A DNA stretch of 64,000 nucleotides from Phycisphaerae bacterium. GTDB lineage: Bacteria > Planctomycetota > Phycisphaerae > Phycisphaerales > SM1A02. Of the stretch, positions 1-64,000 are shown piece after piece. Under the pieces are notes generated by a model, which saw only the letters and a program-made list of their open reading frames with translations, did no database searches and was not told the origin of the DNA. The stretch covers positions 1-64,000 of the forward strand of contig VGXO01000008.1 of NCBI GenBank assembly GCA_016873275.1, read 5' to 3'. The position numbers and the translations under genes are program-made. Position 1 is the first letter of the stretch. Every line of letters starts with the position of its first letter.

Positions 1-359
1 TCGCGACCGGCGTTCCAGACGATTCCCAGTCCGCGCCCGTCGGAGTACTTCGGGATGACGTGGAAGTGGACGTGCATCACCGCCTGATGCGCCGAGGCGC
101 CGTTGTTCTGCAGCACGTTGTAGGCGGTGGCGCCGGTCTCCGCGAGGATCGCCCGGCAGATGCGGGGAAGCACCCGACCGAGCGCCGCGGCGCTTGCGTC
201 GGAGAGCTGGTGAAGATGCGCCTTCGCCTCCTTCGGGATCACGAGGGCGTGCCCCGGGCTGAGCGGGGCGATGTCGAGGAAGGCGAGGACGTGCTCGTCC
301 TCGTGGAGCCGGTGGCATGGGATCTCGCCCGCGATGATCCGAGAGAAGATCGTGCTCAT
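1..359 (-). CDS. HIT family nucleotide-binding protein, 3' end cut by window edge
   Basis: Histidine-triad hydrolases cleave nucleotide-phosphoramidate and related bonds in the cytoplasm. The reading frame opens MSTIFSRIIAGEIPCHRLHE, the classic HIT N-terminus, and reaches the catalytic triad HVHFHVIPK (H-x-H-x-H) about 20 residues before the edge, so only the last few residues are missing. The start is the ATG at 357-359, chosen because a TACCTT box ends six nucleotides upstream. The gene runs divergently from nadC, with repeat DNA between them. The family assignment is firm; the physiological substrate of such single-domain HIT proteins is usually unknown. Confidence 0.93.
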   Translation of the reverse strand, partial: MSTIFSRIIAGEIPCHRLHEDEHVLAFLDIAPLSPGHALVIPKEAKAHLHQLSDASAAALGRVLPRICRAILAETGATAYNVLQNNGASAHQAVMHVHFHVIPKYSDGRGLGIVWNAGR

Positions 360-365
360 CGCCGC

Positions 366-371
366 AAGGTA
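366..371 (-). promoter_or_regulatory. -10 box of the HIT gene (leaderless)
   Basis: TACCTT on the minus strand, 6 nt before the ATG at 359. The transcript would begin at or next to the start codon. Confidence 0.55.
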
Positions 372-434
372 CCCGGCGAGCGTCGCGCGGACGGGTGCGA
401 CTTGCGGGAGAGGTAGAGACGATCTCCGCGTGCT

Positions 435-684
435 CCGCGGTCCAGATCGGACTCGAACGAGTCCTCTGATTCCGGGAGTGGACCGCGGGCGTCCCGCCCG
501 CGCCGTCGAGGTTCGTGGCGGACCCGATGCGGGCAGGATGCCCGCGGTCCAGATCGGACTCGAACGAGTCCTCTGATTCCGGGAGTGGACCGCGGGCGTC
601 CCGCCCGCGCCGTCGAGGTTCGTGGCGGACCCGATGCGGGCAGGATGCCCGCGGTCCAGATCGGACTCGAACGAGTCCTCTGAT
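435..684. repeat. 107-bp tandem repeat, about 2.3 copies
   Basis: Two nearly identical 107-bp units start at 435 and 542, and a partial third starts at 649 and runs to about 684. Each unit contains GC palindromes (GCGGGCGTCCCGCCCGC and GCGGGCAGGATGCCCGC), so each copy can fold into two hairpins. Frames through it are open on both strands only because stops are rare in such GC-rich DNA; I do not regard it as coding. Confidence 0.9.
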
Positions 685-718
685 CTCCCGCTCGTCGCGG
701 TGCTCCTCTCGGGAGAGG
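684..718. repeat. Hairpin repeat shared with the 19.56 kb tandem array
   Basis: CTCCCG...CTCGTCGCGGTGCTCCT...CGGGAGAGG forms a stem with a long loop. Nearly the same 35-bp sequence is the core of the 51-bp repeats at 19562-19735, so it is a dispersed repeat. Between it and nadC (719-823) I see nothing but the nadC promoter. Confidence 0.7.
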
Positions 719-811
719 TGAGATCGTCCAGCAGCGATGCTCGTCGCGGGGCTCCTTCGGTGGAGGGGCGCCCGGTCGGCGATCTGGCTCCTCCTCTTCG
801 TCCTCCTCCGC

Positions 812-817
812 TACCGT
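812..817 (+). promoter_or_regulatory. -10 box of nadC (leaderless)
   Basis: TACCGT lies 6 nt before the ATG at 824. It decides the start: an upstream in-frame ATG at 737 would place this box inside the gene. Confidence 0.55.
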
Positions 818-823
818 GCGGGA

Positions 824-1750
824 ATGGGAGTGTCGGACCTCGACCGCCTCGACCTGCCCGAGCTCGCGAAGCGGCTGCTCGGCTCGCCGCTCGTCGCCCG
901 GATGCTCGACCTCGCGATCGACGAGGATCTCGGGCGCGGCGACGTGACGACGGAGCTCCTCGTCGACGCCCGCGCGGTCGGCAAGGGAGGCATCGCCGCC
1001 CGCGAGCCGGGGGTGCTGGCGGGACTGCCGCTCCTCGAGGTGATCCTCCGCAAGCGGGGAGGCGCCACGCGCTTCCGCGCGACCGCGGTCGACGGCGAGC
1101 GGTTCGTCGCCGGACGGACGGTGCTCGAGCTGGAGGGCCCGCTCCGGGCGATCCTCCCGCTCGAGCGGACCATGCTGAACATCCTCGGGCGCCTGAGCGG
1201 CGTGGCGACCCACGCGGCGCGGTTCGTGGAGGCGACCGCGGGCACCAAGGCAGTCGTCTGCGACACCCGCAAGACCACGCCAGGGCTTCGGCATGCCGAG
1301 AAGTACGCGGTTCGCTGCGGCGGCGGGAGCCTGCATCGGCTCGACCTCTCCGACGCGATGCTCGTGAAGGACAACCATCTCGCGGCGCTTGATCCCGCGG
1401 GATTCGCGGCGCGGATCGAGCAGGCGGCGGCGAAGGCGAGGCGCGAGCGGGCGGTCCGGTTCGTCGAGGTGGAGGTGGACTCGCTCGCGCAGCTCGATCG
1501 GATCCTCGAGCTTCCGCCGGGCGCCGTGGACCTCGTCCTCCTCGACAACATGAACCTCGACCTCCTCCGCGAGGCGGTGCGCCGCCGCGACGCGGCGCGA
1601 CCGGGGCTGCCGCTCGAGGCGTCGGGCGGAGTCACCCTCGAGTCCGTCGCCGAGGTCGCCGCGACCGGCGTCGAGCGGGTCGCCTGCGGCGCCCTCACCA
1701 AGGACGCGACCTCGATCGACTTCGGGCTCGACCTCGAGACCTCGGCGTGA
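824..1750 (+). CDS. nadC: Nicotinate-nucleotide pyrophosphorylase (carboxylating)
   Basis: Converts quinolinate and PRPP to nicotinate mononucleotide, CO2 and pyrophosphate in de novo NAD synthesis. The 308-residue product has the usual length. Family motifs are clear: DEDLGRGDVT near residue 30, the phosphoribosyl site RKTTPGLRHAEKYAV near 149, CGGGSLHR, KDNHL, LLDNM and EASGGV near the end. The start at 824 follows the -10 box; a longer frame from 737 would add 29 unrelated residues. The birA start overlaps the stop, so the two are translated in tandem. nadB lies at the far end of this window; nadA is not present. Confidence 0.97.
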   Translation: MGVSDLDRLDLPELAKRLLGSPLVARMLDLAIDEDLGRGDVTTELLVDARAVGKGGIAAREPGVLAGLPLLEVILRKRGGATRFRATAVDGERFVAGRTVLELEGPLRAILPLERTMLNILGRLSGVATHAARFVEATAGTKAVVCDTRKTTPGLRHAEKYAVRCGGGSLHRLDLSDAMLVKDNHLAALDPAGFAARIEQAAAKARRERAVRFVEVEVDSLAQLDRILELPPGAVDLVLLDNMNLDLLREAVRRRDAARPGLPLEASGGVTLESVAEVAATGVERVACGALTKDATSIDFGLDLETSA

Positions 1751-2556
1751 CCCGGGAGCCGGCGGAGTCGCTCGAGTCATTCCGCGCGGCGATCTCGAGC
1801 GCGGCGTCGCGCGCGTCCTGGCTCCGCGCGGTCGAGGTGCTCGCGGAGGTCGGCTCGACGATGGACGCCGCCGCGGATCGACCGGTCGGCACCTTCCTCC
1901 TCGCGCTTCGGCAGACCCAAGGTCGAGGTCGGCTGGGGCGGCGATGGATCGACGACGGCGGGGGGGTCGCCTGCACCGCGGTCGCGCCGCCGGGGGATCC
2001 GCGGGAGGTCTCCATCCGCGCCGCCGTCGCGGCGGCGGAGGCGCTCGATGGATGGCTCGGCGTCGGCGTCGCGCGGCTCAAGTTCCCCAACGACCTGATG
2101 GTCGGCGAGCGGAAGATCGGGGGCATCCTGATCGTGCGGGACGACCGGCGGGCGCTCGTCGGCGTCGGGATCAACGTTCGGCAGCAGCGGTTCGACGAGG
2201 ACCTCGCCCCGACCGCGACGAGCCTCGCGATCGAGGACGCGGCGCCGAGGAGCGCCCCGCGGGAGAGGGTCGCCGCGGCGCTCCTCGCGGCGATCGACCG
2301 ATGGATGCTGGCGCCCTTCGCCCTCGTGCGGGAGGCGTGGCGCTCGCGGGATTGGCTCCGCGGGCGGCTCAGCCGATGGCAGGTCGGCGATGAGGAGCTC
2401 GCGGGGCGCGTCGTGTCGATCGACCCCGTCGAGTGGATCGAGCTCGACCTCGGATCGGGAGTGCGGCGCATTCCCGCCGCGGGCGCGACGCTCCTCGACT
2501 TCGCGCGGAAGGAGTCTGGACCGACCGGCGTCGCGCGGTCGATGGACGGTGGGTGA
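1747..2556 (+). CDS. birA: Biotin--[acetyl-CoA-carboxylase] ligase
   Basis: Activates biotin with ATP and attaches it to the biotin carboxyl carrier protein. The 269 residues contain only the catalytic and C-terminal SH3-like domains. The biotinyl-AMP loop GRGRLGRRW is near residue 60 and the conserved lysine segment KFPNDLMVGERKIGGILI near 115. The C-terminal small domain follows from about 215. No N-terminal helix-turn-helix is present, so this is a ligase that does not double as the biotin repressor. The GTG start overlaps the nadC TGA (GTGA). Confidence 0.95.
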   Translation: MTREPAESLESFRAAISSAASRASWLRAVEVLAEVGSTMDAAADRPVGTFLLALRQTQGRGRLGRRWIDDGGGVACTAVAPPGDPREVSIRAAVAAAEALDGWLGVGVARLKFPNDLMVGERKIGGILIVRDDRRALVGVGINVRQQRFDEDLAPTATSLAIEDAAPRSAPRERVAAALLAAIDRWMLAPFALVREAWRSRDWLRGRLSRWQVGDEELAGRVVSIDPVEWIELDLGSGVRRIPAAGATLLDFARKESGPTGVARSMDGG

Positions 2557-3242
2557 ACCGGCTCCGTCCCCACCGTGCGCTCGCCGCGTCCGTGCTCATC
2601 GTCCTCGGCGCGACCGCGTCGACCCACGCCTCGCCTCGACAGGTCGCGGCGGCGAGTCCCGAGCTCGTCGACATGCGCCGCCCGGTGGATCAGGGGCTCG
2701 CCGATCGGAACGTGCTGGGCACCAGCCTCCGTCGGCTGCCTCCGGAGCTCGGCTACGGTCGCTCCTTCGATCGCCTCTACGTCGATCCGCAGGATCCGGA
2801 CCAGTTCATGCGGGTGCAGGGCGGCTTGTCGATCGTCTTCCCCTCCTCGGTCTACGTGCCGACCAAGCGGGGCGTCGCGGTGGCGGTGCCGCCCTCCGCG
2901 GTCTTCCGCATCGGCAGCGCCCGCGCATCGCTCGCCGACGCCGCGGCGCCGCCGACCGGTCCGATCGACCTGCGGGCCGAGGTCGATGGATCACCGGGGA
3001 CGGCGAAGCCGATCGATGCGGCGCTCGACCTCCGGGTCGGCGAGCGGGCGTGGATCCCAGCGCCGCTGCGGACCCTCGAGCCCGAGGGGGAGGAGCCGCG
3101 GTTCGGCTACGGGGTCCCGGCGGCGGTCTTCGTCGTGGGACCGCGCGAGTCCGCGGAGCGCGGACCCCTCTTCATGGTGGACGAGGAGTACCGCCGCCGC
3201 CGGCTGGCGGCGCTCCTGCTCGGTGCCGCCGGGGCGCCGTGA
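2553..3242 (+). CDS. Secreted protein of unknown function
   Basis: A 229-residue product beginning VNRLRPHRALAASVLIVLGA, a convincing Sec signal peptide with cleavage probably after THA-S. I recognise no domain in the mature part, which is rich in beta-type sequence (SIVFPSSVYVP, VAVAVPPSAVFRIG). The GTG start overlaps the birA stop (GTGA) and sits just before the signal peptide; a longer frame from 2433 would put an arginine-rich shadow of birA in front of it, so I reject that start. It is the third gene of the nadC operon and ends three bases before the convergent gene at 3246. Confidence 0.75.
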   Translation: MNRLRPHRALAASVLIVLGATASTHASPRQVAAASPELVDMRRPVDQGLADRNVLGTSLRRLPPELGYGRSFDRLYVDPQDPDQFMRVQGGLSIVFPSSVYVPTKRGVAVAVPPSAVFRIGSARASLADAAAPPTGPIDLRAEVDGSPGTAKPIDAALDLRVGERAWIPAPLRTLEPEGEEPRFGYGVPAAVFVVGPRESAERGPLFMVDEEYRRRRLAALLLGAAGAP

Positions 3243-3245
3243 CGA

Positions 3246-3527
3246 TCAGCCCGCCGCGAGGTCAAGGCGGCTGCAGCAGGCTCCCCCGAGCTCGGAGATG
3301 ACCGTGCGGACGCCCGCGTCGAGCGCCCAGAAGCGACCATCGACGAGGTAGCGGAAGTCGAACCACGGAAGTTCGAGGCGGACGCGGGCGTGCCAGGAGC
3401 CGTCCTGACCGCGGCGCATCGCCCAGACCCGGGGCACCCCGTCGGGGCCGTGACCGTGGATCTCGACGCTCCGTGCGCAGGGGTCGTTGAACGCGAAGAC
3501 CAACTCGTCCGGGAACGCTCGTACCAT
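3246..3527 (-). CDS. Small stand-alone CBM48/E-set-like protein
   Basis: A 93-residue cytoplasmic protein that resembles the isolated N-terminal beta-sandwich of glycogen-branching and debranching enzymes: an opening VFAFNDP strand, an RVWAM..G.DGSWHARV middle, and the diagnostic WFDFRYLVDGRFWALD close to the C-terminus. No catalytic domain is attached. The start is unusually well marked for this window by GGGAGGT with 4 nt spacing before the ATG. A role in binding glycogen or an alpha-glucan enzyme is inference from the fold; C-terminal CCSR cysteines are of unknown significance. Confidence 0.7.
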   Translation of the reverse strand: MVRAFPDELVFAFNDPCARSVEIHGHGPDGVPRVWAMRRGQDGSWHARVRLELPWFDFRYLVDGRFWALDAGVRTVISELGGACCSRLDLAAG

Positions 3528-3691
3528 CTCGACCTCCCTTCGACCGTCGCCCGCGGGGCGGCGGATCGGCGGGTCTTCCGCGGTCCGAGCGTCCCGTGTC
3601 CTCCTGCTCCCCAACGCCCCGTCGATCGCCACCGACTGCCTGCGCGACGCCTTGGTGGCGCGACCTCCGGTCATCGACCAGGAGCCAGCGG

Positions 3692-5365
3692 GTGCCGCGT
3701 CGTGCCCTCGGGTTTGGCGGACTCCTCGCGTGGGTGGTTCCGGTCGTGTCGATCGCAGCGGTCGCGGCGCCGCCGGTGGTGCGCCCGCTCGAGGAGTCTC
3801 CGGTCGCGGTCGCGGGGGGCGTCGTGGTGTTCCCGGTCTCTTGGGATCCGGCGGAGGAGGCGCCGCGCACGGTCGGGGCACGGCTCGACGATGGTCGGGT
3901 CGTCGAGGGGGTGGTCGGCTGGACTCGCGCGGACGAGCCGCCCGCGCCCCGCGCGTGGAGCGCCTCCGGCCAGCGCACGACGCTCTCGAGCGAGCCGCCT
4001 CCGACCGGCGATGCGACGGGTGCATGGCTCCTCGTGCCGATGCCGGAGGGCTACCGCGGACGCCTGCGGCTCGGCGGAGGAACCGTCTCGCCACGGTGGC
4101 TCGACCCTGCGCCGACCTTCGTCCGCCCTCGCCAGCAGGTCGCGAGCAGTTCCGCCGAGGCGCGTCCGGATGAACGGCAGCCGCTCGAGTGGTGGCGCTG
4201 GGCGGTGCTTGCCGATCGGCTCGGGATCGAGCCGCCGCCGCCGGGCGGCGACGAGGCGGGACGGCTTGCCGCCCGGCACCTCGCGGAGCTCTGGCGCGCC
4301 GCGATCGCCCGCGTCGAGCGCCGCAGCCCCGGCGTCGCCGAGGAGATCCGCGAGCGCCTCACCGTCACCGTCGCCGACCTCGACTCCGACGAGCCGAGGC
4401 GCGAGGTCGCGGCATGGCTCGCCTCCCCGACGAGGACCCGCATGCTGCTCGGGATCATGCTCGATCCGGAGCGGGACGACGAGTCGGCGATGCAGGCGTC
4501 GCTCGCGTGGCTCCGGACCGAGGACGAGTTGACCATGTGGATCGAGTCGGCGCTCGCCGACCGCGTGTCCTTCGCGGTCGCGAACCCTCGACTCGACGAG
4601 GCGGTCCTCCGCTGCCGCTGGCTTGAGGGAGATCCGATTCCGGTCGCGGTGACGATCCCGCCGCGCAGCCTGCGCCGCGTGCAGGTTGATCGCCCGGTCC
4701 GCTCCTCCGGCGGCACGGCGACCGAGGGGGTGCTGGTCGTCACGCGCGGCGAGCACCGGCGGCGCCTCGACTTCGGTGCCTCGCCCGCGCTGCTCCGACC
4801 GCCCGGGCAGTCCCTCGGCGCGTTCTCGACGCGGACGAGCCTCGCGGAGGTCCAGGGCGTCGCCTTCGAGACCGCCGCGTCGCGCGGCGCCGCGGCGGAG
4901 GTGCGTCGTCGCGACCGCGAGTGGGAGGTGTTCTTCGAGTGCTTCCGCCCGAGCGATGCCAGGGAGGACGTGGTCGAGATCCGACTCGGCGGTCCGGACT
5001 CGCGGGTCCCGCTGATCCGGGTCCGCGAGCGGGGTGAGGTGGAGGCGTCCGGCGCGTCCGTCGAGCGTCGCTCCTACCCCGATCGCTGGCGAGGCCGCGT
5101 GGTGCTGCCCGCGGCCTGGCTTGCCGAGAGCTTGGTCGGGCTTCGATCGCCGGCGGTGGGGCTCTCCATCGACCGCCGCCTCGAGCTGGCGGACGGCTCG
5201 ACGGAGGTCTCCTCGATCGGACCGCCGCTGCCGCCCTGGCGACCCAACGGGGCGACCGTCGCGCTCGACCTGACGGCGTGGGAGGAGGGACCGGCGCCGG
5301 GCGGCGACGCGCCGGGCACGGACGTCGCGCCGGTCGAACCGCGTGGGTCGGGCGGCGAGTCCTGA
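3692..5365 (+). CDS. Large secreted or membrane-anchored protein of unknown function
   Basis: A product of 557 residues beginning VPRRALGFGG followed by a hydrophobic stretch (LLAWVVPVVSIAAVAA), so a signal peptide or N-terminal anchor. I recognise no domain. The body alternates beta-rich segments with a helical middle (roughly residues 170-320, WWRWAVLADRL...LAELWRAAIARVERR...EEIRERL) and ends in a low-complexity Gly/Pro/Ala tail. The GTG at 3692 is preferred because GGAG lies 7 nt upstream and the signal peptide follows directly; the frame is open further upstream to 3596. parA follows 17 bases after the stop with its own promoter. Confidence 0.75.
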   Translation: MPRRALGFGGLLAWVVPVVSIAAVAAPPVVRPLEESPVAVAGGVVVFPVSWDPAEEAPRTVGARLDDGRVVEGVVGWTRADEPPAPRAWSASGQRTTLSSEPPPTGDATGAWLLVPMPEGYRGRLRLGGGTVSPRWLDPAPTFVRPRQQVASSSAEARPDERQPLEWWRWAVLADRLGIEPPPPGGDEAGRLAARHLAELWRAAIARVERRSPGVAEEIRERLTVTVADLDSDEPRREVAAWLASPTRTRMLLGIMLDPERDDESAMQASLAWLRTEDELTMWIESALADRVSFAVANPRLDEAVLRCRWLEGDPIPVAVTIPPRSLRRVQVDRPVRSSGGTATEGVLVVTRGEHRRRLDFGASPALLRPPGQSLGAFSTRTSLAEVQGVAFETAASRGAAAEVRRRDREWEVFFECFRPSDAREDVVEIRLGGPDSRVPLIRVRERGEVEASGASVERRSYPDRWRGRVVLPAAWLAESLVGLRSPAVGLSIDRRLELADGSTEVSSIGPPLPPWRPNGATVALDLTAWEEGPAPGGDAPGTDVAPVEPRGSGGES

Positions 5366-5369
5366 TCCC

Positions 5370-5375
5370 TATACT
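5370..5375 (+). promoter_or_regulatory. -10 box of parA (leaderless)
   Basis: TATACT, the closest match to the bacterial consensus in the window, 7 nt before the ATG at 5383. Confidence 0.65.
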
Positions 5376-5382
5376 TCGCCCC

Positions 5383-6315
5383 ATGACCGACGTCCGGCAG
5401 GAGGCCGAGCGACTTCCCACGCGGGTCATGGCGCTCCTCAATCAGAAGGGTGGGGTCGGCAAGACCACCTCCACGGTGAACCTCGGCGCCGCCCTCGCCG
5501 AGGCGGGACATCGCGTGCTGCTCGTCGATCTCGATCCGCAGGGGCACCTGTCGCTCCACCTCGGGATCGACGGGGCGACCTGCGGGCCGACCATCTACGA
5601 CCTGCTGATCGATCCCGCGGTCACCCTCGACGCGACGATCCAGAAGGCGCGACCGAACCTCGACGTCGTGCCGGCGACGGTCGACCTCGCCGCCGCGGAG
5701 AGCGAGCTCGCCGGAGCGGCGGAACGTCACGCGATCCTCCGCGGCCGGCTTCGCCCGCACGTCGGGCGATGGGACTTCATCCTGCTCGACTGCCCGCCGA
5801 GCCTCGGTCTCCTGACGCTGAACGCCCTCGCGTTCGCCGACGAGGTCCTCGTGCCGATGCAGGCGCACTTCCTCGCCCTGCAGGGTCTCGGTCGGCTGCT
5901 CGAGACGGTCTCGCTCGTCGGTCGCGGCGTGAACCCCTCCCTCAAGGTCGCGGGGATCCTCCTCTGCATGCACGAGAGCCAGAGCAGCCACGGGCGCGAG
6001 GTCGTGCAGGAGCTGAAGGGATTCTTCGCCGCCGCGAAGGGAACCGCCGCCGCATGGGAGGAGGCGGTGGTGTTCCTGCCGGCGGTCCGGCGGAACATCA
6101 AGCTCGCCGAGGCGCCGAGCTTCGGGCAGACGATCCTCGACTACGCGCCGACCTGCCCCGGCGCGATGGACTACCGCACGCTCGCGACCCGGATCGTCGA
6201 GGACTGGCGGGAGCGGGTCCGTCGGCGGGCGGTCGCCGAGCCGGCGCCGGTGGTGGTCGAGACGCCGAAGCGGACCCGCCGCGCCCGCGGCGACGCGGCG
6301 GCGACCCGTGCCTGA
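5383..6315 (+). CDS. ParA/Soj-family ATPase
   Basis: A 310-residue deviant-Walker ATPase with KGGVGKTT at residues 22-29, DLDPQGH near 53 and LLDCPPSLG near 135, the layout of chromosome-partition ParA proteins. These dimerise with ATP on DNA or membranes and are reset by a ParB-type partner. No parB gene or parS-like site lies nearby. The last 35 residues are a basic tail (PKRTRRARG) that could bind DNA. The following VanZ-like gene overlaps it by 8 nt and the cluster ends in murJ, so a role in placing envelope machinery is as plausible as chromosome segregation; that is inference. Confidence 0.9.
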   Translation: MTDVRQEAERLPTRVMALLNQKGGVGKTTSTVNLGAALAEAGHRVLLVDLDPQGHLSLHLGIDGATCGPTIYDLLIDPAVTLDATIQKARPNLDVVPATVDLAAAESELAGAAERHAILRGRLRPHVGRWDFILLDCPPSLGLLTLNALAFADEVLVPMQAHFLALQGLGRLLETVSLVGRGVNPSLKVAGILLCMHESQSSHGREVVQELKGFFAAAKGTAAAWEEAVVFLPAVRRNIKLAEAPSFGQTILDYAPTCPGAMDYRTLATRIVEDWRERVRRRAVAEPAPVVVETPKRTRRARGDAAATRA

Positions 6316-7426
6316 CTCGTCCCTCGCGCGGGATGAGGTCATCGCCCGCCGGGCGTGGCGGATCGTCGCGGTGCTCTCGCTCGTCGCGTTCCTCGTGGGC
6401 ACGCACTGGCCGAGGCTGCGCCTGCCGGAGGTCGAGGGTGGAGGTCCCGCCGCCGACAAGTTCCTGCACGTCATCGCGTTCGCGCTGATGACGGTTCCGT
6501 GGTGGTGGACGGGCTGGTTCCCTCGGCTGTGGATGCTCGCGGTCCTCGGAGTCGTCGTCGCGGTGCTCGACGAGGTCACGCAGGAGATCCTGCCGATCAG
6601 CCGCTTCTTCAACGTGCAGGACCTGATGGCGGACGTCTGCGGGCTTGCCGTGGCGATCCCGATCCTCTGGTCGCTCGGACCGATGGGAGGAAAGGCGGCG
6701 CGGGACGAGCAGGCGAGGCGCGAGGCGTCGCGGCTTGGCGCCGCGGCGGTCCCGACCAACTGGCTGCACTTCGCCTGCGCCGCGGCGCTTGGCGCGATCG
6801 TCGCGGTGCCGCTCGGCGTGATGCTCGGACCCGTGATCCGCATCGACGAGGGGGTCGTGGCGATGGGGGGCGCCGCCCTCGGGGCTGCGGCGGGAGGGCT
6901 GATCGCGCTCTCGCGTGCGGCAGGTCATCGGCGGCGCCGCTGGACCGAGCCGACCTTCGCCGACGACTCGATCCCGCCGCGGTGGCGGATCGTCCGGGCG
7001 GCGATTCCCCTCCGGAGGATCGCGTCGCTCGCGTGGCGACCGGTCCTCCGATCGCTCGTCGTGGTGGTGCCGACGCTGCTCCTGCTCCGCGCGGCGGAGC
7101 AGGCGATCTTCGCCGGGGTGACGCCCCCGAAGGACCGCGAGGAAGGTCTCCTCGATGGTCTCGATCCCATGACCCGCGCGGCGATCGCGATCGTGGTCAT
7201 CTCGCTCGGCGCCGCATGGGCGATCCGCGCGACGCGGCTCCGCGTGGCGTCGATCCTCGATGCCGGCGACCGCCGGTGCGTGGCGTGCGGCGCCGACCTC
7301 CGCGCGGCGCAGCCCGGCGTGGAGGCGGGGATCGCCCTCGGACGGTGCCCAGGCTGCGGCGGCGCGTTCATCGCGAGGAGCCCGCGGTTGCCGAGTTCCG
7401 CGTCGCCCGCGACCATGCCGGGATGA
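6308..7426 (+). CDS. VanZ-like membrane protein with C-terminal zinc ribbon
   Basis: A 372-residue polytopic membrane protein. Residues 15-125 match the VanZ-like fold: a first TM helix, GTHWP, DKFLHVIAFALMT, and a helix carrying DEVTQEILPISRFFNVQDLMADVCG. Three or four more TM segments follow (about 145-200 and 245-310). The cytoplasmic tail carries two CxxC pairs, CVACG and CPGCG, spaced like a rubredoxin-type zinc ribbon. The VanZ half and the ribbon look like a fusion. The GTG start overlaps parA by 8 nt; the next gene overlaps by ATGA. Confidence 0.8.
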   Translation: MPDSSLARDEVIARRAWRIVAVLSLVAFLVGTHWPRLRLPEVEGGGPAADKFLHVIAFALMTVPWWWTGWFPRLWMLAVLGVVVAVLDEVTQEILPISRFFNVQDLMADVCGLAVAIPILWSLGPMGGKAARDEQARREASRLGAAAVPTNWLHFACAAALGAIVAVPLGVMLGPVIRIDEGVVAMGGAALGAAAGGLIALSRAAGHRRRRWTEPTFADDSIPPRWRIVRAAIPLRRIASLAWRPVLRSLVVVVPTLLLLRAAEQAIFAGVTPPKDREEGLLDGLDPMTRAAIAIVVISLGAAWAIRATRLRVASILDAGDRRCVACGADLRAAQPGVEAGIALGRCPGCGGAFIARSPRLPSSASPATMPG

Positions 7427-8691
7427 GCGAGTCGGCGGTGCGCATCGCGATCGTGGGCGCCGGGATCAGCGGGCTCTCCTGCGCGCTGCGGGTGCAGGAG
7501 CTCGGTGGCTCGCCCGTGCTCATCGACGCCAACTCTCGGGTCGGCGGCCGCGTCGCGACCGAGCCAAGTCATGGCTTCCTCATCGACCGCGGCTTCGCGA
7601 TCCTGCTCGTCGCCTATCCGGAGGCGCGGCGCCTGCTCGACCATGAGCGGCTGCGGCTTCGGCGCTTCGAGCCGGGCGCGCTCGTGTGGGACGGTCGCGC
7701 CTTCCGTCTCGTCCCGCATCCGCTGCGGCGACCGCTCGCGGCGGTCCGGGCGGTCCTCTCGGGCGTGGTGGGCGTGCGCGACGCGGCGGCGGTGCTGCCG
7801 CTGGCGATCCGCGCGGTCCTGCGGCGCCCCGCGTTCCCCCGCGTGGCGGGTCGAAGCGTCGCCGACACCATCGCCCGCGGCATGCGGCCGACGTTCGTCG
7901 AGTCGTTCCTGCGGAGCTTCTTCGGCGGCGTCTTCCTCGACCGCTCGCTCGGCACCGACCTCGGGCAGCTCGAGTTCTGCCTCTCGATGTTCGCCGCGGG
8001 CGCGGCGGCGGTGCCCTCCGGCGGCATGGCGGAGATCCCCCGTCAGATGGCCGCCGACCTTCCTCCCGGCTCCTTCCGCCTCGGCAGCCGGGCGGTCGCG
8101 GTGGATGGGCAGGGAGTGACGCTCGCCGATGGCGGGCGGGAGCCGGCGGACGCGGTGGTCGTCGCCACCGAGATGGACGAGTGCGGTCGCCTGCTCGGCG
8201 AGAAGACCTCCCCGCGACCGTGGCAGTCGACCGCCATGCTCGCCTTCGACCTTCCCGCCGAGGAGGCGGGTCGGGGGATCCTGCTCCTCGACGGCACCGG
8301 CGAGGGTCCGATCAACCACGCCTGCTTCATCTCCTCGGTCGCCCCGAACTACGCGCCGTCGGGACGCGGGCTCCTCTACGCGAACGTGGTCGATCCGGAG
8401 GCGCTCGCGCTGGGCGATCCGGACCTCGCGGCGCGGGCGAGGTCGCAGCTCGCCCGTTGGTTCCCGACCTCGCGGGTCTCCGACTGGTCGCTCCGGCGAG
8501 TGGTCCGGATCGCGCGGGCGCTGCCCCGCCAGCATCCCGAGGACCTCGCTGCGCCGCGACCGACGCAGGTCGCGCCGCGGCTCTTCCGCTGCGGCGACCA
8601 CCTCGCCGACGGCTCGCTGAACGGCGCGATGCGGAGCGGTCGCCTCGCGGCGGACGCCGCCGTCGCGGCGGCGCGCGGGGCGAGGTCGTAG
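7423..8691 (+). CDS. FAD-dependent amine oxidase/phytoene desaturase-like protein
   Basis: A flavoprotein of 422 residues. The N-terminal Rossmann motif GAGISGLSCALRVQELGG (residues 11-28) with IDANSRVGGRV following it is the dinucleotide-binding signature of the monoamine oxidase/protoporphyrinogen oxidase/phytoene desaturase superfamily, and CGDHLADGSLNGAMRSGRLAA near the end is the matching C-terminal FAD contact. The substrate cannot be read from sequence. The ATG overlaps the preceding stop (ATGA). Most bacterial relatives of this size act on hydrophobic amines or isoprenoids. Confidence 0.85.
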   Translation: MSESAVRIAIVGAGISGLSCALRVQELGGSPVLIDANSRVGGRVATEPSHGFLIDRGFAILLVAYPEARRLLDHERLRLRRFEPGALVWDGRAFRLVPHPLRRPLAAVRAVLSGVVGVRDAAAVLPLAIRAVLRRPAFPRVAGRSVADTIARGMRPTFVESFLRSFFGGVFLDRSLGTDLGQLEFCLSMFAAGAAAVPSGGMAEIPRQMAADLPPGSFRLGSRAVAVDGQGVTLADGGREPADAVVVATEMDECGRLLGEKTSPRPWQSTAMLAFDLPAEEAGRGILLLDGTGEGPINHACFISSVAPNYAPSGRGLLYANVVDPEALALGDPDLAARARSQLARWFPTSRVSDWSLRRVVRIARALPRQHPEDLAAPRPTQVAPRLFRCGDHLADGSLNGAMRSGRLAADAAVAAARGARS

Positions 8692-8694
8692 CAT
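8689..8694 (+). promoter_or_regulatory. -10 box of the lipoprotein gene (leaderless GTG)
   Basis: TAGCAT overlaps the oxidase stop codon and lies 7 nt before the GTG at 8702. It contains the ATG at 8693, which therefore is not the likely start. Confidence 0.5.
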
Positions 8695-8701
8695 GCCCTG
8701 C

Positions 8702-9256
8702 GTGACGATCGTCCGACTCCTGCTGGCGACCGCATCGCTCGCGATCCTCCTCGTCGCCTGCAGCGCGAAGCCCTCCGTGATCCTCGACACCGACATCCCG
8801 GCGCCGCCGGGACTCGAGTCGGTCTTCGCCCGCGGGCTGGAGCGGCGCGGCGACGAGCTGATCGCCGGACGCTTCGTCTTCCATGGTCGCGTGAACGATG
8901 CGCGGTCGCTGCTCGAGAGGACGCTCGCCCAGTTCCGCGCCCGCGGCTGGACGCTCGCCTCGCGTCGGACCGGCGACGCGAGCTGCATGGCGGTCGTCGT
9001 GAAGGGCGACCGTCAGGCGACGATCAGCATCGTCGCCAACCAGATCGACCCGCCGATGTCGAAGGCGCAGATCGACGTGTCGCTCGTCGGTCCGCGACCC
9101 GCCGATGCGCCGCCGCCGGGCGAGACCGTCGCGCCGGCGCCCTCGGGCGTCGCGCCCGAGGCACCGCCGCCCGCGTCACCCTCCGCGCCGCCCGCCGAGC
9201 CTGCCAAGCCTCCGGAGGCGCCCGCCTCCGCGCCGACGCCGAACCCCGCGACGTGA
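8702..9256 (+). CDS. Lipoprotein with Pro/Ala-rich C-terminus
   Basis: A 184-residue product beginning VTIVRLLLATASLAILLVAC, a textbook type II signal peptide with lipobox LVA-C. The mature part has about 110 ordered residues (FHGRVNDARSLLERTLAQFRARGW, then a beta-rich stretch) and a 60-residue Pro/Ala/Glu-rich tail that could span periplasm or peptidoglycan. I recognise no named domain. The GTG at 8702 is chosen over an in-frame ATG three codons earlier because of the -10 box. murJ overlaps the stop by GTGA, so the lipoprotein is the immediate translational partner of the lipid II flippase. Confidence 0.85.
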   Translation: MTIVRLLLATASLAILLVACSAKPSVILDTDIPAPPGLESVFARGLERRGDELIAGRFVFHGRVNDARSLLERTLAQFRARGWTLASRRTGDASCMAVVVKGDRQATISIVANQIDPPMSKAQIDVSLVGPRPADAPPPGETVAPAPSGVAPEAPPPASPSAPPAEPAKPPEAPASAPTPNPAT

Positions 9257-10872
9257 GCCGATCCTTCGAGCGTCATGCCCGCACCGTCACCCTGCTCACC
9301 TTCGCGAGCCGGCTGGGCGGGCTCGCCCGCGATGCGGCGCTGAGCCGGGTCTTCGGCGCGGGCGTCGTCATGGACGCCTTCTCCTTCGGCTTCATGGTGC
9401 CGAACCTCTTCCGCCGCCTCTTCGGCGAGGGGGCGCTCTCGGCGGCGTTCCTGCCGGCGTACGCGCGGGCGAGCGACCGCGACCCCACGCTCGCGCAGCG
9501 GCTCGCCTGGATCGTCGTCGGCGGCTCGACCGCGGTGCTCGCCGGCGTCGTGCTGCTCGCCGAGCTCGGGACCGCGCTCCTCGCGGCGCGGGGGGCGCTC
9601 GAGCCGCTCGGGGCTCGGCTCCTCATGATCATGCTGCCGTTTGCGCCGCTGGTGTGCCTCACGGCGCTGGTGGGCGCGATGCTGCAGGTGCATCATCGAT
9701 TCGGACCGACCGCCGCGTCGCCGATCGTCCTCAATGCGCTGGTGGTCGCGGCGGCGATCTCGGCGGTCCTGCTCCGCGTGACGCCGGAGGAGGGCATCCG
9801 ACTCGTCGCCTGGGCGGTCCTCGTGAGCGGGGTGATCCAGGTCGCGTGGTCGCTCGTCGCGCTTCGCCGCTCGGTGCCGCTGGGACCCGGCGTCAGGAGC
9901 GAGGCGGCGTGGCGCGAGTCGCTCGGCGTCGCGCGGCTCGCGCTTCCGATGGGGCTTGGGCTCGGCGTCCTGCAGCTGAACACGCTCCTCGATGGACTGA
10001 TCGCGAGCTATCCAAGCGTCATCGGACCGACGATCCTCGGGTTCGACTACCCCCTCGGCGAGGGCTCGATGGCGCGGCTCTGCTGGGCGCAGCGGCTCTA
10101 CGAGTTCCCGCTGGGGGTCTTCGGCATCGCCGTCGCGACCGCGATCTTCCCCGCGCTCTCGCGGCAGGCGCCGGACGCCGACGCGTTCGCCGCGACGCTG
10201 CGGCGGGGGGTGCGGCTCGTCGTCTTCATCGGGCTTCCCGCGAGCGCCGGGCTCATGCTGGTCGCGGAGCCGCTCACCGCGGTCATCCTGCAGGGAGGGG
10301 CGTTCTCCGCCGAGGACACCCGCGAGACGGCGTGGATCCTGCTCGGCTACGCGGGAGCGGTGTGGGCGTACTCGCTCAACCAGGTCCTGGTGCGGGCGTT
10401 CTACGCCCGCGGCGACAGCATGACTCCCGTCAGGATCGCCGTCGGGCTGGTCGGTCTGAACCTCCTCCTCAACGTGACGCTGATCTGGACGCCGCTCCGC
10501 ACCGCGGGGCTCGCGTGGTCGACCGCGATCTGCGCCATCGTGCAGCTCGCGTGGCTCATGCGGGCGATCGCGCGGCGGGTCGGACCCGCCGACGCGGCGG
10601 CGCCGAGGATCCTCGACCACGAGGTGCGTCGCAGCATCCTTCGAAGCGTCCTCGTCACCGCGGCGATGAGCGCCGCGACGTGGGCGGCGCTGCGCCTGCT
10701 CGCCCACCTTCCCGCCGAGCACGGCTGGTGGGGCTCGCTCGCGACGATCCTGATCCTCGTCGGCGTGGGAACGGTCGTGGTCGTCGCGGTCGCGCGGCTG
10801 CAGCGGATGCCCGAGCTCGCGTGGGCGATCGGCCGCGCGGATCGACCCGGATCGCCGACTCCGTCGTCCTGA
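9253..10872 (+). CDS. murJ: Lipid II flippase MurJ
   Basis: A membrane protein of 539 residues of the MVF/MurJ family that moves undecaprenyl-linked peptidoglycan precursor across the inner membrane. The N-terminus TLLTFASRLGGLARDAALSRVFGAG and the MVPNLFRRLFGEGALSAAFLPAYA segment are highly diagnostic, and hydrophobic segments fit the expected 13-14 TM helices. The start is a GTG overlapping the lipoprotein stop. Its presence argues for a conventional peptidoglycan precursor cycle. It ends six bases before the convergent mqnE gene with no visible terminator. Confidence 0.96.
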   Translation: MSRSFERHARTVTLLTFASRLGGLARDAALSRVFGAGVVMDAFSFGFMVPNLFRRLFGEGALSAAFLPAYARASDRDPTLAQRLAWIVVGGSTAVLAGVVLLAELGTALLAARGALEPLGARLLMIMLPFAPLVCLTALVGAMLQVHHRFGPTAASPIVLNALVVAAAISAVLLRVTPEEGIRLVAWAVLVSGVIQVAWSLVALRRSVPLGPGVRSEAAWRESLGVARLALPMGLGLGVLQLNTLLDGLIASYPSVIGPTILGFDYPLGEGSMARLCWAQRLYEFPLGVFGIAVATAIFPALSRQAPDADAFAATLRRGVRLVVFIGLPASAGLMLVAEPLTAVILQGGAFSAEDTRETAWILLGYAGAVWAYSLNQVLVRAFYARGDSMTPVRIAVGLVGLNLLLNVTLIWTPLRTAGLAWSTAICAIVQLAWLMRAIARRVGPADAAAPRILDHEVRRSILRSVLVTAAMSAATWAALRLLAHLPAEHGWWGSLATILILVGVGTVVVVAVARLQRMPELAWAIGRADRPGSPTPSS

Positions 10873-10878
10873 TCGACG

Positions 10879-12222
10879 CTAGGACGCGGTGGGCTCGATC
10901 GACCGCCAGTCGCGACCGGTGGGACCGAACCGCTCGACGCGGCGGTAGATGGTGTCGCGCTCGACCGGGATGAAGCCGCCCTCCCGCGCCGCGCGGCGCA
11001 GGTCATCGACGCCCACCTCCTGATGGGTCGAGGCGCCGCCGACGTGGGTGATGTCGTACCAGACCACCGTGCCGTCGAGGTCGTCGGCGCCCGCGGCGAG
11101 CTGGAGCTGCGCCATCGGCAGCGTCTGCATGATCCAGAACGACTTCACGTGCGGCACGTTGTCGAGCATGAGCCGGCAGATCGCGAGCGTCCGCAGGTTC
11201 TCGAGCCCGCTCGGACCCGGCAGGTGCCCGAGGTCGCTGCCGTCAGGGAAGAAGGGCAGCGGGATGATCGTCTGGAAGTAGCCGCCGTCGAGCCCCGCGG
11301 CGCCCGGATGAGGCAGGCGGGCGCGGGGATGACGCTCCGCCGGACCGGTCAGCACCACCGCGTCGCCGTCGCGGGCGATGCCCTGCGCCGCCGCCCATCC
11401 GGCGAGCGTGCGGTCCTGCTCGCGGCGCAGCACCTCGAGGTGGGTGAGCCGGTCCTCGCGCGTCTCGACGTGCCCGTAGAGCATCGTCGCGTTGCTGTTG
11501 AGCCCGATCTCGTGGGCGACGCGGTGCACCTCGAGCCACTGCTCGGCGCGGATCTTTCCCTTGAACGCGGCGTCGTGAACGCGGTCGTCGAAGACCTCGG
11601 CGCCGCCGCCGGGGAGCGATCCGAGACCCGCCGCCCGCAGGTCCTCGAGCACCGCGCGGAGTCCCGCCTCGCCCTCGCGACCGCGCTTCGAGACCCGCTG
11701 GAGGTGCACGATCTCGACCGCGGTGAACGCCTTGAGGTGGACCTGCGGCGCCGCCTCGCGGATCGCCCGCAGCATGCCGAGGTAGTGATCGAACGGGAGG
11801 TAGGGATGGAGCCCGCCGACGATGTGGAGCTCGGTCGCGCCGGCGTCGGCGGACCTCACCGCCTCCTCGACGATGCGCGGGATGTCCATCTCGTACGCGC
11901 CCTCCTCGTCGCGGCGACGACGGAAGGCGCAGAAGCTGCAGCGGAGGGCGCAGACGTTCGAGTAGTTGATGTGCCGGTTGACGTTGTAGAAGGCGAGGTC
12001 GCCGTGCAGCCGACGCCGCACGAGGTCCGCGAGCCCGCAGACCGCGTGCAGGTCGGTCGTCTCGTAGAGGAGTCGACCGTCCTCCCGCAAGAGTCGGCGA
12101 CCTTCGGCGACCTTCTCCACGACCGGTCGGAGGCGGGGATCGCGGAGGCGGGTCCGGAGCGACTTGACGGTGGCGCTCGGCGCGGTGTGGCGGGCGGGAT
12201 CGGCGGCGGCGGCGGGCGTCAT
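10879..12222 (-). CDS. mqnE: Aminodeoxyfutalosine synthase (radical SAM)
   Basis: A 447-residue radical SAM enzyme of the futalosine route to menaquinone, joining 3-enolpyruvoyl-oxybenzoate and adenosine. The cluster motif CALRCSFCAF (CxxxCxxC) lies near residue 91, preceded by VNRHINYSN. Further MqnE-type segments are LHIVGGLHP, KAFTAVEI, SLPGGGAEVFDDRVH and SNATMLYGHVE. MqnC is the main look-alike; the TAVEI and SLPGGGAEVF segments favour MqnE. The gene stands alone here with its own leaderless-type promoter; other mqn genes are not in the window. Confidence 0.9.
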   Translation of the reverse strand: MTPAAAADPARHTAPSATVKSLRTRLRDPRLRPVVEKVAEGRRLLREDGRLLYETTDLHAVCGLADLVRRRLHGDLAFYNVNRHINYSNVCALRCSFCAFRRRRDEEGAYEMDIPRIVEEAVRSADAGATELHIVGGLHPYLPFDHYLGMLRAIREAAPQVHLKAFTAVEIVHLQRVSKRGREGEAGLRAVLEDLRAAGLGSLPGGGAEVFDDRVHDAAFKGKIRAEQWLEVHRVAHEIGLNSNATMLYGHVETREDRLTHLEVLRREQDRTLAGWAAAQGIARDGDAVVLTGPAERHPRARLPHPGAAGLDGGYFQTIIPLPFFPDGSDLGHLPGPSGLENLRTLAICRLMLDNVPHVKSFWIMQTLPMAQLQLAAGADDLDGTVVWYDITHVGGASTHQEVGVDDLRRAAREGGFIPVERDTIYRRVERFGPTGRDWRSIEPTAS

Positions 12223-12230
12223 GGGGGCGG

Positions 12231-12236
12231 ACTGTA
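12231..12236 (-). promoter_or_regulatory. -10 box of mqnE (leaderless)
   Basis: TACAGT on the minus strand, 8 nt before the ATG at 12222. The rest of the 231-bp gap to 12454 shows no other recognisable signal except a GAGGAG at about 12440 before the next gene. Confidence 0.55.
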
Positions 12237-12453
12237 GGGAACTCCGGCGGGTCGTCGAAGGAACTCCGCCTCGGCGCCCTCCTTCGCCGAACCTAGGGCG
12301 GCGGGTTCGGGTCCGTCGCGGTTCTCCTCGACTCGCGAGGGGGGTGGCGGCGGATTCTCGGCGCCTTCGGCGGTCTGCCTTCAGGCGCCTGCGACCCCGG
12401 TCGATGCACCCTCCGAGCGCTCGAGGTTCCCGGGCGCGAGGAGAGCTTCGACC

Positions 12454-14847
12454 ATGCCGCCGATCACCCATCCCGCCGCGCCGTTCGCCCCCGAGACCGA
12501 CTTCGGTTGCCCCCAGCAAGCCATGGGTCTGCTCGGCGACGTCGAGCAGCACCTCGCCCGACTCCGCGCCGCGCAGTCCGGACAGGACCGCGAGCTGGAG
12601 GCGCTGCGGGCGCGCTGGCAGGAGCTCGCGCAGCGCGAGGCGATGGTCGCGGAGGGCTTTGCCCGCCTCGAGGCGGGGGAGCGATGGCTCCGCGGCGCGA
12701 TGGAGGCGATGGAGCGCCGCCAGGCGGACCTCTTGAGCCGCGAGGGCGTGGTCGGATTCGACCGCCTCGAGGCGTCGCGCCAGGCGCAGGCGCTCGAGGA
12801 GATGACCCTGCGGCACGCGAGGCAGGAGCAGGCGATCGCCGCCCTCTCGGAGGCGCTCGCCGATGCCCGCGCGAAGACCGATGCCGACCGCGCTCGCCTC
12901 GAGGGCGAGGTCGCCTCGCTCGCCGGCGACCGCGCGACGCTCGTCCGGCGGGCTCGCGAGACCGAGGCACGCCTCGACGCGCTGCGGACCGGCGACGAGG
13001 AGCGAAGCCAGATCTCGAGGGGTCTCTCCGTCCGGCTCGAGGATGCCCAGAAGCAGCTTGCCGAGGCGAACGCCCGCGCCGAGCGGCAGCAGGTCGAGGC
13101 GACCCGGCTGCGCGAGCTGCACCGGGGGGTCGAGTCGAAGGTCCGCGACCTCGAGCAGCGGCTTGCCGCGAGCGACGCGGCGACGGCGCTGACCCGTCGA
13201 TCCCTCGAGGAGAAGCTCGCGCAGACCGAGCGGATGCTCGATGGTGCGCGGGCGGAGCTCGTCGAGTCGAGGAAGGGCGGCGTCGAGGCGGAGGATCTCC
13301 GGCGTCGGCTCGCGTCGCTCGAGCAGTCCCTCGCGGACGCGCGGGTCGAGGCGGACGCGGAGCGTGTTCGGACGACCGACCTGCGGCGCCAGCTCGAGTC
13401 GGCGACCGCGGCGCGTCGCGAGGACGAGGTCCGCCGCAACGCCTCGACGGAGCTGCAGGAGGAGCTCGCCGGGGTCCGCACGAGGCTCGACCGAAGCGAG
13501 AGCGAGGCGGCGTCGCTCCGAGGCGAGCTCGAGCAGGCGAAGTCGCGGATCGAGCGGGAGACGCGGAGCATCGCGACGCTGCAGCGGCAGCTCGACCAGC
13601 AGGCGGCGTCCTCGTCGGAGATCGAGTCGGCGCGTCGTGCCCTCGCGGAGGCGAACGCGCGGCTCGAGTCGTCCTCGCGCCGCGCGGTCGAGCTCGAGGC
13701 GGAGGTCGAGTCGCTCCGGACGAGGATCGAGGAGGAGCGGGCGAGGACGCCGGCATCGAGCGCAGCGGTCGCCGCGGGATCGAGCGCCGAGGTCGAGCGC
13801 CTCGAGCGAGAGCTCTCCTCCGCGAAGTCGATGCTCGTCGAGCGCGACGCGCGGGTGCAGGCGCTCGCCGCGGAGGTGCGGGAGGCGCGGAACGCCCGCG
13901 GCACCGCGGACGCCGGCGAGGCGAGCCGCCTGCAGGAGCGGGCGCGTCAGCTCTCCCGCGCCGCGGAGCTGCTGCGGGTGCGGCGCGATCGGCTCCATCG
14001 GCTGCGGGAGGCGCTTCGTCGCAGGGTGAAGGGTCTTGCCCGACCGACCCCGGAGGTCGAGGCTCCCCGCACCAGCGGGCAGAGCACGCTGATCGAGCTT
14101 CGGCAGCTGCAGGCGAAGCGGGAGGAGCTGCGTCAGGTGCAGAAGTTCCTCGCGGAGAGCGAGGTCCGGCTGGTGCGCCGATGGGCGGTGCACCGTGGCG
14201 CGAGCCTCGGGATGCTCGCGGGCGTCTTCGCGGTGGTCCTCGCGGTCGCCGGCTGGATGGCGGCGGACCTCGTCTGGCCGGTGCGGGGCACGGCGAGCGT
14301 GGACCTCATCGCCCGCGGCGCCAAGGGACAGCCGATTGATCCGCGCCTCGCGGAAGGCTGGGGGACCTGGCACGCGGCGCTCCTCGGCGATCCGCTCTTC
14401 GCGGAGCAGGTCGCGGAGCGGCTTGCCGCCCGCGGAGCGACGCCGAGCGATCCGGCGAAGGTCGGGGCGATGCTCTCGAAGGACCTCAAGGTCGACGCCG
14501 ATGGACCGGGTCGCCTGCGGCTCGTCCTCTCGGGCGAGGACCGCAACGCCCTCCCCGTGGTGCTCGACACCGTCGCGACGACCCTCGCCAAGGAGAGCGC
14601 GACGCAGGCGTCGAGGCGACCGGACCAGACGGCCGCGATCGTCGTCGGCGAGCGGACGAAGGAAGGCAAGATCGCCTACTCGCTGCTCGATCCCCGACCG
14701 ATCGACGCGACCCAGCTCACCCGCGCCGGACTCGTCGCGGGCGGGCTGCTCGCCTGCTCGGTGGTGATCGGAGTCGCGGCGACGCTCATCCTCCGCCGCG
14801 CGCGTCGGATCATGGGCACCGAGGAGCACCCGTCGCTCGCTGCCTGA
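12454..14847 (+). CDS. Giant coiled-coil protein with two C-terminal TM helices
   Basis: A 797-residue protein. Residues 25-545 are almost unbroken heptad-like coiled coil rich in Ala, Arg, Glu, Leu. TM1 is at about 583-605 (LGMLAGVFAVVLAVAGWMAA), then a periplasmic loop of about 150 residues (VRGTASVDLIA...DPLFAEQVAERLAARG...LSKDLKVDADG), then TM2 at 757-780 and a short basic tail. The TM-loop-TM plan and the loop resemble Wzz-type polysaccharide co-polymerases, but with an enormous cytoplasmic N-terminal coiled coil instead of a short tail. GAGGAG precedes the ATG by about 10 nt. Function unknown; the Wzz likeness is weak pattern evidence. Confidence 0.85.
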   Translation: MPPITHPAAPFAPETDFGCPQQAMGLLGDVEQHLARLRAAQSGQDRELEALRARWQELAQREAMVAEGFARLEAGERWLRGAMEAMERRQADLLSREGVVGFDRLEASRQAQALEEMTLRHARQEQAIAALSEALADARAKTDADRARLEGEVASLAGDRATLVRRARETEARLDALRTGDEERSQISRGLSVRLEDAQKQLAEANARAERQQVEATRLRELHRGVESKVRDLEQRLAASDAATALTRRSLEEKLAQTERMLDGARAELVESRKGGVEAEDLRRRLASLEQSLADARVEADAERVRTTDLRRQLESATAARREDEVRRNASTELQEELAGVRTRLDRSESEAASLRGELEQAKSRIERETRSIATLQRQLDQQAASSSEIESARRALAEANARLESSSRRAVELEAEVESLRTRIEEERARTPASSAAVAAGSSAEVERLERELSSAKSMLVERDARVQALAAEVREARNARGTADAGEASRLQERARQLSRAAELLRVRRDRLHRLREALRRRVKGLARPTPEVEAPRTSGQSTLIELRQLQAKREELRQVQKFLAESEVRLVRRWAVHRGASLGMLAGVFAVVLAVAGWMAADLVWPVRGTASVDLIARGAKGQPIDPRLAEGWGTWHAALLGDPLFAEQVAERLAARGATPSDPAKVGAMLSKDLKVDADGPGRLRLVLSGEDRNALPVVLDTVATTLAKESATQASRRPDQTAAIVVGERTKEGKIAYSLLDPRPIDATQLTRAGLVAGGLLACSVVIGVAATLILRRARRIMGTEEHPSLAA

Positions 14848-14883
14848 TGGCGATCGTGCAGGCTCGGTCGGTCCGCGCCGGGG

Positions 14884-16467
14884 TCAATGCCGGAAGTGCC
14901 GCACGCCGGTGAGCAGGCAGGTCACGCCGCGCTCGCGGCAGAGCGCGAAGGTGTCCTCGTCCCGCTTCGATCCGCCGGGGTGGACGAGGCAGCGGACGCC
15001 TGCGTCGAGGAGGACCCGGGGTCCGTCGGCGAACGGGAAGAAGGCATCCGAGGCGGCGACGATCGCGCGACCCTTCAGGCGATCGCCCGCCTTCTCGACC
15101 GCGACGCGGCACGCCTGCAGGCGGTCCACGCATCCGGCGCCCATCCCACGCAGCGTCTCGTCGGCGCCCACCACGACCGCGTTCGACTTGAGGTGCTTGA
15201 CCACCGAGACGAGGAACGCCGCGTCTCGGCGCATCGCGTCGCTCGGGGCGGGTCCCGCCGCGAGGCGGAAGTCATCCGGATCGACGGGGTGGGTGTCGCG
15301 GTCCTGGACGAGGAGTCCGCCGGGGACCGAGCGGATCGCGATCGGCGAGGGATCGTCGCCCGGCGGACCGACCGCGACGAGCCGGGCGTTCGGCCATCGC
15401 TCGCCAAGGATGCCTGCGGCGTCCGCATCGAATCGGTCGGCGACGACGACCTCGAGGAACCGCGAGCCGGAGACCATCGCCTCCGCGACCGCGCGATCCG
15501 CGGTGCCGGCGAGCACCACCACGCCGCCGAACGCGGCGAGGGGATCACCCGACCATGCCCGCTCGAACGCCTCGGCGAGGGTCGCGGCGCGGGCGGCGCC
15601 GCAGGCGTTGGTGTGCTTGAGCACCGCCGCGGCGGGTCCCGGCGGATCGATCGACCGCAGGTCGAGGGCGAGCTCGAGCCCCGCCGCCGCGTCGAGGATG
15701 TTGTTGTAGCTGATCTGCTTCCCGCCGAGCACCTCGCCGGTGACGACCGAGGGTCCCGCCGCGTTGGGATCGCGGTAGCTCGCGGCGCGCTGGTGCGGGT
15801 TCTCGCCGTAGCGGAGCATCTGCCGCCCGACGTAGGTGAGCCGCAGGGTCTCCGCGAACGCGTGCGCCTGCCGCCGACCCATCCAGCCGCTGATCGCCGC
15901 GTCGTACTCGGCGGTTCGGCCGAACGCCGCCGCGGCGAGGTCCGCCCGCGTCGCCCGCGTGGTGCATCCGTCGTGCGCCAGGAGCTCCGAAGCGACGCGG
16001 TCGTACTGCGCCGGCGAGGTGACCACCGCCACGAACTCGAAGTTCTTCGCGGCGCTCCGCATGATCGCGGGACCGCCGATGTCGATCTGCTCGATCGCCT
16101 CCGGCTCGGAGACGCCCTCGGCGCGGACGGTCCGCTCGAAGGGATAGAGGTTCACGCAGACGAGGTCGATCGGCGGGATGCCGTGGGTCTCCATCGCCGC
16201 GAGGTGCGCGGCGAGGTTGCGGCGACCGAGGAGCCCGCCGTGGATCCGCGGGTGGAGCGTCTTCACGCGACCGTCGAGGATCTCGGGGTGCCCGGTGAGC
16301 TGCTCGACCGTGACCACCGGGATCCCCGCCGCGGTCAGCGCCGCCGCGGTGCCGCCGGTCGAGACGATCTCCACGCCGAGCGAGGCGAGCGCCTTCGCGA
16401 ACGGCACGAGGTCGGTCTTGTCGCTCACCGAGAGGAGCGCCCGCCGGACCGGCACGAGACCAAGCAT
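14884..16467 (-). CDS. purH: Bifunctional AICAR transformylase/IMP cyclohydrolase
   Basis: Catalyses the last two steps of IMP synthesis. The 527 residues match the family length. The N-terminal cyclohydrolase domain (1-150) opens RRALLSVSDKTDLVPFAKAL and contains STGGTAAAL and GRVKTLHPRIHGGLLGRR. The transformylase domain has RYGENPHQRA near 200, the KHTNACGAA catalytic segment near 270, and HLKSNAVVV near 430. It lies 14 nt downstream of the PQQ-propeller gene on the same strand, an otherwise unexplained pairing. It converges with the coiled-coil gene at 36 bp distance. Confidence 0.98.
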   Translation of the reverse strand: MLGLVPVRRALLSVSDKTDLVPFAKALASLGVEIVSTGGTAAALTAAGIPVVTVEQLTGHPEILDGRVKTLHPRIHGGLLGRRNLAAHLAAMETHGIPPIDLVCVNLYPFERTVRAEGVSEPEAIEQIDIGGPAIMRSAAKNFEFVAVVTSPAQYDRVASELLAHDGCTTRATRADLAAAAFGRTAEYDAAISGWMGRRQAHAFAETLRLTYVGRQMLRYGENPHQRAASYRDPNAAGPSVVTGEVLGGKQISYNNILDAAAGLELALDLRSIDPPGPAAAVLKHTNACGAARAATLAEAFERAWSGDPLAAFGGVVVLAGTADRAVAEAMVSGSRFLEVVVADRFDADAAGILGERWPNARLVAVGPPGDDPSPIAIRSVPGGLLVQDRDTHPVDPDDFRLAAGPAPSDAMRRDAAFLVSVVKHLKSNAVVVGADETLRGMGAGCVDRLQACRVAVEKAGDRLKGRAIVAASDAFFPFADGPRVLLDAGVRCLVHPGGSKRDEDTFALCRERGVTCLLTGVRHFRH

Positions 16468-16481
16468 GCAGTCGCCTCGCC

Positions 16482-17660
16482 TCAGCCCTGCGGCAGGAGA
16501 TGAAGGACGAAGCCGTCCTCGGAGAGCAGCACCATTCCCGGCGAGTCGGAGCCGTTCGGGACGATGACGCTCACCCGGGGCAGCGGGATCGACGCCGCGA
16601 CCTGACCGGTGGAGGAGTCGACGATCCGCATCGTGCGCTCGCCGCCATCCCAGAGGAGCAGCTTGCCGCGATGCACGCCGAGCACCTCGCCCTTGCCATC
16701 GGCGCAGCGCCAGCGGACCTCGCCGTCGATGCGGTCGGTCGGACGCAGGCTGAGGCAGACGAGACCCTCGCCGGGCACGTACTGATAGACCGAGCCGCCG
16801 ATCGCGGTCGGGCTCGTGGTCAGGGGACTCTCGGTGAAGTAGCTCCAGACGGTGCGGCCGTTGCGGGCGTCGTATGCCCAGAGGTACTGGTCGCCGCCCG
16901 CGACGAGGAGCAGACCGTCCGCGAACGCCGGTCGGGCGGAGATCGGCGCGATCAGCTGCTTCTCCCACCGAAGCCGCGTCGTCTCCGCGTCGAGGGCGAG
17001 GATCCGTCCGGTCGAGCCGACGGCGAACGCCATGCCGTCCGCGATGAGGGGCGCCGCCGCGACCGCGCCGGGCAGGCTGTTGCCGCGCCAGGGGTGACCG
17101 ATCATGAACTGGTGCCAGAGCACCTTGCCGCCGCGGGTGCCGTAGATGAAGAAGTTCCCGACCTGCGCGGGCGGCGTGAACGCCGTCGGCTCGAGCCGCT
17201 GCCGGGAACGCATGGTGCCGCTCGACTCGTCGAAGACGTCGACCTCCGTGCGGGTCACCGCGAGGACCGAGGGCTCGCCCCCGGGCGACGCGAGGATCAC
17301 GTCGAGCATCTCGCCGGTCGAGGATCCTACGGGCGACTGCCAGACGGAGGCGCCCTTCGCGAGGTTCATGCGGGTGAGCAGGTTGCTCGAGTCGTGCAGG
17401 TAGAGCCCGTCGCCGCGCGGGAACGCGCCGCGGAGCGTCGCGTTGGGCGAGAGCGGCACCGCGGTCTGCCAGTCGATCCGGTAGCCGAGGTCGCCGAGGC
17501 GGGAGGGCGGCAGGAGGTAGGCCTGATCCAGCGCCGCCTGCATCGCCTCGAGGCGCTGGCGGTTCGCGGCGCCGGGATCCTCCTGCGCCGCGACGGAGGG
17601 AGCGACCGAGGCGACGAGGGGCAGGACCAGCAGGACCGACCGACGGGAAACGCGTGGCAT
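16482..17660 (-). CDS. Secreted PQQ-like beta-propeller protein
   Basis: A protein of 392 residues with signal peptide MPRVSRRSVLLVLPLVASVA and cleavage after VAAQ or nearby. The mature protein shows repeated propeller blades with W/Y-sandwich motifs (GRILALDAETTRLRWEKQL, QYLWAYDARNGRTVWSYF, GEVRWRCADGKGEVLG, RIVDSSTGQVAASIPL), as in BamB and quinoprotein repeats. It lacks a lipobox, so it is not a typical BamB. A longer frame starts 23 codons upstream; the ATG at 17660 is preferred because the signal peptide begins there. It is co-oriented with and immediately upstream of purH. Confidence 0.85.
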   Translation of the reverse strand: MPRVSRRSVLLVLPLVASVAPSVAAQEDPGAANRQRLEAMQAALDQAYLLPPSRLGDLGYRIDWQTAVPLSPNATLRGAFPRGDGLYLHDSSNLLTRMNLAKGASVWQSPVGSSTGEMLDVILASPGGEPSVLAVTRTEVDVFDESSGTMRSRQRLEPTAFTPPAQVGNFFIYGTRGGKVLWHQFMIGHPWRGNSLPGAVAAAPLIADGMAFAVGSTGRILALDAETTRLRWEKQLIAPISARPAFADGLLLVAGGDQYLWAYDARNGRTVWSYFTESPLTTSPTAIGGSVYQYVPGEGLVCLSLRPTDRIDGEVRWRCADGKGEVLGVHRGKLLLWDGGERTMRIVDSSTGQVAASIPLPRVSVIVPNGSDSPGMVLLSEDGFVLHLLPQG

Positions 17661-17880
17661 CGAGGACCGCCTCCGCCTCGGGGTGGGGATCAGGGTGCCG
17701 GACGGCCCGAGGTCGGTCCGCCCGCCCATTCCCGTTCCCGACGCGGCGCGGCAGGGGCGGGAGGTCGAGGGTCTCGAACCGCCCCGATCGACTCGGGATG
17801 CGCGGAGCGGGGTCTCCTCGACGCCTGACGGATCGGAGTATCCGAGTCGCCCTCCGACGCGTCAAGGAGAACCGGACCGC

Positions 17881-17886
17881 TACGCT
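17881..17886 (+). promoter_or_regulatory. -10 box of riboflavin synthase gene (leaderless)
   Basis: TACGCT, 7 nt before the ATG at 17894. A leaderless transcript leaves no room for an FMN riboswitch; I see no RFN-like conserved helices in the 233-bp divergent region. Confidence 0.55.
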
Positions 17887-17893
17887 GCCGTCC

Positions 17894-18532
17894 ATGTTCA
17901 CGGGACTCGTCGAGCACATGGGTCGGATCGAGGCGAAGGTGCCCTCGCCCGCGGGCGCGAGCCTGTGGATCTCGCTCGAGGGCTGGTCCCATCGACCCGA
18001 GCCGGGCGAGTCGATCTCGACCTCCGGATGCTGCCTGACCGTCGCCGAACGCCGCCTCTCGCCCGGGGGCGGGGTCGAGGCGGTCCGCTTCGATGCGGTC
18101 CACCACACCCTGCAGGCGACCACCCTCGGCTCGCTCGGGGTGGGTTCGCGGGTCAACCTCGAGCACTCCGCGACGCTGCAGACCCTGCTCGGCGGTCACC
18201 TCGTGCAGGGGCACGTGGACGAGGTGGGGCGGGTGCGCTCGGTCTCGACCGCGGGCGGCGAGTGGCGGGTCCGGATCGAGGTGAGTCCCGCGTTCGAGCC
18301 GCTCCTCGTCCGCCGGGGATCGGTCGCGGTCGAGGGCGTCTCGCTCACCGTGGCGGAGCTCGGTCCGCGCTGGTTCGAGGTCGTGCTGATCCCGGAGACG
18401 CTCGAGCGCACGACGCTCCGCGACCTCGCGAAAGGACATGGCGCGAACCTCGAGGGCGACTGCCTCGCGAAGCTGGTCGCGCGGGCGGTCGAGGCGAGGC
18501 TCGGCGCGGTCGGCGGCGGTCCGATCGGCTGA
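17894..18532 (+). CDS. ribE: Riboflavin synthase, alpha chain
   Basis: Dismutates two 6,7-dimethyl-8-ribityllumazine molecules to riboflavin. The 212 residues show the two duplicated lumazine-binding barrels: MFTGLVEHMGRIE starting repeat 1, with SGCCLTV, and HLVQGHVDEVGRV starting repeat 2, with EGVSLTV. Length is typical. The gene is monocistronic; other rib genes are absent. Its 3' end runs into the repeat island at 18559. Confidence 0.97.
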   Translation: MFTGLVEHMGRIEAKVPSPAGASLWISLEGWSHRPEPGESISTSGCCLTVAERRLSPGGGVEAVRFDAVHHTLQATTLGSLGVGSRVNLEHSATLQTLLGGHLVQGHVDEVGRVRSVSTAGGEWRVRIEVSPAFEPLLVRRGSVAVEGVSLTVAELGPRWFEVVLIPETLERTTLRDLAKGHGANLEGDCLAKLVARAVEARLGAVGGGPIG

Positions 18533-18558
18533 TCGGACGCCTGCCGCATCTGCGGATG

Positions 18559-19425
18559 GCGAGGCGAGCAACCCGTTCATCGGACCTCCCCTCCGTCTCG
18601 CTGGCTTCGCCAGCGAGCCACCTCCCCGACCTCGCGGTGCTCGGTCGAGGAGGAGTTCCGGAGTGTCGGAACGCGCGATCCCGACGTGGTGCGGTCTGGA
18701 ACTCCTCGCTCTGGAACTCCTCGCTCTGGAACTCCTCCCCACGGCTGCAGCCGTGGGGAGGTGTCGCCTCGCGCAGCGAGGCGACGGAGGGGACCAACTC
18801 CAACGGGTTGCGTGCTCGTGCGGTGCGCGAGGCGAGCAACCCGTTGATCGGACCTCCCCTCCGTCTCGCTGGCTTCGCCAGCGAGCCACCTCCCCGACCT
18901 CGCGGTGCTCGGTCGAGGAGGAGTTCCGGAGTGTCGGAACGCGCGATCCCGACGTGGTGCGCTCTGGAACTCCTCGCTCTGGAACTCCTCGCTCTGGAAC
19001 TCCTCGCTCTGGAACTCCTCCCCACGGCTCCGCCGTGGGGAGGTGTCGCCTCGCGCAGCGAGGCGACGGAGGGGACCAACTCCAACGGGTTGCGTGCTCG
19101 TGCGGTGCGCGAGGCGAGCACCCCGTTGATCGGACCTCCCCTCCGTCTCGCTGGCTCCGCCAGCGAGCCACCTCCCCGACCTCGCGGTGCTCGGTCGAGG
19201 AGGAGTTCCGGAGTGTCGGAACGCGCGATCCCGACGTGGTGCGCTCTGGAACTCCTCGCTCTGGAACTCCTCGCTCTGGAACTCCTCGCTCTGGAACTCC
19301 TCGCTCTGGAACGCCTCGCTCTGGAACTCCTCGCTCTGGAACTCCTCCCCACGGCTGCAGCCGTGGGGAGGTGTCGCCTCGCGGAGCGAGGCGACGGAGG
19401 GGACCAACTCCAACGGGTTGCGTGC
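18559..19425. repeat. Three direct copies of a ~270-330 bp double-hairpin element with internal 15-bp repeats
   Basis: Copies start at 18559, 18827 and 19109. Each reads: GCGAGGCGAGCA..., a hairpin CTCGCTGGC-TTC-GCCAGCGAG (or TCC loop), GGAGGAGTTCCGGAG, a run of CTCTGGAACTCCTCG 15-mers (3, 4 and 7 copies), a long hairpin CCCCACGGC...GCCGTGGGG, a second hairpin CGCCTCGC-GCA-GCGAGGCG (GCG GAG in copy 3), and ACCAACTCCAACGGGTTGCG. The island lies between the convergent 3' ends of ribE and alaS. One 15-mer in copy 3 is mutated (GAACGCC). Confidence 0.95.
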
Positions 19426-19549
19426 GCCGACCGAAGCACGATGACCGGGTCGAAGCGCCGCATCGACGCGCGATGTCTCGATCAGCCCGCCGCGCGGCGC
19501 TCGTCGCCAATCGTGCCACCCTCACCCGCCTCGCGAACTGCGTTCGCGA

Positions 19550-19735
19550 GGCGGCCTCTCCCACTCGTCGCGGTGCTCCTCGCGGGAGAGGCGTTGAGAC
19601 TTCCGGCACTCCCACTCGTCGCGGCGCTCCTCGCGGGAGAGGCGTTGAGACTTCCGGCACTCCCACTCGTCGCGATGCTCCTCGCGGGAGAGGCGTTGCG
19701 GCTTCCGGCACTCCCACTCGTCGCGGCGCCTCGGC
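19550..19735. repeat. 51-bp tandem repeat, about 3.4 copies
   Basis: Units start near 19562, 19613, 19664 and 19715 (partial). Each holds CTCTCCCACTCGTCGCGG...CGCGGGAGAG, able to form a stem, then GCGTTGAGACTTCCGGCA. A short hairpin CCTCGCGAAC-TGC-GTTCGCGAGG precedes the array at 19531-19553. Located just 3' of alaS on its template side; no gene is evident between 19426 and 19780. Confidence 0.9.
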
Positions 19736-19780
19736 GGGTCGGCGGTGCCGCGACGGCGGTGAGGTGCCGTCGAGCGGACT

Positions 19781-22648
<2,868 letters not shown>

Positions 22649-22711
22649 GGCGGAAGGCTCGATCGGAGTCGGAGGCGACGAGGGTCGCCGAGAGGCGGGT
22701 CGAAGGAGGGA

Positions 22712-22717
22712 AAGGTA
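22712..22717 (-). promoter_or_regulatory. -10 box of alaS
   Basis: TACCTT on the minus strand; predicted leader of about 57 nt, unlike the leaderless genes. No T-box features are recognisable. Confidence 0.4.
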
Positions 22718-22886
22718 GGAGATGGAGGGACCGACGCGGGATCGTCCCCGACGACGGTCCGGCGTGCAGGGCTTCCCGGGGATGGTCGATAAGCCCCGAA
22801 CCGTCGGCGGGAGCCTCGCCTCCCGCGAACCCCGCCGGGATCCGGTCGTTCCTCGACGACCGCCGCGACCGAGCGCCGCGGACCCC

Positions 22887-24374
22887 ATGACTCCTCGTCA
22901 CGCCGCCAGCGACGCCCCCGAACGACGCCCGCCGCTCCGCGGGGCGGGCGCTCCCGTGCTCGCGGTCGACCTCGACGGCACCCTCATGCGGTCCGACCTC
23001 CTCTGGGAGGGGCTCCTTCGGCTCGGGATGCGACGACCGTGGGTTCTGCCCGGGATCCTCCTCGCGCTTCGTCGAGGTCGGGCGGCGCTCAAGCGGGCGG
23101 TCGCGGAGGCGATGCCGATCGATCCTGCCTCGCTGCCGTGGCGGGAGGACCTGCTCGCGTGGCTCCGCGCCGAGAAGGACGCCGGGCGGCGGATCGTCCT
23201 CGCCACCGGCGCCGACCGCCTTCCCGCCGAGGCGGTCGCGCGGCACCTCGGGCTCTTCGACGAGGTCCTCGCGAGCGATCCCCCGAGAAACCTCTCGGCG
23301 CGGCGGAAGGCGGACGCCCTGCGGGAGTCGTTCGGCGAGGGCGGATTCGACTACGTCGGCGACCACCATCGCAAGGACGCCCCGGTCTTCGAGCAGGCGC
23401 GGGCGGCGGTCCCGGTGGGCTCGCCCTCGCTCGAGCGGCTGCTTCGCGCGAAGGACCGACCGATCGCGGCGTCTTTCGCCGATCAAGGAACGATGCTCGG
23501 GACCGTCCTGCGGGCGATGCGGGTCCATCAGTGGGCGAAGAACCTCCTGGTCTTCGTGCCGCTGCTGACCGCCCACCGCGTCCTCGACGGCGGCGCCTGG
23601 CTCGCCTCGGGTCTCGCCTTCGCGGCGTTCTCGCTGCTCGCCTCGGGCACCTACCTCCTCAACGACCTGCACGACCTCGACGCGGACCGCCTCCATCCCA
23701 CCAAGCGCCATCGACCGCTCGCGGCGGGGGCGATCTCGATCCCCACGGCGCTGGGGCTGGCGGTCGCGCTCGTCCTCGGGGGGCTCGCGATCGGCGTGCT
23801 GCTGCTGCCGCGCCCCTGCCTCGGCTCGCTCGCGGCGTACCTCGGGCTGACGCTCGCCTACTCGCTCTTCCTCAAGCGGCTCCTGCTCGTCGACGTGATC
23901 GCGCTCGCGCTCCTCTACACGATCCGCATCCATGCCGGCGCGGAGGCGATCGAGGTCGAGCTCTCCGAGTGGCTCCTCGTCTTCTCGCTCTTCGTCTTCT
24001 CGAGCCTCGCGTTCCTCAAGCGCTACGTCGAGCTCCGCCGCTCGGCGCCGGCGTCGGGGGCGACCCTCGCCGGACGAGGCTACGCGGCGGAGGACCTCGC
24101 GATCGTGCGGGTGATCGGTCCGGCGCTCGGGGTGATGTCGGTGCTGGTGCTCGCCCTCTACGTGCAGGCGCCCGCCGTCGAGGAGGCGTACAACCGACCC
24201 GGGATCCTGTGGCTGCTGCTGCCGCTCATGACCTACTGGGTCGCGCGGATCTGGTTCCTCGCCGAGCGCGGGCGGGTGGACGACGATCCGGTCGCGTTCG
24301 CGATCCGCGACCGCGGCACGCAGGCGGTGGTGCTGCTGATGGCGGCGGTCGCGCTCGCGGCGTGGAAGCTCTGA
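22887..24374 (+). CDS. HAD-phosphatase/UbiA prenyltransferase fusion protein
   Basis: A 495-residue two-domain protein. Residues 20-195 are a HAD-like hydrolase: VLAVDLDGTLMRSD (motif I), ATGADR (motif II) and FDYVGDHHRKD (motif IV). Residues 205-495 are a polytopic UbiA-type prenyltransferase with VHQWAKNLLVFVPLL and the Asp-rich NDLHDLDADRLHPTK, closest in pattern to decaprenyl-phosphate phosphoribosyltransferase-like UbiA proteins. Such HAD-UbiA fusions are known as a family, but their substrate is not settled. It is transcribed divergently from alaS; I could not place its promoter. Confidence 0.88.
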   Translation: MTPRHAASDAPERRPPLRGAGAPVLAVDLDGTLMRSDLLWEGLLRLGMRRPWVLPGILLALRRGRAALKRAVAEAMPIDPASLPWREDLLAWLRAEKDAGRRIVLATGADRLPAEAVARHLGLFDEVLASDPPRNLSARRKADALRESFGEGGFDYVGDHHRKDAPVFEQARAAVPVGSPSLERLLRAKDRPIAASFADQGTMLGTVLRAMRVHQWAKNLLVFVPLLTAHRVLDGGAWLASGLAFAAFSLLASGTYLLNDLHDLDADRLHPTKRHRPLAAGAISIPTALGLAVALVLGGLAIGVLLLPRPCLGSLAAYLGLTLAYSLFLKRLLLVDVIALALLYTIRIHAGAEAIEVELSEWLLVFSLFVFSSLAFLKRYVELRRSAPASGATLAGRGYAAEDLAIVRVIGPALGVMSVLVLALYVQAPAVEEAYNRPGILWLLLPLMTYWVARIWFLAERGRVDDDPVAFAIRDRGTQAVVLLMAAVALAAWKL

Positions 24375-24409
24375 TCGCCCCGAGCGGATCGGGCGCGGCG
24401 CCGAGCGAC

Positions 24410-24415
24410 TACGCT
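24410..24415 (+). promoter_or_regulatory. -10 box of tpiA
   Basis: TACGCT; a short leader of about 17 nt follows, containing a GGAG ribosome-binding site before the ATG at 24439. Confidence 0.5.
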
Positions 24416-24438
24416 GCCGCCTCCTCCCGGAGCGATCC

Positions 24439-25233
24439 ATGCCCGCGACGACGAACCGGCCCTTCCTCGGGGGCAACTGGAAGATGAACCTCCGCCTCGC
24501 GTCGGCGGTCGAGCTCGCGGAGGAGGTCCATGCGGCGCTCTCGGCGATCCCGCTCGCGTCGAAGGTCGACCTCGTGGTGTTCCCGCCCGCGTGCTACCTG
24601 CAGGCGGTCGGACGGGCGATCGGTCATGGTCCGCCCTCGCTCGGGGCGCAGGACCTCTCCGCCCACCTCGACGGCGCCTTCACCGGGCAGGTGAGCGGCG
24701 CGATGCTCGACGACCTCGGCTGCGGATGGGTGCTCGTCGGGCACAGCGAGCGGCGGCATGGGATCGGAGAGTCGAACGCGGTCCTCCGCACCAAGCTCGA
24801 GCGGGCGCTCGCCGCGGGACTGAAGGTCGTCCTCTGCGTCGGCGAGACGCTTGCCGAGCGGGAGGGCGGGCATGCCCGGTCGGTGCTCGTGGGGCAGGTC
24901 CGGGCGGGACTTTCGGGACTTGATCGGGGGGTGTTCGGGAGCCTCGTCCTCGCCTACGAGCCGGTCTGGGCGATCGGCACGGGGCGGACCGCCCGCGCGG
25001 AGGACGCCGCCGAGGCGCATCGGTGGATCCGGGAGGAGGTCGCGGACCTGTATGATCCGGGGCTCGCCGCGGCGACCCGGGTCGTCTACGGCGGCTCGGT
25101 CACGGCGGAGAACGCCGCCGAGTTGTTCAGTCGGCCGGAGATCGACGGTGGGCTCGTCGGAGGAGCCTCCCTCAAGGTCGACTCGTTCGCGGCGATCGGT
25201 CGCGCCGCGGCGTCGCGAGCCTCCCACGGCTGA
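24439..25233 (+). CDS. tpiA: Triosephosphate isomerase
   Basis: Interconverts dihydroxyacetone phosphate and glyceraldehyde 3-phosphate. The 264 residues carry the catalytic lysine in GGNWKMN, the histidine in VLVGHSERR, the glutamate in AYEPVWAIGTG, and the phosphate loop VVYGGSVTAENA. Length is slightly above the usual 250. secG follows 40 bp downstream, a very common pairing. Confidence 0.98.
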   Translation: MPATTNRPFLGGNWKMNLRLASAVELAEEVHAALSAIPLASKVDLVVFPPACYLQAVGRAIGHGPPSLGAQDLSAHLDGAFTGQVSGAMLDDLGCGWVLVGHSERRHGIGESNAVLRTKLERALAAGLKVVLCVGETLAEREGGHARSVLVGQVRAGLSGLDRGVFGSLVLAYEPVWAIGTGRTARAEDAAEAHRWIREEVADLYDPGLAAATRVVYGGSVTAENAAELFSRPEIDGGLVGGASLKVDSFAAIGRAAASRASHG

Positions 25234-25273
25234 CCCTCGCGCCGCCGCTCGCCCGACCTCGGAGTTCCGTTCG

Positions 25274-25645
25274 ATGGCGATCCTCGCTCCCCTCACCGTC
25301 CTCTTCATCTTCGCGTCGCTCGCGCTCGTGCTGATGATCCTCGTGCAGCGTCCGCAGGGTGGCGGGCTCGCCGGCGCCTTCGGCGGCGCCGGCGGCGGCG
25401 GCACCGAGACCGCCTTCGGAGGTCGGACCGGCGACGTCCTGACCGTGGCGACGGTGGGCGCGTTCCTGGTCTATCTCGCCCTCGCGATCGTCCTCAACGT
25501 CTTCGACAAGAGCCTGCTCGCCCCGCCGGCTCCGGAGCAGCCAGCCGCGGAGGCGGCGGTCGCCGACCCGTCGGCGGCGCCGACGACCGACGCGACCACG
25601 CCAGTCGCGACGCCGGCGACGACCCCCGCGACCACCACGCCCTGA
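25274..25645 (+). CDS. secG: Preprotein translocase subunit SecG
   Basis: A 123-residue accessory subunit of the SecYEG channel. Two TM helices (about 3-22 and 56-76) flank the family loop VQRPQGGGLAGAFGG...TAFGGRTGDVLT. A Pro/Ala/Thr-rich tail of about 45 residues, probably disordered, makes it longer than most SecG proteins. GGAG lies 9 nt before the ATG. Confidence 0.93.
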   Translation: MAILAPLTVLFIFASLALVLMILVQRPQGGGLAGAFGGAGGGGTETAFGGRTGDVLTVATVGAFLVYLALAIVLNVFDKSLLAPPAPEQPAAEAAVADPSAAPTTDATTPVATPATTPATTTP

Positions 25646-25682
25646 CGTCGCGTCGGTCCCTCCCGCGACCGCGGAGCCGCCC

Positions 25683-26576
25683 ATGATCCGTTCGATGACC
25701 GGCTTCGGATCGGCGACCGGGGAGGTCGACGGGACCCGCTTCGTGGTCGAGGTCCGGGCGGTCAACGGCAAGTTCTACAAGTCGACGCTCCGTCTTCCCG
25801 ACGACCTCCAGCCGCTCGAGGCGGAGATCGACCAGGCGGTCTCGCGTCGCCTCGGTCGGGGCAGCGTCACCGTCGCGGTGCGGGTCGCCGCGGCGCCCGG
25901 GGCGGCGGCGGCGGCGCGGGTCAACGCGGCGGTCGTCGCGGAGTACCTGCGGCAGCTCCGCGACGCGGTGCCGCCCGACATGCGGGAGCAGTGCCGCTTC
26001 GATGCCGCGGCGGTGCTCGCGCTTCCGGGCGCGGTCGAGGGGGGCTCCGAGGACCGAGTGCTCGAGCAGGGTCGCGGCGTCCTCGCGAGGCTCCTCGAGG
26101 AGGCGTGCGACCGGGTCATCGAGATGCGCCGCCGCGAGGGGGCGGCGCTCGCGGCGCAGCTCCGCGGGCTCGCCGTCGAGATGGCGGCGCGGCTCGACCG
26201 CATCGAGCGGCGGGCGCCCGAGGTGGTGGTCGCCTACCGCGAGCGCCTGCGCCAGCGGGTCGATGCGCTCCTTGCCGAGGTCGGCGCCGCCCTCCGCGAC
26301 GAGGACCTCATCCGGGAGGTCGCGATCTACGCCGACCGCAGCGACATCGCCGAGGAGGTCATCCGCCTCAAGGGACACCTCGCGCAGTTCGAGCAGGTGC
26401 TCTCGCCCGCGGATGGTCGACCCGCCGGTCGGGTGCTCGACTTCCTCAGCCAGGAGATGCTGCGGGAGGCGAACACCATCGGCAGCAAGTCGAGCGACGG
26501 CGAGATCACCCGGGAGATCGTCGAGGTCAAGGGGCTGATCGATCGGATCAAGGAGCAGGCGCAGAACGTCGAGTGA
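25683..26576 (+). CDS. YicC/YloC family endoribonuclease
   Basis: A product of 297 residues with the two hallmark segments of the family: MIRSMTGFGSATGE at the N-terminus (RSMTGFG) and the C-terminal block GRVLDFLSQEMLREANTIGSKS followed by EIVEVKGLIDRIKEQAQNVE. Members of this family have been reported to cleave RNA; the physiological targets here are unknown. It belongs to the tpiA-secG group, and a kinase-like gene follows 25 bp later instead of the more usual gmk. Confidence 0.95.
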   Translation: MIRSMTGFGSATGEVDGTRFVVEVRAVNGKFYKSTLRLPDDLQPLEAEIDQAVSRRLGRGSVTVAVRVAAAPGAAAAARVNAAVVAEYLRQLRDAVPPDMREQCRFDAAAVLALPGAVEGGSEDRVLEQGRGVLARLLEEACDRVIEMRRREGAALAAQLRGLAVEMAARLDRIERRAPEVVVAYRERLRQRVDALLAEVGAALRDEDLIREVAIYADRSDIAEEVIRLKGHLAQFEQVLSPADGRPAGRVLDFLSQEMLREANTIGSKSSDGEITREIVEVKGLIDRIKEQAQNVE

Positions 26577-26601
26577 CGCGGCGCCGGAGGTCCGACGAGC
26601 G

Positions 26602-27624
26602 ATGCGCGAGCGGGATCCGAGCCTGGGGGAAGCCGGCGTCGATCGAGGCACGCCGCCCTCCGCGGCGATCCTCGCGGCGGTGCTGGGGGAGTTCGGGCTC
26701 GGCGAGGCGTCCTCGGTGCGGGCGGTCCGCGGCGGCTCGCGGCGGAACGCGAAGTTCGTGGTGGATTCGCCAGGCGGCCGCTGGTTCCTCAAGGAGCGGC
26801 GGGCGAGCGCCGCGCGGGGCGGTCTCCTCGCGGCCTCGGTGCAGCGGCTCCTCGCGGACCACGGAGCGCCGGTGCCGGCGCCTCGCGCGGCGGTCGATGG
26901 TCGTCCCTTCGTCGAGCGCGACGGGCGATGCTTCGAGCTCCTCCCCTTCGTCGAGGGCGGACGATTCGACGGCTCGGCTCAGGCGGCGCGTGCCGCCGGC
27001 GCGACGCTCGCGGGGCTGCACCAGTTGCTCGCGGCCTGGCGACCGCCCGAGGGAGTCCGCGGCTCCTACCACGACTCCGCGCGGGTGCGGACGGTCCTCG
27101 CCGCGCTCGCATCGGCGCCGGATCGACCGGGCGTCGATCGGTGGCGCGAGCGCCTCGCGGCGCTCGCCGCCGAGTACGACGATGCCTCGTCGCGCGCCGG
27201 GTCTCTCGTCGATCGGCAGGCGACCCAGCTCGTGCACGGCGACTATCACCCCGGGAACCTGCTCTTCGCGGGCACGCAGGTCGTGGCGGTCCTCGACTGG
27301 GAGGCGGTCCGCGAGGACGTGCCGCTCGCCGAGTTCGCCTCGGCGGCGCTGCAGTTCTCGCGGGAGGATCCGAGGCGGACCCCGGAGGCGCCGCTTCGGA
27401 TCGGTCTCCTCGCCGCGTTCGCGGAGGGTCACGGCGGGCTTGGTCGAGGGGCGGCGGAGGCGGTGCCCGCGCTCCTCGTCGAGGCGGCGGTCGCGGAGTC
27501 GGCGTTCGTCCTCGAGGGATCGCTCGATCCGGCGCGGGCGGAGGCGCAGCTCGCGACGACCGAGCGGCTCGCCGCGGCGATCCGGGGCGCGGGGTCGTCG
27601 ATCGCGGGCTGCCTTCGACGCTGA
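26602..27624 (+). CDS. APH-fold phosphotransferase (small-molecule kinase)
   Basis: A cytoplasmic protein of 340 residues with the aminoglycoside-phosphotransferase/homoserine kinase type II fold: an N-lobe RAVRGGSRRNAKFVVDSPGGRWFLKERR supplying the ATP lysine, the catalytic loop LVHGDYHPGNLLFAG near residue 210, and VVAVLDWEAVREDVPLAEFA as the metal-binding Asp segment. Substrate cannot be read; homoserine kinase type II, choline kinase-like and fructosamine kinase-like proteins share these motifs. GGAGG is about 11 nt before the ATG, and the gene probably belongs to the tpiA-yicC transcript. Confidence 0.85.
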   Translation: MRERDPSLGEAGVDRGTPPSAAILAAVLGEFGLGEASSVRAVRGGSRRNAKFVVDSPGGRWFLKERRASAARGGLLAASVQRLLADHGAPVPAPRAAVDGRPFVERDGRCFELLPFVEGGRFDGSAQAARAAGATLAGLHQLLAAWRPPEGVRGSYHDSARVRTVLAALASAPDRPGVDRWRERLAALAAEYDDASSRAGSLVDRQATQLVHGDYHPGNLLFAGTQVVAVLDWEAVREDVPLAEFASAALQFSREDPRRTPEAPLRIGLLAAFAEGHGGLGRGAAEAVPALLVEAAVAESAFVLEGSLDPARAEAQLATTERLAAAIRGAGSSIAGCLRR

Positions 27625-27664
27625 GGGCGACGCCGACCCCGGGGCGCGACCCCGGGCGCGGACC

Positions 27665-27670
27665 TAGACT
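27665..27670 (+). promoter_or_regulatory. -10 box of PDZ gene (leaderless)
   Basis: TAGACT, 6 nt before the ATG at 27677. Confidence 0.55.
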
Positions 27671-27676
27671 GCCCGC

Positions 27677-28645
27677 ATGCTTCGGCGGAGACGGATCCTC
27701 CTCGCGATGGCGCTCGCGGCATGCACGACGCCGGTCGTCGCGCAGACGAGCCCGCCGATCCACTTCGATCCGACCCTCCTCGAGGGCGACTTCTCGCGGA
27801 TCGTGGTCGATCCGGAGCTCGCGCGGCTCGTGGCGTCGCTCGACGATCCCTCCTTCGCGGTGCGGGAGCAGGCGGAGGCGGCGATCCTCGTCCGCCGGGC
27901 GCCCCTCTCGGCGATGCTCGCGCTGCTCTCCCGCGAGGACCTCTCCGCGGAGCAGCGGCAGCGCCTCGTCGGCGTGGTCTCCGAGCAGGTCGAGCGGATC
28001 CCCCGCGGAGCGCTCGGGATCCGCATGGACACCGCCCGCGAGGTCGGGCAGGGCGTGGTGGTGAGCGGCTTCGTCGAGGGCATGCCCGCGGCGCACGTCC
28101 TCGAGGCGGCTGACCGCATCGTGGCGATCGACGACGCGCCGACGCCCACCACGACGCAGTTGATCGGCGCCGTGCAGCGGCGGCTTCCCGGCGAGGTCGT
28201 CCGGCTCCGCATCCACCGCGGCGGTGCCGCCGTGCCGATCGAGATCGACGTGGTGCTCGGCTCGGTCGAGCAGCTCGAGCAGGACGCGAACGATCCGCTC
28301 GCCCGTCAGAACCCCGTGCTTGCCGAGCGCACCGCGTTCATCGCGGAGCTCCGGCGCCGCTTCGGTCCGCCCACGACGACGCTTCGCGCCGGGACCTCCG
28401 CCGAGGTCGATGCGCCACCGGTCGATCCCATCGAGGGACATCCCGAGGTGGCGCGCCTTCGCCGCTATCTCGCGATGGTCGATTCAGGCGCGCTGGTCGA
28501 CGTCTCGTCGCTCCGCCCGCTCTGGCAGCGGCGGATCCAGCGGCTCCGGCAGGAGCTGCTCGACTCGCGGCGACCCGTCGGCGACCGGGAGGTGCTGCGG
28601 GCGGTGATCGTCCGCTGCGAGGACCTCCTCCGCGACGACGAGTGA
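27677..28645 (+). CDS. Secreted PDZ-domain protein
   Basis: A 322-residue protein with signal peptide MLRRRRILLAMALAACTTPVVAQ; ALAAC could also be a lipobox. Residues 35-110 form a helical segment, and about 113-200 form a PDZ domain: GALGIRMDT, GQGVVVSGFVEGMPAAHVLEAADRIVAIDD, then LIGAVQRRLPGEVVRLRIHR. No protease domain is attached, so it likely acts as a periplasmic adaptor rather than an HtrA enzyme. Its partner is unknown; the gene is monocistronic and converges with sucD. Confidence 0.85.
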   Translation: MLRRRRILLAMALAACTTPVVAQTSPPIHFDPTLLEGDFSRIVVDPELARLVASLDDPSFAVREQAEAAILVRRAPLSAMLALLSREDLSAEQRQRLVGVVSEQVERIPRGALGIRMDTAREVGQGVVVSGFVEGMPAAHVLEAADRIVAIDDAPTPTTTQLIGAVQRRLPGEVVRLRIHRGGAAVPIEIDVVLGSVEQLEQDANDPLARQNPVLAERTAFIAELRRRFGPPTTTLRAGTSAEVDAPPVDPIEGHPEVARLRRYLAMVDSGALVDVSSLRPLWQRRIQRLRQELLDSRRPVGDREVLRAVIVRCEDLLRDDE

Positions 28646-28671
28646 GCCCCCCGCGGGACTCCGGAGTCGAC

Positions 28672-29616
28672 TCAGGAGAGCTCGAGCGCCTTCGCCGCCG
28701 CGGCGCCGAGGTCCGCCGGGCTGTCGACGACGTGCGCGCCGGCGTCGCGGAGGGCGGCGATCTTCGCCGCCGCGGTGTCCGCGGCGCCGCCGATGATGGC
28801 GCCCGCGTGCCCCATCCGCTTGCCGGGAGGCGCGGTGCGTCCGGCGATGAACCCGATCACCGGCTTGCTCGCCTGCTCGCCGATCCACCGCGCCGCGTCG
28901 GTCTCGTCGGCGCCGCCGATCTCGCCGATCATCACGATGGCGTCGGTCTCGGGATCCGCGTGGAAGAGCTCGAGGAGCTCGATGAAGTTGATGCCCTTGA
29001 CCGGGTCGCCGCCGATGCCGACGCAGGTCGACTGCCCGATGCCGCGCTGCGAGCACTGCCAGACCGCCTCGTAGGTGAGGGTGCCCGAGCGGCTCACGAT
29101 GCCGACGGCGCGACCGGTCGAGGCGTCCCGGCGATGCGTGTGGATGTAGCCGGGCATGATCCCGATCTTGCAGCCGCCCTCGAAGCGGGCGTCGGGTCCG
29201 GTGCCGGAGGTGCGCCGACCGGGCGTGATCACGCCGGGGCAGTTGGGTCCGATGAGCGTCGACGTCGGGAAGTCGCGGAGCGCCGCGCGGGTGCGGACCA
29301 TGTCCTGCACCGGGATCCCCTCGGTGATCGCGGCGATCACCCGGATGCCCGCGGCGGCGGCCTCGAGGATGGCGTCCGCCGCGCCCGGCGGCGGCACGAA
29401 GATCATGGTGGCGTCGGCGCCGGTGGCGGCGACCGCGTCCGCCACGGTGTCGAAGATGGGAAGACCGTTCGGGTCCTTCTGTCCGCCCTTGCCGGGGGTC
29501 ACGCCCCCGACCATGCGGGTGCCGTAGCCGAGGCAGCCGGCGGTGTGGAAGGCGCCGGCGGAGCCGGTGATGCCTTGGCAGAGGACGCGGGTGGAGCCAT
29601 CGACGAGGATCGACAT
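28672..29616 (-). CDS. sucD: Succinate--CoA ligase [ADP/GDP-forming] alpha subunit
   Basis: Binds CoA and carries the phosphohistidine of succinyl-CoA synthetase in the TCA cycle. In 314 residues: [16 protein letters not shown] at the N-terminus, [52 protein letters not shown] and the active-site GHAGAIIGG near 265. An insertion of several residues (THRRDASTG) follows IMPGYIH compared with typical sequences. The beta-subunit gene sucC, usually adjacent, is not here; sucD faces purM divergently. Confidence 0.97.
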
Positions 29617-29626
29617 GGGGGCGGGG

Positions 29627-29632
29627 AGGATA
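29627..29632 (-). promoter_or_regulatory. -10 box of sucD
   Basis: TATCCT on the minus strand, 10 nt before the ATG at 29616, so at most a few leader nucleotides. Back to back with the purM box 15 bp away. Confidence 0.5.
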
Positions 29633-29647
29633 GCAACGCCCCGTCCG

Positions 29648-29653
29648 TACAAT
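29648..29653 (+). promoter_or_regulatory. -10 box of purM (leaderless)
   Basis: TACAAT, 8 nt before the ATG at 29662. Confidence 0.6.
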
Positions 29654-29661
29654 CCGCTCCC

Positions 29662-30798
29662 ATGACGGCGACAAGCAGCCCGCGCGAGGCGCAGGAGAGG
29701 CGGACGAAGGACGATCCCACGGACGCGGCGCCGCGCGGCAAGGGGCTGACCTACCGCGACAGCGGGGTGGACATCGACGCGGGGGACCGCGCCGTCGATC
29801 TCTTCGGACCGATCGTCCGGCGGACCTACGGACCGCGGGTGCTGCCCTCGCACGGCGCCTTCGCGGGCCTGTTCCGGCTCGACTACAACGAGAAGCTCTT
29901 CAAGCGGAACTACCGCGACCCGGTCCTCGTCGCCTGCACCGACGGGGTCGGCACGAAGGTGAAGCTCGCGGCGGACGCCCGGATCTACGACACGGTCGGC
30001 ATCGACTGCGTCGCGATGAACGTCAACGACCTCATCGTCCAGGGCGCGGAGCCGCTCTTCTTCCTCGACTACCTCGGGCTCCACACGCTCGACCCCGCCG
30101 ACGTCGCCAAGATGGTCGAGGGCGTCGCCAAGGGCTGCGAGCTCGCCGGCTGCGCGCTCCTCGGCGGCGAGTGCGCCGAGATGCCCGACATCTACGCGAA
30201 GGGCGACTTCGACGTCGCGGGCTTCACCGTGGGCGTGGTCGAGCTCTCGCGGGTCATCGACCCGATCCGCGTCCGCAAGGACGACGTGGTGCTCGGGCTC
30301 GCGAGCTCCGGCGTCCACTCGAACGGCTACGCCCTGGTGCGCCGGATCGTGAAGGAGGCGAAGCTCGACCTCCGCCGCGCCTATGCGGAGCTCGGGCCGC
30401 GCACGCTCGGCGAGGTCCTGCTCGAGCCGACCCGCATCTACGTCCGGAGCGTCCTCAAGCTGCTCGGGAGCTACCGGCGCAAGAAGGCGGTCTCGGGCAT
30501 GGCGCACGTCACCGGCGGCGGGCTGCCGGGAAACCTCTCGCGGGCGCTCTCGGACAAGGTCGACGCGGAGATCGACCTCGGCTCGTGGGAGGTGCCTCCG
30601 ATCTTCCCGTTCCTCCAGAAGCACGGCGGCGTCGCGGGCGACGAGATGGACCGCGTCTTCAACATGGGGATCGGCTACTGCATCGTGGTGCGGCCGACCT
30701 TCGCGGAGGCGGCGATGCGCAAGCTGGAGAAGCAGGGCGAGCGGGTCTTCCGGATCGGTCGGATCGTGAAGGGGACCGGCGAGGTCCGCTACGCCTGA
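29662..30798 (+). CDS. purM: Phosphoribosylformylglycinamidine cyclo-ligase (AIR synthetase)
   Basis: Closes the imidazole ring of AIR in purine synthesis using ATP. Of 378 residues, the first 28 are a disordered extension; the fold begins [18 protein letters not shown]. Family segments are [63 protein letters not shown] and [14 protein letters not shown]. The start at 29662 is placed by the -10 box, which decides between this ATG and longer open frames upstream. Confidence 0.97.
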
Positions 30799-30820
30799 GG
30801 CGGGTCGTTCGCCGCGTCCC

Positions 30821-31297
30821 TCACCAGTCCGGTCGTCCCCGCTGGCGCTTCACCGCGCTCCGCTGCGACTTCTGCTCGAGCCGGCGCTCCTTCGAGCCGC
30901 GGGTCGGCTTGGTCGCCCGCCGGAACTTGGGTCGCCGCGCCGCCGAGGAGACGATCTCCTTCAGCTTGTCGAGGCAGATCGCGCGGTTCTCGTGCTGGCT
31001 CCGGGAGGTCTCCGCGCGGAGGACGAGCTCGCCTGCGGCGTTGATCCGCCGTCCCGCGAGCGCCCGCAGCCGCTCGAGCGCCCGCTCGTCGAGACCCTCG
31101 ATCGACGCGAGGGCGACCCGCAGCTCGGCGGCGCTCGAGACCTTGTTGACGTTCTGCCCGCCCGGACCTCCGCTGCGGACGAACTTGAAGCCGATCGCCG
31201 CGATCCTGACGCTCGCCCCTCCGCCGAGCCGCATCACGCCGCGGTCGGAGTCCTCCGGCGGCGGGGATGCGTGAGGCTCGCGGTGCTCGCGGGGCAT
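30821..31297 (-). CDS. arfB: Alternative ribosome-rescue factor ArfB (peptidyl-tRNA hydrolase)
   Basis: A 158-residue release-factor-like hydrolase that frees ribosomes stalled on non-stop mRNAs. The catalytic loop [18 protein letters not shown] contains the GGQ motif near residue 42, and the basic C-terminal tail needed to enter the empty mRNA channel is present ([19 protein letters not shown], then KRQRGRPDW). The ATG at 31297 starts a 15-residue extension before the fold; upstream in-frame sequence to 31510 overlaps the divergent gene. The alternative is prfH/RF-2-type fragment, excluded by the short length and tail. Confidence 0.92.
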
Positions 31298-31336
31298 GGA
31301 GGGAGCTCCGACGGTCGGGCGGGAATCGTCCGCGGC

Positions 31337-31344
31337 ATTAGACT
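31337..31344. promoter_or_regulatory. Overlapping divergent -10 boxes of arfB and the DUF4870 gene
   Basis: ATTAGACT contains TAGACT reading right (31339-31344) and TCTAAT reading left (31342-31337), sharing four base pairs. Both flanking genes have leaders (roughly 35 and 70 nt). Confidence 0.45.
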
Positions 31345-31420
31345 CGCTTCCCGCCGGTCCCGCCCGAGTCGTCTCGCGTCGGAGGCGGACCGGGACCCTC
31401 ACGCGGCTTGGGAGCTCCGC

Positions 31421-31810
31421 ATGCGCGACGACGACCGTGACGGCATCCTCGATCATGACGGCGACCACGCGCGATCCCCGGAGCAGCGGACCTGGGCGAT
31501 GCTCGGGCACGTCACCGCGTTCGCCGGCTTCGTGGTCCCCTTCGGCAACATCCTGGGACCCCTCGTCATCTGGCTGGTGAAGAAGGACTCCATGCCCTTC
31601 GCCGCCGATCAGGCGCGGGAGGCGCTCAACTTCAACATCACCTACACGATCGCGATGCTGGTCAGCGCAGCGCTGGTGCTCGTCCTGATCGGGATCCCGC
31701 TCCTCGTGGGGCTCACGATCGCCTGGCTCGTGCTGACGATCGTGGCAACGGTCAAGTCGAGTTCGGGCGTGCGGTACCGCTATCCGCTGACCTTCAGGTT
31801 GGTCTCGTGA
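31421..31810 (+). CDS. DUF4870 family membrane protein
   Basis: A 129-residue protein with a charged N-terminus (RDDDRDGILDHDGDHAR) and three TM helices. The segments RTWAMLGHVTAFAGFVVPFGNILGPLVIWLVKKDSMPFAADQAREALNFNI are diagnostic of DUF4870/TIC20-like small membrane proteins. GGAG lies 6 nt before the ATG. Molecular role unknown. The next gene overlaps by GTGA. Confidence 0.9.
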   Translation: MRDDDRDGILDHDGDHARSPEQRTWAMLGHVTAFAGFVVPFGNILGPLVIWLVKKDSMPFAADQAREALNFNITYTIAMLVSAALVLVLIGIPLLVGLTIAWLVLTIVATVKSSSGVRYRYPLTFRLVS

Positions 31811-32727
31811 GGCGCCACGCGGCGTGGATCGCGGCGATCTCGACCTGCTCGACCGCGGTCTCCGCGCAGGAGGCTTCGGCGCCGGTGGCGCCCTCGGCTC
31901 CTGCGCCGACCGCCTCCGCCGAGGCGATGCCCGCCTTCGACTGGGGTCCCTCCGCGTGGGACCTCATCGTCGAGGCATGGTTCCCGCGGCTCGAGGGCAA
32001 CCTCACCTGGGGCGGCTCGGGCACGGCGATCGAGGCGAGCGACCTCGACCTCGACGCGTCCGAGGTCGTCGTCGCGAGCGACCTCACCTGGCGGAACGAC
32101 TGGGTCGCCGCGACGGTGGGCGGCTTCTCCTTCTCGACGAGCGGCACCTCCACGCTGCCGACCGGGACGGTGATCGGCGCGTCGACGCTCGCCGCGCCGA
32201 CCTCCGCGAGCGCGTCCGCCGACGTCTGGTCGGTCTACGGGCAGGCGGCGGTGACGCTCTACCGACCCTTCGAGGCGCGGCAGACCCCGTGGGGAGACGC
32301 GACGAGCACGGCGCGCAACCAGGGACCGCACGGCTCCTCGGTCGAGCTCGACTTCGACGCGCTCATCGCGATCCGCTACCTCTCGGTCTCCCAGTCGCTG
32401 ACGCCCCTCGCGGCGCCGACCTCGACCTTCGAGACGCAGGCGCTCGGCATCGGGATCGGCGGCGGCATCGACTTCCGCTGGCAGCCGGGGGAGCTCTTCC
32501 CCTGGTTCCATGCCCTCGGGATCGACGTGCAGGCGGCGGTGGGTCCGGCGCTCTTCGCCGGAAGCGGGACCTTCACCCAGCTCGAGACCGGACTCGAGAT
32601 CGAGCTCTGCCCGAACTTCGCCGCGCGGTTCGGCTACCGCCTGCTCGACTGGGTCGTGGACACCGACGGCGGTCGCTCCGACGCCGGGCTGCAGGGACTG
32701 GTGATCGGCGGTCGGATCACCTTCTGA
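31807..32727 (+). CDS. Predicted outer-membrane beta-barrel protein
   Basis: A 306-residue exported protein: signal peptide MRRHAAWIAAISTCSTAVSAQ, a Pro/Ala-rich linker to about 40, then alternating polar/hydrophobic strands ending in Phe (GLVIGGRITF), the pattern of a C-terminal outer-membrane barrel strand. Strands such as NDWVAATVGGFSFSTSG, SVYGQAAVTLYRP and FAARFGYRLLDWV support about eight to ten strands. No named family recognised. It overlaps the DUF4870 stop by GTGA, so the two are translationally coupled. Confidence 0.8.
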   Translation: MRRHAAWIAAISTCSTAVSAQEASAPVAPSAPAPTASAEAMPAFDWGPSAWDLIVEAWFPRLEGNLTWGGSGTAIEASDLDLDASEVVVASDLTWRNDWVAATVGGFSFSTSGTSTLPTGTVIGASTLAAPTSASASADVWSVYGQAAVTLYRPFEARQTPWGDATSTARNQGPHGSSVELDFDALIAIRYLSVSQSLTPLAAPTSTFETQALGIGIGGGIDFRWQPGELFPWFHALGIDVQAAVGPALFAGSGTFTQLETGLEIELCPNFAARFGYRLLDWVVDTDGGRSDAGLQGLVIGGRITF

Positions 32728-32760
32728 ACCCGGGAGATCCGTCGGGGCGATCGAGGCCGC

Positions 32761-32766
32761 TACCGT
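32761..32766 (+). promoter_or_regulatory. -10 box of metallophosphatase gene (leaderless)
   Basis: TACCGT, 7 nt before the ATG at 32774; it favours this ATG over the GTG at 32765, which overlaps the box. Confidence 0.55.
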
Positions 32767-32773
32767 GACGTCG

Positions 32774-33748
32774 ATGCCCGAGCGCGACGAGACCGATGCG
32801 GACGCCCGGCGGTCGAGCCAGGGCGATCGAGCGCGCCCCGACGGTCCCGCGGGCGACGAGCCCCGCGCGTGGAACGGCTCGGAAGAGCCCGCGGTCCGGC
32901 GCCAGAACGGCAAGTACCGCCGCGCCCGGCTGCGGCACCGGATCGTCGCGGTGGCGAGCAACGCCGTCGGCGCTGCGCTGACCCGGCGGCACCTCAACCA
33001 GCCGATCGCCGTGCGACGGCTCGACGTGCGGCTGCCCGACTGGCCGTCCTCCCACGACGGGATCCGCATCGTCCACTTCAGCGACCTCCATCTCGGCAGC
33101 CTGCTCCCGATCGAGCGGGCGCTCGGGGCGCTCGAGCTCGTCCGGCAGGAGCGGGGCGACCTCATCGCCTGCACCGGCGACCTCGTCGACCTCGACGTGG
33201 ACGGCGTCGAGCCGCTCCTCGAAGGGATGGGCTCGCTCACGGCGCCGCTCGGGCACTACCTCGTCCTGGGGAACCACGACCATCTCGACGACCCCCGCGG
33301 CATCGTGCGGCTCGCCCGCGCCGCGGGCCTCGAGGTGCTCCTCGACGAGAGCCGCGTCGTCGGCGGGAGCGGGCTCGCCGTCGCGGGGATCGACTGGGGT
33401 CGCGGCGTCCGCGAGTGCCGCGTCCGCGTCGACAGCGTCTGCAACCGGACCGACGGACCGATCCACCTCCTCCTCTCGCACAACCCGCTCGCCTTCCCGG
33501 AGGCGAGCCGCCGCGGCATCCCGCTCACGCTCGCGGGGCACACCCACGGCGGGCAGGTCGCCCGCCGGGCGCGACCGACGCAGAGCCTCGCGCTTGGGCA
33601 CCGCTTCCGCGCCGGCTTCTACGCGAAGGGACCGTCGGCGCTCTTCGTGACGAACGGGCTCGGGGCGTGGTTCCCGCTGCGGCTCCACTGCGATCCGGAG
33701 ATCGTGGTGCTGACGATCCGCCGCGGCGCGATGTCGCTGCCGGTCTGA
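32774..33748 (+). CDS. Calcineurin-like metallophosphoesterase
   Basis: A 324-residue binuclear metallophosphatase. All metal-binding motifs are intact: VHFSDLHLG, ACTGDLVDLD, LGNHDHLD, LLSHNPL and LAGHTHGGQV. The layout is that of the YkuE family, some members of which hydrolyse UDP-2,3-diacylglucosamine in lipid A synthesis. About 50 charged, probably disordered residues precede the fold and no clear TM or signal segment is present. Given kdsA elsewhere in the window a lipid A role is possible but unproven. Confidence 0.9.
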   Translation: MPERDETDADARRSSQGDRARPDGPAGDEPRAWNGSEEPAVRRQNGKYRRARLRHRIVAVASNAVGAALTRRHLNQPIAVRRLDVRLPDWPSSHDGIRIVHFSDLHLGSLLPIERALGALELVRQERGDLIACTGDLVDLDVDGVEPLLEGMGSLTAPLGHYLVLGNHDHLDDPRGIVRLARAAGLEVLLDESRVVGGSGLAVAGIDWGRGVRECRVRVDSVCNRTDGPIHLLLSHNPLAFPEASRRGIPLTLAGHTHGGQVARRARPTQSLALGHRFRAGFYAKGPSALFVTNGLGAWFPLRLHCDPEIVVLTIRRGAMSLPV

Positions 33749-33758
33749 CCTCGCCTCG

Positions 33759-35258
33759 TCAGACCGCGGTGGATCTCTCGATCGACCCTTCGGTCGATTC
33801 TGAGGTCCCGCGGATCCGCTCCCATGCCTCGACGACGTGCCGGCGCCGCGTGGCGGTCGTCCCGATCGAGATCCGCAGCACGAAGCGCCCGTCGAGGCGG
33901 GTGTGGCTGAGGAAGATCCGCCCCGACTCGTTGAGGCGGTGCATCAGCCGCTCGTTCGCGGCGTCGTCCGCCCGCAGCCGGAAGCAGACGAGGTTGAGGG
34001 GCGGCTCGACGACGAGCTCGAAGCGGTCGTCGGCGCGGATCCATCCGGCGAGCTCCTGCGCCCACCCGACGTGCTCGCGCACCGCCGCGCGGAGTCCCTC
34101 GACGCCGTAGTGGCGGATCGTCATCCAGAGCTTGAGGGCGCGGAAGCGCCGCCCGAGCGGCACCTGCCAGTCGCGGTAGTCGATCACCTTGCCGCTCTCG
34201 GTCGCCGCGTTCCGCAGGTACTCGGGCAGCACCGAGAGCGTGCGGACGAGCGCCGCGCGGTCGGCGACCCAGAAGCAGTCGCAGTCGAAGTTCACGAACA
34301 TCCACTTGTGCGGGTTGAAGCAGTAGCTGTCGGCTTGGTCGACGCCCGCGTGGAGCCAGCGGAACTCCGGGCAGAGCGCGGCGGTGCCGCTCATCGCCGC
34401 GTCGACGTGCAGCCAGAGTCCCTCGCGGCGGCAGACCTCCGCGATCGCCTCCACCGGATCGACCGCGTTCGAGGAGGTGCTGCCGACGTTCGCGCAGCAG
34501 AAGATCGGAATGCGTCCCGCGGCACGGTCCTCCGCGATCATCCGGGCGAGCGCGTCCGGCTTCATCGCGTGCCGCTGGTCCACCTCGACGAGGCGCAGAC
34601 CTCCGCGCCCGAGTCCCGCGATCGCCATCGCCTTCTCCATCGAGGAGTGCGCCTGCGTCGAGGCGTAGGCGACGAGGGTCGGACCGCCCGCGAGACCGCG
34701 CTGGTTCGACTCCCATCCGGTGGCGCGGTCGCGGGCGGCGAGCAGGGCGCAGAGGGTCGCGCTGCTCGCGGTGTCCTGGATCACGCCGCCGCCGGAGGAC
34801 CCGCTCAGGAACCGCTCGGGAAGCCCCAGCATCCCCACGAGCCAGTCGAGGACGTGCGACTCGAGCTCGGTGCAGGCAGGACTCGTCGACCAGAGCATTC
34901 CCTGCACGCCGAGCCCCGCGGAGAGCATCTCCCCGAGGATCGAGGGTCCCGAGGCGTTGCAGGGGAAGTACGCCATGAAGTTCGGGCTCTGCCAGTGGGT
35001 GATCCCGGGCAGGATGAGCCGGTCGAGGTCCCGCATCACCGCCTCGAACGGCTCCCCTCGCTCCGGGGGCGATGCGGGCAGCGACCCGCGGAGCGACCCC
35101 GGGAGGACCTCACTGAGCACGGGGAACTGCTCGACGCGGGCGAGGTAGTCGGCGATCCAGTCGACCACGGCGTGCCCGCGGCGGCGGAACTCCTCGGGGG
35201 AGCAGTGGGGGGCGGCGGACTCGCCGCCTCGCGGACCGTCGGGCGGCGCGGGGTGCAT
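33759..35258 (-). CDS. PLP-dependent aromatic-L-amino-acid decarboxylase family protein
   Basis: A 499-residue group II decarboxylase. RRRGHAVVDWIADYLARVEQFPV opens the fold; HWQSPNFMAYFPCNAS, the PLP-contacting VDAAMSGTAA and the lysine segment FNPHKWMFVNFDCDCFWV are all present, as in tyrosine/tryptophan/dopa decarboxylases. Substrate cannot be decided by eye. The ATG at 35258 lies 7 nt after a -10 box; the frame is open upstream across a terminator, so a longer start is unlikely. Confidence 0.93.
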   Translation of the reverse strand: MHPAPPDGPRGGESAAPHCSPEEFRRRGHAVVDWIADYLARVEQFPVLSEVLPGSLRGSLPASPPERGEPFEAVMRDLDRLILPGITHWQSPNFMAYFPCNASGPSILGEMLSAGLGVQGMLWSTSPACTELESHVLDWLVGMLGLPERFLSGSSGGGVIQDTASSATLCALLAARDRATGWESNQRGLAGGPTLVAYASTQAHSSMEKAMAIAGLGRGGLRLVEVDQRHAMKPDALARMIAEDRAAGRIPIFCCANVGSTSSNAVDPVEAIAEVCRREGLWLHVDAAMSGTAALCPEFRWLHAGVDQADSYCFNPHKWMFVNFDCDCFWVADRAALVRTLSVLPEYLRNAATESGKVIDYRDWQVPLGRRFRALKLWMTIRHYGVEGLRAAVREHVGWAQELAGWIRADDRFELVVEPPLNLVCFRLRADDAANERLMHRLNESGRIFLSHTRLDGRFVLRISIGTTATRRRHVVEAWERIRGTSESTEGSIERSTAV

Positions 35259-35265
35259 CGCCGCG

Positions 35266-35271
35266 ATGCTA
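35266..35271 (-). promoter_or_regulatory. -10 box of decarboxylase gene (leaderless)
   Basis: TAGCAT on the minus strand, 7 nt before the ATG at 35258. Confidence 0.55.
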
Positions 35272-35329
35272 CTGGTCGCGTGGGAAGGACCACCGTCGAA
35301 GGCGATCTCCTCGACCCGGAGACGTGGCC

Positions 35330-35363
35330 AATAAAACCGGGCGGCGTCGTGAGACACCGCCCG
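35330..35363 (-). terminator. Intrinsic terminator of the M3 peptidase gene
   Basis: On the minus strand an 11-bp stem CGGGCGGTGTC/GACGCCGCCCG (one G-U pair) with loop TCAC is followed by GGTTTTATT. It is the only hairpin with a clear T tract that I found in the window. Confidence 0.85.
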
Positions 35364-35569
35364 TCCTTCCCTTCCCTTACCTTCCGCCCCCTTCACGATG
35401 GAGAGCACTGAATCATGACTCCTGACCGTGAAGCTGCAAACCAATTCCGGTTCCTTGGAGAAGGATCCGCGATGAAAACGCAGCTTGGGGAGCCTGGAGA
35501 CCCCCCCTTCAGCCATCCCGCGGGGCACCCAAGGGTCGACCTTCGGCGCCGACCGTCGGTCGCTCGAGT
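35364..35569. other. A/T-richer 3' untranslated region, no gene seen
   Basis: About 200 bp between the peptidase stop and its terminator. Base composition is visibly more A/T-rich than anywhere else here. A plus-strand frame (ATG 35472, after GGAGAAGG) encodes MKTQLGEPGDPPFSH..., but its codons lack the strong third-position GC of real genes and it runs antisense into the peptidase, so I do not call it a gene. A stable untranslated RNA or a 3' UTR-derived small RNA is possible. Confidence 0.4.
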
Positions 35570-37270
35570 TCAGGCAGAGGCGCGGGAGAGCTCCTCGGAG
35601 AGGTCCCCGACGAGGGACTTCATGACCGCTGGACCGAGGTCGAAGCGGAGTCCCGACGCCTCGAAGAGCTCGGGCAGCGGACGGGAGCCGCCGAGGGCGA
35701 GACCCTGCTTGTAGCGGCGGACCGCGTCGGCGGGATCGCGTCGCGAGTGCTGCCAGAGCTGGAGCGCGCCGAGCTGGGCGATCCCGTACTCGATGTAGTA
35801 GAAGGGCGATCCGAAGAGGTGCGGCTGCCGCTGCCACGCGCGGTCGAGCGCCTCCTCGCAGCCCGCGTGGCTTGCCGGTCCGCCGAAGCGGTCGTGCAGG
35901 CGCCGCCACTCCGCGGTCCGCTCCGCGCGGGAGTGCCCGGGGTTCAGGTAGATCCAGTGCTGGAAGGCGTCGATCGTCGCGATCCACGGCAGGATCGTGA
36001 CCACCCCCTCGAGCTGCTCGTGTCGGGCGCGGGCGGCGTCCTCGGGCGAGTAGAACTCCTCGAGCTGCGGGAAGGTGAGCAGCTCCATGCTCATCGACGC
36101 GACCTCGGCGAACTCGATCGGGCTGTCGCGGTACTCGACGAGCGGATCGTGCACCGCGAGCAGCGAATGGAACGCGTGCCCCGCCTCGTGGATCATGGTC
36201 TCGAGGTCGCGGTGGAGTCCCGCCGCGTTCATGAAGATGAAGGGGACCCCGGTGCGGGCGCGGACGTACTGGTAGCCGCCCGGCGCCTTGCCCGCGCGGC
36301 TCTCGAGGTCGAGGCAGTCGCCCTGCCGGAGCGAGTCGAACATCCGACCCAGCTCCGCATCGAGCCGGTGGAACGCCCGCGACGACCGGGCGACGAGCTC
36401 CTCGCCTCCCGCGAAGGGACGCAGGGGAGCGCGACCCTTGAGGTCGACCTTCAGGTCCCACGGTCGGAGCGGATCGACGCCGAGGGTCCTGCCGCGCTCC
36501 TCCTGCAGTCGCCGCAGGAGCGGCACGCAGGTCGCCTCGACCGCGTCCTGGAAGCGCAGGCAGTCGTCGCTCGTGTAGTCGAAGCGGAGGAGCCGGCGGT
36601 GCTGGTAGTCGCGGAAGCTCGAGAAGCCGGCGTTCCGCGCGACCTGCGTCCGCAGGGCGATCATGCGGTCGAAGATCTCGTCGATCGCGTCGGCGTCGCG
36701 GAGCCGCCGCTCGACCGACGCCCGCCACGCCCGCTCGCGCACCCCGCGGTCGAGCTCCTCCTGGTACCGCGCCATCTGCGGCATGGTCTGGCGTCGACCA
36801 TCGAAGTCGACCATCATCGCGCCGATGAGCTTCTTGTAGGAGGTGTCGAGCTCGGTGAGCTGCGTCTCGAGCGGGATGTTCTCCTCGCGGAAGAGCTCGA
36901 CCGAGGTTCGCATGCCGCGCAGCAGCACGCCGTACCGCCGCGGGTCGAGTCCGGGCAGGTGCGGACTCGAGACGATGCGCCGCTCGAGGTCGAAGCTCCA
37001 CTTGCGGAGGCTCGGCTCGACCTCGCGGACGAAGTCGAGGTACGCCTTCTCCGTCGCCGCGTCGTCGGTGCGGCGGGTCATCGCGATGTAGAGGTTCGCC
37101 TGCGCCTCGCCGACCGCCGCCATCAGCTCGCTGCGGTCGAGGAGGAGCTTCTCGAGGCACTTCGGGCACTTGAGCGGACGCTCGAGGAGCGAGCGGAAGA
37201 GGGGCTCGAGCACCTCGACGCGGGTCGCGTCGAGCTCGGCGGGGACGAAGTCGGTCACGATCGTGCGCAT
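35570..37270 (-). CDS. M3 family oligoendopeptidase F-like metallopeptidase
   Basis: A cytoplasmic zinc peptidase of 566 residues that cleaves oligopeptides. The zinc motif MIHEAGHAFHSLLAVHDP (HExxH) lies near residue 350 with the downstream glutamate in EFAEVASMSMELL. The family's long helical N-terminal region is present and length is typical. GGAG lies 5 nt before the ATG, and a leader of about 57 nt runs from a TACCCT box. Confidence 0.94.
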   Translation of the reverse strand: MRTIVTDFVPAELDATRVEVLEPLFRSLLERPLKCPKCLEKLLLDRSELMAAVGEAQANLYIAMTRRTDDAATEKAYLDFVREVEPSLRKWSFDLERRIVSSPHLPGLDPRRYGVLLRGMRTSVELFREENIPLETQLTELDTSYKKLIGAMMVDFDGRRQTMPQMARYQEELDRGVRERAWRASVERRLRDADAIDEIFDRMIALRTQVARNAGFSSFRDYQHRRLLRFDYTSDDCLRFQDAVEATCVPLLRRLQEERGRTLGVDPLRPWDLKVDLKGRAPLRPFAGGEELVARSSRAFHRLDAELGRMFDSLRQGDCLDLESRAGKAPGGYQYVRARTGVPFIFMNAAGLHRDLETMIHEAGHAFHSLLAVHDPLVEYRDSPIEFAEVASMSMELLTFPQLEEFYSPEDAARARHEQLEGVVTILPWIATIDAFQHWIYLNPGHSRAERTAEWRRLHDRFGGPASHAGCEEALDRAWQRQPHLFGSPFYYIEYGIAQLGALQLWQHSRRDPADAVRRYKQGLALGGSRPLPELFEASGLRFDLGPAVMKSLVGDLSEELSRASA

Positions 37271-37334
37271 GACGGCTCCACGCGATCGACGCCGGATGGA
37301 TCCCTTGCCGGATCCTCGCGTCTCGAAGCGACGC

Positions 37335-37340
37335 AGGGTA
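37335..37340 (-). promoter_or_regulatory. -10 box of M3 peptidase gene
   Basis: TACCCT on the minus strand; leader about 57 nt. A GGGACC-GCC-GGTCCC hairpin near 37358-37372 lies between this box and the end of ispE. Confidence 0.4.
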
Positions 37341-37400
37341 GTGGAAGGACCTCCGGTGGGGACCGCCGGTCCCGGCTCGGGCGGCGGGGATCGGCTCGGC

Positions 37401-38306
37401 TCAGTGGGCGACCGGTGCCGGGCGGGCGGCCGCCGCGACCGCGACCATGGGCAGGTCGAGCGCCCGCTCCGCCTCGGCGGCGAGACGCCGGGCATGCACC
37501 GCGTCGTCGCAGAGGACGAAGAGAGTCGAGCCGCTGCCGGAGACGTGCGCCGGGCGACCGGCGACCTCCGCGAGGTCGCGGCGGATCCCGCGGAGCGCCG
37601 GCTGCTCGAGGCACGCGGGCTCCGCGAGGTCGTTGAAGGGCGCGTGCGGATCGAGTCCTCCCTCGACCTCGGCGAGCGAGCGGACCCTCTCGGGATCGAG
37701 CCGGGCGCCGGGCAGCTCGTCGAACCGCCGGTAGACCGCCGCGGTCGGGCATCCCTCCGCCGGGAACGCGAGCACCGCGTGGAAGCGGGGCATCGAGGGC
37801 AGGGGATCGAGCCGCTCGCCGCGACCCTCGACGATCGCGCTTCCGCCCTCGAGGAGGAACGCCACGTCGCTCCCGAGCCCGGTCGCGAGCGCGTGCCTCG
37901 CCCGCTCGTCGAGACCGAGCCCGTGCAGGCGGTCGAGGGCGACGATCATCGCCGCGGCGTCGGAGCTGCCGCCGCCGAGACCGCCGCCGACGGGGATCCG
38001 CTTGCGAAGCCGAAGCTGCACCGGAAGCGACCGACCGACGAGCCGCTCGGTGGCGAGGTGCGCCCGCACCGCGAGGTCCTTCGAGATCGACCAGTCGATG
38101 TCGCGTTGACGCCGCGCATCGGGATGCCACTCGACCGCGTAGCGCGAGAGGCTGCCGGCAGGCAGCCGCCTGAGGTCGAGCTCGTCGTGCAGGTCGACGG
38201 TGACCATCCAGCTCGCGATCGGGTGCATGCGGTCCGCGTCGGGCGGACCGACGGAGAGCGCGAGGTTGAGCTTCGCGGGCGCGAGCGCGACGACTCGATC
38301 GGGCAT
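37401..38306 (-). CDS. ispE: 4-diphosphocytidyl-2-C-methyl-D-erythritol kinase
   Basis: GHMP kinase of the MEP isoprenoid pathway. In 301 residues: ALAPAKLNLALSVGP at the N-terminus, the ATP loop PVGGGLGGGSSDAAA near 105, SDVAFLLEGGSA and the C-terminal VSGSGSTLFVL. Length is typical. Isoprenoids made by this pathway would feed MurJ's lipid carrier and menaquinone. A leaderless-type promoter sets the start. Confidence 0.96.
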   Translation of the reverse strand: MPDRVVALAPAKLNLALSVGPPDADRMHPIASWMVTVDLHDELDLRRLPAGSLSRYAVEWHPDARRQRDIDWSISKDLAVRAHLATERLVGRSLPVQLRLRKRIPVGGGLGGGSSDAAAMIVALDRLHGLGLDERARHALATGLGSDVAFLLEGGSAIVEGRGERLDPLPSMPRFHAVLAFPAEGCPTAAVYRRFDELPGARLDPERVRSLAEVEGGLDPHAPFNDLAEPACLEQPALRGIRRDLAEVAGRPAHVSGSGSTLFVLCDDAVHARRLAAEAERALDLPMVAVAAAARPAPVAH

Positions 38307-38314
38307 GGGGCGGG

Positions 38315-38320
38315 AGGATA
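38315..38320 (-). promoter_or_regulatory. -10 box of ispE (leaderless)
   Basis: TATCCT on the minus strand, 8 nt before the ATG at 38306. Confidence 0.5.
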
Positions 38321-38461
38321 GGGGAGCCGCGAGGCTCGGAAGGCGCGGTCGCGGGGATGCGGCGGACGGCGGGCGCGGGCGGCGACGTGGGAGGCTCGGC
38401 GAATCGGCCGATCGAGCGAGGGCGACGAAAGTCGCGCCCCGGATCGACCGATGCCTCCCGC

Positions 38462-38812
38462 ATGTCCACGCTTCTCGGACAGCCCGCCGACCGCCGCACG
38501 AGCACCCGCGTCCCCCACGAGCAGCCCTGCAAGGTCTACTCCCCGCGCGAGGACCGCTTCGTCGCCGGCACCACCTGCAACCTCTCGCGGGGCGGCGCGA
38601 TGGTCCGCCTCGAGCAGTGCATGCCCGTCGTTCCCGGCGAGCGCATCCGCGTCGGCATGGGCGCGCGGCGGCACGACTCGCTCCTCAAGGTCGAGGAGAT
38701 GGTCGAGGCGCAGGTCCTCCGCGCGGTGAGCTACGACGGGCGTACGACGATCGCGGTCGAGTACCAGGCAGGCGACTCGCTCCGGCGGGATGGCCTGCGG
38801 CTCGCGGCGTGA
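38462..38812 (+). CDS. PilZ domain protein
   Basis: A single-domain protein of 116 residues. The cyclic-di-GMP-binding signature is complete: DRRTSTRVP (RxxxR) near residue 11 and CNLSRGGAMVRLE ((D/N)xSxxG) near 39, followed by the PilZ barrel (VEAQVLRAVSYDGRTTIAVEYQ). Such stand-alone PilZ proteins act as adaptors; the partner is not evident. A small hairpin with a GAAA loop (38422-38435) lies 26 nt upstream of the ATG. Confidence 0.92.
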   Translation: MSTLLGQPADRRTSTRVPHEQPCKVYSPREDRFVAGTTCNLSRGGAMVRLEQCMPVVPGERIRVGMGARRHDSLLKVEEMVEAQVLRAVSYDGRTTIAVEYQAGDSLRRDGLRLAA

Positions 38813-38935
38813 GCGAGGCGCGCTGCGGTCGAGGTCGGGTGCGGGGCGCGGACGACCCCCGGACGACCCCCGGACGACCCCCGGAGCAAGCTCGGCGTGT
38901 CCGTCATGGCCCCGCGGACTCTCGCCTCGTCGACG

Positions 38936-38941
38936 TAGGGT
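38936..38941 (+). promoter_or_regulatory. -10 box of small-protein pair (leaderless)
   Basis: TAGGGT, 6 nt before the ATG at 38948. Just upstream (38851-38886) is an 11-bp tandem repeat CCCCGGACGAC, about three copies. Confidence 0.5.
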
Positions 38942-38947
38942 GCGGAG

Positions 38948-39181
38948 ATGCACCGCTTCGACCGGCTTGATGAGCATCTTCGGCAGCGTCCGTTCCTCCC
39001 GGTGCGGATCCATGGATCCTCGGGGGCGACGTGGATCGTGGCGACCCCGGAGTGCTTGACCTGCGACAAGGTGAACTCCATGACTCTTCTGCTCTTCCGG
39101 GACGACCGCGACGTCTGGATCGACTGCACGATCCGCGGATCGCAGATCGTCGCCATCGAGAGTCCGTCGCGGCTGCACTGA
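38948..39181 (+). CDS. Small conserved planctomycete-type protein, copy 1
   Basis: A 77-residue protein. The pattern LRQRPFLPVRIHGSSGATWIVATPEC followed by two short strands and IRGSQIVAIE matches a family of 70-95-residue proteins that I associate with planctomycete genomes (RPF.PF.I.L.DG....V.HP). No function is known to me. It heads a pair with the paralogue 35 bp downstream. Confidence 0.75.
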   Translation: MHRFDRLDEHLRQRPFLPVRIHGSSGATWIVATPECLTCDKVNSMTLLLFRDDRDVWIDCTIRGSQIVAIESPSRLH

Positions 39182-39216
39182 GTCGGGAGGGCCGATCCGA
39201 CGCTGGAGCCATCGCC

Positions 39217-39498
39217 ATGACGCTCGAGGAGTTCAAGCAGATCTGCTACGCCCGACCGTTCACGACCTTCGTGATCCATCTCAGGGACGGCCGGCAGCTT
39301 CGCGTGTGCCACCAGATGGCGACCGCGATCTGCCCGGACCGCGAGCACATGCGATCGCACGCCACGCTGGAGGATCCGCCCGCGGGTCGCGAGCAGCTCA
39401 TCGAGTACCGCTTCTCCGAGATCGAGCGGATCGAGCTGCGGCCGGACCTGCCTCGCTGGGACATCGCCGAGTGGCGGTGGATGCCCTCGGCGGGGTGA
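39217..39498 (+). CDS. Small conserved planctomycete-type protein, copy 2
   Basis: A 93-residue paralogue of the preceding gene: MTLEEFKQICYARPFTTFVIHLRDGRQLRVCHQ, then an acidic insertion and IEYRFSEIERIEL as the closing strand. It shares the same core length and spacing, pointing to a tandem duplication that has diverged. Probably cotranscribed with copy 1. Confidence 0.75.
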   Translation: MTLEEFKQICYARPFTTFVIHLRDGRQLRVCHQMATAICPDREHMRSHATLEDPPAGREQLIEYRFSEIERIELRPDLPRWDIAEWRWMPSAG

Positions 39499-39528
39499 CG
39501 GTCGTCGAGCAGATCGGACCGGATCGAC

Positions 39529-40065
39529 TCAGCGATCCGTCCGCGGGGTCGGCTTGTAGAGGATGATCACCACCGCGCCGACGAGGACGCTCGCGACGAT
39601 CATCCAGCCGATCGAGGTCGTCAGCGTGCCGGTCCAGTGCAGGAATCCCGCGCTCATCGCGCCGCCGCCCGCCATGAAGCCGACCGTCGCGAGCCGCGTC
39701 AGCGGCGTGAACGGTCGGGTCCCGTCGATGATCTGCATCGAGGGGGCGAAGAGGCGGTTTCGCAGGAGCTTCTGCTCGAGCACGGGGCAGCTGCGGGCGA
39801 AGCACCACGCGGCGACGATCACGAAGATCGTGGTCGGAATCCCAGGCAGGATCGCCCCGATGATCGCGAGCGTCGTGGCGAGGATGCCGATCCCCGCGAT
39901 CGTCCAGCGACGGAGGTCCTTCGGCATCCAGCTCGTCGTCGCGGGGCAGGTCGCCGCCGTCGTCGCGCGGCTCATCGGGCAGCCGGGCGCCGAGGGGACC
40001 GCCCCGATGGGATCGGTCGCGGTGCGGGGAGCGTCGGATGGAGCCTGGGCGGTCGTCACGGGCAT
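39529..40065 (-). CDS. DUF454 (YbaN-like) membrane protein
   Basis: A 178-residue membrane protein. After about 48 disordered residues comes the DUF454 core: RRWTIAGIGILATTLAIIGAILPGIPTTIFVIVAAWCFARSCPVLEQKLLRNRLFAPSM, where LPG.PTT and CFARS.P are the family hallmarks. Three or four TM helices follow. Function of the family is not established. The leader is about 27 nt from a TACGAT box. Confidence 0.9.
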   Translation of the reverse strand: MPVTTAQAPSDAPRTATDPIGAVPSAPGCPMSRATTAATCPATTSWMPKDLRRWTIAGIGILATTLAIIGAILPGIPTTIFVIVAAWCFARSCPVLEQKLLRNRLFAPSMQIIDGTRPFTPLTRLATVGFMAGGGAMSAGFLHWTGTLTTSIGWMIVASVLVGAVVIILYKPTPRTDR

Positions 40066-40098
40066 CGTTCGAGGGACGCGGTCGTTCGCGAGGTCGGG

Positions 40099-40104
40099 AT
40101 CGTA
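40099..40104 (-). promoter_or_regulatory. -10 box of DUF454 gene
   Basis: TACGAT on the minus strand; start codon ATG at 40065. Confidence 0.4.
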
Positions 40105-40179
40105 GCGGTCTCGGAGGCCCGCGAGGCGACCGCACGAAGGTGCCCCCTCTTGATTCGATGGGGCTTGGCGGAAGTTCGG

Positions 40180-40539
40180 TCATGCCTCCGGATGGGATGC
40201 AATCTCGATGGTTCGGGGACCGAGTCCGCGGCTCTCGGCGGAATCCGCGGCGGAAGCGGAGGAGCGCAAGCCCGGAGGTCGCCATCGCGAGCAGGAGCGT
40301 CGCCCCGACGAGGGGCAGCAGCACCGGGAGGTCGGCGCCCCGCAGCACGACGGACCGCTGGATGCCCTCGGCGGGCTGACTCGCCTCTCCCCGGGCAGCG
40401 CCTCGATCGGCACCTCGACCCGCCATGCGGCCGCACGCGGACTCGAAGGGCCTCGGACGGGACGAGGAGTCCTGCGTGCGCGGTCTGTCGTCCCCTGCCT
40501 GCGATCCTCGACCTGCGAAGTCTCGGTGGCGGCGGTCAC
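40180..40539 (-). pseudogene. Small membrane-protein gene, apparently frame-disrupted
   Basis: A GTG at 40539 overlaps the nitroreductase stop (GTGA), as at genuine junctions here, and opens VTAATETSQVEDRRQGTTDRA... In that frame the product becomes unlike protein after about residue 50, whereas the neighbouring frame from about 40400 reads PAEGIQRSVVLRGADLPVLLPLVGATLLLAMATSG, a clear TM helix with strong third-position GC, for about 35 codons before degrading. The simplest reading is one small single-TM protein with a frameshift near 40390-40400 (mutation or sequencing error). The remainder of 40066-40535 holds nothing else I recognise. Confidence 0.4.
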
Positions 40540-41246
40540 CGGGGCGTCTCGGTCTCGCGAGCGCCCGGTTCGTCCGCCTTCGGTCGATCGAAGACGAGGA
40601 CCTCGTCGAGACTCTTCCTTGCGATCACGGGGACCCTCGCGTCGGAGGAGGGGTAGCCGACCGGCAGCAGGAGGAACGCCCGCTCGTGCTCGGGGCGGCG
40701 GAGCAGCCTCTGCAGGAACGCCATGGGGCTCGGGGTGTGGGTGAGGGTGGCGAGCCCGGCGTGATGGATCGCCGCGATGAGGAAGCCCGCCGCGATGCCG
40801 ACCGACTCGTTGACGTAGTAGACGAGGTCGCTCGTGCGGTCGGGGCGGTCGTCCTTCATGCACTTGAAGAGGACGAGGAGCCACGGCGCCCGCTCGAGGA
40901 AGGGCTTCGATGGATCGGTGCCGAGCGGCGCGAGGTCGCGGAGCCACTCGGCGCTCGCCCGCTTCTCGTAGAAGAGCCGCTCCTCGGCTTCGGCAGCGAG
41001 CCGGATCTCGCGCTTGAGCGCCGGATCGGAGACCGCGACGAACCGCCACGGCTGCTTGTTCGCGCCGCTCGGAGCGCTCGCCGCCGCCGCGACGAGCGCC
41101 TGGATCGTCTCGCGGGAGACCGGGCGCTCGCTGAAGTCGCGGACCGACCGCCGCGTGCGCAGGCGGTCGCGGAACGCCGTCGCCGCGACCTCGGCGCCCT
41201 CGGGCGGCTCCCTGAACTCGAGCGGGACGAGCACCGGCCCGCTCAT
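40536..41246 (-). CDS. Nitroreductase family protein
   Basis: A 236-residue FMN-dependent oxidoreductase: RRSVRDFSERPVSRETIQALVAAAASAPSGANKQPWRFVAVSD covers the FMN-binding N-terminal motifs, and GIAAGFLIAAIHHAGLATLTHTPSPM and LLLPVGYPSSD the C-terminal ones. This subtype (about 220-240 residues with GANKQPW) includes iodotyrosine deiodinase-like enzymes. Its ATG overlaps the stop of the MFS exporter gene (ATGA), suggesting that a reduced compound and its export are linked. Confidence 0.92.
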   Translation of the reverse strand: MSGPVLVPLEFREPPEGAEVAATAFRDRLRTRRSVRDFSERPVSRETIQALVAAAASAPSGANKQPWRFVAVSDPALKREIRLAAEAEERLFYEKRASAEWLRDLAPLGTDPSKPFLERAPWLLVLFKCMKDDRPDRTSDLVYYVNESVGIAAGFLIAAIHHAGLATLTHTPSPMAFLQRLLRRPEHERAFLLLPVGYPSSDARVPVIARKSLDEVLVFDRPKADEPGARETETPR

Positions 41247-42814
41247 GCGATCGGCTCCGTCGGCGTCGACGAGGCGGAGGGTGCGGTCGCGTCGCGTCCC
41301 GGAGGCAGACCGCCCCGCATGCCCCGGGCGATCGCGAGACCGCCGAGCGCCGCGATCGCGCCCGCGAGGCTCGCGAGGGCGGTGCCTCGCGCGAAGGCGT
41401 CGCGCGAGGCGGTGGAGGCGGGCTCGTCGGGAGCGGCGGCGATGGTCGGCACCGGCGCCGAGGCATCGGTGGTGATCGACTCGACCGGGATCGGCGTCTG
41501 CGCCCGCTCCTCCGACGCCGCGCGACCCTGCGCGAGGACCGTGATCGCCGCGGCGACCGCGACCCCCGCGGTGCCGCCGAGCTGGCGGAAGGTCTGCACC
41601 AATCCGGAGACCTGTCCCCGCACGGAGTCCGGCGCCCGGCTCAGCGCGTCGGTGTTCGCGGGGCTCATGATGAACGCGATCCCCGCGCCGAGGATCGCCA
41701 TGCCGGTCGCGATCACGAGGTACTCCTGCCGCAGGAACCCGGCGCCCTGGATCACGAGACCGGTCGCGGCGGCGATCGTGCCGAGCGTCGCGACCGGCTT
41801 CACGCCGACGCGGTCGTAGCGTCGACCCGCGACGTGGACGAGGACGAGCACCGGAAGCATGAGCGGCAGCAGGCTCAGCCCGGCGCGGAAGGGAGGAAGC
41901 CCGAGCACGCGCTGGGCGTAGATCGATCCCTGCACCACGAGTCCCGCCATCGAGAACTGCGTCAATGCGATGAGCAGCGCGTTCGAGAGGAGCTGCCGGT
42001 CGGCGAAGAGGCGGAGCCGCAGCAGCGGATGCTCGACGCGGAGCTGCCGACGCACGAAGGCGGCGACGAGCACGCCCCCGGTCGCGAGCGAGAGGATCAC
42101 CGGCGCCGACGCGGCGCGGGACGCGCCGCTCGCATCGACCGCGCCGAGCTCCTGGATCCCCCAGACCAGCAGGGGAAGCCCCGAGACGAGGAGCACCGCG
42201 CCGGGCCAATCGATCGCGCGGTCCTCGCCCCGGGGACTGCGGGCGCCCGCGATCGCGAGCAGGGCGAGCGTCGCCGCGGCGACGGGGAGGTTGATCCAGA
42301 AGACCCACGGCCAGCCAAGCGTCTGCGTGACGAGCCCTCCGATCGCCGGACCGAGCGTCATGAAGAGCATCGGGATGCCGACGTAGACCGCCATCGCCTT
42401 GCCTCGCTCCCCGGGGGCGAAGTGCTCGATGACGAGCGACGCCGAGGCGGGCTGCATGAGGCAGGCGGCGAGACCCTGCGCGACCCGACCGGCGATCAGG
42501 ACGGCGCCGCTCGTCGCGAGGCCGCAGAGGGCGCTCGCGAGCGCGAAGAGGACGACGCCGACCGCGAACGCGCGGACCTTGCCGAGCAGGTCGCCGAGGC
42601 GACCTCCGATCGCCATCGCCGCGGCGAGCGCGAGGAGGTAGGCGTTCACGACCCAGTTGAGCCCGGACTCGTCGAGCCCAAGGCTCGCTCCGATCTCCGG
42701 CAGCGAGACGCCCACCACCGTGATGTCGACGAAGATCATCGACAGGCTGCCGGTCATCGCGACGAGGACGAGACCGCGGCGCGGGGATCGGTCGGTGGGG
42801 GCGGCGGAGGTCAT
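41243..42814 (-). CDS. DHA2-type (EmrB/QacA) MFS transporter
   Basis: A protein of 523 residues with 14 predicted TM helices. MTGSLSMIFVDITVVGVSLPEIGASLG, then NWVVNAYLLALAAAMAIGGRLGDLLGKVRAF (motif A) and GRVAQGLAACLMQPASASLV are typical of drug-proton antiporters of this subfamily. A 40-residue insertion with Pro/Ala/Thr content (ERAQTPIPVESITTDA) precedes the last TM helix. The nitroreductase gene is overlapped by ATGA. Confidence 0.93.
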   Translation of the reverse strand: MTSAAPTDRSPRRGLVLVAMTGSLSMIFVDITVVGVSLPEIGASLGLDESGLNWVVNAYLLALAAAMAIGGRLGDLLGKVRAFAVGVVLFALASALCGLATSGAVLIAGRVAQGLAACLMQPASASLVIEHFAPGERGKAMAVYVGIPMLFMTLGPAIGGLVTQTLGWPWVFWINLPVAAATLALLAIAGARSPRGEDRAIDWPGAVLLVSGLPLLVWGIQELGAVDASGASRAASAPVILSLATGGVLVAAFVRRQLRVEHPLLRLRLFADRQLLSNALLIALTQFSMAGLVVQGSIYAQRVLGLPPFRAGLSLLPLMLPVLVLVHVAGRRYDRVGVKPVATLGTIAAATGLVIQGAGFLRQEYLVIATGMAILGAGIAFIMSPANTDALSRAPDSVRGQVSGLVQTFRQLGGTAGVAVAAAITVLAQGRAASEERAQTPIPVESITTDASAPVPTIAAAPDEPASTASRDAFARGTALASLAGAIAALGGLAIARGMRGGLPPGRDATAPSASSTPTEPIA

Positions 42815-42830
42815 GGGCGTCGAGTCGCGA

Positions 42831-42836
42831 AGGGTA
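42831..42836 (-). promoter_or_regulatory. -10 box of MFS-nitroreductase operon
   Basis: TACCCT on the minus strand, 16 nt before the ATG at 42814; short leader of about 9 nt. Confidence 0.4.
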
Positions 42837-42879
42837 GACGAACGGGGGATTGGGACGGTGACCTCCCGAGTCCGCAGGT

Positions 42880-43000
42880 CCCCTCCGCCTCGCTGCGCTC
42901 GGCACCTCCCCCGCGTCGCTTCGCTCCGCCGGGGAGGATTCCCTCCGCCTCGCTGCGCTCGGCACCTTCCCCGCGTCGCTGCGCTCCGCCGGGGAGGAGT
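42880..43000. repeat. Double-hairpin repeat, two 60-bp units
   Basis: Units start at 42882 and 42942, each CCTCCGCCTCGCTGCGCTCGG followed by CACCTCCCCCGCGTCGC(T)...CGCTCCGCCGGGGAGGA. Read on the minus strand this is the same CTCC-hairpin-GGGGAGGTG-hairpin-CGGAGGG architecture as at 18.6-19.4 kb with different stems. Confidence 0.85.
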
Positions 43001-43005
43001 TGCGC

Positions 43006-43405
43006 CGTTCGCGCGACTGGGCCCGTCGTGGCTCGAATTCGCGCTCAACCGTCGCGAGGTTCATTCGCGCGTTGGACGAAACTCCTCCTCGCGACGAAGT
43101 CGCGGGGAGGTGGCTCGCGAGCGCAGCGAGCGAGACGGAGGGGCCGTCGGGAGTCGGGAGGTGTCCATCGCGCGTTCGAACGAATCTGGATCGGGGCGTT
43201 CGCGCGACTGAGCCCGTCGTGGCTCGAATTCGCGCTCAACCGTCGCGAGGTTCATTCGCGCGTTGGACGAAACTCCTCCTCGCGACGAAGTCGCGGGGAG
43301 GTGGCTCGCGAGCGCAGCGAGCGAGACGGAGGGGCCGTCGGGAGTCGGGAGGTGTCCATCGCGCGTTCGAACGAATCCAGATCGGGGCGTTCGCGCGAGT
43401 GAGCT
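43006..43405. repeat. 191-bp direct repeat, two full copies and a third start
   Basis: Copies start at 43006, 43197 and (truncated) 43388. Each contains CGTTCGCGCGACT, CTCGAATTCGCGCTCAACC, a hairpin CTCCTCGCGAC-GAA-GTCGCGGGGAG, then GGGGAGGTGGCTCGCGAGCGCAGCGAGCGAGACGGAGGGG split over two hairpins. Copies differ at only a few positions. No gene lies in the 43001-43703 island. Confidence 0.92.
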
Positions 43406-43444
43406 CGGCGTGGTTTGGGTTCGCGGAGGTCGCCTCCCGAGGTT

Positions 43445-43572
43445 GGACGACCCCTCCGCCTCGCTGCGCTCGGCACCTCCCCCGCGTCGCTGCGCTCCGC
43501 CGGGAAGGATTCCCTCCGCCTCGCTGCGCTCGGCACCTTCCCCGCGTCGCTGCGCTCCGCCGGGGAGGAGTG
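43445..43572. repeat. Double-hairpin repeat, two 60-bp units
   Basis: Same units as at 42880-43000, starting at 43453 and 43513, in the same orientation. The two pairs bracket the 191-bp repeats, so the whole island is nested. From 43573 to 43703 I see nothing recognisable. Confidence 0.85.
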
Positions 43573-43703
43573 TCGCCGTTCGCGCGATCTGACCGCGGCG
43601 TTCGTCCGGACTCGGAAGGTGTTCGTCGCGAGGCGCAGACCCAAGGCACGGGCTGTCCTCGCAAGACGCCCGTCACGTCATCGGACGACTCGCGCCCCGC
43701 GCC

Positions 43704-44645
43704 TCAACCGTGCTTCGGCTCCAGCTGATCCTTCAAGAACTTCCTCGTCCCCGCGAGGTTCATCTCGAGGAAGGCACGACCGAGGAACGCGCTCCGCATC
43801 GCCTCGGGCACTCGCGCCGCGTCCGCCTGCGGATGAAGCCACGCGCGGTAGCGCTCGACCGCCTCGCGGTCCTCGCAGGCGCGGGCGGTCTCGAGCAGGA
43901 ACGCCGCCTCGTCGGCGACCCGACGGCGTACCGCGGCGAGGAACTCGTGCGGGGCGTCGACGCGCCCGCCGTGGGTGAGCCACAGGCGATCGGATCGTTC
44001 GTCGAGGAGCCGCGCGAGCGAGGCATCCCACGCGGAGGGATCGAAGTCGGTCGCCGGGGTCGGCACCGAGATGAACCGCGAGCCGGGCACGATCATCGCC
44101 GCGACGTCGCCGGTGAAGCACTCGCGACCGCCGGCGTGCTCGAGCATCCATGCGTGATGGTGCCGAGCGTGCCCCGGCGTCTCGATCGCGCGGAGGATGG
44201 CGTCACCGACGCGGACCGCCGCGCCGTCCTCGATCGCGTCGATCCGGTCGGCCGGGCCGGGGATCGGCTCGCCGTAGAAGCGGTCGAATCGGTCGCCGTG
44301 CACGCGACGCGAGCTCGCGACGAGCTTCGCAGGATCGACGAGATGCCGCACGCCCCGCGGATGGACGAGGATCCGCGCGCCGCGCGACGCGAAGCCGCCC
44401 GCCGCGCCCGCGTGGTCGAGGTGGATGTGGGTAAGCAGCACCGCCTCGATCGACGCCGGATCGATCCCGCGCCGAGCGAGCTCCGACTCGAGCCGCGGTC
44501 GGCACGCCTCGGGCCCGCACTCGACGAGCACGCGGCGGACCCCGCCCGCCGCGGACTCGTCCGGCACCTCGACGAGGAACGCGAGGGCGGCGCCAGGGAG
44601 CGAGAGGTAGTCGAGGTCGATGGGCGTGATCGTCGTTCCTCGCAT
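43704..44645 (-). CDS. Metallo-beta-lactamase fold hydrolase
   Basis: A 313-residue hydrolase with the metal-binding signature LLTHIHLDHAGAAGGFASRGARI (HxHxDH) near residue 75, ETPGHARHHHAWML for the third histidine, and FTGDVAAMIVPGSRF for the bridging aspartate, ending with a LWLTHGG histidine. Relatives include glyoxalase II and quorum-quenching lactonases; sequence alone does not decide. The last 60 residues are an added helical segment. A leaderless-type promoter gives the start. Confidence 0.92.
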   Translation of the reverse strand: MRGTTITPIDLDYLSLPGAALAFLVEVPDESAAGGVRRVLVECGPEACRPRLESELARRGIDPASIEAVLLTHIHLDHAGAAGGFASRGARILVHPRGVRHLVDPAKLVASSRRVHGDRFDRFYGEPIPGPADRIDAIEDGAAVRVGDAILRAIETPGHARHHHAWMLEHAGGRECFTGDVAAMIVPGSRFISVPTPATDFDPSAWDASLARLLDERSDRLWLTHGGRVDAPHEFLAAVRRRVADEAAFLLETARACEDREAVERYRAWLHPQADAARVPEAMRSAFLGRAFLEMNLAGTRKFLKDQLEPKHG

Positions 44646-44652
44646 GCGTCGG

Positions 44653-44658
44653 AGCGTA
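44653..44658 (-). promoter_or_regulatory. -10 box of MBL-fold gene (leaderless)
   Basis: TACGCT on the minus strand, 7 nt before the ATG at 44645. Confidence 0.55.
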
Positions 44659-44719
44659 GCGGAGGGGGTCGGAGTGACGCGGGCGCTCCGTTCGGCGCGC
44701 GCCTTCCGAGTCTGCACGT

Positions 44720-44782
44720 CCCCTCCGCCTCGCTGCGCCCGGCACCTCCCCCGCGTCGCTTCGCTCCGCCGGGGAGGAGTTG
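44720..44782. repeat. Double-hairpin repeat, single unit
   Basis: CCCTCCGCCTCGCTGCGCCCGG and CACCTCCCCCGCGTCGCTTCGCTCCGCCGGGGAGGAG, one unit of the 42880 type, between the MBL gene and the stop of the next gene. Confidence 0.85.
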
Positions 44783-44792
44783 CCACGAGGCG

Positions 44793-45776
44793 CTACCGCT
44801 GCATCATCCGCGCCATCGTTGCAAGCGCGGTCGAGTGAGGCGTGTGCAGCATCGCGCCGCCAGCATGCCACGCATCGAGCATGCGTCGAGCGGCGCGGAG
44901 ACCCAGCCTCGCCCGCCATCGACCGCGACGGCTGGTGCGATGCCGCGCCTCGAAGGTGGCGAGGTCGAGGCGGCGGGATAGGACCGCCAGGTTCGCGGCA
45001 GTCGGGCGCGGTCCGAGCACGACCATCGCCTCTCGCGTGGATCGCAGCGGCCGCAACCTGAAGTGCTGCGGGTCGCGGCGATAGGCGAACGTGCCGTAGG
45101 TCTCGAACTCGCTGAAGCCGCTCGGCATGAGGTCGCCGTCGTCGATCGCCGCAAGCACGCGAAGCGGCCAAGGCTCGCTCCCGATCCGAAGCGCGTCGAG
45201 CAGCGCCGCCGCGAGATCGCGACGCATCAGGAGATGCTCGTGGATGAAGGAGCAGGGGACGAGCGGTCCAGCGCCGAGCAGCCGCGCGATCGTCCGGAAG
45301 TAGGGCGGGTGACGGGCCGCCCGCGGCGCAAGCAGCGGTCGCGGCGGCGAGTCGTCCGAGAGGAGCCGCAGCGGGCGAAGCGGCAGCGTGTCGCCATCCC
45401 AGACGAGCCGCCAGTCGGCGCCCGGCGCTGCGGCGGCGGCGAGCTTGAGGAACTGCTGCAGGTACCAGCCAGCACGACGCGGGTCGGCGCCTCGGGCGGC
45501 GAGGTGATCCTCGATCGCCGCGCGATCGGCGCCGATCGCGATCTCCCGTTCGTCGCGGATCGAGACGTCGTGTGCGCTCCGAAGCGCCGACCGCAGCGCC
45601 TCCGCCGCGTCCGGGGCCGCGAGCACGTCGATGCGTGCGACCCCGGTGAACGCCCGGAGCCCCTCGATCGCCGCGAGCGCGACGCCGACCGGACCTGGAC
45701 CGACGCAGACGATCGCGTCGATCGTCGCCGGCTCGACCGGTCGCGCTGCCCCGCCCTCGTCAGGCACCTCAGGCAC
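44793..45776 (-). CDS. DUF6492-like putative glycosyltransferase
   Basis: A protein of 327 residues. IDAIVCVGPGPVGVALAAIEGL and WYLQQFLKLAAA, LVWDGDTLPLRPLRLL (a DxD-type metal motif), HPPYFRTIARLLGAGPLVPCSFIHEHLLMRR and GFSEFETYGTFAYRR match the DUF6492 glycosyltransferase-like family as I remember it. It starts at a GTG overlapping the O-antigen-ligase gene by 8 nt, so it is the last gene of a three-gene surface-glycan operon. Confidence 0.75.
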   Translation of the reverse strand: MPEVPDEGGAARPVEPATIDAIVCVGPGPVGVALAAIEGLRAFTGVARIDVLAAPDAAEALRSALRSAHDVSIRDEREIAIGADRAAIEDHLAARGADPRRAGWYLQQFLKLAAAAAPGADWRLVWDGDTLPLRPLRLLSDDSPPRPLLAPRAARHPPYFRTIARLLGAGPLVPCSFIHEHLLMRRDLAAALLDALRIGSEPWPLRVLAAIDDGDLMPSGFSEFETYGTFAYRRDPQHFRLRPLRSTREAMVVLGPRPTAANLAVLSRRLDLATFEARHRTSRRGRWRARLGLRAARRMLDAWHAGGAMLHTPHSTALATMARMMQR

Positions 45777-47103
45777 GGTCTGGCTCCCGCGCCGCCCGCG
45801 AGAGGGCGATCGCGAGGGCGATGATCGCGCCGGGTGCCTTCGCCTCGACGATGCCGACGAGGCTCGAGAGGAGGACCGCCGCGTAGACCGCGAGCATCGC
45901 CGCGAGCGCCGCGTCGCTCGCCGACCGCCGCCAGAGCCGCGCCGCGAGCGCCCAGATCGCGGTCGTCGCGAGCGCCAGCTGCGGCAGGCCGCCCTCGATC
46001 CAGGCGCGGAGCTGGAGGTTGTGCGGATGGCGGTTCGACGCTGCCCGCGCCGCGAACTCCTCCGATCCGGGATGCGCCTCGCGCTCGTCGTCGAGCCACT
46101 TCGCGAGCCGCGGCGGGAACGAGCCGCGTCCCGAGCCGACGAGCGCGGTCCGGAGGTCGCCGCGGATCAGGTCGATCGACGCCCACCAGAGCCCGACCCG
46201 ATCGCTTCCGAGCGAGAGGACCGCCTCGCGCGAGGAGTCCTCGGGCGACGTGACCGCCGCGGCGGCGCCGAGGGGTCCATCGGGACCGAGGAGGAGCGAG
46301 ACGGCACGGATGGGATCTCGCGCGAAGCGCTCGAGCGAGGTGGGCGCGAGGGAGGACGCCGCGAGGATCGCCCCCGCGAGGAGCGCCGCGCCGACCATCG
46401 CCTGCCTCGCGCGACCTGCCCGCCGCGGTCGGAGCGCCAGCATCGCGGCTCCCGCGAGGAGGTTCCCAAGGACCGACCGAAGCCCGCTCAGGACGATCGC
46501 GATCGTCGCGAGGATCGGAAGGGGCAGGAGGCGCCAGCGGCGGCGGTCCTTCATCGCCACGATCGCCGCGAGCGGCACGACCGCGGCGATCTGGAGGTAC
46601 CACCCCATCGAGCGGAACGCGGTGAGCCCCTCCATCTCGCCGTAGGTCCGGATCGAGCCGCCCGAGGCGAGCGGCAGCATCGCGTGCACGAGCACCGCGG
46701 CGAGCTGCACCGCCGAGCCGGCGGCGAGCGCGCCGAGCAGCGCCCACGGCCGCGCGGCGACCGGGAAGAGGAGGAGCGGCGTCAGGATCGCCCGCTCGGG
46801 ACGAAGCTGCCGCGCGAGGTCCACCTCCGGCGGCGCCCAGAGGAGCGTCAGCAGGCTCCAGAGCCACCACGCGAGGAACGCGAGCCAGATCGGATCACGA
46901 AGCGCCGGGACGAGGCAGCGCCAGATCCGCGGCAGGCGCAGCACCCAGACGGCGAGGAGCCCGCCCCACGCGATCGCCTCGGGCGTGTTCGCGATCGCCT
47001 CGAGGAAGCACCACGCCATCGCCGCGGCGACGTGCAGCGCATGCCCGCGGGGATCATCCCGCTCGGCTCGTTCCAGCAGGCTCCGCGCGTCGTTCGGGAC
47101 CAT
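45769..47103 (-). CDS. O-antigen ligase/Wzy-like membrane protein
   Basis: A polytopic membrane protein of 444 residues. The key segment is the periplasmic loop ASNRHPHNLQLRAWIEGGLPQLALA, where HPHN and the following E-G are the signature of WaaL/Wzy-C ligases that transfer polysaccharide from a lipid carrier. About 10-12 TM helices. The upstream glycosyltransferase gene overlaps it by 50 nt, and the downstream one by 8 nt. WaaL versus Wzy cannot be separated by eye. Confidence 0.88.
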   Translation of the reverse strand: MVPNDARSLLERAERDDPRGHALHVAAAMAWCFLEAIANTPEAIAWGGLLAVWVLRLPRIWRCLVPALRDPIWLAFLAWWLWSLLTLLWAPPEVDLARQLRPERAILTPLLLFPVAARPWALLGALAAGSAVQLAAVLVHAMLPLASGGSIRTYGEMEGLTAFRSMGWYLQIAAVVPLAAIVAMKDRRRWRLLPLPILATIAIVLSGLRSVLGNLLAGAAMLALRPRRAGRARQAMVGAALLAGAILAASSLAPTSLERFARDPIRAVSLLLGPDGPLGAAAAVTSPEDSSREAVLSLGSDRVGLWWASIDLIRGDLRTALVGSGRGSFPPRLAKWLDDEREAHPGSEEFAARAASNRHPHNLQLRAWIEGGLPQLALATTAIWALAARLWRRSASDAALAAMLAVYAAVLLSSLVGIVEAKAPGAIIALAIALSRAAREPDRA

Positions 47104-47983
47104 GCGTGCTCCGGAGCGGCGTCGTCTCGATCAGGACCGGAGGCGCCGTCGCGCGGGGGGCTGGAGAAGCCTTCGGCGCCGGCGCCTCGCGCTGCGCCGC
47201 GTCGCGCTCCCGCACGAGCAGGTGCTTCACGAGCGACCGCGCCGCGAGGGCGATCGACGCCTCGAGCCCGCGCCACCCATCGAGGCACGCCCGGTCGAGC
47301 ATCCACGTGCGGAGGAACGCCCACGGAGGACTCAGGAGGAGCCGCGCGGCGGAGGTGCGGCTCTCCGGCATGAGCGCCGAGGCGTGGGCGTAGCGGATCG
47401 ACCGCTCGAGGGCGTCGCGGAAGCCGGTCCAGCTCTCGTGGCGGAGGACGCCCACGCCCGGCAGGCGGGTGGTCCTCCCGCGGCACTCGAGGAGCTCGTG
47501 CACGAGCCTCGGCTGCACGCGGGCGCGACCGCGGCGGACGAGGCGCACCACCCGATCCCGCCGCTCCGCGCGGATCCATCCGCCCTTGTACCAGTGGCGA
47601 CGCGGCAGCGAGTAGCCGTCGATGGAGGGGTCGTCCTCCCGCACCGCGTCGAGGATCGAGTCGACGAGCTCCTCGGTCGGGATCTCGTCGCTGTCGAGCA
47701 GGAGCACCCACTCGGTCGAGTCGGCGAGGTCGAGCCCATGCTGCTTGAGGGCGGCGAGGCTGCCGCTCTGCGCGAAGCCGTGCCAGTCGCGGCGGACGAC
47801 CTCGCATCCAAGCGCCCGGCAGCGCTCGACCGTGCCGTCCGTCGAGCCGGAGTCGACCACGATCACCCGCCGGGCGACCGCGCGGATCGCCCGGATGCTG
47901 CGCTCGATGGTCCGCATCGAGTCCTTCGCCGTGTAGACGACGGTGAGGTCCGGAGCCGACGTCCATGTCGGGGGCGGGGGCAT
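47054..47983 (-). CDS. Family 2 glycosyltransferase (WaaE/LpsC-like)
   Basis: A 309-residue GT-A enzyme. LTVVYTAKDSMRTIERSIRAIRAVARRVIVVDSGSTDGT at the N-terminus, LLLDSDEIPTEELVDSI (DxD) near 105, and the LPRRHWYKGGWIRAERRDRVVRLVRRG segment are typical of lipopolysaccharide-core glucosyltransferases of the WaaE group. A Pro/Ala-rich 60-residue tail overlaps the next gene by 50 nt. With kdsA this supports an LPS-type envelope. Confidence 0.92.
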   Translation of the reverse strand: MPPPPTWTSAPDLTVVYTAKDSMRTIERSIRAIRAVARRVIVVDSGSTDGTVERCRALGCEVVRRDWHGFAQSGSLAALKQHGLDLADSTEWVLLLDSDEIPTEELVDSILDAVREDDPSIDGYSLPRRHWYKGGWIRAERRDRVVRLVRRGRARVQPRLVHELLECRGRTTRLPGVGVLRHESWTGFRDALERSIRYAHASALMPESRTSAARLLLSPPWAFLRTWMLDRACLDGWRGLEASIALAARSLVKHLLVRERDAAQREAPAPKASPAPRATAPPVLIETTPLRSTHGPERRAEPAGTSRAG

Positions 47984-47990
47984 CGCGGGG

Positions 47991-47996
47991 AGGATA
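47991..47996 (-). promoter_or_regulatory. -10 box of glycan operon (leaderless)
   Basis: TATCCT on the minus strand, 7 nt before the ATG at 47983. Confidence 0.55.
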
Positions 47997-48068
47997 GCGG
48001 AGGGAGCCGCGGGACCACGACGCCCGCGGGCGGCGCGTCATCGACGCGGGGGACGCTTCGGGACCGAC

Positions 48069-48881
48069 TCAGCGGTACTGCGACCGCGCGAGCGCCACCG
48101 CCTCGTCGTCGAAGCGGTCGTCTCGCCGCATCTGCGCGAAGAGCCCGTGGAGCTCACGCTCCGAGAAGGTCGCCTTGTCGCGGCCGGCGACGTCGAGGTA
48201 GACCCCGCCGCGGTGCATGGCGATCAGGCGGTCGCCGAGGGTCGCCGCCTGCCGCATCGAGTGGGTGACCATGATCGTCGTCGAGCGGCAGCCCTCGACG
48301 AGCCGGCGGGTCAGGGCGATGACGAGCTCGGCGCTGCGGGGATCGAGCGCGGCGGTGTGCTCGTCGAGGAGGAGGACGCTCGGCTCGGTCAGAGTCGCCA
48401 TGAGGAGCGTGATCGACTGCCGCTGCCCGCCGCTCAGGAGACCGATCGGGTCGTCGAGCCGGTGCTCGAGCCCGAGCCCGATCCGCCCGAGGAGCTCCCG
48501 CCAGGCGCCTCGGCGGGCGCCGCGCAGCAGCGGCGCGAGGGTCCGCGGGCGACCGCGCTTCTCGGCGAGGGCGAGGTTCTCGGCGACGGTGAGGTCGGGG
48601 GCGGTGCCCGCGAAGGGATCCTGGAAGACCCGACCGACGAGCCGTGCCCGGCGGTGCTCCGGCCAGCGGGTGACGTCGACGCCGTCGATGGTGATCCTGC
48701 CCCCGTCGAGGTCGAGCGCCCCGGAGATCGCCCCCTGCAGGGTGCTCTTGCCGGAGCCGTTGGTGCCGATCACCACGGTGAACGAGCCCTTGGGAAAGTC
48801 GAGCGAGACCTGCTGCAGGGCGCGCACCTCGTTCTCGGTGCCGGGATTGAAGGTCTTCTCGAGCGACTCAAGCCGCAGCAC
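48069..48881 (-). CDS. ABC importer ATP-binding protein (TrpZ-type)
   Basis: Cytoplasmic ATPase of 270 residues: Walker A GTNGSGKSTLQGAISG near 40, signature LSGGQRQSITLLMATL near 150, Walker B VLLLDEHTAALDPRSAELV and the H-loop VTHSMRQA. DEHTAALDP with the preceding layout is typical of ATPases paired with ABC_sub_bind-type binding proteins. GTG start overlaps the permease gene by 14 nt. Last gene of the operon starting at 53026. Confidence 0.94.
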   Translation of the reverse strand: MLRLESLEKTFNPGTENEVRALQQVSLDFPKGSFTVVIGTNGSGKSTLQGAISGALDLDGGRITIDGVDVTRWPEHRRARLVGRVFQDPFAGTAPDLTVAENLALAEKRGRPRTLAPLLRGARRGAWRELLGRIGLGLEHRLDDPIGLLSGGQRQSITLLMATLTEPSVLLLDEHTAALDPRSAELVIALTRRLVEGCRSTTIMVTHSMRQAATLGDRLIAMHRGGVYLDVAGRDKATFSERELHGLFAQMRRDDRFDDEAVALARSQYR

Positions 48882-49812
48882 GCGCCGCCTCCTTCCTCGC
48901 CCGCGGACGGCGGGCGGCGAGCCAGGTCGGACCGACGATGGCGACGAGCACCACCACCGCCGTCACGAGCTTGAGGTCGTTCGCGTCGAGTCCGAGGCGG
49001 ATCGCGATCGCGACGAGCAGCCGGAAGAGGAGCGCCCCCATCACCGCGCCCGCGACGGCGAGGCCGATCGAACGCACCGGGCCGACCAAGGTCTGCCCGA
49101 GGATCACGCTCGCGAGCCCGAGCACGATGACGCCGATCCCCATCTGGGCGTCGGCGAAGCTCTGCATCTGGGCGAAGAGCGAGCCCGCGCAGGCGATGAG
49201 GGCGTTCGAGGCGGCGAGGCCGATGATGATCATCCGGTCGGTGCTCGTCGCGAGCGCCCGCACCATGCGGGGGTTGTCGCCGGTCGCCCGCATCGCCGAG
49301 CCGAGCTCGGTGTGCAGGAACCAGGTCAGGGCGACGCCGACGAGGACCGCCGCGAACGCCGTCCCGAGGAACATGCCGAGGTCGACGCTCGGCACGGTGC
49401 GGCCGAAGAGCTGCACGCTCTCGCCGAAGATCCGCCCGGAGAGCGACTCGAGCGGCGCGAAGACGGTGCGGCTCGCGTCGATGGGCAGGTTGCTCGCCCC
49501 CATCACCCGCAGGTTCACCGAGTAGAGCGCGGTCATCACCAGGATCCCCGACAGGATCGCGTTGATCTTGAACCGGACGTGGATCGAGCCGGTGATCATC
49601 CCCGCGAGGATGCCGGCGGCGATCGCGGCGGCGGTCGCCGACCACGGGTCCCATCCCTCCTTGAGGAGCCGGGCGGTCACCGCGGCGCCGAGGGGGAAGG
49701 AGCCGTCGGCGGTGATGTCGGGGATGCGGTAGACGCGGAAGGAGAGGAAGACCCCGAGGGTCAGCACCGCGAAGACGAAGCCGATCGCGAGGGTCGCGAG
49801 GAGGAGGCTCAC
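48868..49812 (-). CDS. ABC importer permease (BPD_transp_2 family)
   Basis: A protein of 314 residues with 8-9 TM helices. VLTLGVFLSFRVYRIPDITADGSFPLGAAVTA and MRATGDNPRMVRALATSTDRMIIIGLAASNALIACAGSLFAQMQ are characteristic of the LivH/TrpY-like permease of transporters that use ABC_sub_bind proteins. GTG start overlaps the STAS gene stop (GTGA). One permease gene implies a homodimeric channel. Confidence 0.94.
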   Translation of the reverse strand: MSLLLATLAIGFVFAVLTLGVFLSFRVYRIPDITADGSFPLGAAVTARLLKEGWDPWSATAAAIAAGILAGMITGSIHVRFKINAILSGILVMTALYSVNLRVMGASNLPIDASRTVFAPLESLSGRIFGESVQLFGRTVPSVDLGMFLGTAFAAVLVGVALTWFLHTELGSAMRATGDNPRMVRALATSTDRMIIIGLAASNALIACAGSLFAQMQSFADAQMGIGVIVLGLASVILGQTLVGPVRSIGLAVAGAVMGALLFRLLVAIAIRLGLDANDLKLVTAVVVLVAIVGPTWLAARRPRARKEAARAAA

Positions 49813-50987
49813 GCGGAGGCTCCTTCGTCGAGGCGGAAGACCCAGACCGAGCCGCGGCGCAGGCGGGTCTCGACGACCTCGCCGTCGCGCTCGAGGCGGA
49901 GGGCATGGATCACGATGCGGAGCGGCTGCTCGGCGAGGATCGCCCCGACCACCGAGAGCTCGGTCGCGGTGCGGGGCAGCGGTCGATACGCCGCGACCGC
50001 GACGTGCGCGTGAAGCGAGACGCCGCCCGGGGCGGTCGCCCCGCGTCCCGGCGCGGCTCCCCCCGCGTCGACTCGAGCGACCCCCGCCACGACCGCGGTC
50101 TCCCCCTCCTCGATCGGCTCGCCGCTGTAGCGGAGCGCCCGCCGCACCGCGGCGGCGTCCATTGATCCGATCGGCGAGGACCAGGAGTCCGGCGAGCTCC
50201 GCGCCCACGCGCCGAAGGCGCCCGCGCACTCGCCCGCCGCGACGAAGGCGACCGGTCCGCCCGCCTGCTCGGCGAGCGCCCGCCCAAGGTCGCTCAGCCG
50301 CGCCCCGCGCCCGGCGGGCGCCTCGAAGAATCCCTGCAGGCAGGGCGCGCCCCGCACGAGGATCGCCTGGTGCACCATCGCCTCGACGCCCTCGCGCCCG
50401 CCCGAGGCGAGGCAGTCCGGGCGCGTCGCCTCCGCGGGCATCACCGCGATGGTGCCGCCGACGACGAGCCCCTCGCCGAAGCGACCGGCGGCGGCGGGCT
50501 CGTCCTCGGCGAGGGCGAGTTGGCCGAAGGCGACGAGGTCCGGGGAGACCGCCATGCGGCCGCGGGTGCGCTCCTCGAGCCGAAGCGTCCGGCCGTCGAG
50601 GCGGCGGAGCGATCCATCGAAGGCATCCTCGCCGGTGCCGCCCGCGAGCGCGATGGTGCCCGCGTCCGCCGCGCTCCTCGCCGCGGGCGCGACGGAGAGG
50701 AGCGACTCGAGCCGCGCGATCTTCAGCATCGAGCGGACCGCGTCGCTCGCGTCGACCACCGCGAGCGTGCCGCCGACCGCCCGGAAGCGACCGACCGCCG
50801 CGACGATCACGCCGATCCCGACCGAGGACATGAAGGAGACCTCGGCGAGGTCGAGCTCGATGCGGCTCCGCCCGGAGCGGACCGCCTGCTCGAGCACCGC
50901 GGCGGTGGCATCGCTCCACGCCGCGTCGAGCCGACCGGCGAGCCGGAGGCGGACCGCGTCGGCGGTCGTCGCGAGGTCGATCTTCAT
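49809..50987 (-). CDS. STAS-domain protein with large unknown C-terminal region, in an ABC importer operon
   Basis: A 392-residue cytoplasmic protein with no signal peptide. Residues 1-98 form a STAS domain: VRLRLAGRLDAAWSDATAAVLEQ, IELDLAEVSFMSSVGIGVIV, GGTLAVVDASDAVRSMLKIARLESLL. The serine pair at the usual phosphorylation position of anti-sigma antagonists is present. Residues 100-392 match nothing I recognise; they alternate beta-rich stretches and contain GPVAFVAAGECAGAFGAWARS, PIEEGETAVVAGVARVD and HAHVAVAAYRPLP. ATGA and GTGA overlaps tie it between the binding-protein and permease genes. By analogy with MlaB in the Mla importer it may regulate the transporter; that is inference. Confidence 0.88.
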   Translation of the reverse strand: MKIDLATTADAVRLRLAGRLDAAWSDATAAVLEQAVRSGRSRIELDLAEVSFMSSVGIGVIVAAVGRFRAVGGTLAVVDASDAVRSMLKIARLESLLSVAPAARSAADAGTIALAGGTGEDAFDGSLRRLDGRTLRLEERTRGRMAVSPDLVAFGQLALAEDEPAAAGRFGEGLVVGGTIAVMPAEATRPDCLASGGREGVEAMVHQAILVRGAPCLQGFFEAPAGRGARLSDLGRALAEQAGGPVAFVAAGECAGAFGAWARSSPDSWSSPIGSMDAAAVRRALRYSGEPIEEGETAVVAGVARVDAGGAAPGRGATAPGGVSLHAHVAVAAYRPLPRTATELSVVGAILAEQPLRIVIHALRLERDGEVVETRLRRGSVWVFRLDEGASA

Positions 50988-53026
50988 CGCCCGCCTCCTG
51001 CCGTCGGGGCGGCGGGCGCCTCGCGCTGCGTCACGAGCGCCTCGAGCTCGGGGGTCAACCGGATCCCGAACTCCTCGAGGCGCTCGCGGTCGACGAAGAG
51101 GTCGGTCCGCGTCGGCAGCATGAAGGGGATGCCCTTCGGGTCCTCGCCGCGCAGCACGCGGTCGAGGAGGATCGCCGAGTTCGCGCCGACCTCGCGGTAG
51201 TCGCGGGAGACCGCGAGCGTCGCGCCCTGGCTCACCGCGGCGGGCGTGAATCCGAAGACGGGCAGGCCCGCGCGGTCGGCGGCCTTCGCGACCGCGGGGA
51301 AGCCGCTGCCCGAGACGACGTCGGAGATCTGCGTGACGATCTCGACGCCCTGCGCGATCACGGCGTCGATCGCCTCGGGAAGCTCGGTGGGGCGGTCCGC
51401 GGCGACCGAGACGAGCTCGATCCCCTCCTTCGCGAGCGCCGCCCTCCACTGGTCGCGGTAGATCACGCTGTTCGCCTCGCCGGGCGCGAACGCGGTGCCG
51501 ACGCGGCGCACGTTCGGGGCGACCGCCTTCAGCACGCGGATCATGCCCTCCCAGTCGGCGGCGACGATCGCGCCGGTGACGTTGGGGAGGTGATCCTCGT
51601 TCGACCTGCCCGCGCCCGCCCCGACCGCGTCGCCGATCAGCGAGAAGACGATCGGGCGGTCCTTCACCTTGCGGAGGACCGCCTGCAGCGCGGGCGTCGT
51701 GAACGGCACCACCACGTCATGGCGGTCCTGGGCGAAGGCGGCGGCGATCGTGTTGAGCGCCGCGATGTCGAGCTGCGCGTCCTTGAGGTCGAGCTCGCAG
51801 TTCTCGCCGTCGCGGTAGCCGAGCCGCCGCAGCTCCGTGACGAAGCCCTCCCAGGCGTCCTCGAAGTTGGAGGTGCGGTTGTAGGTGACCGCGGCGATGC
51901 GGGGTCTCGCGGGACGCGGCGCGGCGACGGGGGGCAGGTCCGCGAGCAGGGCGAGCGCGCTCGGCGGGGCGAGCGGCGACTCGATCGAGCGCTCGATCGG
52001 CGGACCGGCGCCGTCGAGCATGATGCTCGCCGAGTCGAGGAGCGCCTTCGGTCGCCGCCACGACCTGGGGAAGGCGTCGAGGTTGATCGAGAGCCACGAG
52101 GGCACGAAGTCCTCGATCTCGACGTCGCTCGGCGGGACGCCCCGCAGCACGAGCTCGGCGATGACCCCGGTCGCGCGACCCATCGCGGGGTAGTCGGCGC
52201 CGAGGTTGATCGCGCCGCCGATCTCCCACATGGCGGGGAAGTTGGTGACGACCGGGACCCCGGCCTGACGGCATCGCGTGATCACCGTCTGCGCCGCCGC
52301 GAGGACGTTCGTGTCGGCGAGGATCCAGAAGGCGTCGATGCCGCGCGAGAGGAGGACGTCCGCCGCGGTGACGACCTCGGTGACGTTCGCGCCGTTCGCC
52401 TCGAGGAGCTCGAAGCCGAGGCTCGCCGCCACCTCGCGCCCGATGCGGACGCTCGCCTCGGCGTTCGGCTCCGCGGGGTTCCACACGCAGCCGACCCGGC
52501 GGAGGGAGGGCGCACAGGCGCGGAGCGCCTCGAACAGCGGTCCGATCGGCTGCATCGTGCCGAACCCCGCGACGTTCCGCGGGCGCGGCGACTCGGGCGA
52601 CCATGCGCCGAGCGGGATCCCCGCCGCCGGCGGCGAGGCGACGAGCCCGAAGACGTGGGGGGTCCCGCGTTGATTCGCCCGGATCATCGCCTGCGTCGCC
52701 GGCGTCGAGAGCGTGATGACGAGGTCGAGGTCCTCGCCCGCGAGCTGCGTCGCCATCTGCCCGAGCGTGCCGACGTCGCCCTCGGCGTTGAGCAGGATGA
52801 TCTCGTCCCCGTCCTCCGCGGAGACGCCGCGGGCGGCGAGGTGCTCGAGGAGCCCGCGGCGGGCATCCTCGAAGGACTGGATCGAGTTGATCTGGAGGAC
52901 CGCGATCCGCTCGATCGGCGAGCGCAGGTCGTTCCGCTGTCCCGAGCGGTCGGAGAGGACGAGCGCCGCCGACGCGGCGGCGATCAGGATCAGCCCGAGC
53001 AGCAGTCGGCGGAGCCCCGCGAGCAT
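50984..53026 (-). CDS. Tandem-duplicated ABC_sub_bind substrate-binding protein
   Basis: A 680-residue exported protein. The N-terminal MLAGLRRLLLGLILIAAASA is an uncleaved-looking anchor or signal. Two complete periplasmic-binding domains follow: about 40-325 (IAVLQINSIQSFEDARRGLLEHL, LVITLSTPATQAMI, RRVGCVWNPAEPNAEASV, NLGADYPAMGRATGVIAELVLRG) and about 370-660 (IAAVTYNRTSNFEDAWEGFVTELRRLGY, VVVPFTTPALQAVL, RRVGTAFAPGEANSVIY, LAVSRDYREVGANSAILLDRVLRG). A normal family member has one. Related TrpX proteins bind aromatic amino acids; the ligand here is unknown. It heads the four-gene operon. Confidence 0.93.
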   Translation of the reverse strand: MLAGLRRLLLGLILIAAASAALVLSDRSGQRNDLRSPIERIAVLQINSIQSFEDARRGLLEHLAARGVSAEDGDEIILLNAEGDVGTLGQMATQLAGEDLDLVITLSTPATQAMIRANQRGTPHVFGLVASPPAAGIPLGAWSPESPRPRNVAGFGTMQPIGPLFEALRACAPSLRRVGCVWNPAEPNAEASVRIGREVAASLGFELLEANGANVTEVVTAADVLLSRGIDAFWILADTNVLAAAQTVITRCRQAGVPVVTNFPAMWEIGGAINLGADYPAMGRATGVIAELVLRGVPPSDVEIEDFVPSWLSINLDAFPRSWRRPKALLDSASIMLDGAGPPIERSIESPLAPPSALALLADLPPVAAPRPARPRIAAVTYNRTSNFEDAWEGFVTELRRLGYRDGENCELDLKDAQLDIAALNTIAAAFAQDRHDVVVPFTTPALQAVLRKVKDRPIVFSLIGDAVGAGAGRSNEDHLPNVTGAIVAADWEGMIRVLKAVAPNVRRVGTAFAPGEANSVIYRDQWRAALAKEGIELVSVAADRPTELPEAIDAVIAQGVEIVTQISDVVSGSGFPAVAKAADRAGLPVFGFTPAAVSQGATLAVSRDYREVGANSAILLDRVLRGEDPKGIPFMLPTRTDLFVDRERLEEFGIRLTPELEALVTQREAPAAPTAGGGR

Positions 53027-53033
53027 CGGCGGG

Positions 53034-53039
53034 AAGGTA
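53034..53039 (-). promoter_or_regulatory. -10 box of the ABC importer operon (leaderless)
   Basis: TACCTT on the minus strand, 7 nt before the ATG at 53026. Confidence 0.55.
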
Positions 53040-53074
53040 CCGCCTGCCGTCGTCGACGTGCACGCCGGGGGCGG

Positions 53075-54145
53075 TCAGTCGCCGCCGAGGATCTTGCGGA
53101 CCATCGTCGCCCGCGCCTCGCGGAGCTGGTCGTCGTTGAGGTCGAGCCCCGCGACGGTCCGCAGGTGCGCCGGCTGCACCATGAGGAAGAGGCGGTTGAT
53201 CGTCTCCATCGGGACCGCGTCGAGGCGGCGGAGGCAGAGGCCCATCCGCAGGCGGCTGAGGAGCTTCATCGACTCCTCGAGTCCGAGCATCCGCGCCGAG
53301 CGCAGGACCCCGAGCGAGCGGAAGACCCGGTCGTCGAGGAGCGTCGCGTTCCGCTCGGCGAGCAGCCGCCGCGACTCCCGCTCGTAGGCGACGACCTCGG
53401 GGACCACCCGCTCGGCGAACTCGGCGAGCAGGTCGTCCTCGGAGATCCCGAGGGTCACCTGGTTCGAGACCTGATAGAAGTCGCCCGCGCTCTCCGAGCC
53501 CTCGCCGTAGAAGCCGCGCACCGCGAGGTGGAGGTCCTTGGCGGCGCGGCGGACCCGCTCGATCTCGTTGGTGATGCGAAGCCCGGGGAGGTGGAGCATC
53601 ACCGAGAGGCGGATGCCGCAGCCGACGTTCGTCGGGCAGGCGGTGAGGTAGCCCCAGCGGGGGTGCGCCGCGATGTCGAGCGACTCCTCGAGCTGCTCGT
53701 CGAGCCGCCGGACCCGCTGGTACGCCTCGACGAGGCGGAAGCCCGGCAGGAGGACCTGCATCCGGAGGTGGTCCTCCTCGTTCACCATGACGCTGAGGCT
53801 CTCGTCCGCGGAGACCGCGACCGAGCGCGGCGCCTCGTTCTGGGCGAACTGCCGGCTGATCAGGTGGCGCTCGACGAGGAGGTCCCGCTCGTGGGCGCTC
53901 GCGTCGTTCATGCCGACCCAGATGAGCCCGCTCGCGAGGTCGTCGGGCCATGCGGCACGCCGCACCGCCTCGATCACCTCCCGCGCCTGGGGCGCGGTCG
54001 CGCGGCGGGGGAAGGGAAAGCCGCTCAGGTTGCGGGCGAGGCGCACGCGGCTCGAGATGACCACGTCTCCGTCGGGCGAGCCGGCGTCGAGCCACGGACC
54101 GCCCGATCGCAGGTCGCCGGCATCGCCGGTGCGGGAGCCGTTCAT
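53075..54145 (-). CDS. mcsB: Protein-arginine kinase McsB
   Basis: A phosphagen-kinase-fold enzyme of 356 residues that phosphorylates arginines on proteins, marking them for ClpCP. VISSRVRLARNLSGFPF, VNEEDHLRMQVLLPGF and the catalytic-cysteine segment CPTNVGCGIRLSVMLHLPGL are all intact, as are RGFYGEGSESAGDFYQVSNQ and the C-terminal helical region. Its activator gene mcsA lies 7 bp upstream, and clpC is 5 kb away on the other strand. Confidence 0.96.
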   Translation of the reverse strand: MNGSRTGDAGDLRSGGPWLDAGSPDGDVVISSRVRLARNLSGFPFPRRATAPQAREVIEAVRRAAWPDDLASGLIWVGMNDASAHERDLLVERHLISRQFAQNEAPRSVAVSADESLSVMVNEEDHLRMQVLLPGFRLVEAYQRVRRLDEQLEESLDIAAHPRWGYLTACPTNVGCGIRLSVMLHLPGLRITNEIERVRRAAKDLHLAVRGFYGEGSESAGDFYQVSNQVTLGISEDDLLAEFAERVVPEVVAYERESRRLLAERNATLLDDRVFRSLGVLRSARMLGLEESMKLLSRLRMGLCLRRLDAVPMETINRLFLMVQPAHLRTVAGLDLNDDQLREARATMVRKILGGD

Positions 54146-54152
54146 GCCTGCC

Positions 54153-54662
54153 TCACTCCTTCAGCGGCTCGCCGTTGCCGGCGGTCGCGCCCTCGCCGCC
54201 GAGACCGTGCAGGCGGTCGCGGAGCCGCGCGGCGCGCTCGTACTGCTCGGCGGCGACCGCCTCGTCGAGCTCGCGGACGAGCCGCATGCGGAGCTCGCGG
54301 AGGTCGATCGGGGCGGCGCGGCGGCGGGGGAGCCGACCGGCGTGGTGCGTGCGGCCGGCGTGCGCCCGCTCGATCAGCGGCTCGAGCACCGCGCCGAAGA
54401 CCTCGTAGCACTGCTCGCACCCCACCTGACCATGCTGGCGGAACTGGGCGAGGGTCATCGTGCAGCCGGGACAGGTCGGCGCCGGCGGACCCTTGCGGGC
54501 GGCGGGGGCGATGTTCGTGAGGAGGACGTTGAGCGGCTGCGGCTCGGGCACGTAGCCCGCCATCGCGGCGTGCGCCTGGCAGAGGTGGACCTCGGTCTTG
54601 GCGCCGTTCTTGATCACCACCTCGTGGACGACCGCCGGCTTGTCGCAGTGATCGCAGTTCAT
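54153..54662 (-). CDS. mcsA: McsA-like activator of protein-arginine kinase
   Basis: A 169-residue protein with two zinc-binding pairs in each half: CDHCDKPAVVHEVV...HLCQAHA at the N-terminus and CPGCTMTLAQF...GCEQCYEVFG near 63-95, then a UVR-type helical hairpin EQYERAARLRDRLHGL near the C-terminus. This is the McsA layout. The ATG overlaps the kdsA stop by ATGA; a TACAGT 10 nt upstream could also give a separate transcript. Confidence 0.93.
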   Translation of the reverse strand: MNCDHCDKPAVVHEVVIKNGAKTEVHLCQAHAAMAGYVPEPQPLNVLLTNIAPAARKGPPAPTCPGCTMTLAQFRQHGQVGCEQCYEVFGAVLEPLIERAHAGRTHHAGRLPRRRAAPIDLRELRMRLVRELDEAVAAEQYERAARLRDRLHGLGGEGATAGNGEPLKE

Positions 54663-55582
54663 CGTCGGGACGACTGTAGCGCCGGCGAGGCGGCAGGGTC
54701 CAGCGCCGCGGACCTCGCCGCGCCGCCCGCGAGCCACGGCGCCATCGTCCGCCGAAGCGCCGCGAGGGACTCGAGGAGCGGGGGCACCTCGTCGAGGGCG
54801 AGCATCGAGCTCGCGTCGCTCGGGGCGGTGCGGGGCGTCGGGTGGCACTCGAGGAAGACCGACGCGACGCCCGAGACGACCGCGGCGCGGGCGAGCATCG
54901 CCGCCCGCTCCGGTCGCCCCGCGGAGGCGGTGCCCTCGGCGCCGGGGAGCTGGGTCGAGTGGGTCGCGTCGAAGCAGGTCGGCACGCCCTCCGCCGCGGC
55001 GAGCTCGATCAGGTCGCCGAGCCCCGCGAAGTCGTTCACGAGCCGGTGGTAGCCGAAGAAGGTCCCGCGCTCCGTGACGATGACGCGGCTTCCGCCTGCC
55101 TCGCGCACCTTGCGGATCGCCTGCAGCATCTCCCGCGGCGCCATGAACTGACCCTTCTTCACGTTCACCGCGCGACCGGTGCGGCCGGCGGCGGCGAGGA
55201 GGTCGGTCTGGCGGCAGAGGAACGCGGGGATCTGGAGGAGGTCCACCACCTGCGCCGCGGGCGTTGCCTGCGCCGGCTCATGGATGTCGGTGGTGACCGG
55301 CACGCCGAGGCGGCGGCGGACCTCGCCGAGGCGGCGCAGCCCCGCCTCGAGACCGGGACCCCGAGGCGAGGAGACCGACGAGCGGTTCGCCTTGTCGAAG
55401 GAGCCCTTGAAGACGAACCCGAGGTCGAGCCGGCGGCAGTGATCGCGGAGCAGCTCGGCGATCGCGAGGTTGAGCGCATCCTCCTCGAGCAGGCACGGTC
55501 CCGCGATGATCGTCAGCGGGGGATCCGCGGCGAAGAGGCGGTCGAGATCGCGAGAGGGTTCTCGTGCGGAGGTCGTGGACAC
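54659..55582 (-). CDS. kdsA: 3-deoxy-8-phosphooctulonate synthase
   Basis: Condenses arabinose 5-phosphate and phosphoenolpyruvate to KDO 8-phosphate for LPS inner core. In 307 residues: LTIIAGPCLLEEDAL, VFKGSFDKANRSSVSSPRG, VPVTTDIHEPAQATPA, LLQIPAFLCRQTDLL and NVKKGQFMAPREM, all characteristic. The C-terminal 40 residues are an Ala/Ser-rich extension. The start is a GTG at 55582 with a leader of about 23 nt from a TACACT box. Confidence 0.96.
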   Translation of the reverse strand: MSTTSAREPSRDLDRLFAADPPLTIIAGPCLLEEDALNLAIAELLRDHCRRLDLGFVFKGSFDKANRSSVSSPRGPGLEAGLRRLGEVRRRLGVPVTTDIHEPAQATPAAQVVDLLQIPAFLCRQTDLLAAAGRTGRAVNVKKGQFMAPREMLQAIRKVREAGGSRVIVTERGTFFGYHRLVNDFAGLGDLIELAAAEGVPTCFDATHSTQLPGAEGTASAGRPERAAMLARAAVVSGVASVFLECHPTPRTAPSDASSMLALDEVPPLLESLAALRRTMAPWLAGGAARSAALDPAASPALQSSRR

Positions 55583-55612
55583 GCGGGTGGGTCCGGGAGC
55601 GCGACGGGGGCG

Positions 55613-55618
55613 AGTGTA
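55613..55618 (-). promoter_or_regulatory. -10 box of kdsA-mcsA-mcsB operon
   Basis: TACACT on the minus strand; about 30 nt before the GTG at 55582. Confidence 0.45.
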
Positions 55619-56018
55619 GCGGGGGCGGGAACCTGACCGCGGTGCGCTGCGTTTTCTCCGAGGAGACCGCGATCGCCGCGGACTCTCGGTCCCTCGCGCG
55701 TCGCCGCGGGCGCCGACACGCGGATCCCGACGCTCGGCGACGCCCCGATTTCGGTCGATCCCCCATCGAGACCGAAGCGGCGACCGAGTCGCGACGAGGA
55801 ACGATCACCCGCGGCGAAGGCGACCGCGGGATCTGACGGCCCCATCGAGCAGCGCTCGCTGGCGGGGCGGAGCGGAGGATCGGACCGGAGCCTGCACGTT
55901 CGGCGTGCGGCGCGCCGGTGGCGCGAGCGTCCGGAACTTCCGGGGTTCAGGCAGGGCGTCGCGCCTCGCGCGGCGCCGAGGAGCGTGAGGCGGGAGTCGA
56001 CCTTCCGGGGGCCGTTCT
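55619..56018. other. 400-bp divergent intergenic region, no gene seen
   Basis: Open frames exist on both strands but lack start signals, recognisable motifs and consistent third-position GC. No repeat of the double-hairpin family occurs here. The upstream promoter of the DUF1444 gene should lie in this stretch but I could not place it. Confidence 0.4.
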
Positions 56019-56074
56019 GGCATGTCCCGTCGCGGGCATGCCGATGAAGAGGGCGGGATCGTCTGCGATCCCGC
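56019..56074 (+). promoter_or_regulatory. Two consecutive hairpins in the DUF1444 leader
   Basis: Hairpin 1 (56019-56042): GGCATG-T-CCCG/loop TCG/CGGG-CATGCC. Hairpin 2 (56053-56074): GCGGGATCG/loop TCTG/CGATCCCGC, a perfect 9-bp stem. They sit 37 nt or more before the GTG and neither is followed by T residues. A regulatory leader or attenuator is possible. Confidence 0.45.
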
Positions 56075-56111
56075 GGGGGCGGGGACGTTGATCCCCGGAG
56101 GAGGATCCGTC

Positions 56112-56903
56112 GTGTCGAGCATGCCGCTGCATCCCGAGGCGTTCACCGAGCAGGTCGCGAAGATCCTCGCCCGGAGCCACTCCGAGCGGACGATCGAGCT
56201 GGTCGGACCGCTCGCCATCTCGCTGGACGGTCGACCGCTCGGGCTCGAGAACCTCTACCGGATGGTCCAGCGCGATCCCGACCGCGGCGTCGAGATCGTC
56301 GAGCACTACTTCGACCGGCTCATCGAGGGCGACGCGCTCAGCGGCACGCCGGTGCCGCTCGCGGTGGCGATGCCCCGCATCATGCCCCGCATCCAGCCGG
56401 AGTCGATCTTCGAGAGCCTCGACCGCGAGCAGGTCGCCCACGTGCCCTACGTCAACGGCACCGTCGTCGTCTTCGTCCTCGACATGCCGCAGATGACCGT
56501 GAGCATCACCACCGAGCAGATGATCCGCTGGCGGCTGCAGCCGGAGGACCTCGAGCGGATCGCCCGCGAGAACCTCGCCCGCTACAGCCCGGAGCTCCGC
56601 GTGCAGGTGGTCGACTCCGCGGAGGGCGGTCGCGCGGCGATCGTCGCGGAGCAGGATGGCTACGACGCGGCGCGGCTGCTCCTCTCGGGACTCCACGCCC
56701 GCCTCGCCCCGCAGATGGGCGGCGACTTCTACGTCGCGACCCCCGCCCGCGACCGGTTCCTCGCGATCTCCGCGGCGCCCGAGCGGCTGCTCGAGCGCCT
56801 CAAGGAGCGGGCGACCGAGGAGTTCCGCCGGCTTCCCTATCCGATCACCACGAACCTCTTCGTGGTGACCCGCGACGGCGTCGCGGGCACCGCGGCGGCG
56901 TAG
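56112..56903 (+). CDS. DUF1444 (YtpQ-like) family protein
   Basis: A cytoplasmic protein of 263 residues. The pattern ERTIELVGPLAISLDGRPLGLENLYRMVQRDPDRG, MPRIMPRIQPESIF, VPYVNGTVVVFVLDMPQMTVSITTEQMIRWRLQPEDLERIARENLARY and DFYVATPARDRFLAIS matches the DUF1444/UPF0354 family as I know it; its function is unknown. The GTG at 56112 has a very strong GGAGGAGG site 7 nt upstream, decisive over the longer frame from 56022 and over ATG 56121. Confidence 0.8.
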   Translation: MSSMPLHPEAFTEQVAKILARSHSERTIELVGPLAISLDGRPLGLENLYRMVQRDPDRGVEIVEHYFDRLIEGDALSGTPVPLAVAMPRIMPRIQPESIFESLDREQVAHVPYVNGTVVVFVLDMPQMTVSITTEQMIRWRLQPEDLERIARENLARYSPELRVQVVDSAEGGRAAIVAEQDGYDAARLLLSGLHARLAPQMGGDFYVATPARDRFLAISAAPERLLERLKERATEEFRRLPYPITTNLFVVTRDGVAGTAAA

Positions 56904-56904
56904 G

Positions 56905-57215
56905 GCGAGGAGGAGTTCCGGAACGCGTCATCTCGGCGTGCTCCGCCGGGGAGGAGTTCCGGAGAGCGCGAGTTCTGTTGTTCGAGATTGCGCCATCGCG
57001 CCGTTGCGCCCTTTGGAACTCCTCCCCACGGCGTCGCCGTGGGGTGAGGTGGACTGCGAGCGCAGCGAGCAGGACGGAGGGGACCTGCTCCAACGGGATG
57101 TGCGGGTGCGGTGCGTGAGGCAAGCAATCCGTTCATTGGACGTCCCCTCCGCCTCGCGAACTGCGTTCGCTCGGCACCTCCCCCGCGTCGCTGCGCTCCG
57201 CCGGGGAGGAGTTCC
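56905..57215. repeat. Composite double-hairpin repeat element
   Basis: Contains GGAGGAGTTCCGGA twice, the hairpin CTCCCCACGGC-GTC-GCCGTGGGG, TGAGGTGGACTGCGAGCGCAGCGAGCAGGACGGAGGGGACC, CTCCAACGGGATG, GAGGCAAGCAATCCGTTCATTGGA, then CCCCTCCGCCTCGCGAACTGCG and a 42880-type unit ending GCCGGGGAGGAGTTCCG. It is a rearranged relative of the 18.6 kb copies. Confidence 0.85.
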
Positions 57216-57280
57216 GAATCGCGCCGAGCCCCCGGGCGAGGTCCGACTGGAGGCTGGCGTCGGGACTCCGAACGTGAAAC

Positions 57281-57398
57281 GCCGGCATCCTCCTCCCTTG
57301 TGTCGCCGCCGGCATCCTCCTCCCTTGTGTCGCCGCCGGCATCCTCCTCCCTTATGTCGCCGCCGGCATCCTCCTCCCTTGTGTCGCCGCCGGCATCC
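57281..57398. repeat. 27-bp tandem repeat, four copies plus a partial fifth, abutting the pabA promoter
   Basis: GCCGGCATCCTCCTCCCTTG(T)... units start at 57281, 57308, 57335, 57362 and 57389 (truncated after GCCGGCATCC). One unit carries TTATGTC where the others have TTGTGTC. The array ends 3 bp before the CACAAT box of the next gene. Confidence 0.93.
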
Positions 57399-57400
57399 GC

Positions 57401-57406
57401 CACAAT
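57401..57406 (+). promoter_or_regulatory. -10 box of glutaminase gene (leaderless GTG)
   Basis: CACAAT, 6 nt before the GTG at 57413. Confidence 0.5.
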
Positions 57407-57412
57407 CCCCGC

Positions 57413-58015
57413 GTGCTGCTCGTCGTCGACAACTACGACTCGTTCACCTTCAACCTCGTGCAGGAGGTTGGTCGCCTCGCGCCCGAGCTCGAGGTGCGGG
57501 TCGTGCGCAACGACCGCATCTCGATCGTGGAGGCGGAGTCGCTTGACCTTGCCGCGATCCTCGTCTCGCCGGGACCATGCGGACCGGGCGAGGCGGGCGT
57601 CTCGATGGAGCTCGTGCGGCGCTTCGCAGGGAGGGTCCCGATCCTCGGCGTCTGCCTCGGGCATCAGGCGATCGCCGCGGCGTTCGGGATGGAGGTCGTC
57701 CGGGCGCCGCGTCCGATCCACGGTCGCGCGTGGGCGGTGCACCACGATGGTCGCGGGATCCTCCGCGACCTGCCCTCGCCCTTCCCCGCGGCGCGATACC
57801 ACTCGCTCCTCGTCGAGGCATCGTCGGTGCGACCGCCGTTTCGGATCAGCGCGTGGACCGACGAGGGGCTCGTGATGGGGATCCGCTGGGAGGGTCCGCC
57901 GGGAAGCGCCCCGCTCGAGGGCGTGCAGTTCCATCCCGAGAGCTACCTCACGCCGCTCGGCGGTCGGGTGCTCGCGAACTTCCTCGGGCGCTCGCTGGTC
58001 GCGACCGCACGCTGA
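57413..58015 (+). CDS. Anthranilate/aminodeoxychorismate synthase glutaminase subunit
   Basis: A 200-residue class I glutamine amidotransferase that supplies ammonia to TrpE or PabB. MLLVVDNYDSFTFNLVQEVG at the N-terminus, LVSPGPCGPGEAGVSME, the nucleophile in PILGVCLGHQAIAAAFG (Cys near 83), and the His-Glu pair in EGVQFHPESYLTPLGG complete the triad. Neither synthase large subunit is nearby, so trpG and pabA cannot be told apart and one protein may serve both. Confidence 0.93.
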   Translation: MLLVVDNYDSFTFNLVQEVGRLAPELEVRVVRNDRISIVEAESLDLAAILVSPGPCGPGEAGVSMELVRRFAGRVPILGVCLGHQAIAAAFGMEVVRAPRPIHGRAWAVHHDGRGILRDLPSPFPAARYHSLLVEASSVRPPFRISAWTDEGLVMGIRWEGPPGSAPLEGVQFHPESYLTPLGGRVLANFLGRSLVATAR

Positions 58016-58064
58016 CGGGAGAGCGGAGCGACGCGATCGCCCTCGACGCGCCGTTCCGCGGACC

Positions 58065-59117
58065 TCAGTCGTTCATCATGTAGTGCCGCCCGAGCGCCGC
58101 CGAGAGCGACGCCGGCGTGAGCCCGTAGATCTCGCGGAGGGCGTCCGTCCATGCCACCCCGCGGCGGAGCGCGTCGATGAAGCGGTCGAGCCGGGTCGGC
58201 GCCTGCTCGGCGAGCCACTGGACCGCGAGGAAGGCGACGCCCTGGGCGGGCGAGGCGAGGTCGATCCACGCCGGATCCTCGGGAGGGAGCCCGAGCAGCC
58301 CCGCGGCGCGCCCGCCGCGGATCGCGGCGAGCCCGACCTGCCGCATGACCGGCTCGAGCCCGTTCGGCGAGATCGAGGCGTCCGCGAGCTGCGAGGCGAG
58401 CCCCTCGCGGAACCAGGTCGGCCACGCGGCGATCGTGGGCTCGTCGAGGAGGAGCGAGGTCGCGAGCGCTCGCCCGAGCGAGCCGCGGCGGACCGGCTCG
58501 TCGCTCGACTCCCATGCGTCGATCACGCCGGTGCCGTCGAGCTCGTGGAGGACCGCGATCCGGCTCCGCAGCGGCGCCTGCAGGAAGAGCGTCGCCTCCG
58601 CGAGCTCGAAGGCGTCGCGGTCGGCGTGCAGCACCACCGCCCGCGGGGCGAGCCTGCCGCGCTGCACCCGCAGGAGCCGCCGCATCTCGCCGAGCGATCG
58701 GTCGAGGCGGACCGCGAGCGCCGCCGCGGCGGTGCGGTCGCCGGGACTCCAGAGGACGATGCCTGGCGCGGTGACCGGCGCGTCGTCGCGACCGAGCCGC
58801 GCGAGCATCGGGGTCAGGCGCTTGGCGATCGCCCCCGCGGTGGGGGGCGAGTCGGGTCGCCCGCCGCGCGGGCGATGCTCCGGGAGGTCCTTCTTCAGGA
58901 CCGGACCGGCGTCCGCCGGGGGCGCCTCGCTGGTTGGTCCGGGCGTCGAGTTCGGCGGGCTCGCTGGCGCTGGCTCGGTCGGAGCGACCGGGGCCGCGGC
59001 GGGTGGCGGTGGGGTCGTGGTCGGGGCGGTCTGCGCCGCGGCGGCGACCCCGGCGATGGCGGCGATGGCGGTCAGGTCACGGAGCCTTGCCGGATTGGCA
59101 GCGTGCAGGCGGCGCAT
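58065..59117 (-). CDS. Secreted protein with degenerate peptidase-MA-like domain
   Basis: A 350-residue exported protein. The N-terminus (MRRLHAANPARLRDLTAIAAIAGVAAAAQ) is a signal peptide, followed by a Pro/Ala/Thr-rich linker to about 75. The rest resembles gluzincin peptidase-MA-like proteins at PTWFREGLASQLADASISP, where families of this kind have a W.xEGLA segment after HExxH, but the expected HExxH is replaced by LGRALATSLL, so it is probably not an active protease. TACGCT at 59132-59127 lies 9 nt before the ATG. Confidence 0.7.
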   Translation of the reverse strand: MRRLHAANPARLRDLTAIAAIAGVAAAAQTAPTTTPPPPAAAPVAPTEPAPASPPNSTPGPTSEAPPADAGPVLKKDLPEHRPRGGRPDSPPTAGAIAKRLTPMLARLGRDDAPVTAPGIVLWSPGDRTAAAALAVRLDRSLGEMRRLLRVQRGRLAPRAVVLHADRDAFELAEATLFLQAPLRSRIAVLHELDGTGVIDAWESSDEPVRRGSLGRALATSLLLDEPTIAAWPTWFREGLASQLADASISPNGLEPVMRQVGLAAIRGGRAAGLLGLPPEDPAWIDLASPAQGVAFLAVQWLAEQAPTRLDRFIDALRRGVAWTDALREIYGLTPASLSAALGRHYMMND

Positions 59118-59126
59118 CCTGCACAA

Positions 59127-59132
59127 AGCGTA
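59127..59132 (-). promoter_or_regulatory. -10 box of the secreted-protein gene
   Basis: TACGCT on the minus strand, 9 nt before the ATG at 59117; leader of two nucleotides at most. Confidence 0.45.
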
Positions 59133-59275
59133 CCCGGCGCGACCTTGCGGGCACGAAAGTTGAGGTCCTTCGTTCGATCAAGGGCGGGTCCTGTGGTACG
59201 TCGCTTGCGGTTTGCCGATGACCCGACGGTGGTGGGGATGCGACCGCAGCTCGCGGCCCGGAGCCCCCGGCTCCC

Positions 59276-59281
59276 TACCAT
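59276..59281 (+). promoter_or_regulatory. Possible -10 box of clpC
   Basis: TACCAT; leader about 39 nt with AGGAGG 6 nt before the ATG at 59327. No CtsR-type or CIRCE operator was recognised in 59118-59326. Confidence 0.35.
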
Positions 59282-59326
59282 CCGTTCGGCGCGTCCCGCG
59301 ACCCGCGGAGATGCAGGAGGAACCGC

Positions 59327-61870
59327 ATGTTCGAGCGACTGACCGACCGTGCCCGCAAGGTGATGGCCCTCGCCAATCAGGAGGCGCAGCGCTTCAACCA
59401 CGAGTACATCGGGACCGAGCACATCCTGCTCGGGCTCGTCAAGGAAGGCAGCGGCGTCGGGGCGAACGTGCTGAAGAACCTCGGCATCGACCTCCGCAAG
59501 GTCCGCCTCGAGGTCGAGAAGCTCGTGAAGAGCGGTCCCGAGATGGTGACGATGGGCAAGCTCCCGCAGACCCCGCGGGCGAAGAAGGTCATCGAGTACG
59601 CCATCGAGGAGGCCCGCAACCTCAACCACAACTACGTCGGCACCGAGCACCTGCTGCTCGGGCTCCTCCGCGAGCACGACGGCGTCGCCGCGCAGGTGCT
59701 CCTGAACCTCGGGCTCAAGCTCGAGGAGGTCCGCGAGGAGGTGCTGAACCTCCTCGGCGCGGGCGTCGAGAACGAGGAGCAGGGAGGTCAGCCCGGCGAG
59801 CCCGCGGAGCCCCAGGCTCCCGCGGAGCCCGGCGCCGCCGCCCGCCGCGGCAAGAGCAAGACCCCCGCGCTCGACAGCTTCGGTCGCGACCTCACCGAGC
59901 TTGCCCGCAACGGCGAGCTCGATCCGGTGATCGGTCGCGCCAGCGAGATCGAGCGGCTCATCCAGGTCCTCTGCCGCCGCACCAAGAACAACCCCGTCCT
60001 CCTCGGCGAGGCGGGCGTGGGCAAGACCGCGATCGTCGAGGGCCTCGCCCAGTCGATCGTCTCGCAGGAGGTCCCCGACCTCCTCTTCGACAAGCGGCTG
60101 GTCGTCCTCGACCTCGCCGCGATGGTCGCGGGCACCAAGTACCGCGGTCAGTTCGAGGAGCGGATCAAGGCGGTGATGAACGAGGTCCGCCGCGCGAAGA
60201 ACATCCTGCTCTTCATCGACGAGCTCCACACCCTCGTCGGCGCCGGCGGCGCCGAGGGCGCGATCGACGCGTCGAACGTGCTCAAGCCCGCCCTCGCCCG
60301 CGGCGAGATCCAGTGCATCGGCGCCACCACCTTCGACGAGTACCGCAAGTACATCGAGAAGGACGCGGCGCTGGAGCGGCGCTTCCAGTCGATCCCCGTC
60401 GAGCCGCCCTCGGCGGAGCAGACCGTGGAGATCCTCAAGGGGCTCCGCGAGAAGTACGCCCAGCACCACCGGGTGCGCTACACCGACGCGGCGATCCGCT
60501 CGGCGGTGGAGCTCTCCGGCCGCTACATCCCCGGTCGCGTGCAGCCCGACAAGTCGATCGACGTGATCGACGAGGCGGGCGCCCGCCTGCGGCTCAAGAG
60601 CATGACCAAGCCGCCGGACCTCGCGGAGCTCGAGGAGAAGATCGAGCGGCTCTCGATCGCCAAGGACGAGGCGGTGAAGGCCGCCGACTACGAGCGCGCC
60701 GCGGACCTCCGCGACCAGGCGGAGAAGCTCCGCAAGCAGAAGGAGAAGGTCCAGCAGGACTGGCGCGACCGCATGAACCAGATCGACGCGGTGGTGGACG
60801 AGGAGGTCATCGCCGAGGTCGTCAGCAAGATGACCGGCGTGCCCCTCACCCGCCTCGAGAAGGAGGAGAGCCAGCGGCTGCTCCAGCTCGAGAAGGAGCT
60901 CCACAAGACCGTGGTCAGCCAGGACGAGGCGGTCAAGGCGGTTGCCCGGGCGATCCGCAAGGCCCGCTCGGGGCTCAAGGATCCGAAGCGCCCGATGGGC
61001 TCCTTCATCTTCGTCGGGCCGTCCGGCGTCGGAAAGACGCTGCTCGCGAAGGCGCTGGCGGAGTTCATGTTCGGGGATCAGGACGCCCTGATCTACCTCG
61101 ACATGAGCGAGTACATGGAGAAGCACAACGTCAGCCGCCTCATCGGCGCGCCTCCGGGCTACGTCGGCTACGAGGAGGGCGGTCAGCTCACCGAGCGGAT
61201 CCGCCGCCGGCCCTACGCGGTCGTGCTGCTCGACGAGGTCGAGAAGGCGCACCCCGACGTCTTCAACATGCTCCTCCAGATCATGGAGGAGGGTCGCCTC
61301 ACCGACTCGTTCGGGCGCCACGTCGACTTCAAGAACGTCATCCTGATCATGACGAGCAACATCGGCGCCGACCTCATCAAGGGCGGCTCCGGGTTCGGCT
61401 TCGGCAAGCGGGAGTCGGTGCAGGACTACGACAAGATGCGCACCGCGCTGATGCACGAGGCGGAGAAGTTCTTCCGCCCCGAGTTCATCAACCGCCTCGA
61501 CGAGATCATCGTCTTCCGTCCGCTCGTGAAGGACGACCTCAACCACATCATCGAGTTCGAGCTCGCCAAGGTCCGCCAGCGCCTGAAGGACAAGGGCATG
61601 CATCTCGAGCTCGACCAGGCGGCGAAGGACTTCCTGATCGAGAAGGGCTACAACCCCGACTTCGGCGCGCGTCCGCTGCGCCGGGCGCTCGGCACCTACA
61701 TCGAGGATCCGCTCGCGGAGAACCTCCTGAGCGGCGAGTTCCAGCCCGGTCACACCGTGTTCGTCACCCGCCGCGCCGAGGAGCAGCACCTCCGCTTCGA
61801 GGCGAAGGGCACGCCCGCCGAGGGCGGCGAGGGCACGGCGAAGCCGGAGACCACCGCGAGCGCCGGCTGA
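59327..61870 (+). CDS. clpC: ATP-dependent Clp protease ATP-binding subunit ClpC
   Basis: An 847-residue HSP100 unfoldase that feeds ClpP. Double Clp-N domain ([30 protein letters not shown] and its repeat at 80), AAA1 with GEAGVGKT near 230, a middle domain with UVR-like [17 protein letters not shown] near 450, AAA2 with GPSGVGKT near 565 and the C-terminal D2-small domain. The middle domain of ClpC binds McsB/McsA-type adaptors, and both genes are in the window. A strong AGGAGG with 6 nt spacing makes it one of the clearest Shine-Dalgarno genes here. Confidence 0.98.
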
Positions 61871-61876
61871 TCCCGG

Positions 61877-62117
61877 CGCGGATCACGGAACTAGTCGACG
61901 ACCTCGAGACGCCTACCTCGCGGCGACCGCGGAGGAGCTCGCCCGCCGGCATGGGCTCGAGTGCCCCTGCTGGACCGGCGACCCCACGCGGGCGCTGCGC
62001 CGCCCATGGTTCGCGTCCATGCTCGGATCGCTTCGCGCGGTCTTGATCCACGAGAGTCCCTCCGCGTTCCGCGCCCGCAACCTCTTCGTCAGCCGGAACG
62101 CCCTCGAGCGGGCGTGA
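61877..62117 (+). pseudogene. Remnant of a gene 3' to clpC
   Basis: After the clpC stop a frame reads ARITELVDDLE, then shifts by one frame and continues YLAATAEELARRHGLECPCWTGDPTR, RPWFASMLGSLRAVLIHESP and AFRARNLFVSRNALERA before a stop at 62117. The codons have the strong third-position GC of real genes. I associate such a C-terminal block, from memory, with the segment that follows the DNA-binding domain in some XRE-like (antitoxin-type) proteins. There is no start codon or N-terminal domain, so this is a truncated, probably frameshifted remnant. Confidence 0.5.
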
Positions 62118-62129
62118 ACCGCCCGTCGC

Positions 62130-62885
62130 TCACCGGATCGTGAGCAGCTTCATCCCGAAGCCCTCGTAGGTCATCAGGACCTCGCTGAACTTGAACTGCC
62201 CGCTGAGCCGCGGGGTGAAGCGGGCGCGGAGCACGTCGGGTCCGGCGCGGTCGAGGATGACGTCGCTGCCCATGAAGCCGAAGCCCATGCGGTTGAGCAT
62301 CGACATCAGGTCGCCGCGGTGCCTCGCGCACCACGCCGCGAACTGCTCGGGACCCCGACCGCTCGCCTCGTACTCGGCGCGGGTGCGCTTGGCGAGGAGC
62401 TCGGAGTACATCACGTCGTAGCGCTCGAGGCGCAGGCAGGTCATGGTGTTCGCGAGGACGTGCTCGGGCAGGATGCAGGTGAGGGTCACCCGACCATCCG
62501 GCGACTCCTTCCAGATCTCGGCGGGCGGCGCCGCGGGCTGGTCGCCGCCCTCCTCGGCGGCGTCGCGGGACTTCTGCATCTCGTCGATCGGCGTCGAGAC
62601 GAAGCGGATGATGCGACCGTCCTCGGTGACGACCTCATCCGGAAGCTTCGTCTCCGAGGCGAGCTGGTAGTACGCGGGGCGATAGTGATACTCGACGACC
62701 TGCGGCTGGCACCCGGCGAGCGCGGCGAGCGCGGCGAGCGAGACGAGCGAGACGAGCGAGAAGAGCGAGAAGAACGCGGTGCCTGCGGCAAGCGCGCCTC
62801 GCGCGGCGTGCCCCGCGGGCGAGGATCGTGCCACCCGCGGCAGCGGCGCGGCGGCGAGGAGGAGGATCGCGGCGCGGGGTCTCAC
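62130..62885 (-). CDS. Lipoprotein of unknown function
   Basis: A 251-residue product. A long N-terminal region (about 55 residues) ends in the hydrophobic SLFSLVSLVSLAALAALAGC with lipobox ALAG-C. The mature part contains EYHYRPAYYQLASETKLPDEVVTEDGRIIRFV, TLTCILPEHVLANTMTCLRLERYDVMYSELL, and a C-terminal LSGQFKFSEVLMTYEGFGMKLL. I recognise no family. GTG start overlaps the nadB stop (GTGA). The signal peptide is encoded by six imperfect 9-bp repeats (62715-62774). Confidence 0.82.
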   Translation of the reverse strand: MRPRAAILLLAAAPLPRVARSSPAGHAARGALAAGTAFFSLFSLVSLVSLAALAALAGCQPQVVEYHYRPAYYQLASETKLPDEVVTEDGRIIRFVSTPIDEMQKSRDAAEEGGDQPAAPPAEIWKESPDGRVTLTCILPEHVLANTMTCLRLERYDVMYSELLAKRTRAEYEASGRGPEQFAAWCARHRGDLMSMLNRMGFGFMGSDVILDRAGPDVLRARFTPRLSGQFKFSEVLMTYEGFGMKLLTIR

Positions 62886-64000
62886 GCCGGTCGCTCCGCG
62901 TGGGCGACGGGATGGATCGCGGGCGACTCGCGGTCGCGCCGCCACGCGGCGTGCACCGCGTACTCGTCGCAGGGCTCCGGGAAGTCCTCGCGGGCGTGGG
63001 TCCCGCGGCTCTCCCGCCGCCAGCGGGCGGCGCGGGCAAGGAGCGTCGCGGCGGCGATCTGGTTCTGCGTCTCCCAGCCCTCGGGATCGTCGAAGATCTT
63101 GTCGAGCGAGTAGCGCGCCCAGAAGTCGAGCATGTCGAGGAGGTCGTCGAGGCGACCGCCCTCGCGCACGACGCCCGCGTGGCGCCAGACGGCGCTTCGA
63201 AGGCTGCTCCGGACGTCGGCGAGGTCGAGCTCGGCGCGGTGGCTCGTCGCGATGCTCGAGAGCACCTTCTCGGGATTCGTCGTCGCCTCCTCGACCGCCG
63301 CCTCGCCCGCGCGTCGGCCGTAGACGAGACCCTCGAGCAGGCTGTTGCTCGCGAGGCGGTTCGCGCCGTGGACGCCGTTCGCGGCGACCTCGCCGCAGGC
63401 AAGGAGCCCCGGCAGGTCGGTGCGCCCCGCGAGGTCGGTGCGCACGCCGCCGACCGAGTAGTGCGCGGCGGGATGCACCGGGATCGGATCGACCGCGGGA
63501 TCGAGCCCGAAGGAGCGGACGAGGCGGTCGAGCCCGGGGAAGCGCTCGGCGAAGCGGGCCGTGCCGATCGGGCGCAGGTCGAGCCACACGTTCGAGCCGC
63601 CGCTGCGGGCGAGCACCGAGGCGATCGTGCGGCTCACCACGTCGCGCGGCGCGAGGTCGCCCATCGGATGCGCGTCCTGCATGAAGCGCCGCCCGTGGCG
63701 GTCGACGAGCCAGGCGCCCTCGCCGCGCACCGCCTCGCTGATAAGCGCGCGGGTCGCGCCCGCGACGTAGAGGACGGTCGGGTGGAACTGCACGAACTCG
63801 AGGTCGGCGACCGAGGCGCCCGCCCGCCACGCCATCGCGATGCCGTCGGCGGTGGCGACGCGGGGATTGGTCGTCTCACGGAAGACCTGCCCGAGCCCGC
63901 CGCAGGCGAGGATCGTCGCCCTCGCCCAGATGATCTGCAGCCCATGCTTGGGGTGATGGGTGATCGCGCCGAGCACCCGCCGGTCGCCGCGCTCGGAGGA
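62882..64000 (-). CDS. nadB: L-aspartate oxidase, 5' end cut by window edge
   Basis: Oxidises aspartate to iminoaspartate for NAD synthesis. The visible 372 residues contain ILACGGLGQVFRETTNP, DGIAMAWRAGASVADLEFVQFHPT, the active-site HPAAHYSVGGVRTDL, LPGLLACGEVAANGVHGANRLASNSLLEGLVYG and the C-terminal helical domain. The homologous fumarate/succinate dehydrogenase flavoproteins share the fold, but the HPAAHYSVGG and GVHGANRLASNSLLE segments and the C-terminal length favour NadB. The N-terminal FAD-binding region lies beyond the edge. Confidence 0.93.
   Translation of the reverse strand, partial: SSERGDRRVLGAITHHPKHGLQIIWARATILACGGLGQVFRETTNPRVATADGIAMAWRAGASVADLEFVQFHPTVLYVAGATRALISEAVRGEGAWLVDRHGRRFMQDAHPMGDLAPRDVVSRTIASVLARSGGSNVWLDLRPIGTARFAERFPGLDRLVRSFGLDPAVDPIPVHPAAHYSVGGVRTDLAGRTDLPGLLACGEVAANGVHGANRLASNSLLEGLVYGRRAGEAAVEEATTNPEKVLSSIATSHRAELDLADVRSSLRSAVWRHAGVVREGGRLDDLLDMLDFWARYSLDKIFDDPEGWETQNQIAAATLLARAARWRRESRGTHAREDFPEPCDEYAVHAAWRRDRESPAIHPVAHAERPA

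Follow-up and report, generated by a model that had tools for sequence, protein, structure and literature searches.

The four overlapping genes between 53026 and 48069 on the minus strand of the window – the whole stretch of Phycisphaerae bacterium DNA analysed here, 64,000 nucleotides in length – encode an ABC importer whose class probably has a regulatory subunit that has not been described before. The proposed subunit is a STAS domain fused to a C-terminal domain with the predicted fold of acetolactate decarboxylases (ALDC). Comparison of gene neighbourhoods showed that this STAS-ALDC-like protein belongs to the importer and has been retained with it through gene rearrangement. A regulatory role is probable because this association survives changes in gene order.

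Operon layout and genomic surroundings

The genes and domains discussed below, with the evidence for each, are:

50984–53026, minus strand: membrane-anchored solute-binding protein, 680 aa (two PF04392 stretches, E 8e-84)
49809–50987, minus strand: STAS-ALDC-like fusion protein, 392 aa, whole gene (PF01740; AlphaFold pLDDT 88.5, pTM 0.83)
50685–50987, minus strand: STAS domain of the fusion protein, aa 1–101 (PF01740 E 8.6e-13, match at aa 3–101)
49812–50672, minus strand: C-terminal ALDC-like domain of the fusion protein, aa 106–392 (AlphaFold pLDDT 90.8, pTM 0.90; PDB fold matches; conservation)
48868–49812, minus strand: ABC permease, 314 aa, BPD_transp_2 (PF02653 E 5e-27)
48069–48881, minus strand: ABC ATPase, 270 aa (PF00005 E 5e-26)
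53075–54145, minus strand: mcsB-like gene (PF00217), directly upstream of the binding-protein gene with a 48 bp gap

All four overlapping genes of the initial annotation are present, in the order binding protein, STAS fusion, permease and ATPase. The overlap is 4 bp (ATGA, 50984–50987) between the binding-protein and STAS genes, 4 bp (GTGA, 49809–49812) between the STAS and permease genes, and 14 bp (48868–48881) between the permease and ATPase genes. A PF04392 binding protein, a PF02653 permease and one ABC ATPase in a single operon place the system in the ABC_sub_bind, or TrpXYZ, class of importers. Two details of the initial annotation did not hold. It had read a fixed stoichiometry into the overlaps, which suggest translational coupling, not a fixed ratio. 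It had also assigned the genes to one promoter, but a promoter scan found no sigma-70-like site for the operon, and read-through from kdsA-mcsA-mcsB is possible since the binding-protein gene starts so close behind the stop of the same-strand mcsB-like gene.

The mcsB-like gene is probably outside the importer system, and no mcsB-, mcsA- or kdsA-like genes were found beside the operon in relatives. In the window these three lie in a row just upstream of the importer (53075–55582), as an arginine-kinase pair and a KDO-synthesis gene. Downstream, on the same strand at 43704–47983, are genes for a family 2 glycosyltransferase and for O-antigen-ligase-like, DUF6492-like and metallo-beta-lactamase-fold proteins, which look like a surface polysaccharide group. 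At 57280–57398 a 27-bp unit is repeated in tandem (4.4 copies, with 97% matches). There was no Rfam match to a riboswitch or T-box across 44–58 kb.

Conservation of the STAS gene with the importer

Full-length relatives of the STAS protein were found in 21 of 151 genomes of the window's family, its own genome included. In all 21 the importer adjoins the STAS gene, and the gene order is unchanged as far as the contigs reach. These loci mostly have 4-bp overlaps, and their flanking genes differ. The four-gene unit is therefore not a chance arrangement, as the same genes occur in the same order in 20 other family genomes with different flanks. A permease of this type is encoded in 22 of the 151 genomes, and 21 of these 22 have the STAS gene; in the remaining one the permease gene is truncated by the end of the contig.

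A scan of GTDB contigs with the single STAS-fusion protein as the query found nothing; with an alignment as the query it found 21 loci, which brought in four more genomes with the operon. Wider searches used a profile of the C-terminal half against 392 genomes of the phylum, and a whole-protein profile against two smaller sets, 118 genomes from the order that includes G512 and 29 from the class that includes G426. Five families were added (f31, f53, f62, f98 and f126), all with the STAS gene linked to the importer. Every full-length STAS relative with readable surroundings – about 37 genomes in at least six Planctomycetota families, mostly metagenome assemblies from this one phylum – adjoins the importer. 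No relatives of the STAS fusion were found in viral contigs or in plasmids.

Three gene orders are found among the STAS-bearing importers. The order in the window, binding protein-STAS-permease-ATPase, also occurs in f31, f62 and f98, while most of f126 has STAS-permease-ATPase-binding protein. The third order is that of locus L123 in f53 (G426 contig C445, 867–6694), where the STAS gene is followed by a fusion of the permease and two binding domains in one chain of 957 aa, and then by the ATPase. Partner-switching genes adjoin importer genes in this cluster: after the ATPase there is a STAS gene on its own, then an RsbW-like HATPase (PF13581 E 4e-24) and, truncated where the contig ends, a Cache-domain protein. 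In a tree of the permease and ATPase the STAS-bearing core forms one branch (94/94), which does not include the long-branched L123. The phylum also contains importers of this type that lack a STAS gene (L124–L127), and the gene is absent from all six importers of this type examined outside the phylum.

That the STAS gene has persisted in three different arrangements would be hard to account for if it had no functional link to the importer. A STAS component of a TrpXYZ-type importer, the central proposal of the initial annotation, was borne out by this neighbourhood check: synteny is kept in all relatives, across families and gene orders. It is very improbable that the STAS fusion is a mere passenger of the operon with no functional relation to the importer. 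The patchy distribution within the family would fit such a passenger, as would one of two same-genus genomes, which lacks the whole unit. However, absence in the family is always of the whole unit and never of the STAS gene alone, and the linkage spans at least six families and three gene orders. The rearranged clusters above all largely refute this explanation. The ATPase signature described below also argues against it.

The STAS domain

The STAS half matches the folds of RsbV, SpoIIAA and MlaB; it is closest to RsbV/SpoIIAA, with MlaB next. The protein scores 62.5 bits against TIGR00377 (cut-off 53.45), which marks it as a STAS protein with a phosphorylatable Ser, and 14.4 bits against the MlaB sequence family NF033618 (cut-off 90), which places it outside that family. 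In an alignment with SpoIIAA, Ser55 takes the place of the Ser that is phosphorylated there, and it is present in 35 of 35 homologues. The same position corresponds to Thr52 of MlaB, which lies at the interface with the ATPase, and the phosphomimetic change T52E weakens that complex (PMC7367683). As for an MlaB-type subunit, the STAS gene is encoded with an ABC ATPase in all members. A phosphorylation switch at the STAS protein is possible, given the invariant Ser55 and the RsbV/RsbW-like neighbours in L123.

The likeness to RsbV and SpoIIAA, in fold, in sequence and in the conserved phosphorylatable Ser, also lends itself to a different explanation, in which the importer is a sensor and the STAS protein its messenger. 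Ligand flux would alter the phosphorylation of Ser55 by an RsbW-type kinase acting in trans and thereby change gene expression, and the STAS protein would not control transport. The run of the L123 cluster into a STAS gene, an RsbW-like HATPase and a Cache protein is in keeping with this. So is the presence in the window's own genome of two RsbW-like kinases (contigs C30, 6763–7444, and C33, 15059–15840), which are candidate in-trans kinases for Ser55. However, both kinases adjoin stand-alone STAS genes of their own, and L123 is the only cluster with kinase genes nearby – no RsbW-like kinase gene was found near the operon in the window or in the other relatives' loci searched. Unlike RsbV and SpoIIAA, this STAS domain is part of a fusion, and the genes beside it are those of a transporter; an anti-sigma kinase gene accompanies it only in L123. 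An output through partner switching, which would leave the ATPase signature and the ALDC-like half unexplained, is quite unlikely.

The C-terminal ALDC-like domain

The STAS domain had been described as fused to about 290 residues, and this was confirmed, with PF01740 matching at aa 3–101 and no Pfam match beyond. The C-terminal half also had no meaningful match in NCBIfam or in PDB sequence searches, and the ALDC family PF03306 matched none of 22 members at E up to 10. An AlphaFold model of this half, made with 22 relatives, has a pLDDT of 90.8 and a pTM of 0.90, and the 13 best PDB fold matches of the predicted domain are all acetolactate decarboxylases. The best of these has an E of 7.6e-4 and a probability of 1.00; the TM-scores of 0.36–0.59 are moderate, and identity is about 10–12%. 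A profile-profile comparison with a divergent ALDC set gave weak support: it scored 28.4, whereas 60 column shuffles reached no more than 21.1 and an unrelated control 22.6. With canonical ALDC alone the score was not above chance. The model thus points to an ALDC-like fold in a domain that no sequence library recognises.

His326, His328 and His361 are fully invariant in 35 homologues, and position 172 is always acidic (Glu/Asp). With Asp191, Arg335 and Arg378 these make up most of the invariant or nearly invariant polar positions of the C-terminal half. The zinc ligands of ALDC are His194, His196 and His207, with Glu65 close by. A weak sequence-profile match puts the 'GE' and HxH motifs in the same register as in ALDC, and a metal site is likely because an HxH followed by a His on the following strand is the ALDC pattern. 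Glu172, His326, His328 and His361 are the probable metal site, as predicted from conservation and the model. The likeness to ALDC (BudA/AldC) covers the predicted fold, the Glu of the 'GE' motif, the His-x-His strand and the third His on the next strand. The differences are the fusion to STAS, the missing PF03306 match and the position of the third His, which is offset in sequence – about 32 residues from the HxH in the window domain and about 11 in ALDC. The assignment of His361 rests on topology, as read from the model's secondary structure, and not on a superposition. A linear alignment places Arg339 at the third ALDC His, but the idea that this His was lost was dropped, as the invariant His361, on the strand after the HxH strand, is the better candidate.

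The initial annotation had set a match of this region to a known unrelated enzyme against its own proposal. An enzyme-like fold and metal-site residues were indeed found, but the link to the importer is unbroken, and the likeness adds a candidate function. A metal site this strictly conserved could belong to an enzyme just as well as to a sensor. The C-terminal half might be an active ALDC-type, metal-dependent decarboxylase or isomerase that acts on the imported compound or its product, with the STAS half only anchoring it to the importer and uptake coupled to the first catabolic step. The ALDC fold, the three His and the acidic residue kept in 35 sequences and the tight operon in all relatives agree with such an enzyme, and so does Arg263, which is in register with the Arg145 motif of ALDC and is present in 27 of the 35. 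In the other 8, however, it is replaced, mostly by Ile, and besides the probable metal residues the C-terminal half has almost no invariant polar residue. Docking of an enzyme is unlikely, and regulation of the ATPase accounts more readily than docking alone for the changes specific to the STAS-linked ATPases.

Several Planctomycetota genomes also encode a divergent ALDC-like family (L141–L160), whose N-termini look like signal or lipoprotein sequences and whose GE, HxH and GH motifs are intact. PF03306 matches these proteins only weakly; they are probably secreted or located in the envelope.

Changes in the ATPase

The ATPase of the window has Ser43 in its Walker A motif (GTNGSGKS) and a C-terminal tail with Tyr269. 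Ser43 and the extended tail with Tyr269 are found in all or nearly all STAS-linked ATPases, and those with readable ends are 270 aa in length, apart from one of 273. Only six STAS-less ATPases, drawn from three phyla, were compared residue by residue; they are shorter proteins with Ala43 and a C-terminus of the DDxLLLG kind, and the STAS-linked tail is six residues longer than theirs. These alignments showed that the presence of STAS co-occurs with specific ATPase changes, though shared ancestry of the STAS-bearing clade may explain part of the differences. In MlaFB, the C-terminal tail of the ATPase contacts the STAS subunit (PMC7367683). The ATPase differences, which include the region that touches the STAS subunit in MlaF, are taken as the best sequence evidence that STAS acts on the ATPase.

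The doubled binding protein

The PF04392 profile upheld the description of two complete ABC_sub_bind domains in one chain, an alpha domain at aa 37–325 and a beta domain at aa 373–662. They are the only PF04392 matches of the whole genome. The N-terminus has a hydrophobic anchor without a lipobox Cys, a pattern that recurs in relatives, and the solved relatives of the binding domains are 3LKV, 6HNI and 3LFT. A tree of single domains has two old clades, with domain 1 of the window in alpha and domain 2 in beta. Some loci have only the beta type (L049, L109) or only the alpha type (L111, L112), and the domains of f126 are closer to alpha. In L123 both types occur, in reversed order.

Two specificity positions are known from CD0873, VC_1101 and SP1069, and the known ligands of ABC_sub_bind binding proteins are aromatic amino acids (PMC6816091). 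At these positions a bulky residue is paired with Tyr/Trp in the family's alpha domains, and Ala/Ser/Thr mostly with Phe/Tyr in its beta domains. The position of Gln284 in SP1069 is Tyr in both window domains, and the Gln of the tryptophan binder is found in no family domain. The score against the tryptophan-transporter equivalog NF041285 was 249.9 bits, below the cut-off of 390. 'TrpXYZ' is a family name here, not a substrate; the pocket residues of the window are no exact match to the Trp, Tyr or Phe types.

Two ligands or a local-concentration effect had both been suggested for the doubled binding protein. Two ligands for one permease are favoured because the domains are paralogues of ancient origin whose pockets differ, and because some lineages have only one or the other; from their sequences, the two domains likely serve two different ligands. 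The local-concentration reading fits less well.

A proposed model of a regulated importer

From sequence, predicted structure and analogy with Mla, we lean towards an importer under STAS regulation: the STAS half would bind to the ATPase, and the ALDC-like half would signal an internal metabolite by way of its probable metal site. An ABC_sub_bind (TrpXYZ-like), binding-protein-dependent importer would thus have a dedicated cytoplasmic regulatory subunit. The STAS half would dock near the lengthened tail of the ATPase, as MlaB does on MlaF, and would be needed for the assembly or activity of the ATPase, with Ser55 at the interface. The C-terminal half would bind a metal through Glu172/His326/His328/His361 and may sense a metabolite in the cytoplasm that is related to what the importer takes up, the obvious candidate being an acetolactate-like keto or hydroxy acid; import would thereby be tuned to internal supply. 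Outside, the two tethered ligand domains, with different pockets, would feed one permease with two different, probably amino-acid-like ligands. The placement of the STAS domain nearer to RsbV/SpoIIAA than to MlaB in sequence counts against this model, and the ALDC similarity rests on the modelled fold, at TM-scores of 0.36–0.59, and on residues.

Each part of the system has a known relative. The binding-protein (PF04392), permease and ATPase families are those of the TrpXYZ/ABC_sub_bind importers (TrpX SP1069, the CD0873 system and VC_1101). The six non-planctomycete ABC_sub_bind systems examined have three genes, one binding domain and no STAS protein; relative to TrpXYZ, the window system adds the two tethered binding domains, the STAS-ALDC-like protein, and a longer-tailed ATPase with a Walker A Ser. 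With MlaFEDB it shares a STAS protein encoded with an ABC transporter, a Ser/Thr at the same STAS position, and an extra C-terminal tail on the ATPase (PMC7367683). However, Mla belongs to the MCE-type lipid transporters and has no binding protein of the ABC_sub_bind class, and MlaB is a bare STAS domain, whereas the STAS domain of the window is fused to a domain of 287 aa. The novelty would lie in MlaB-like STAS control in a different class of ABC importer, together with a new sensor-like domain. A full-text literature search for STAS with planctomycete ABC transporters, or with partner switching and binding proteins, found no paper on the combination.

The authors of the MlaFB study noted that there was no other STAS-ABC pair in the PDB and that such regulation may be wider in ABC transporters (PMC7367683). 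On genomic grounds, the operon described here is a strong candidate for a second such pair, this time in another class of transporter. The changes in the ATPase tail and Walker A motif offer a direct and cheap test of the STAS-ATPase link, and a previously unrecognised domain family gains a fold, a probable metal site and a genomic context. Tentatively, the system may be the second class of STAS-regulated ABC transporter and the first among binding-protein-dependent importers – one whose ATPase would be gated by a STAS subunit carrying a metal-dependent metabolite sensor of ALDC fold, so that the importer would read both the ligands outside and the metabolite pool inside.
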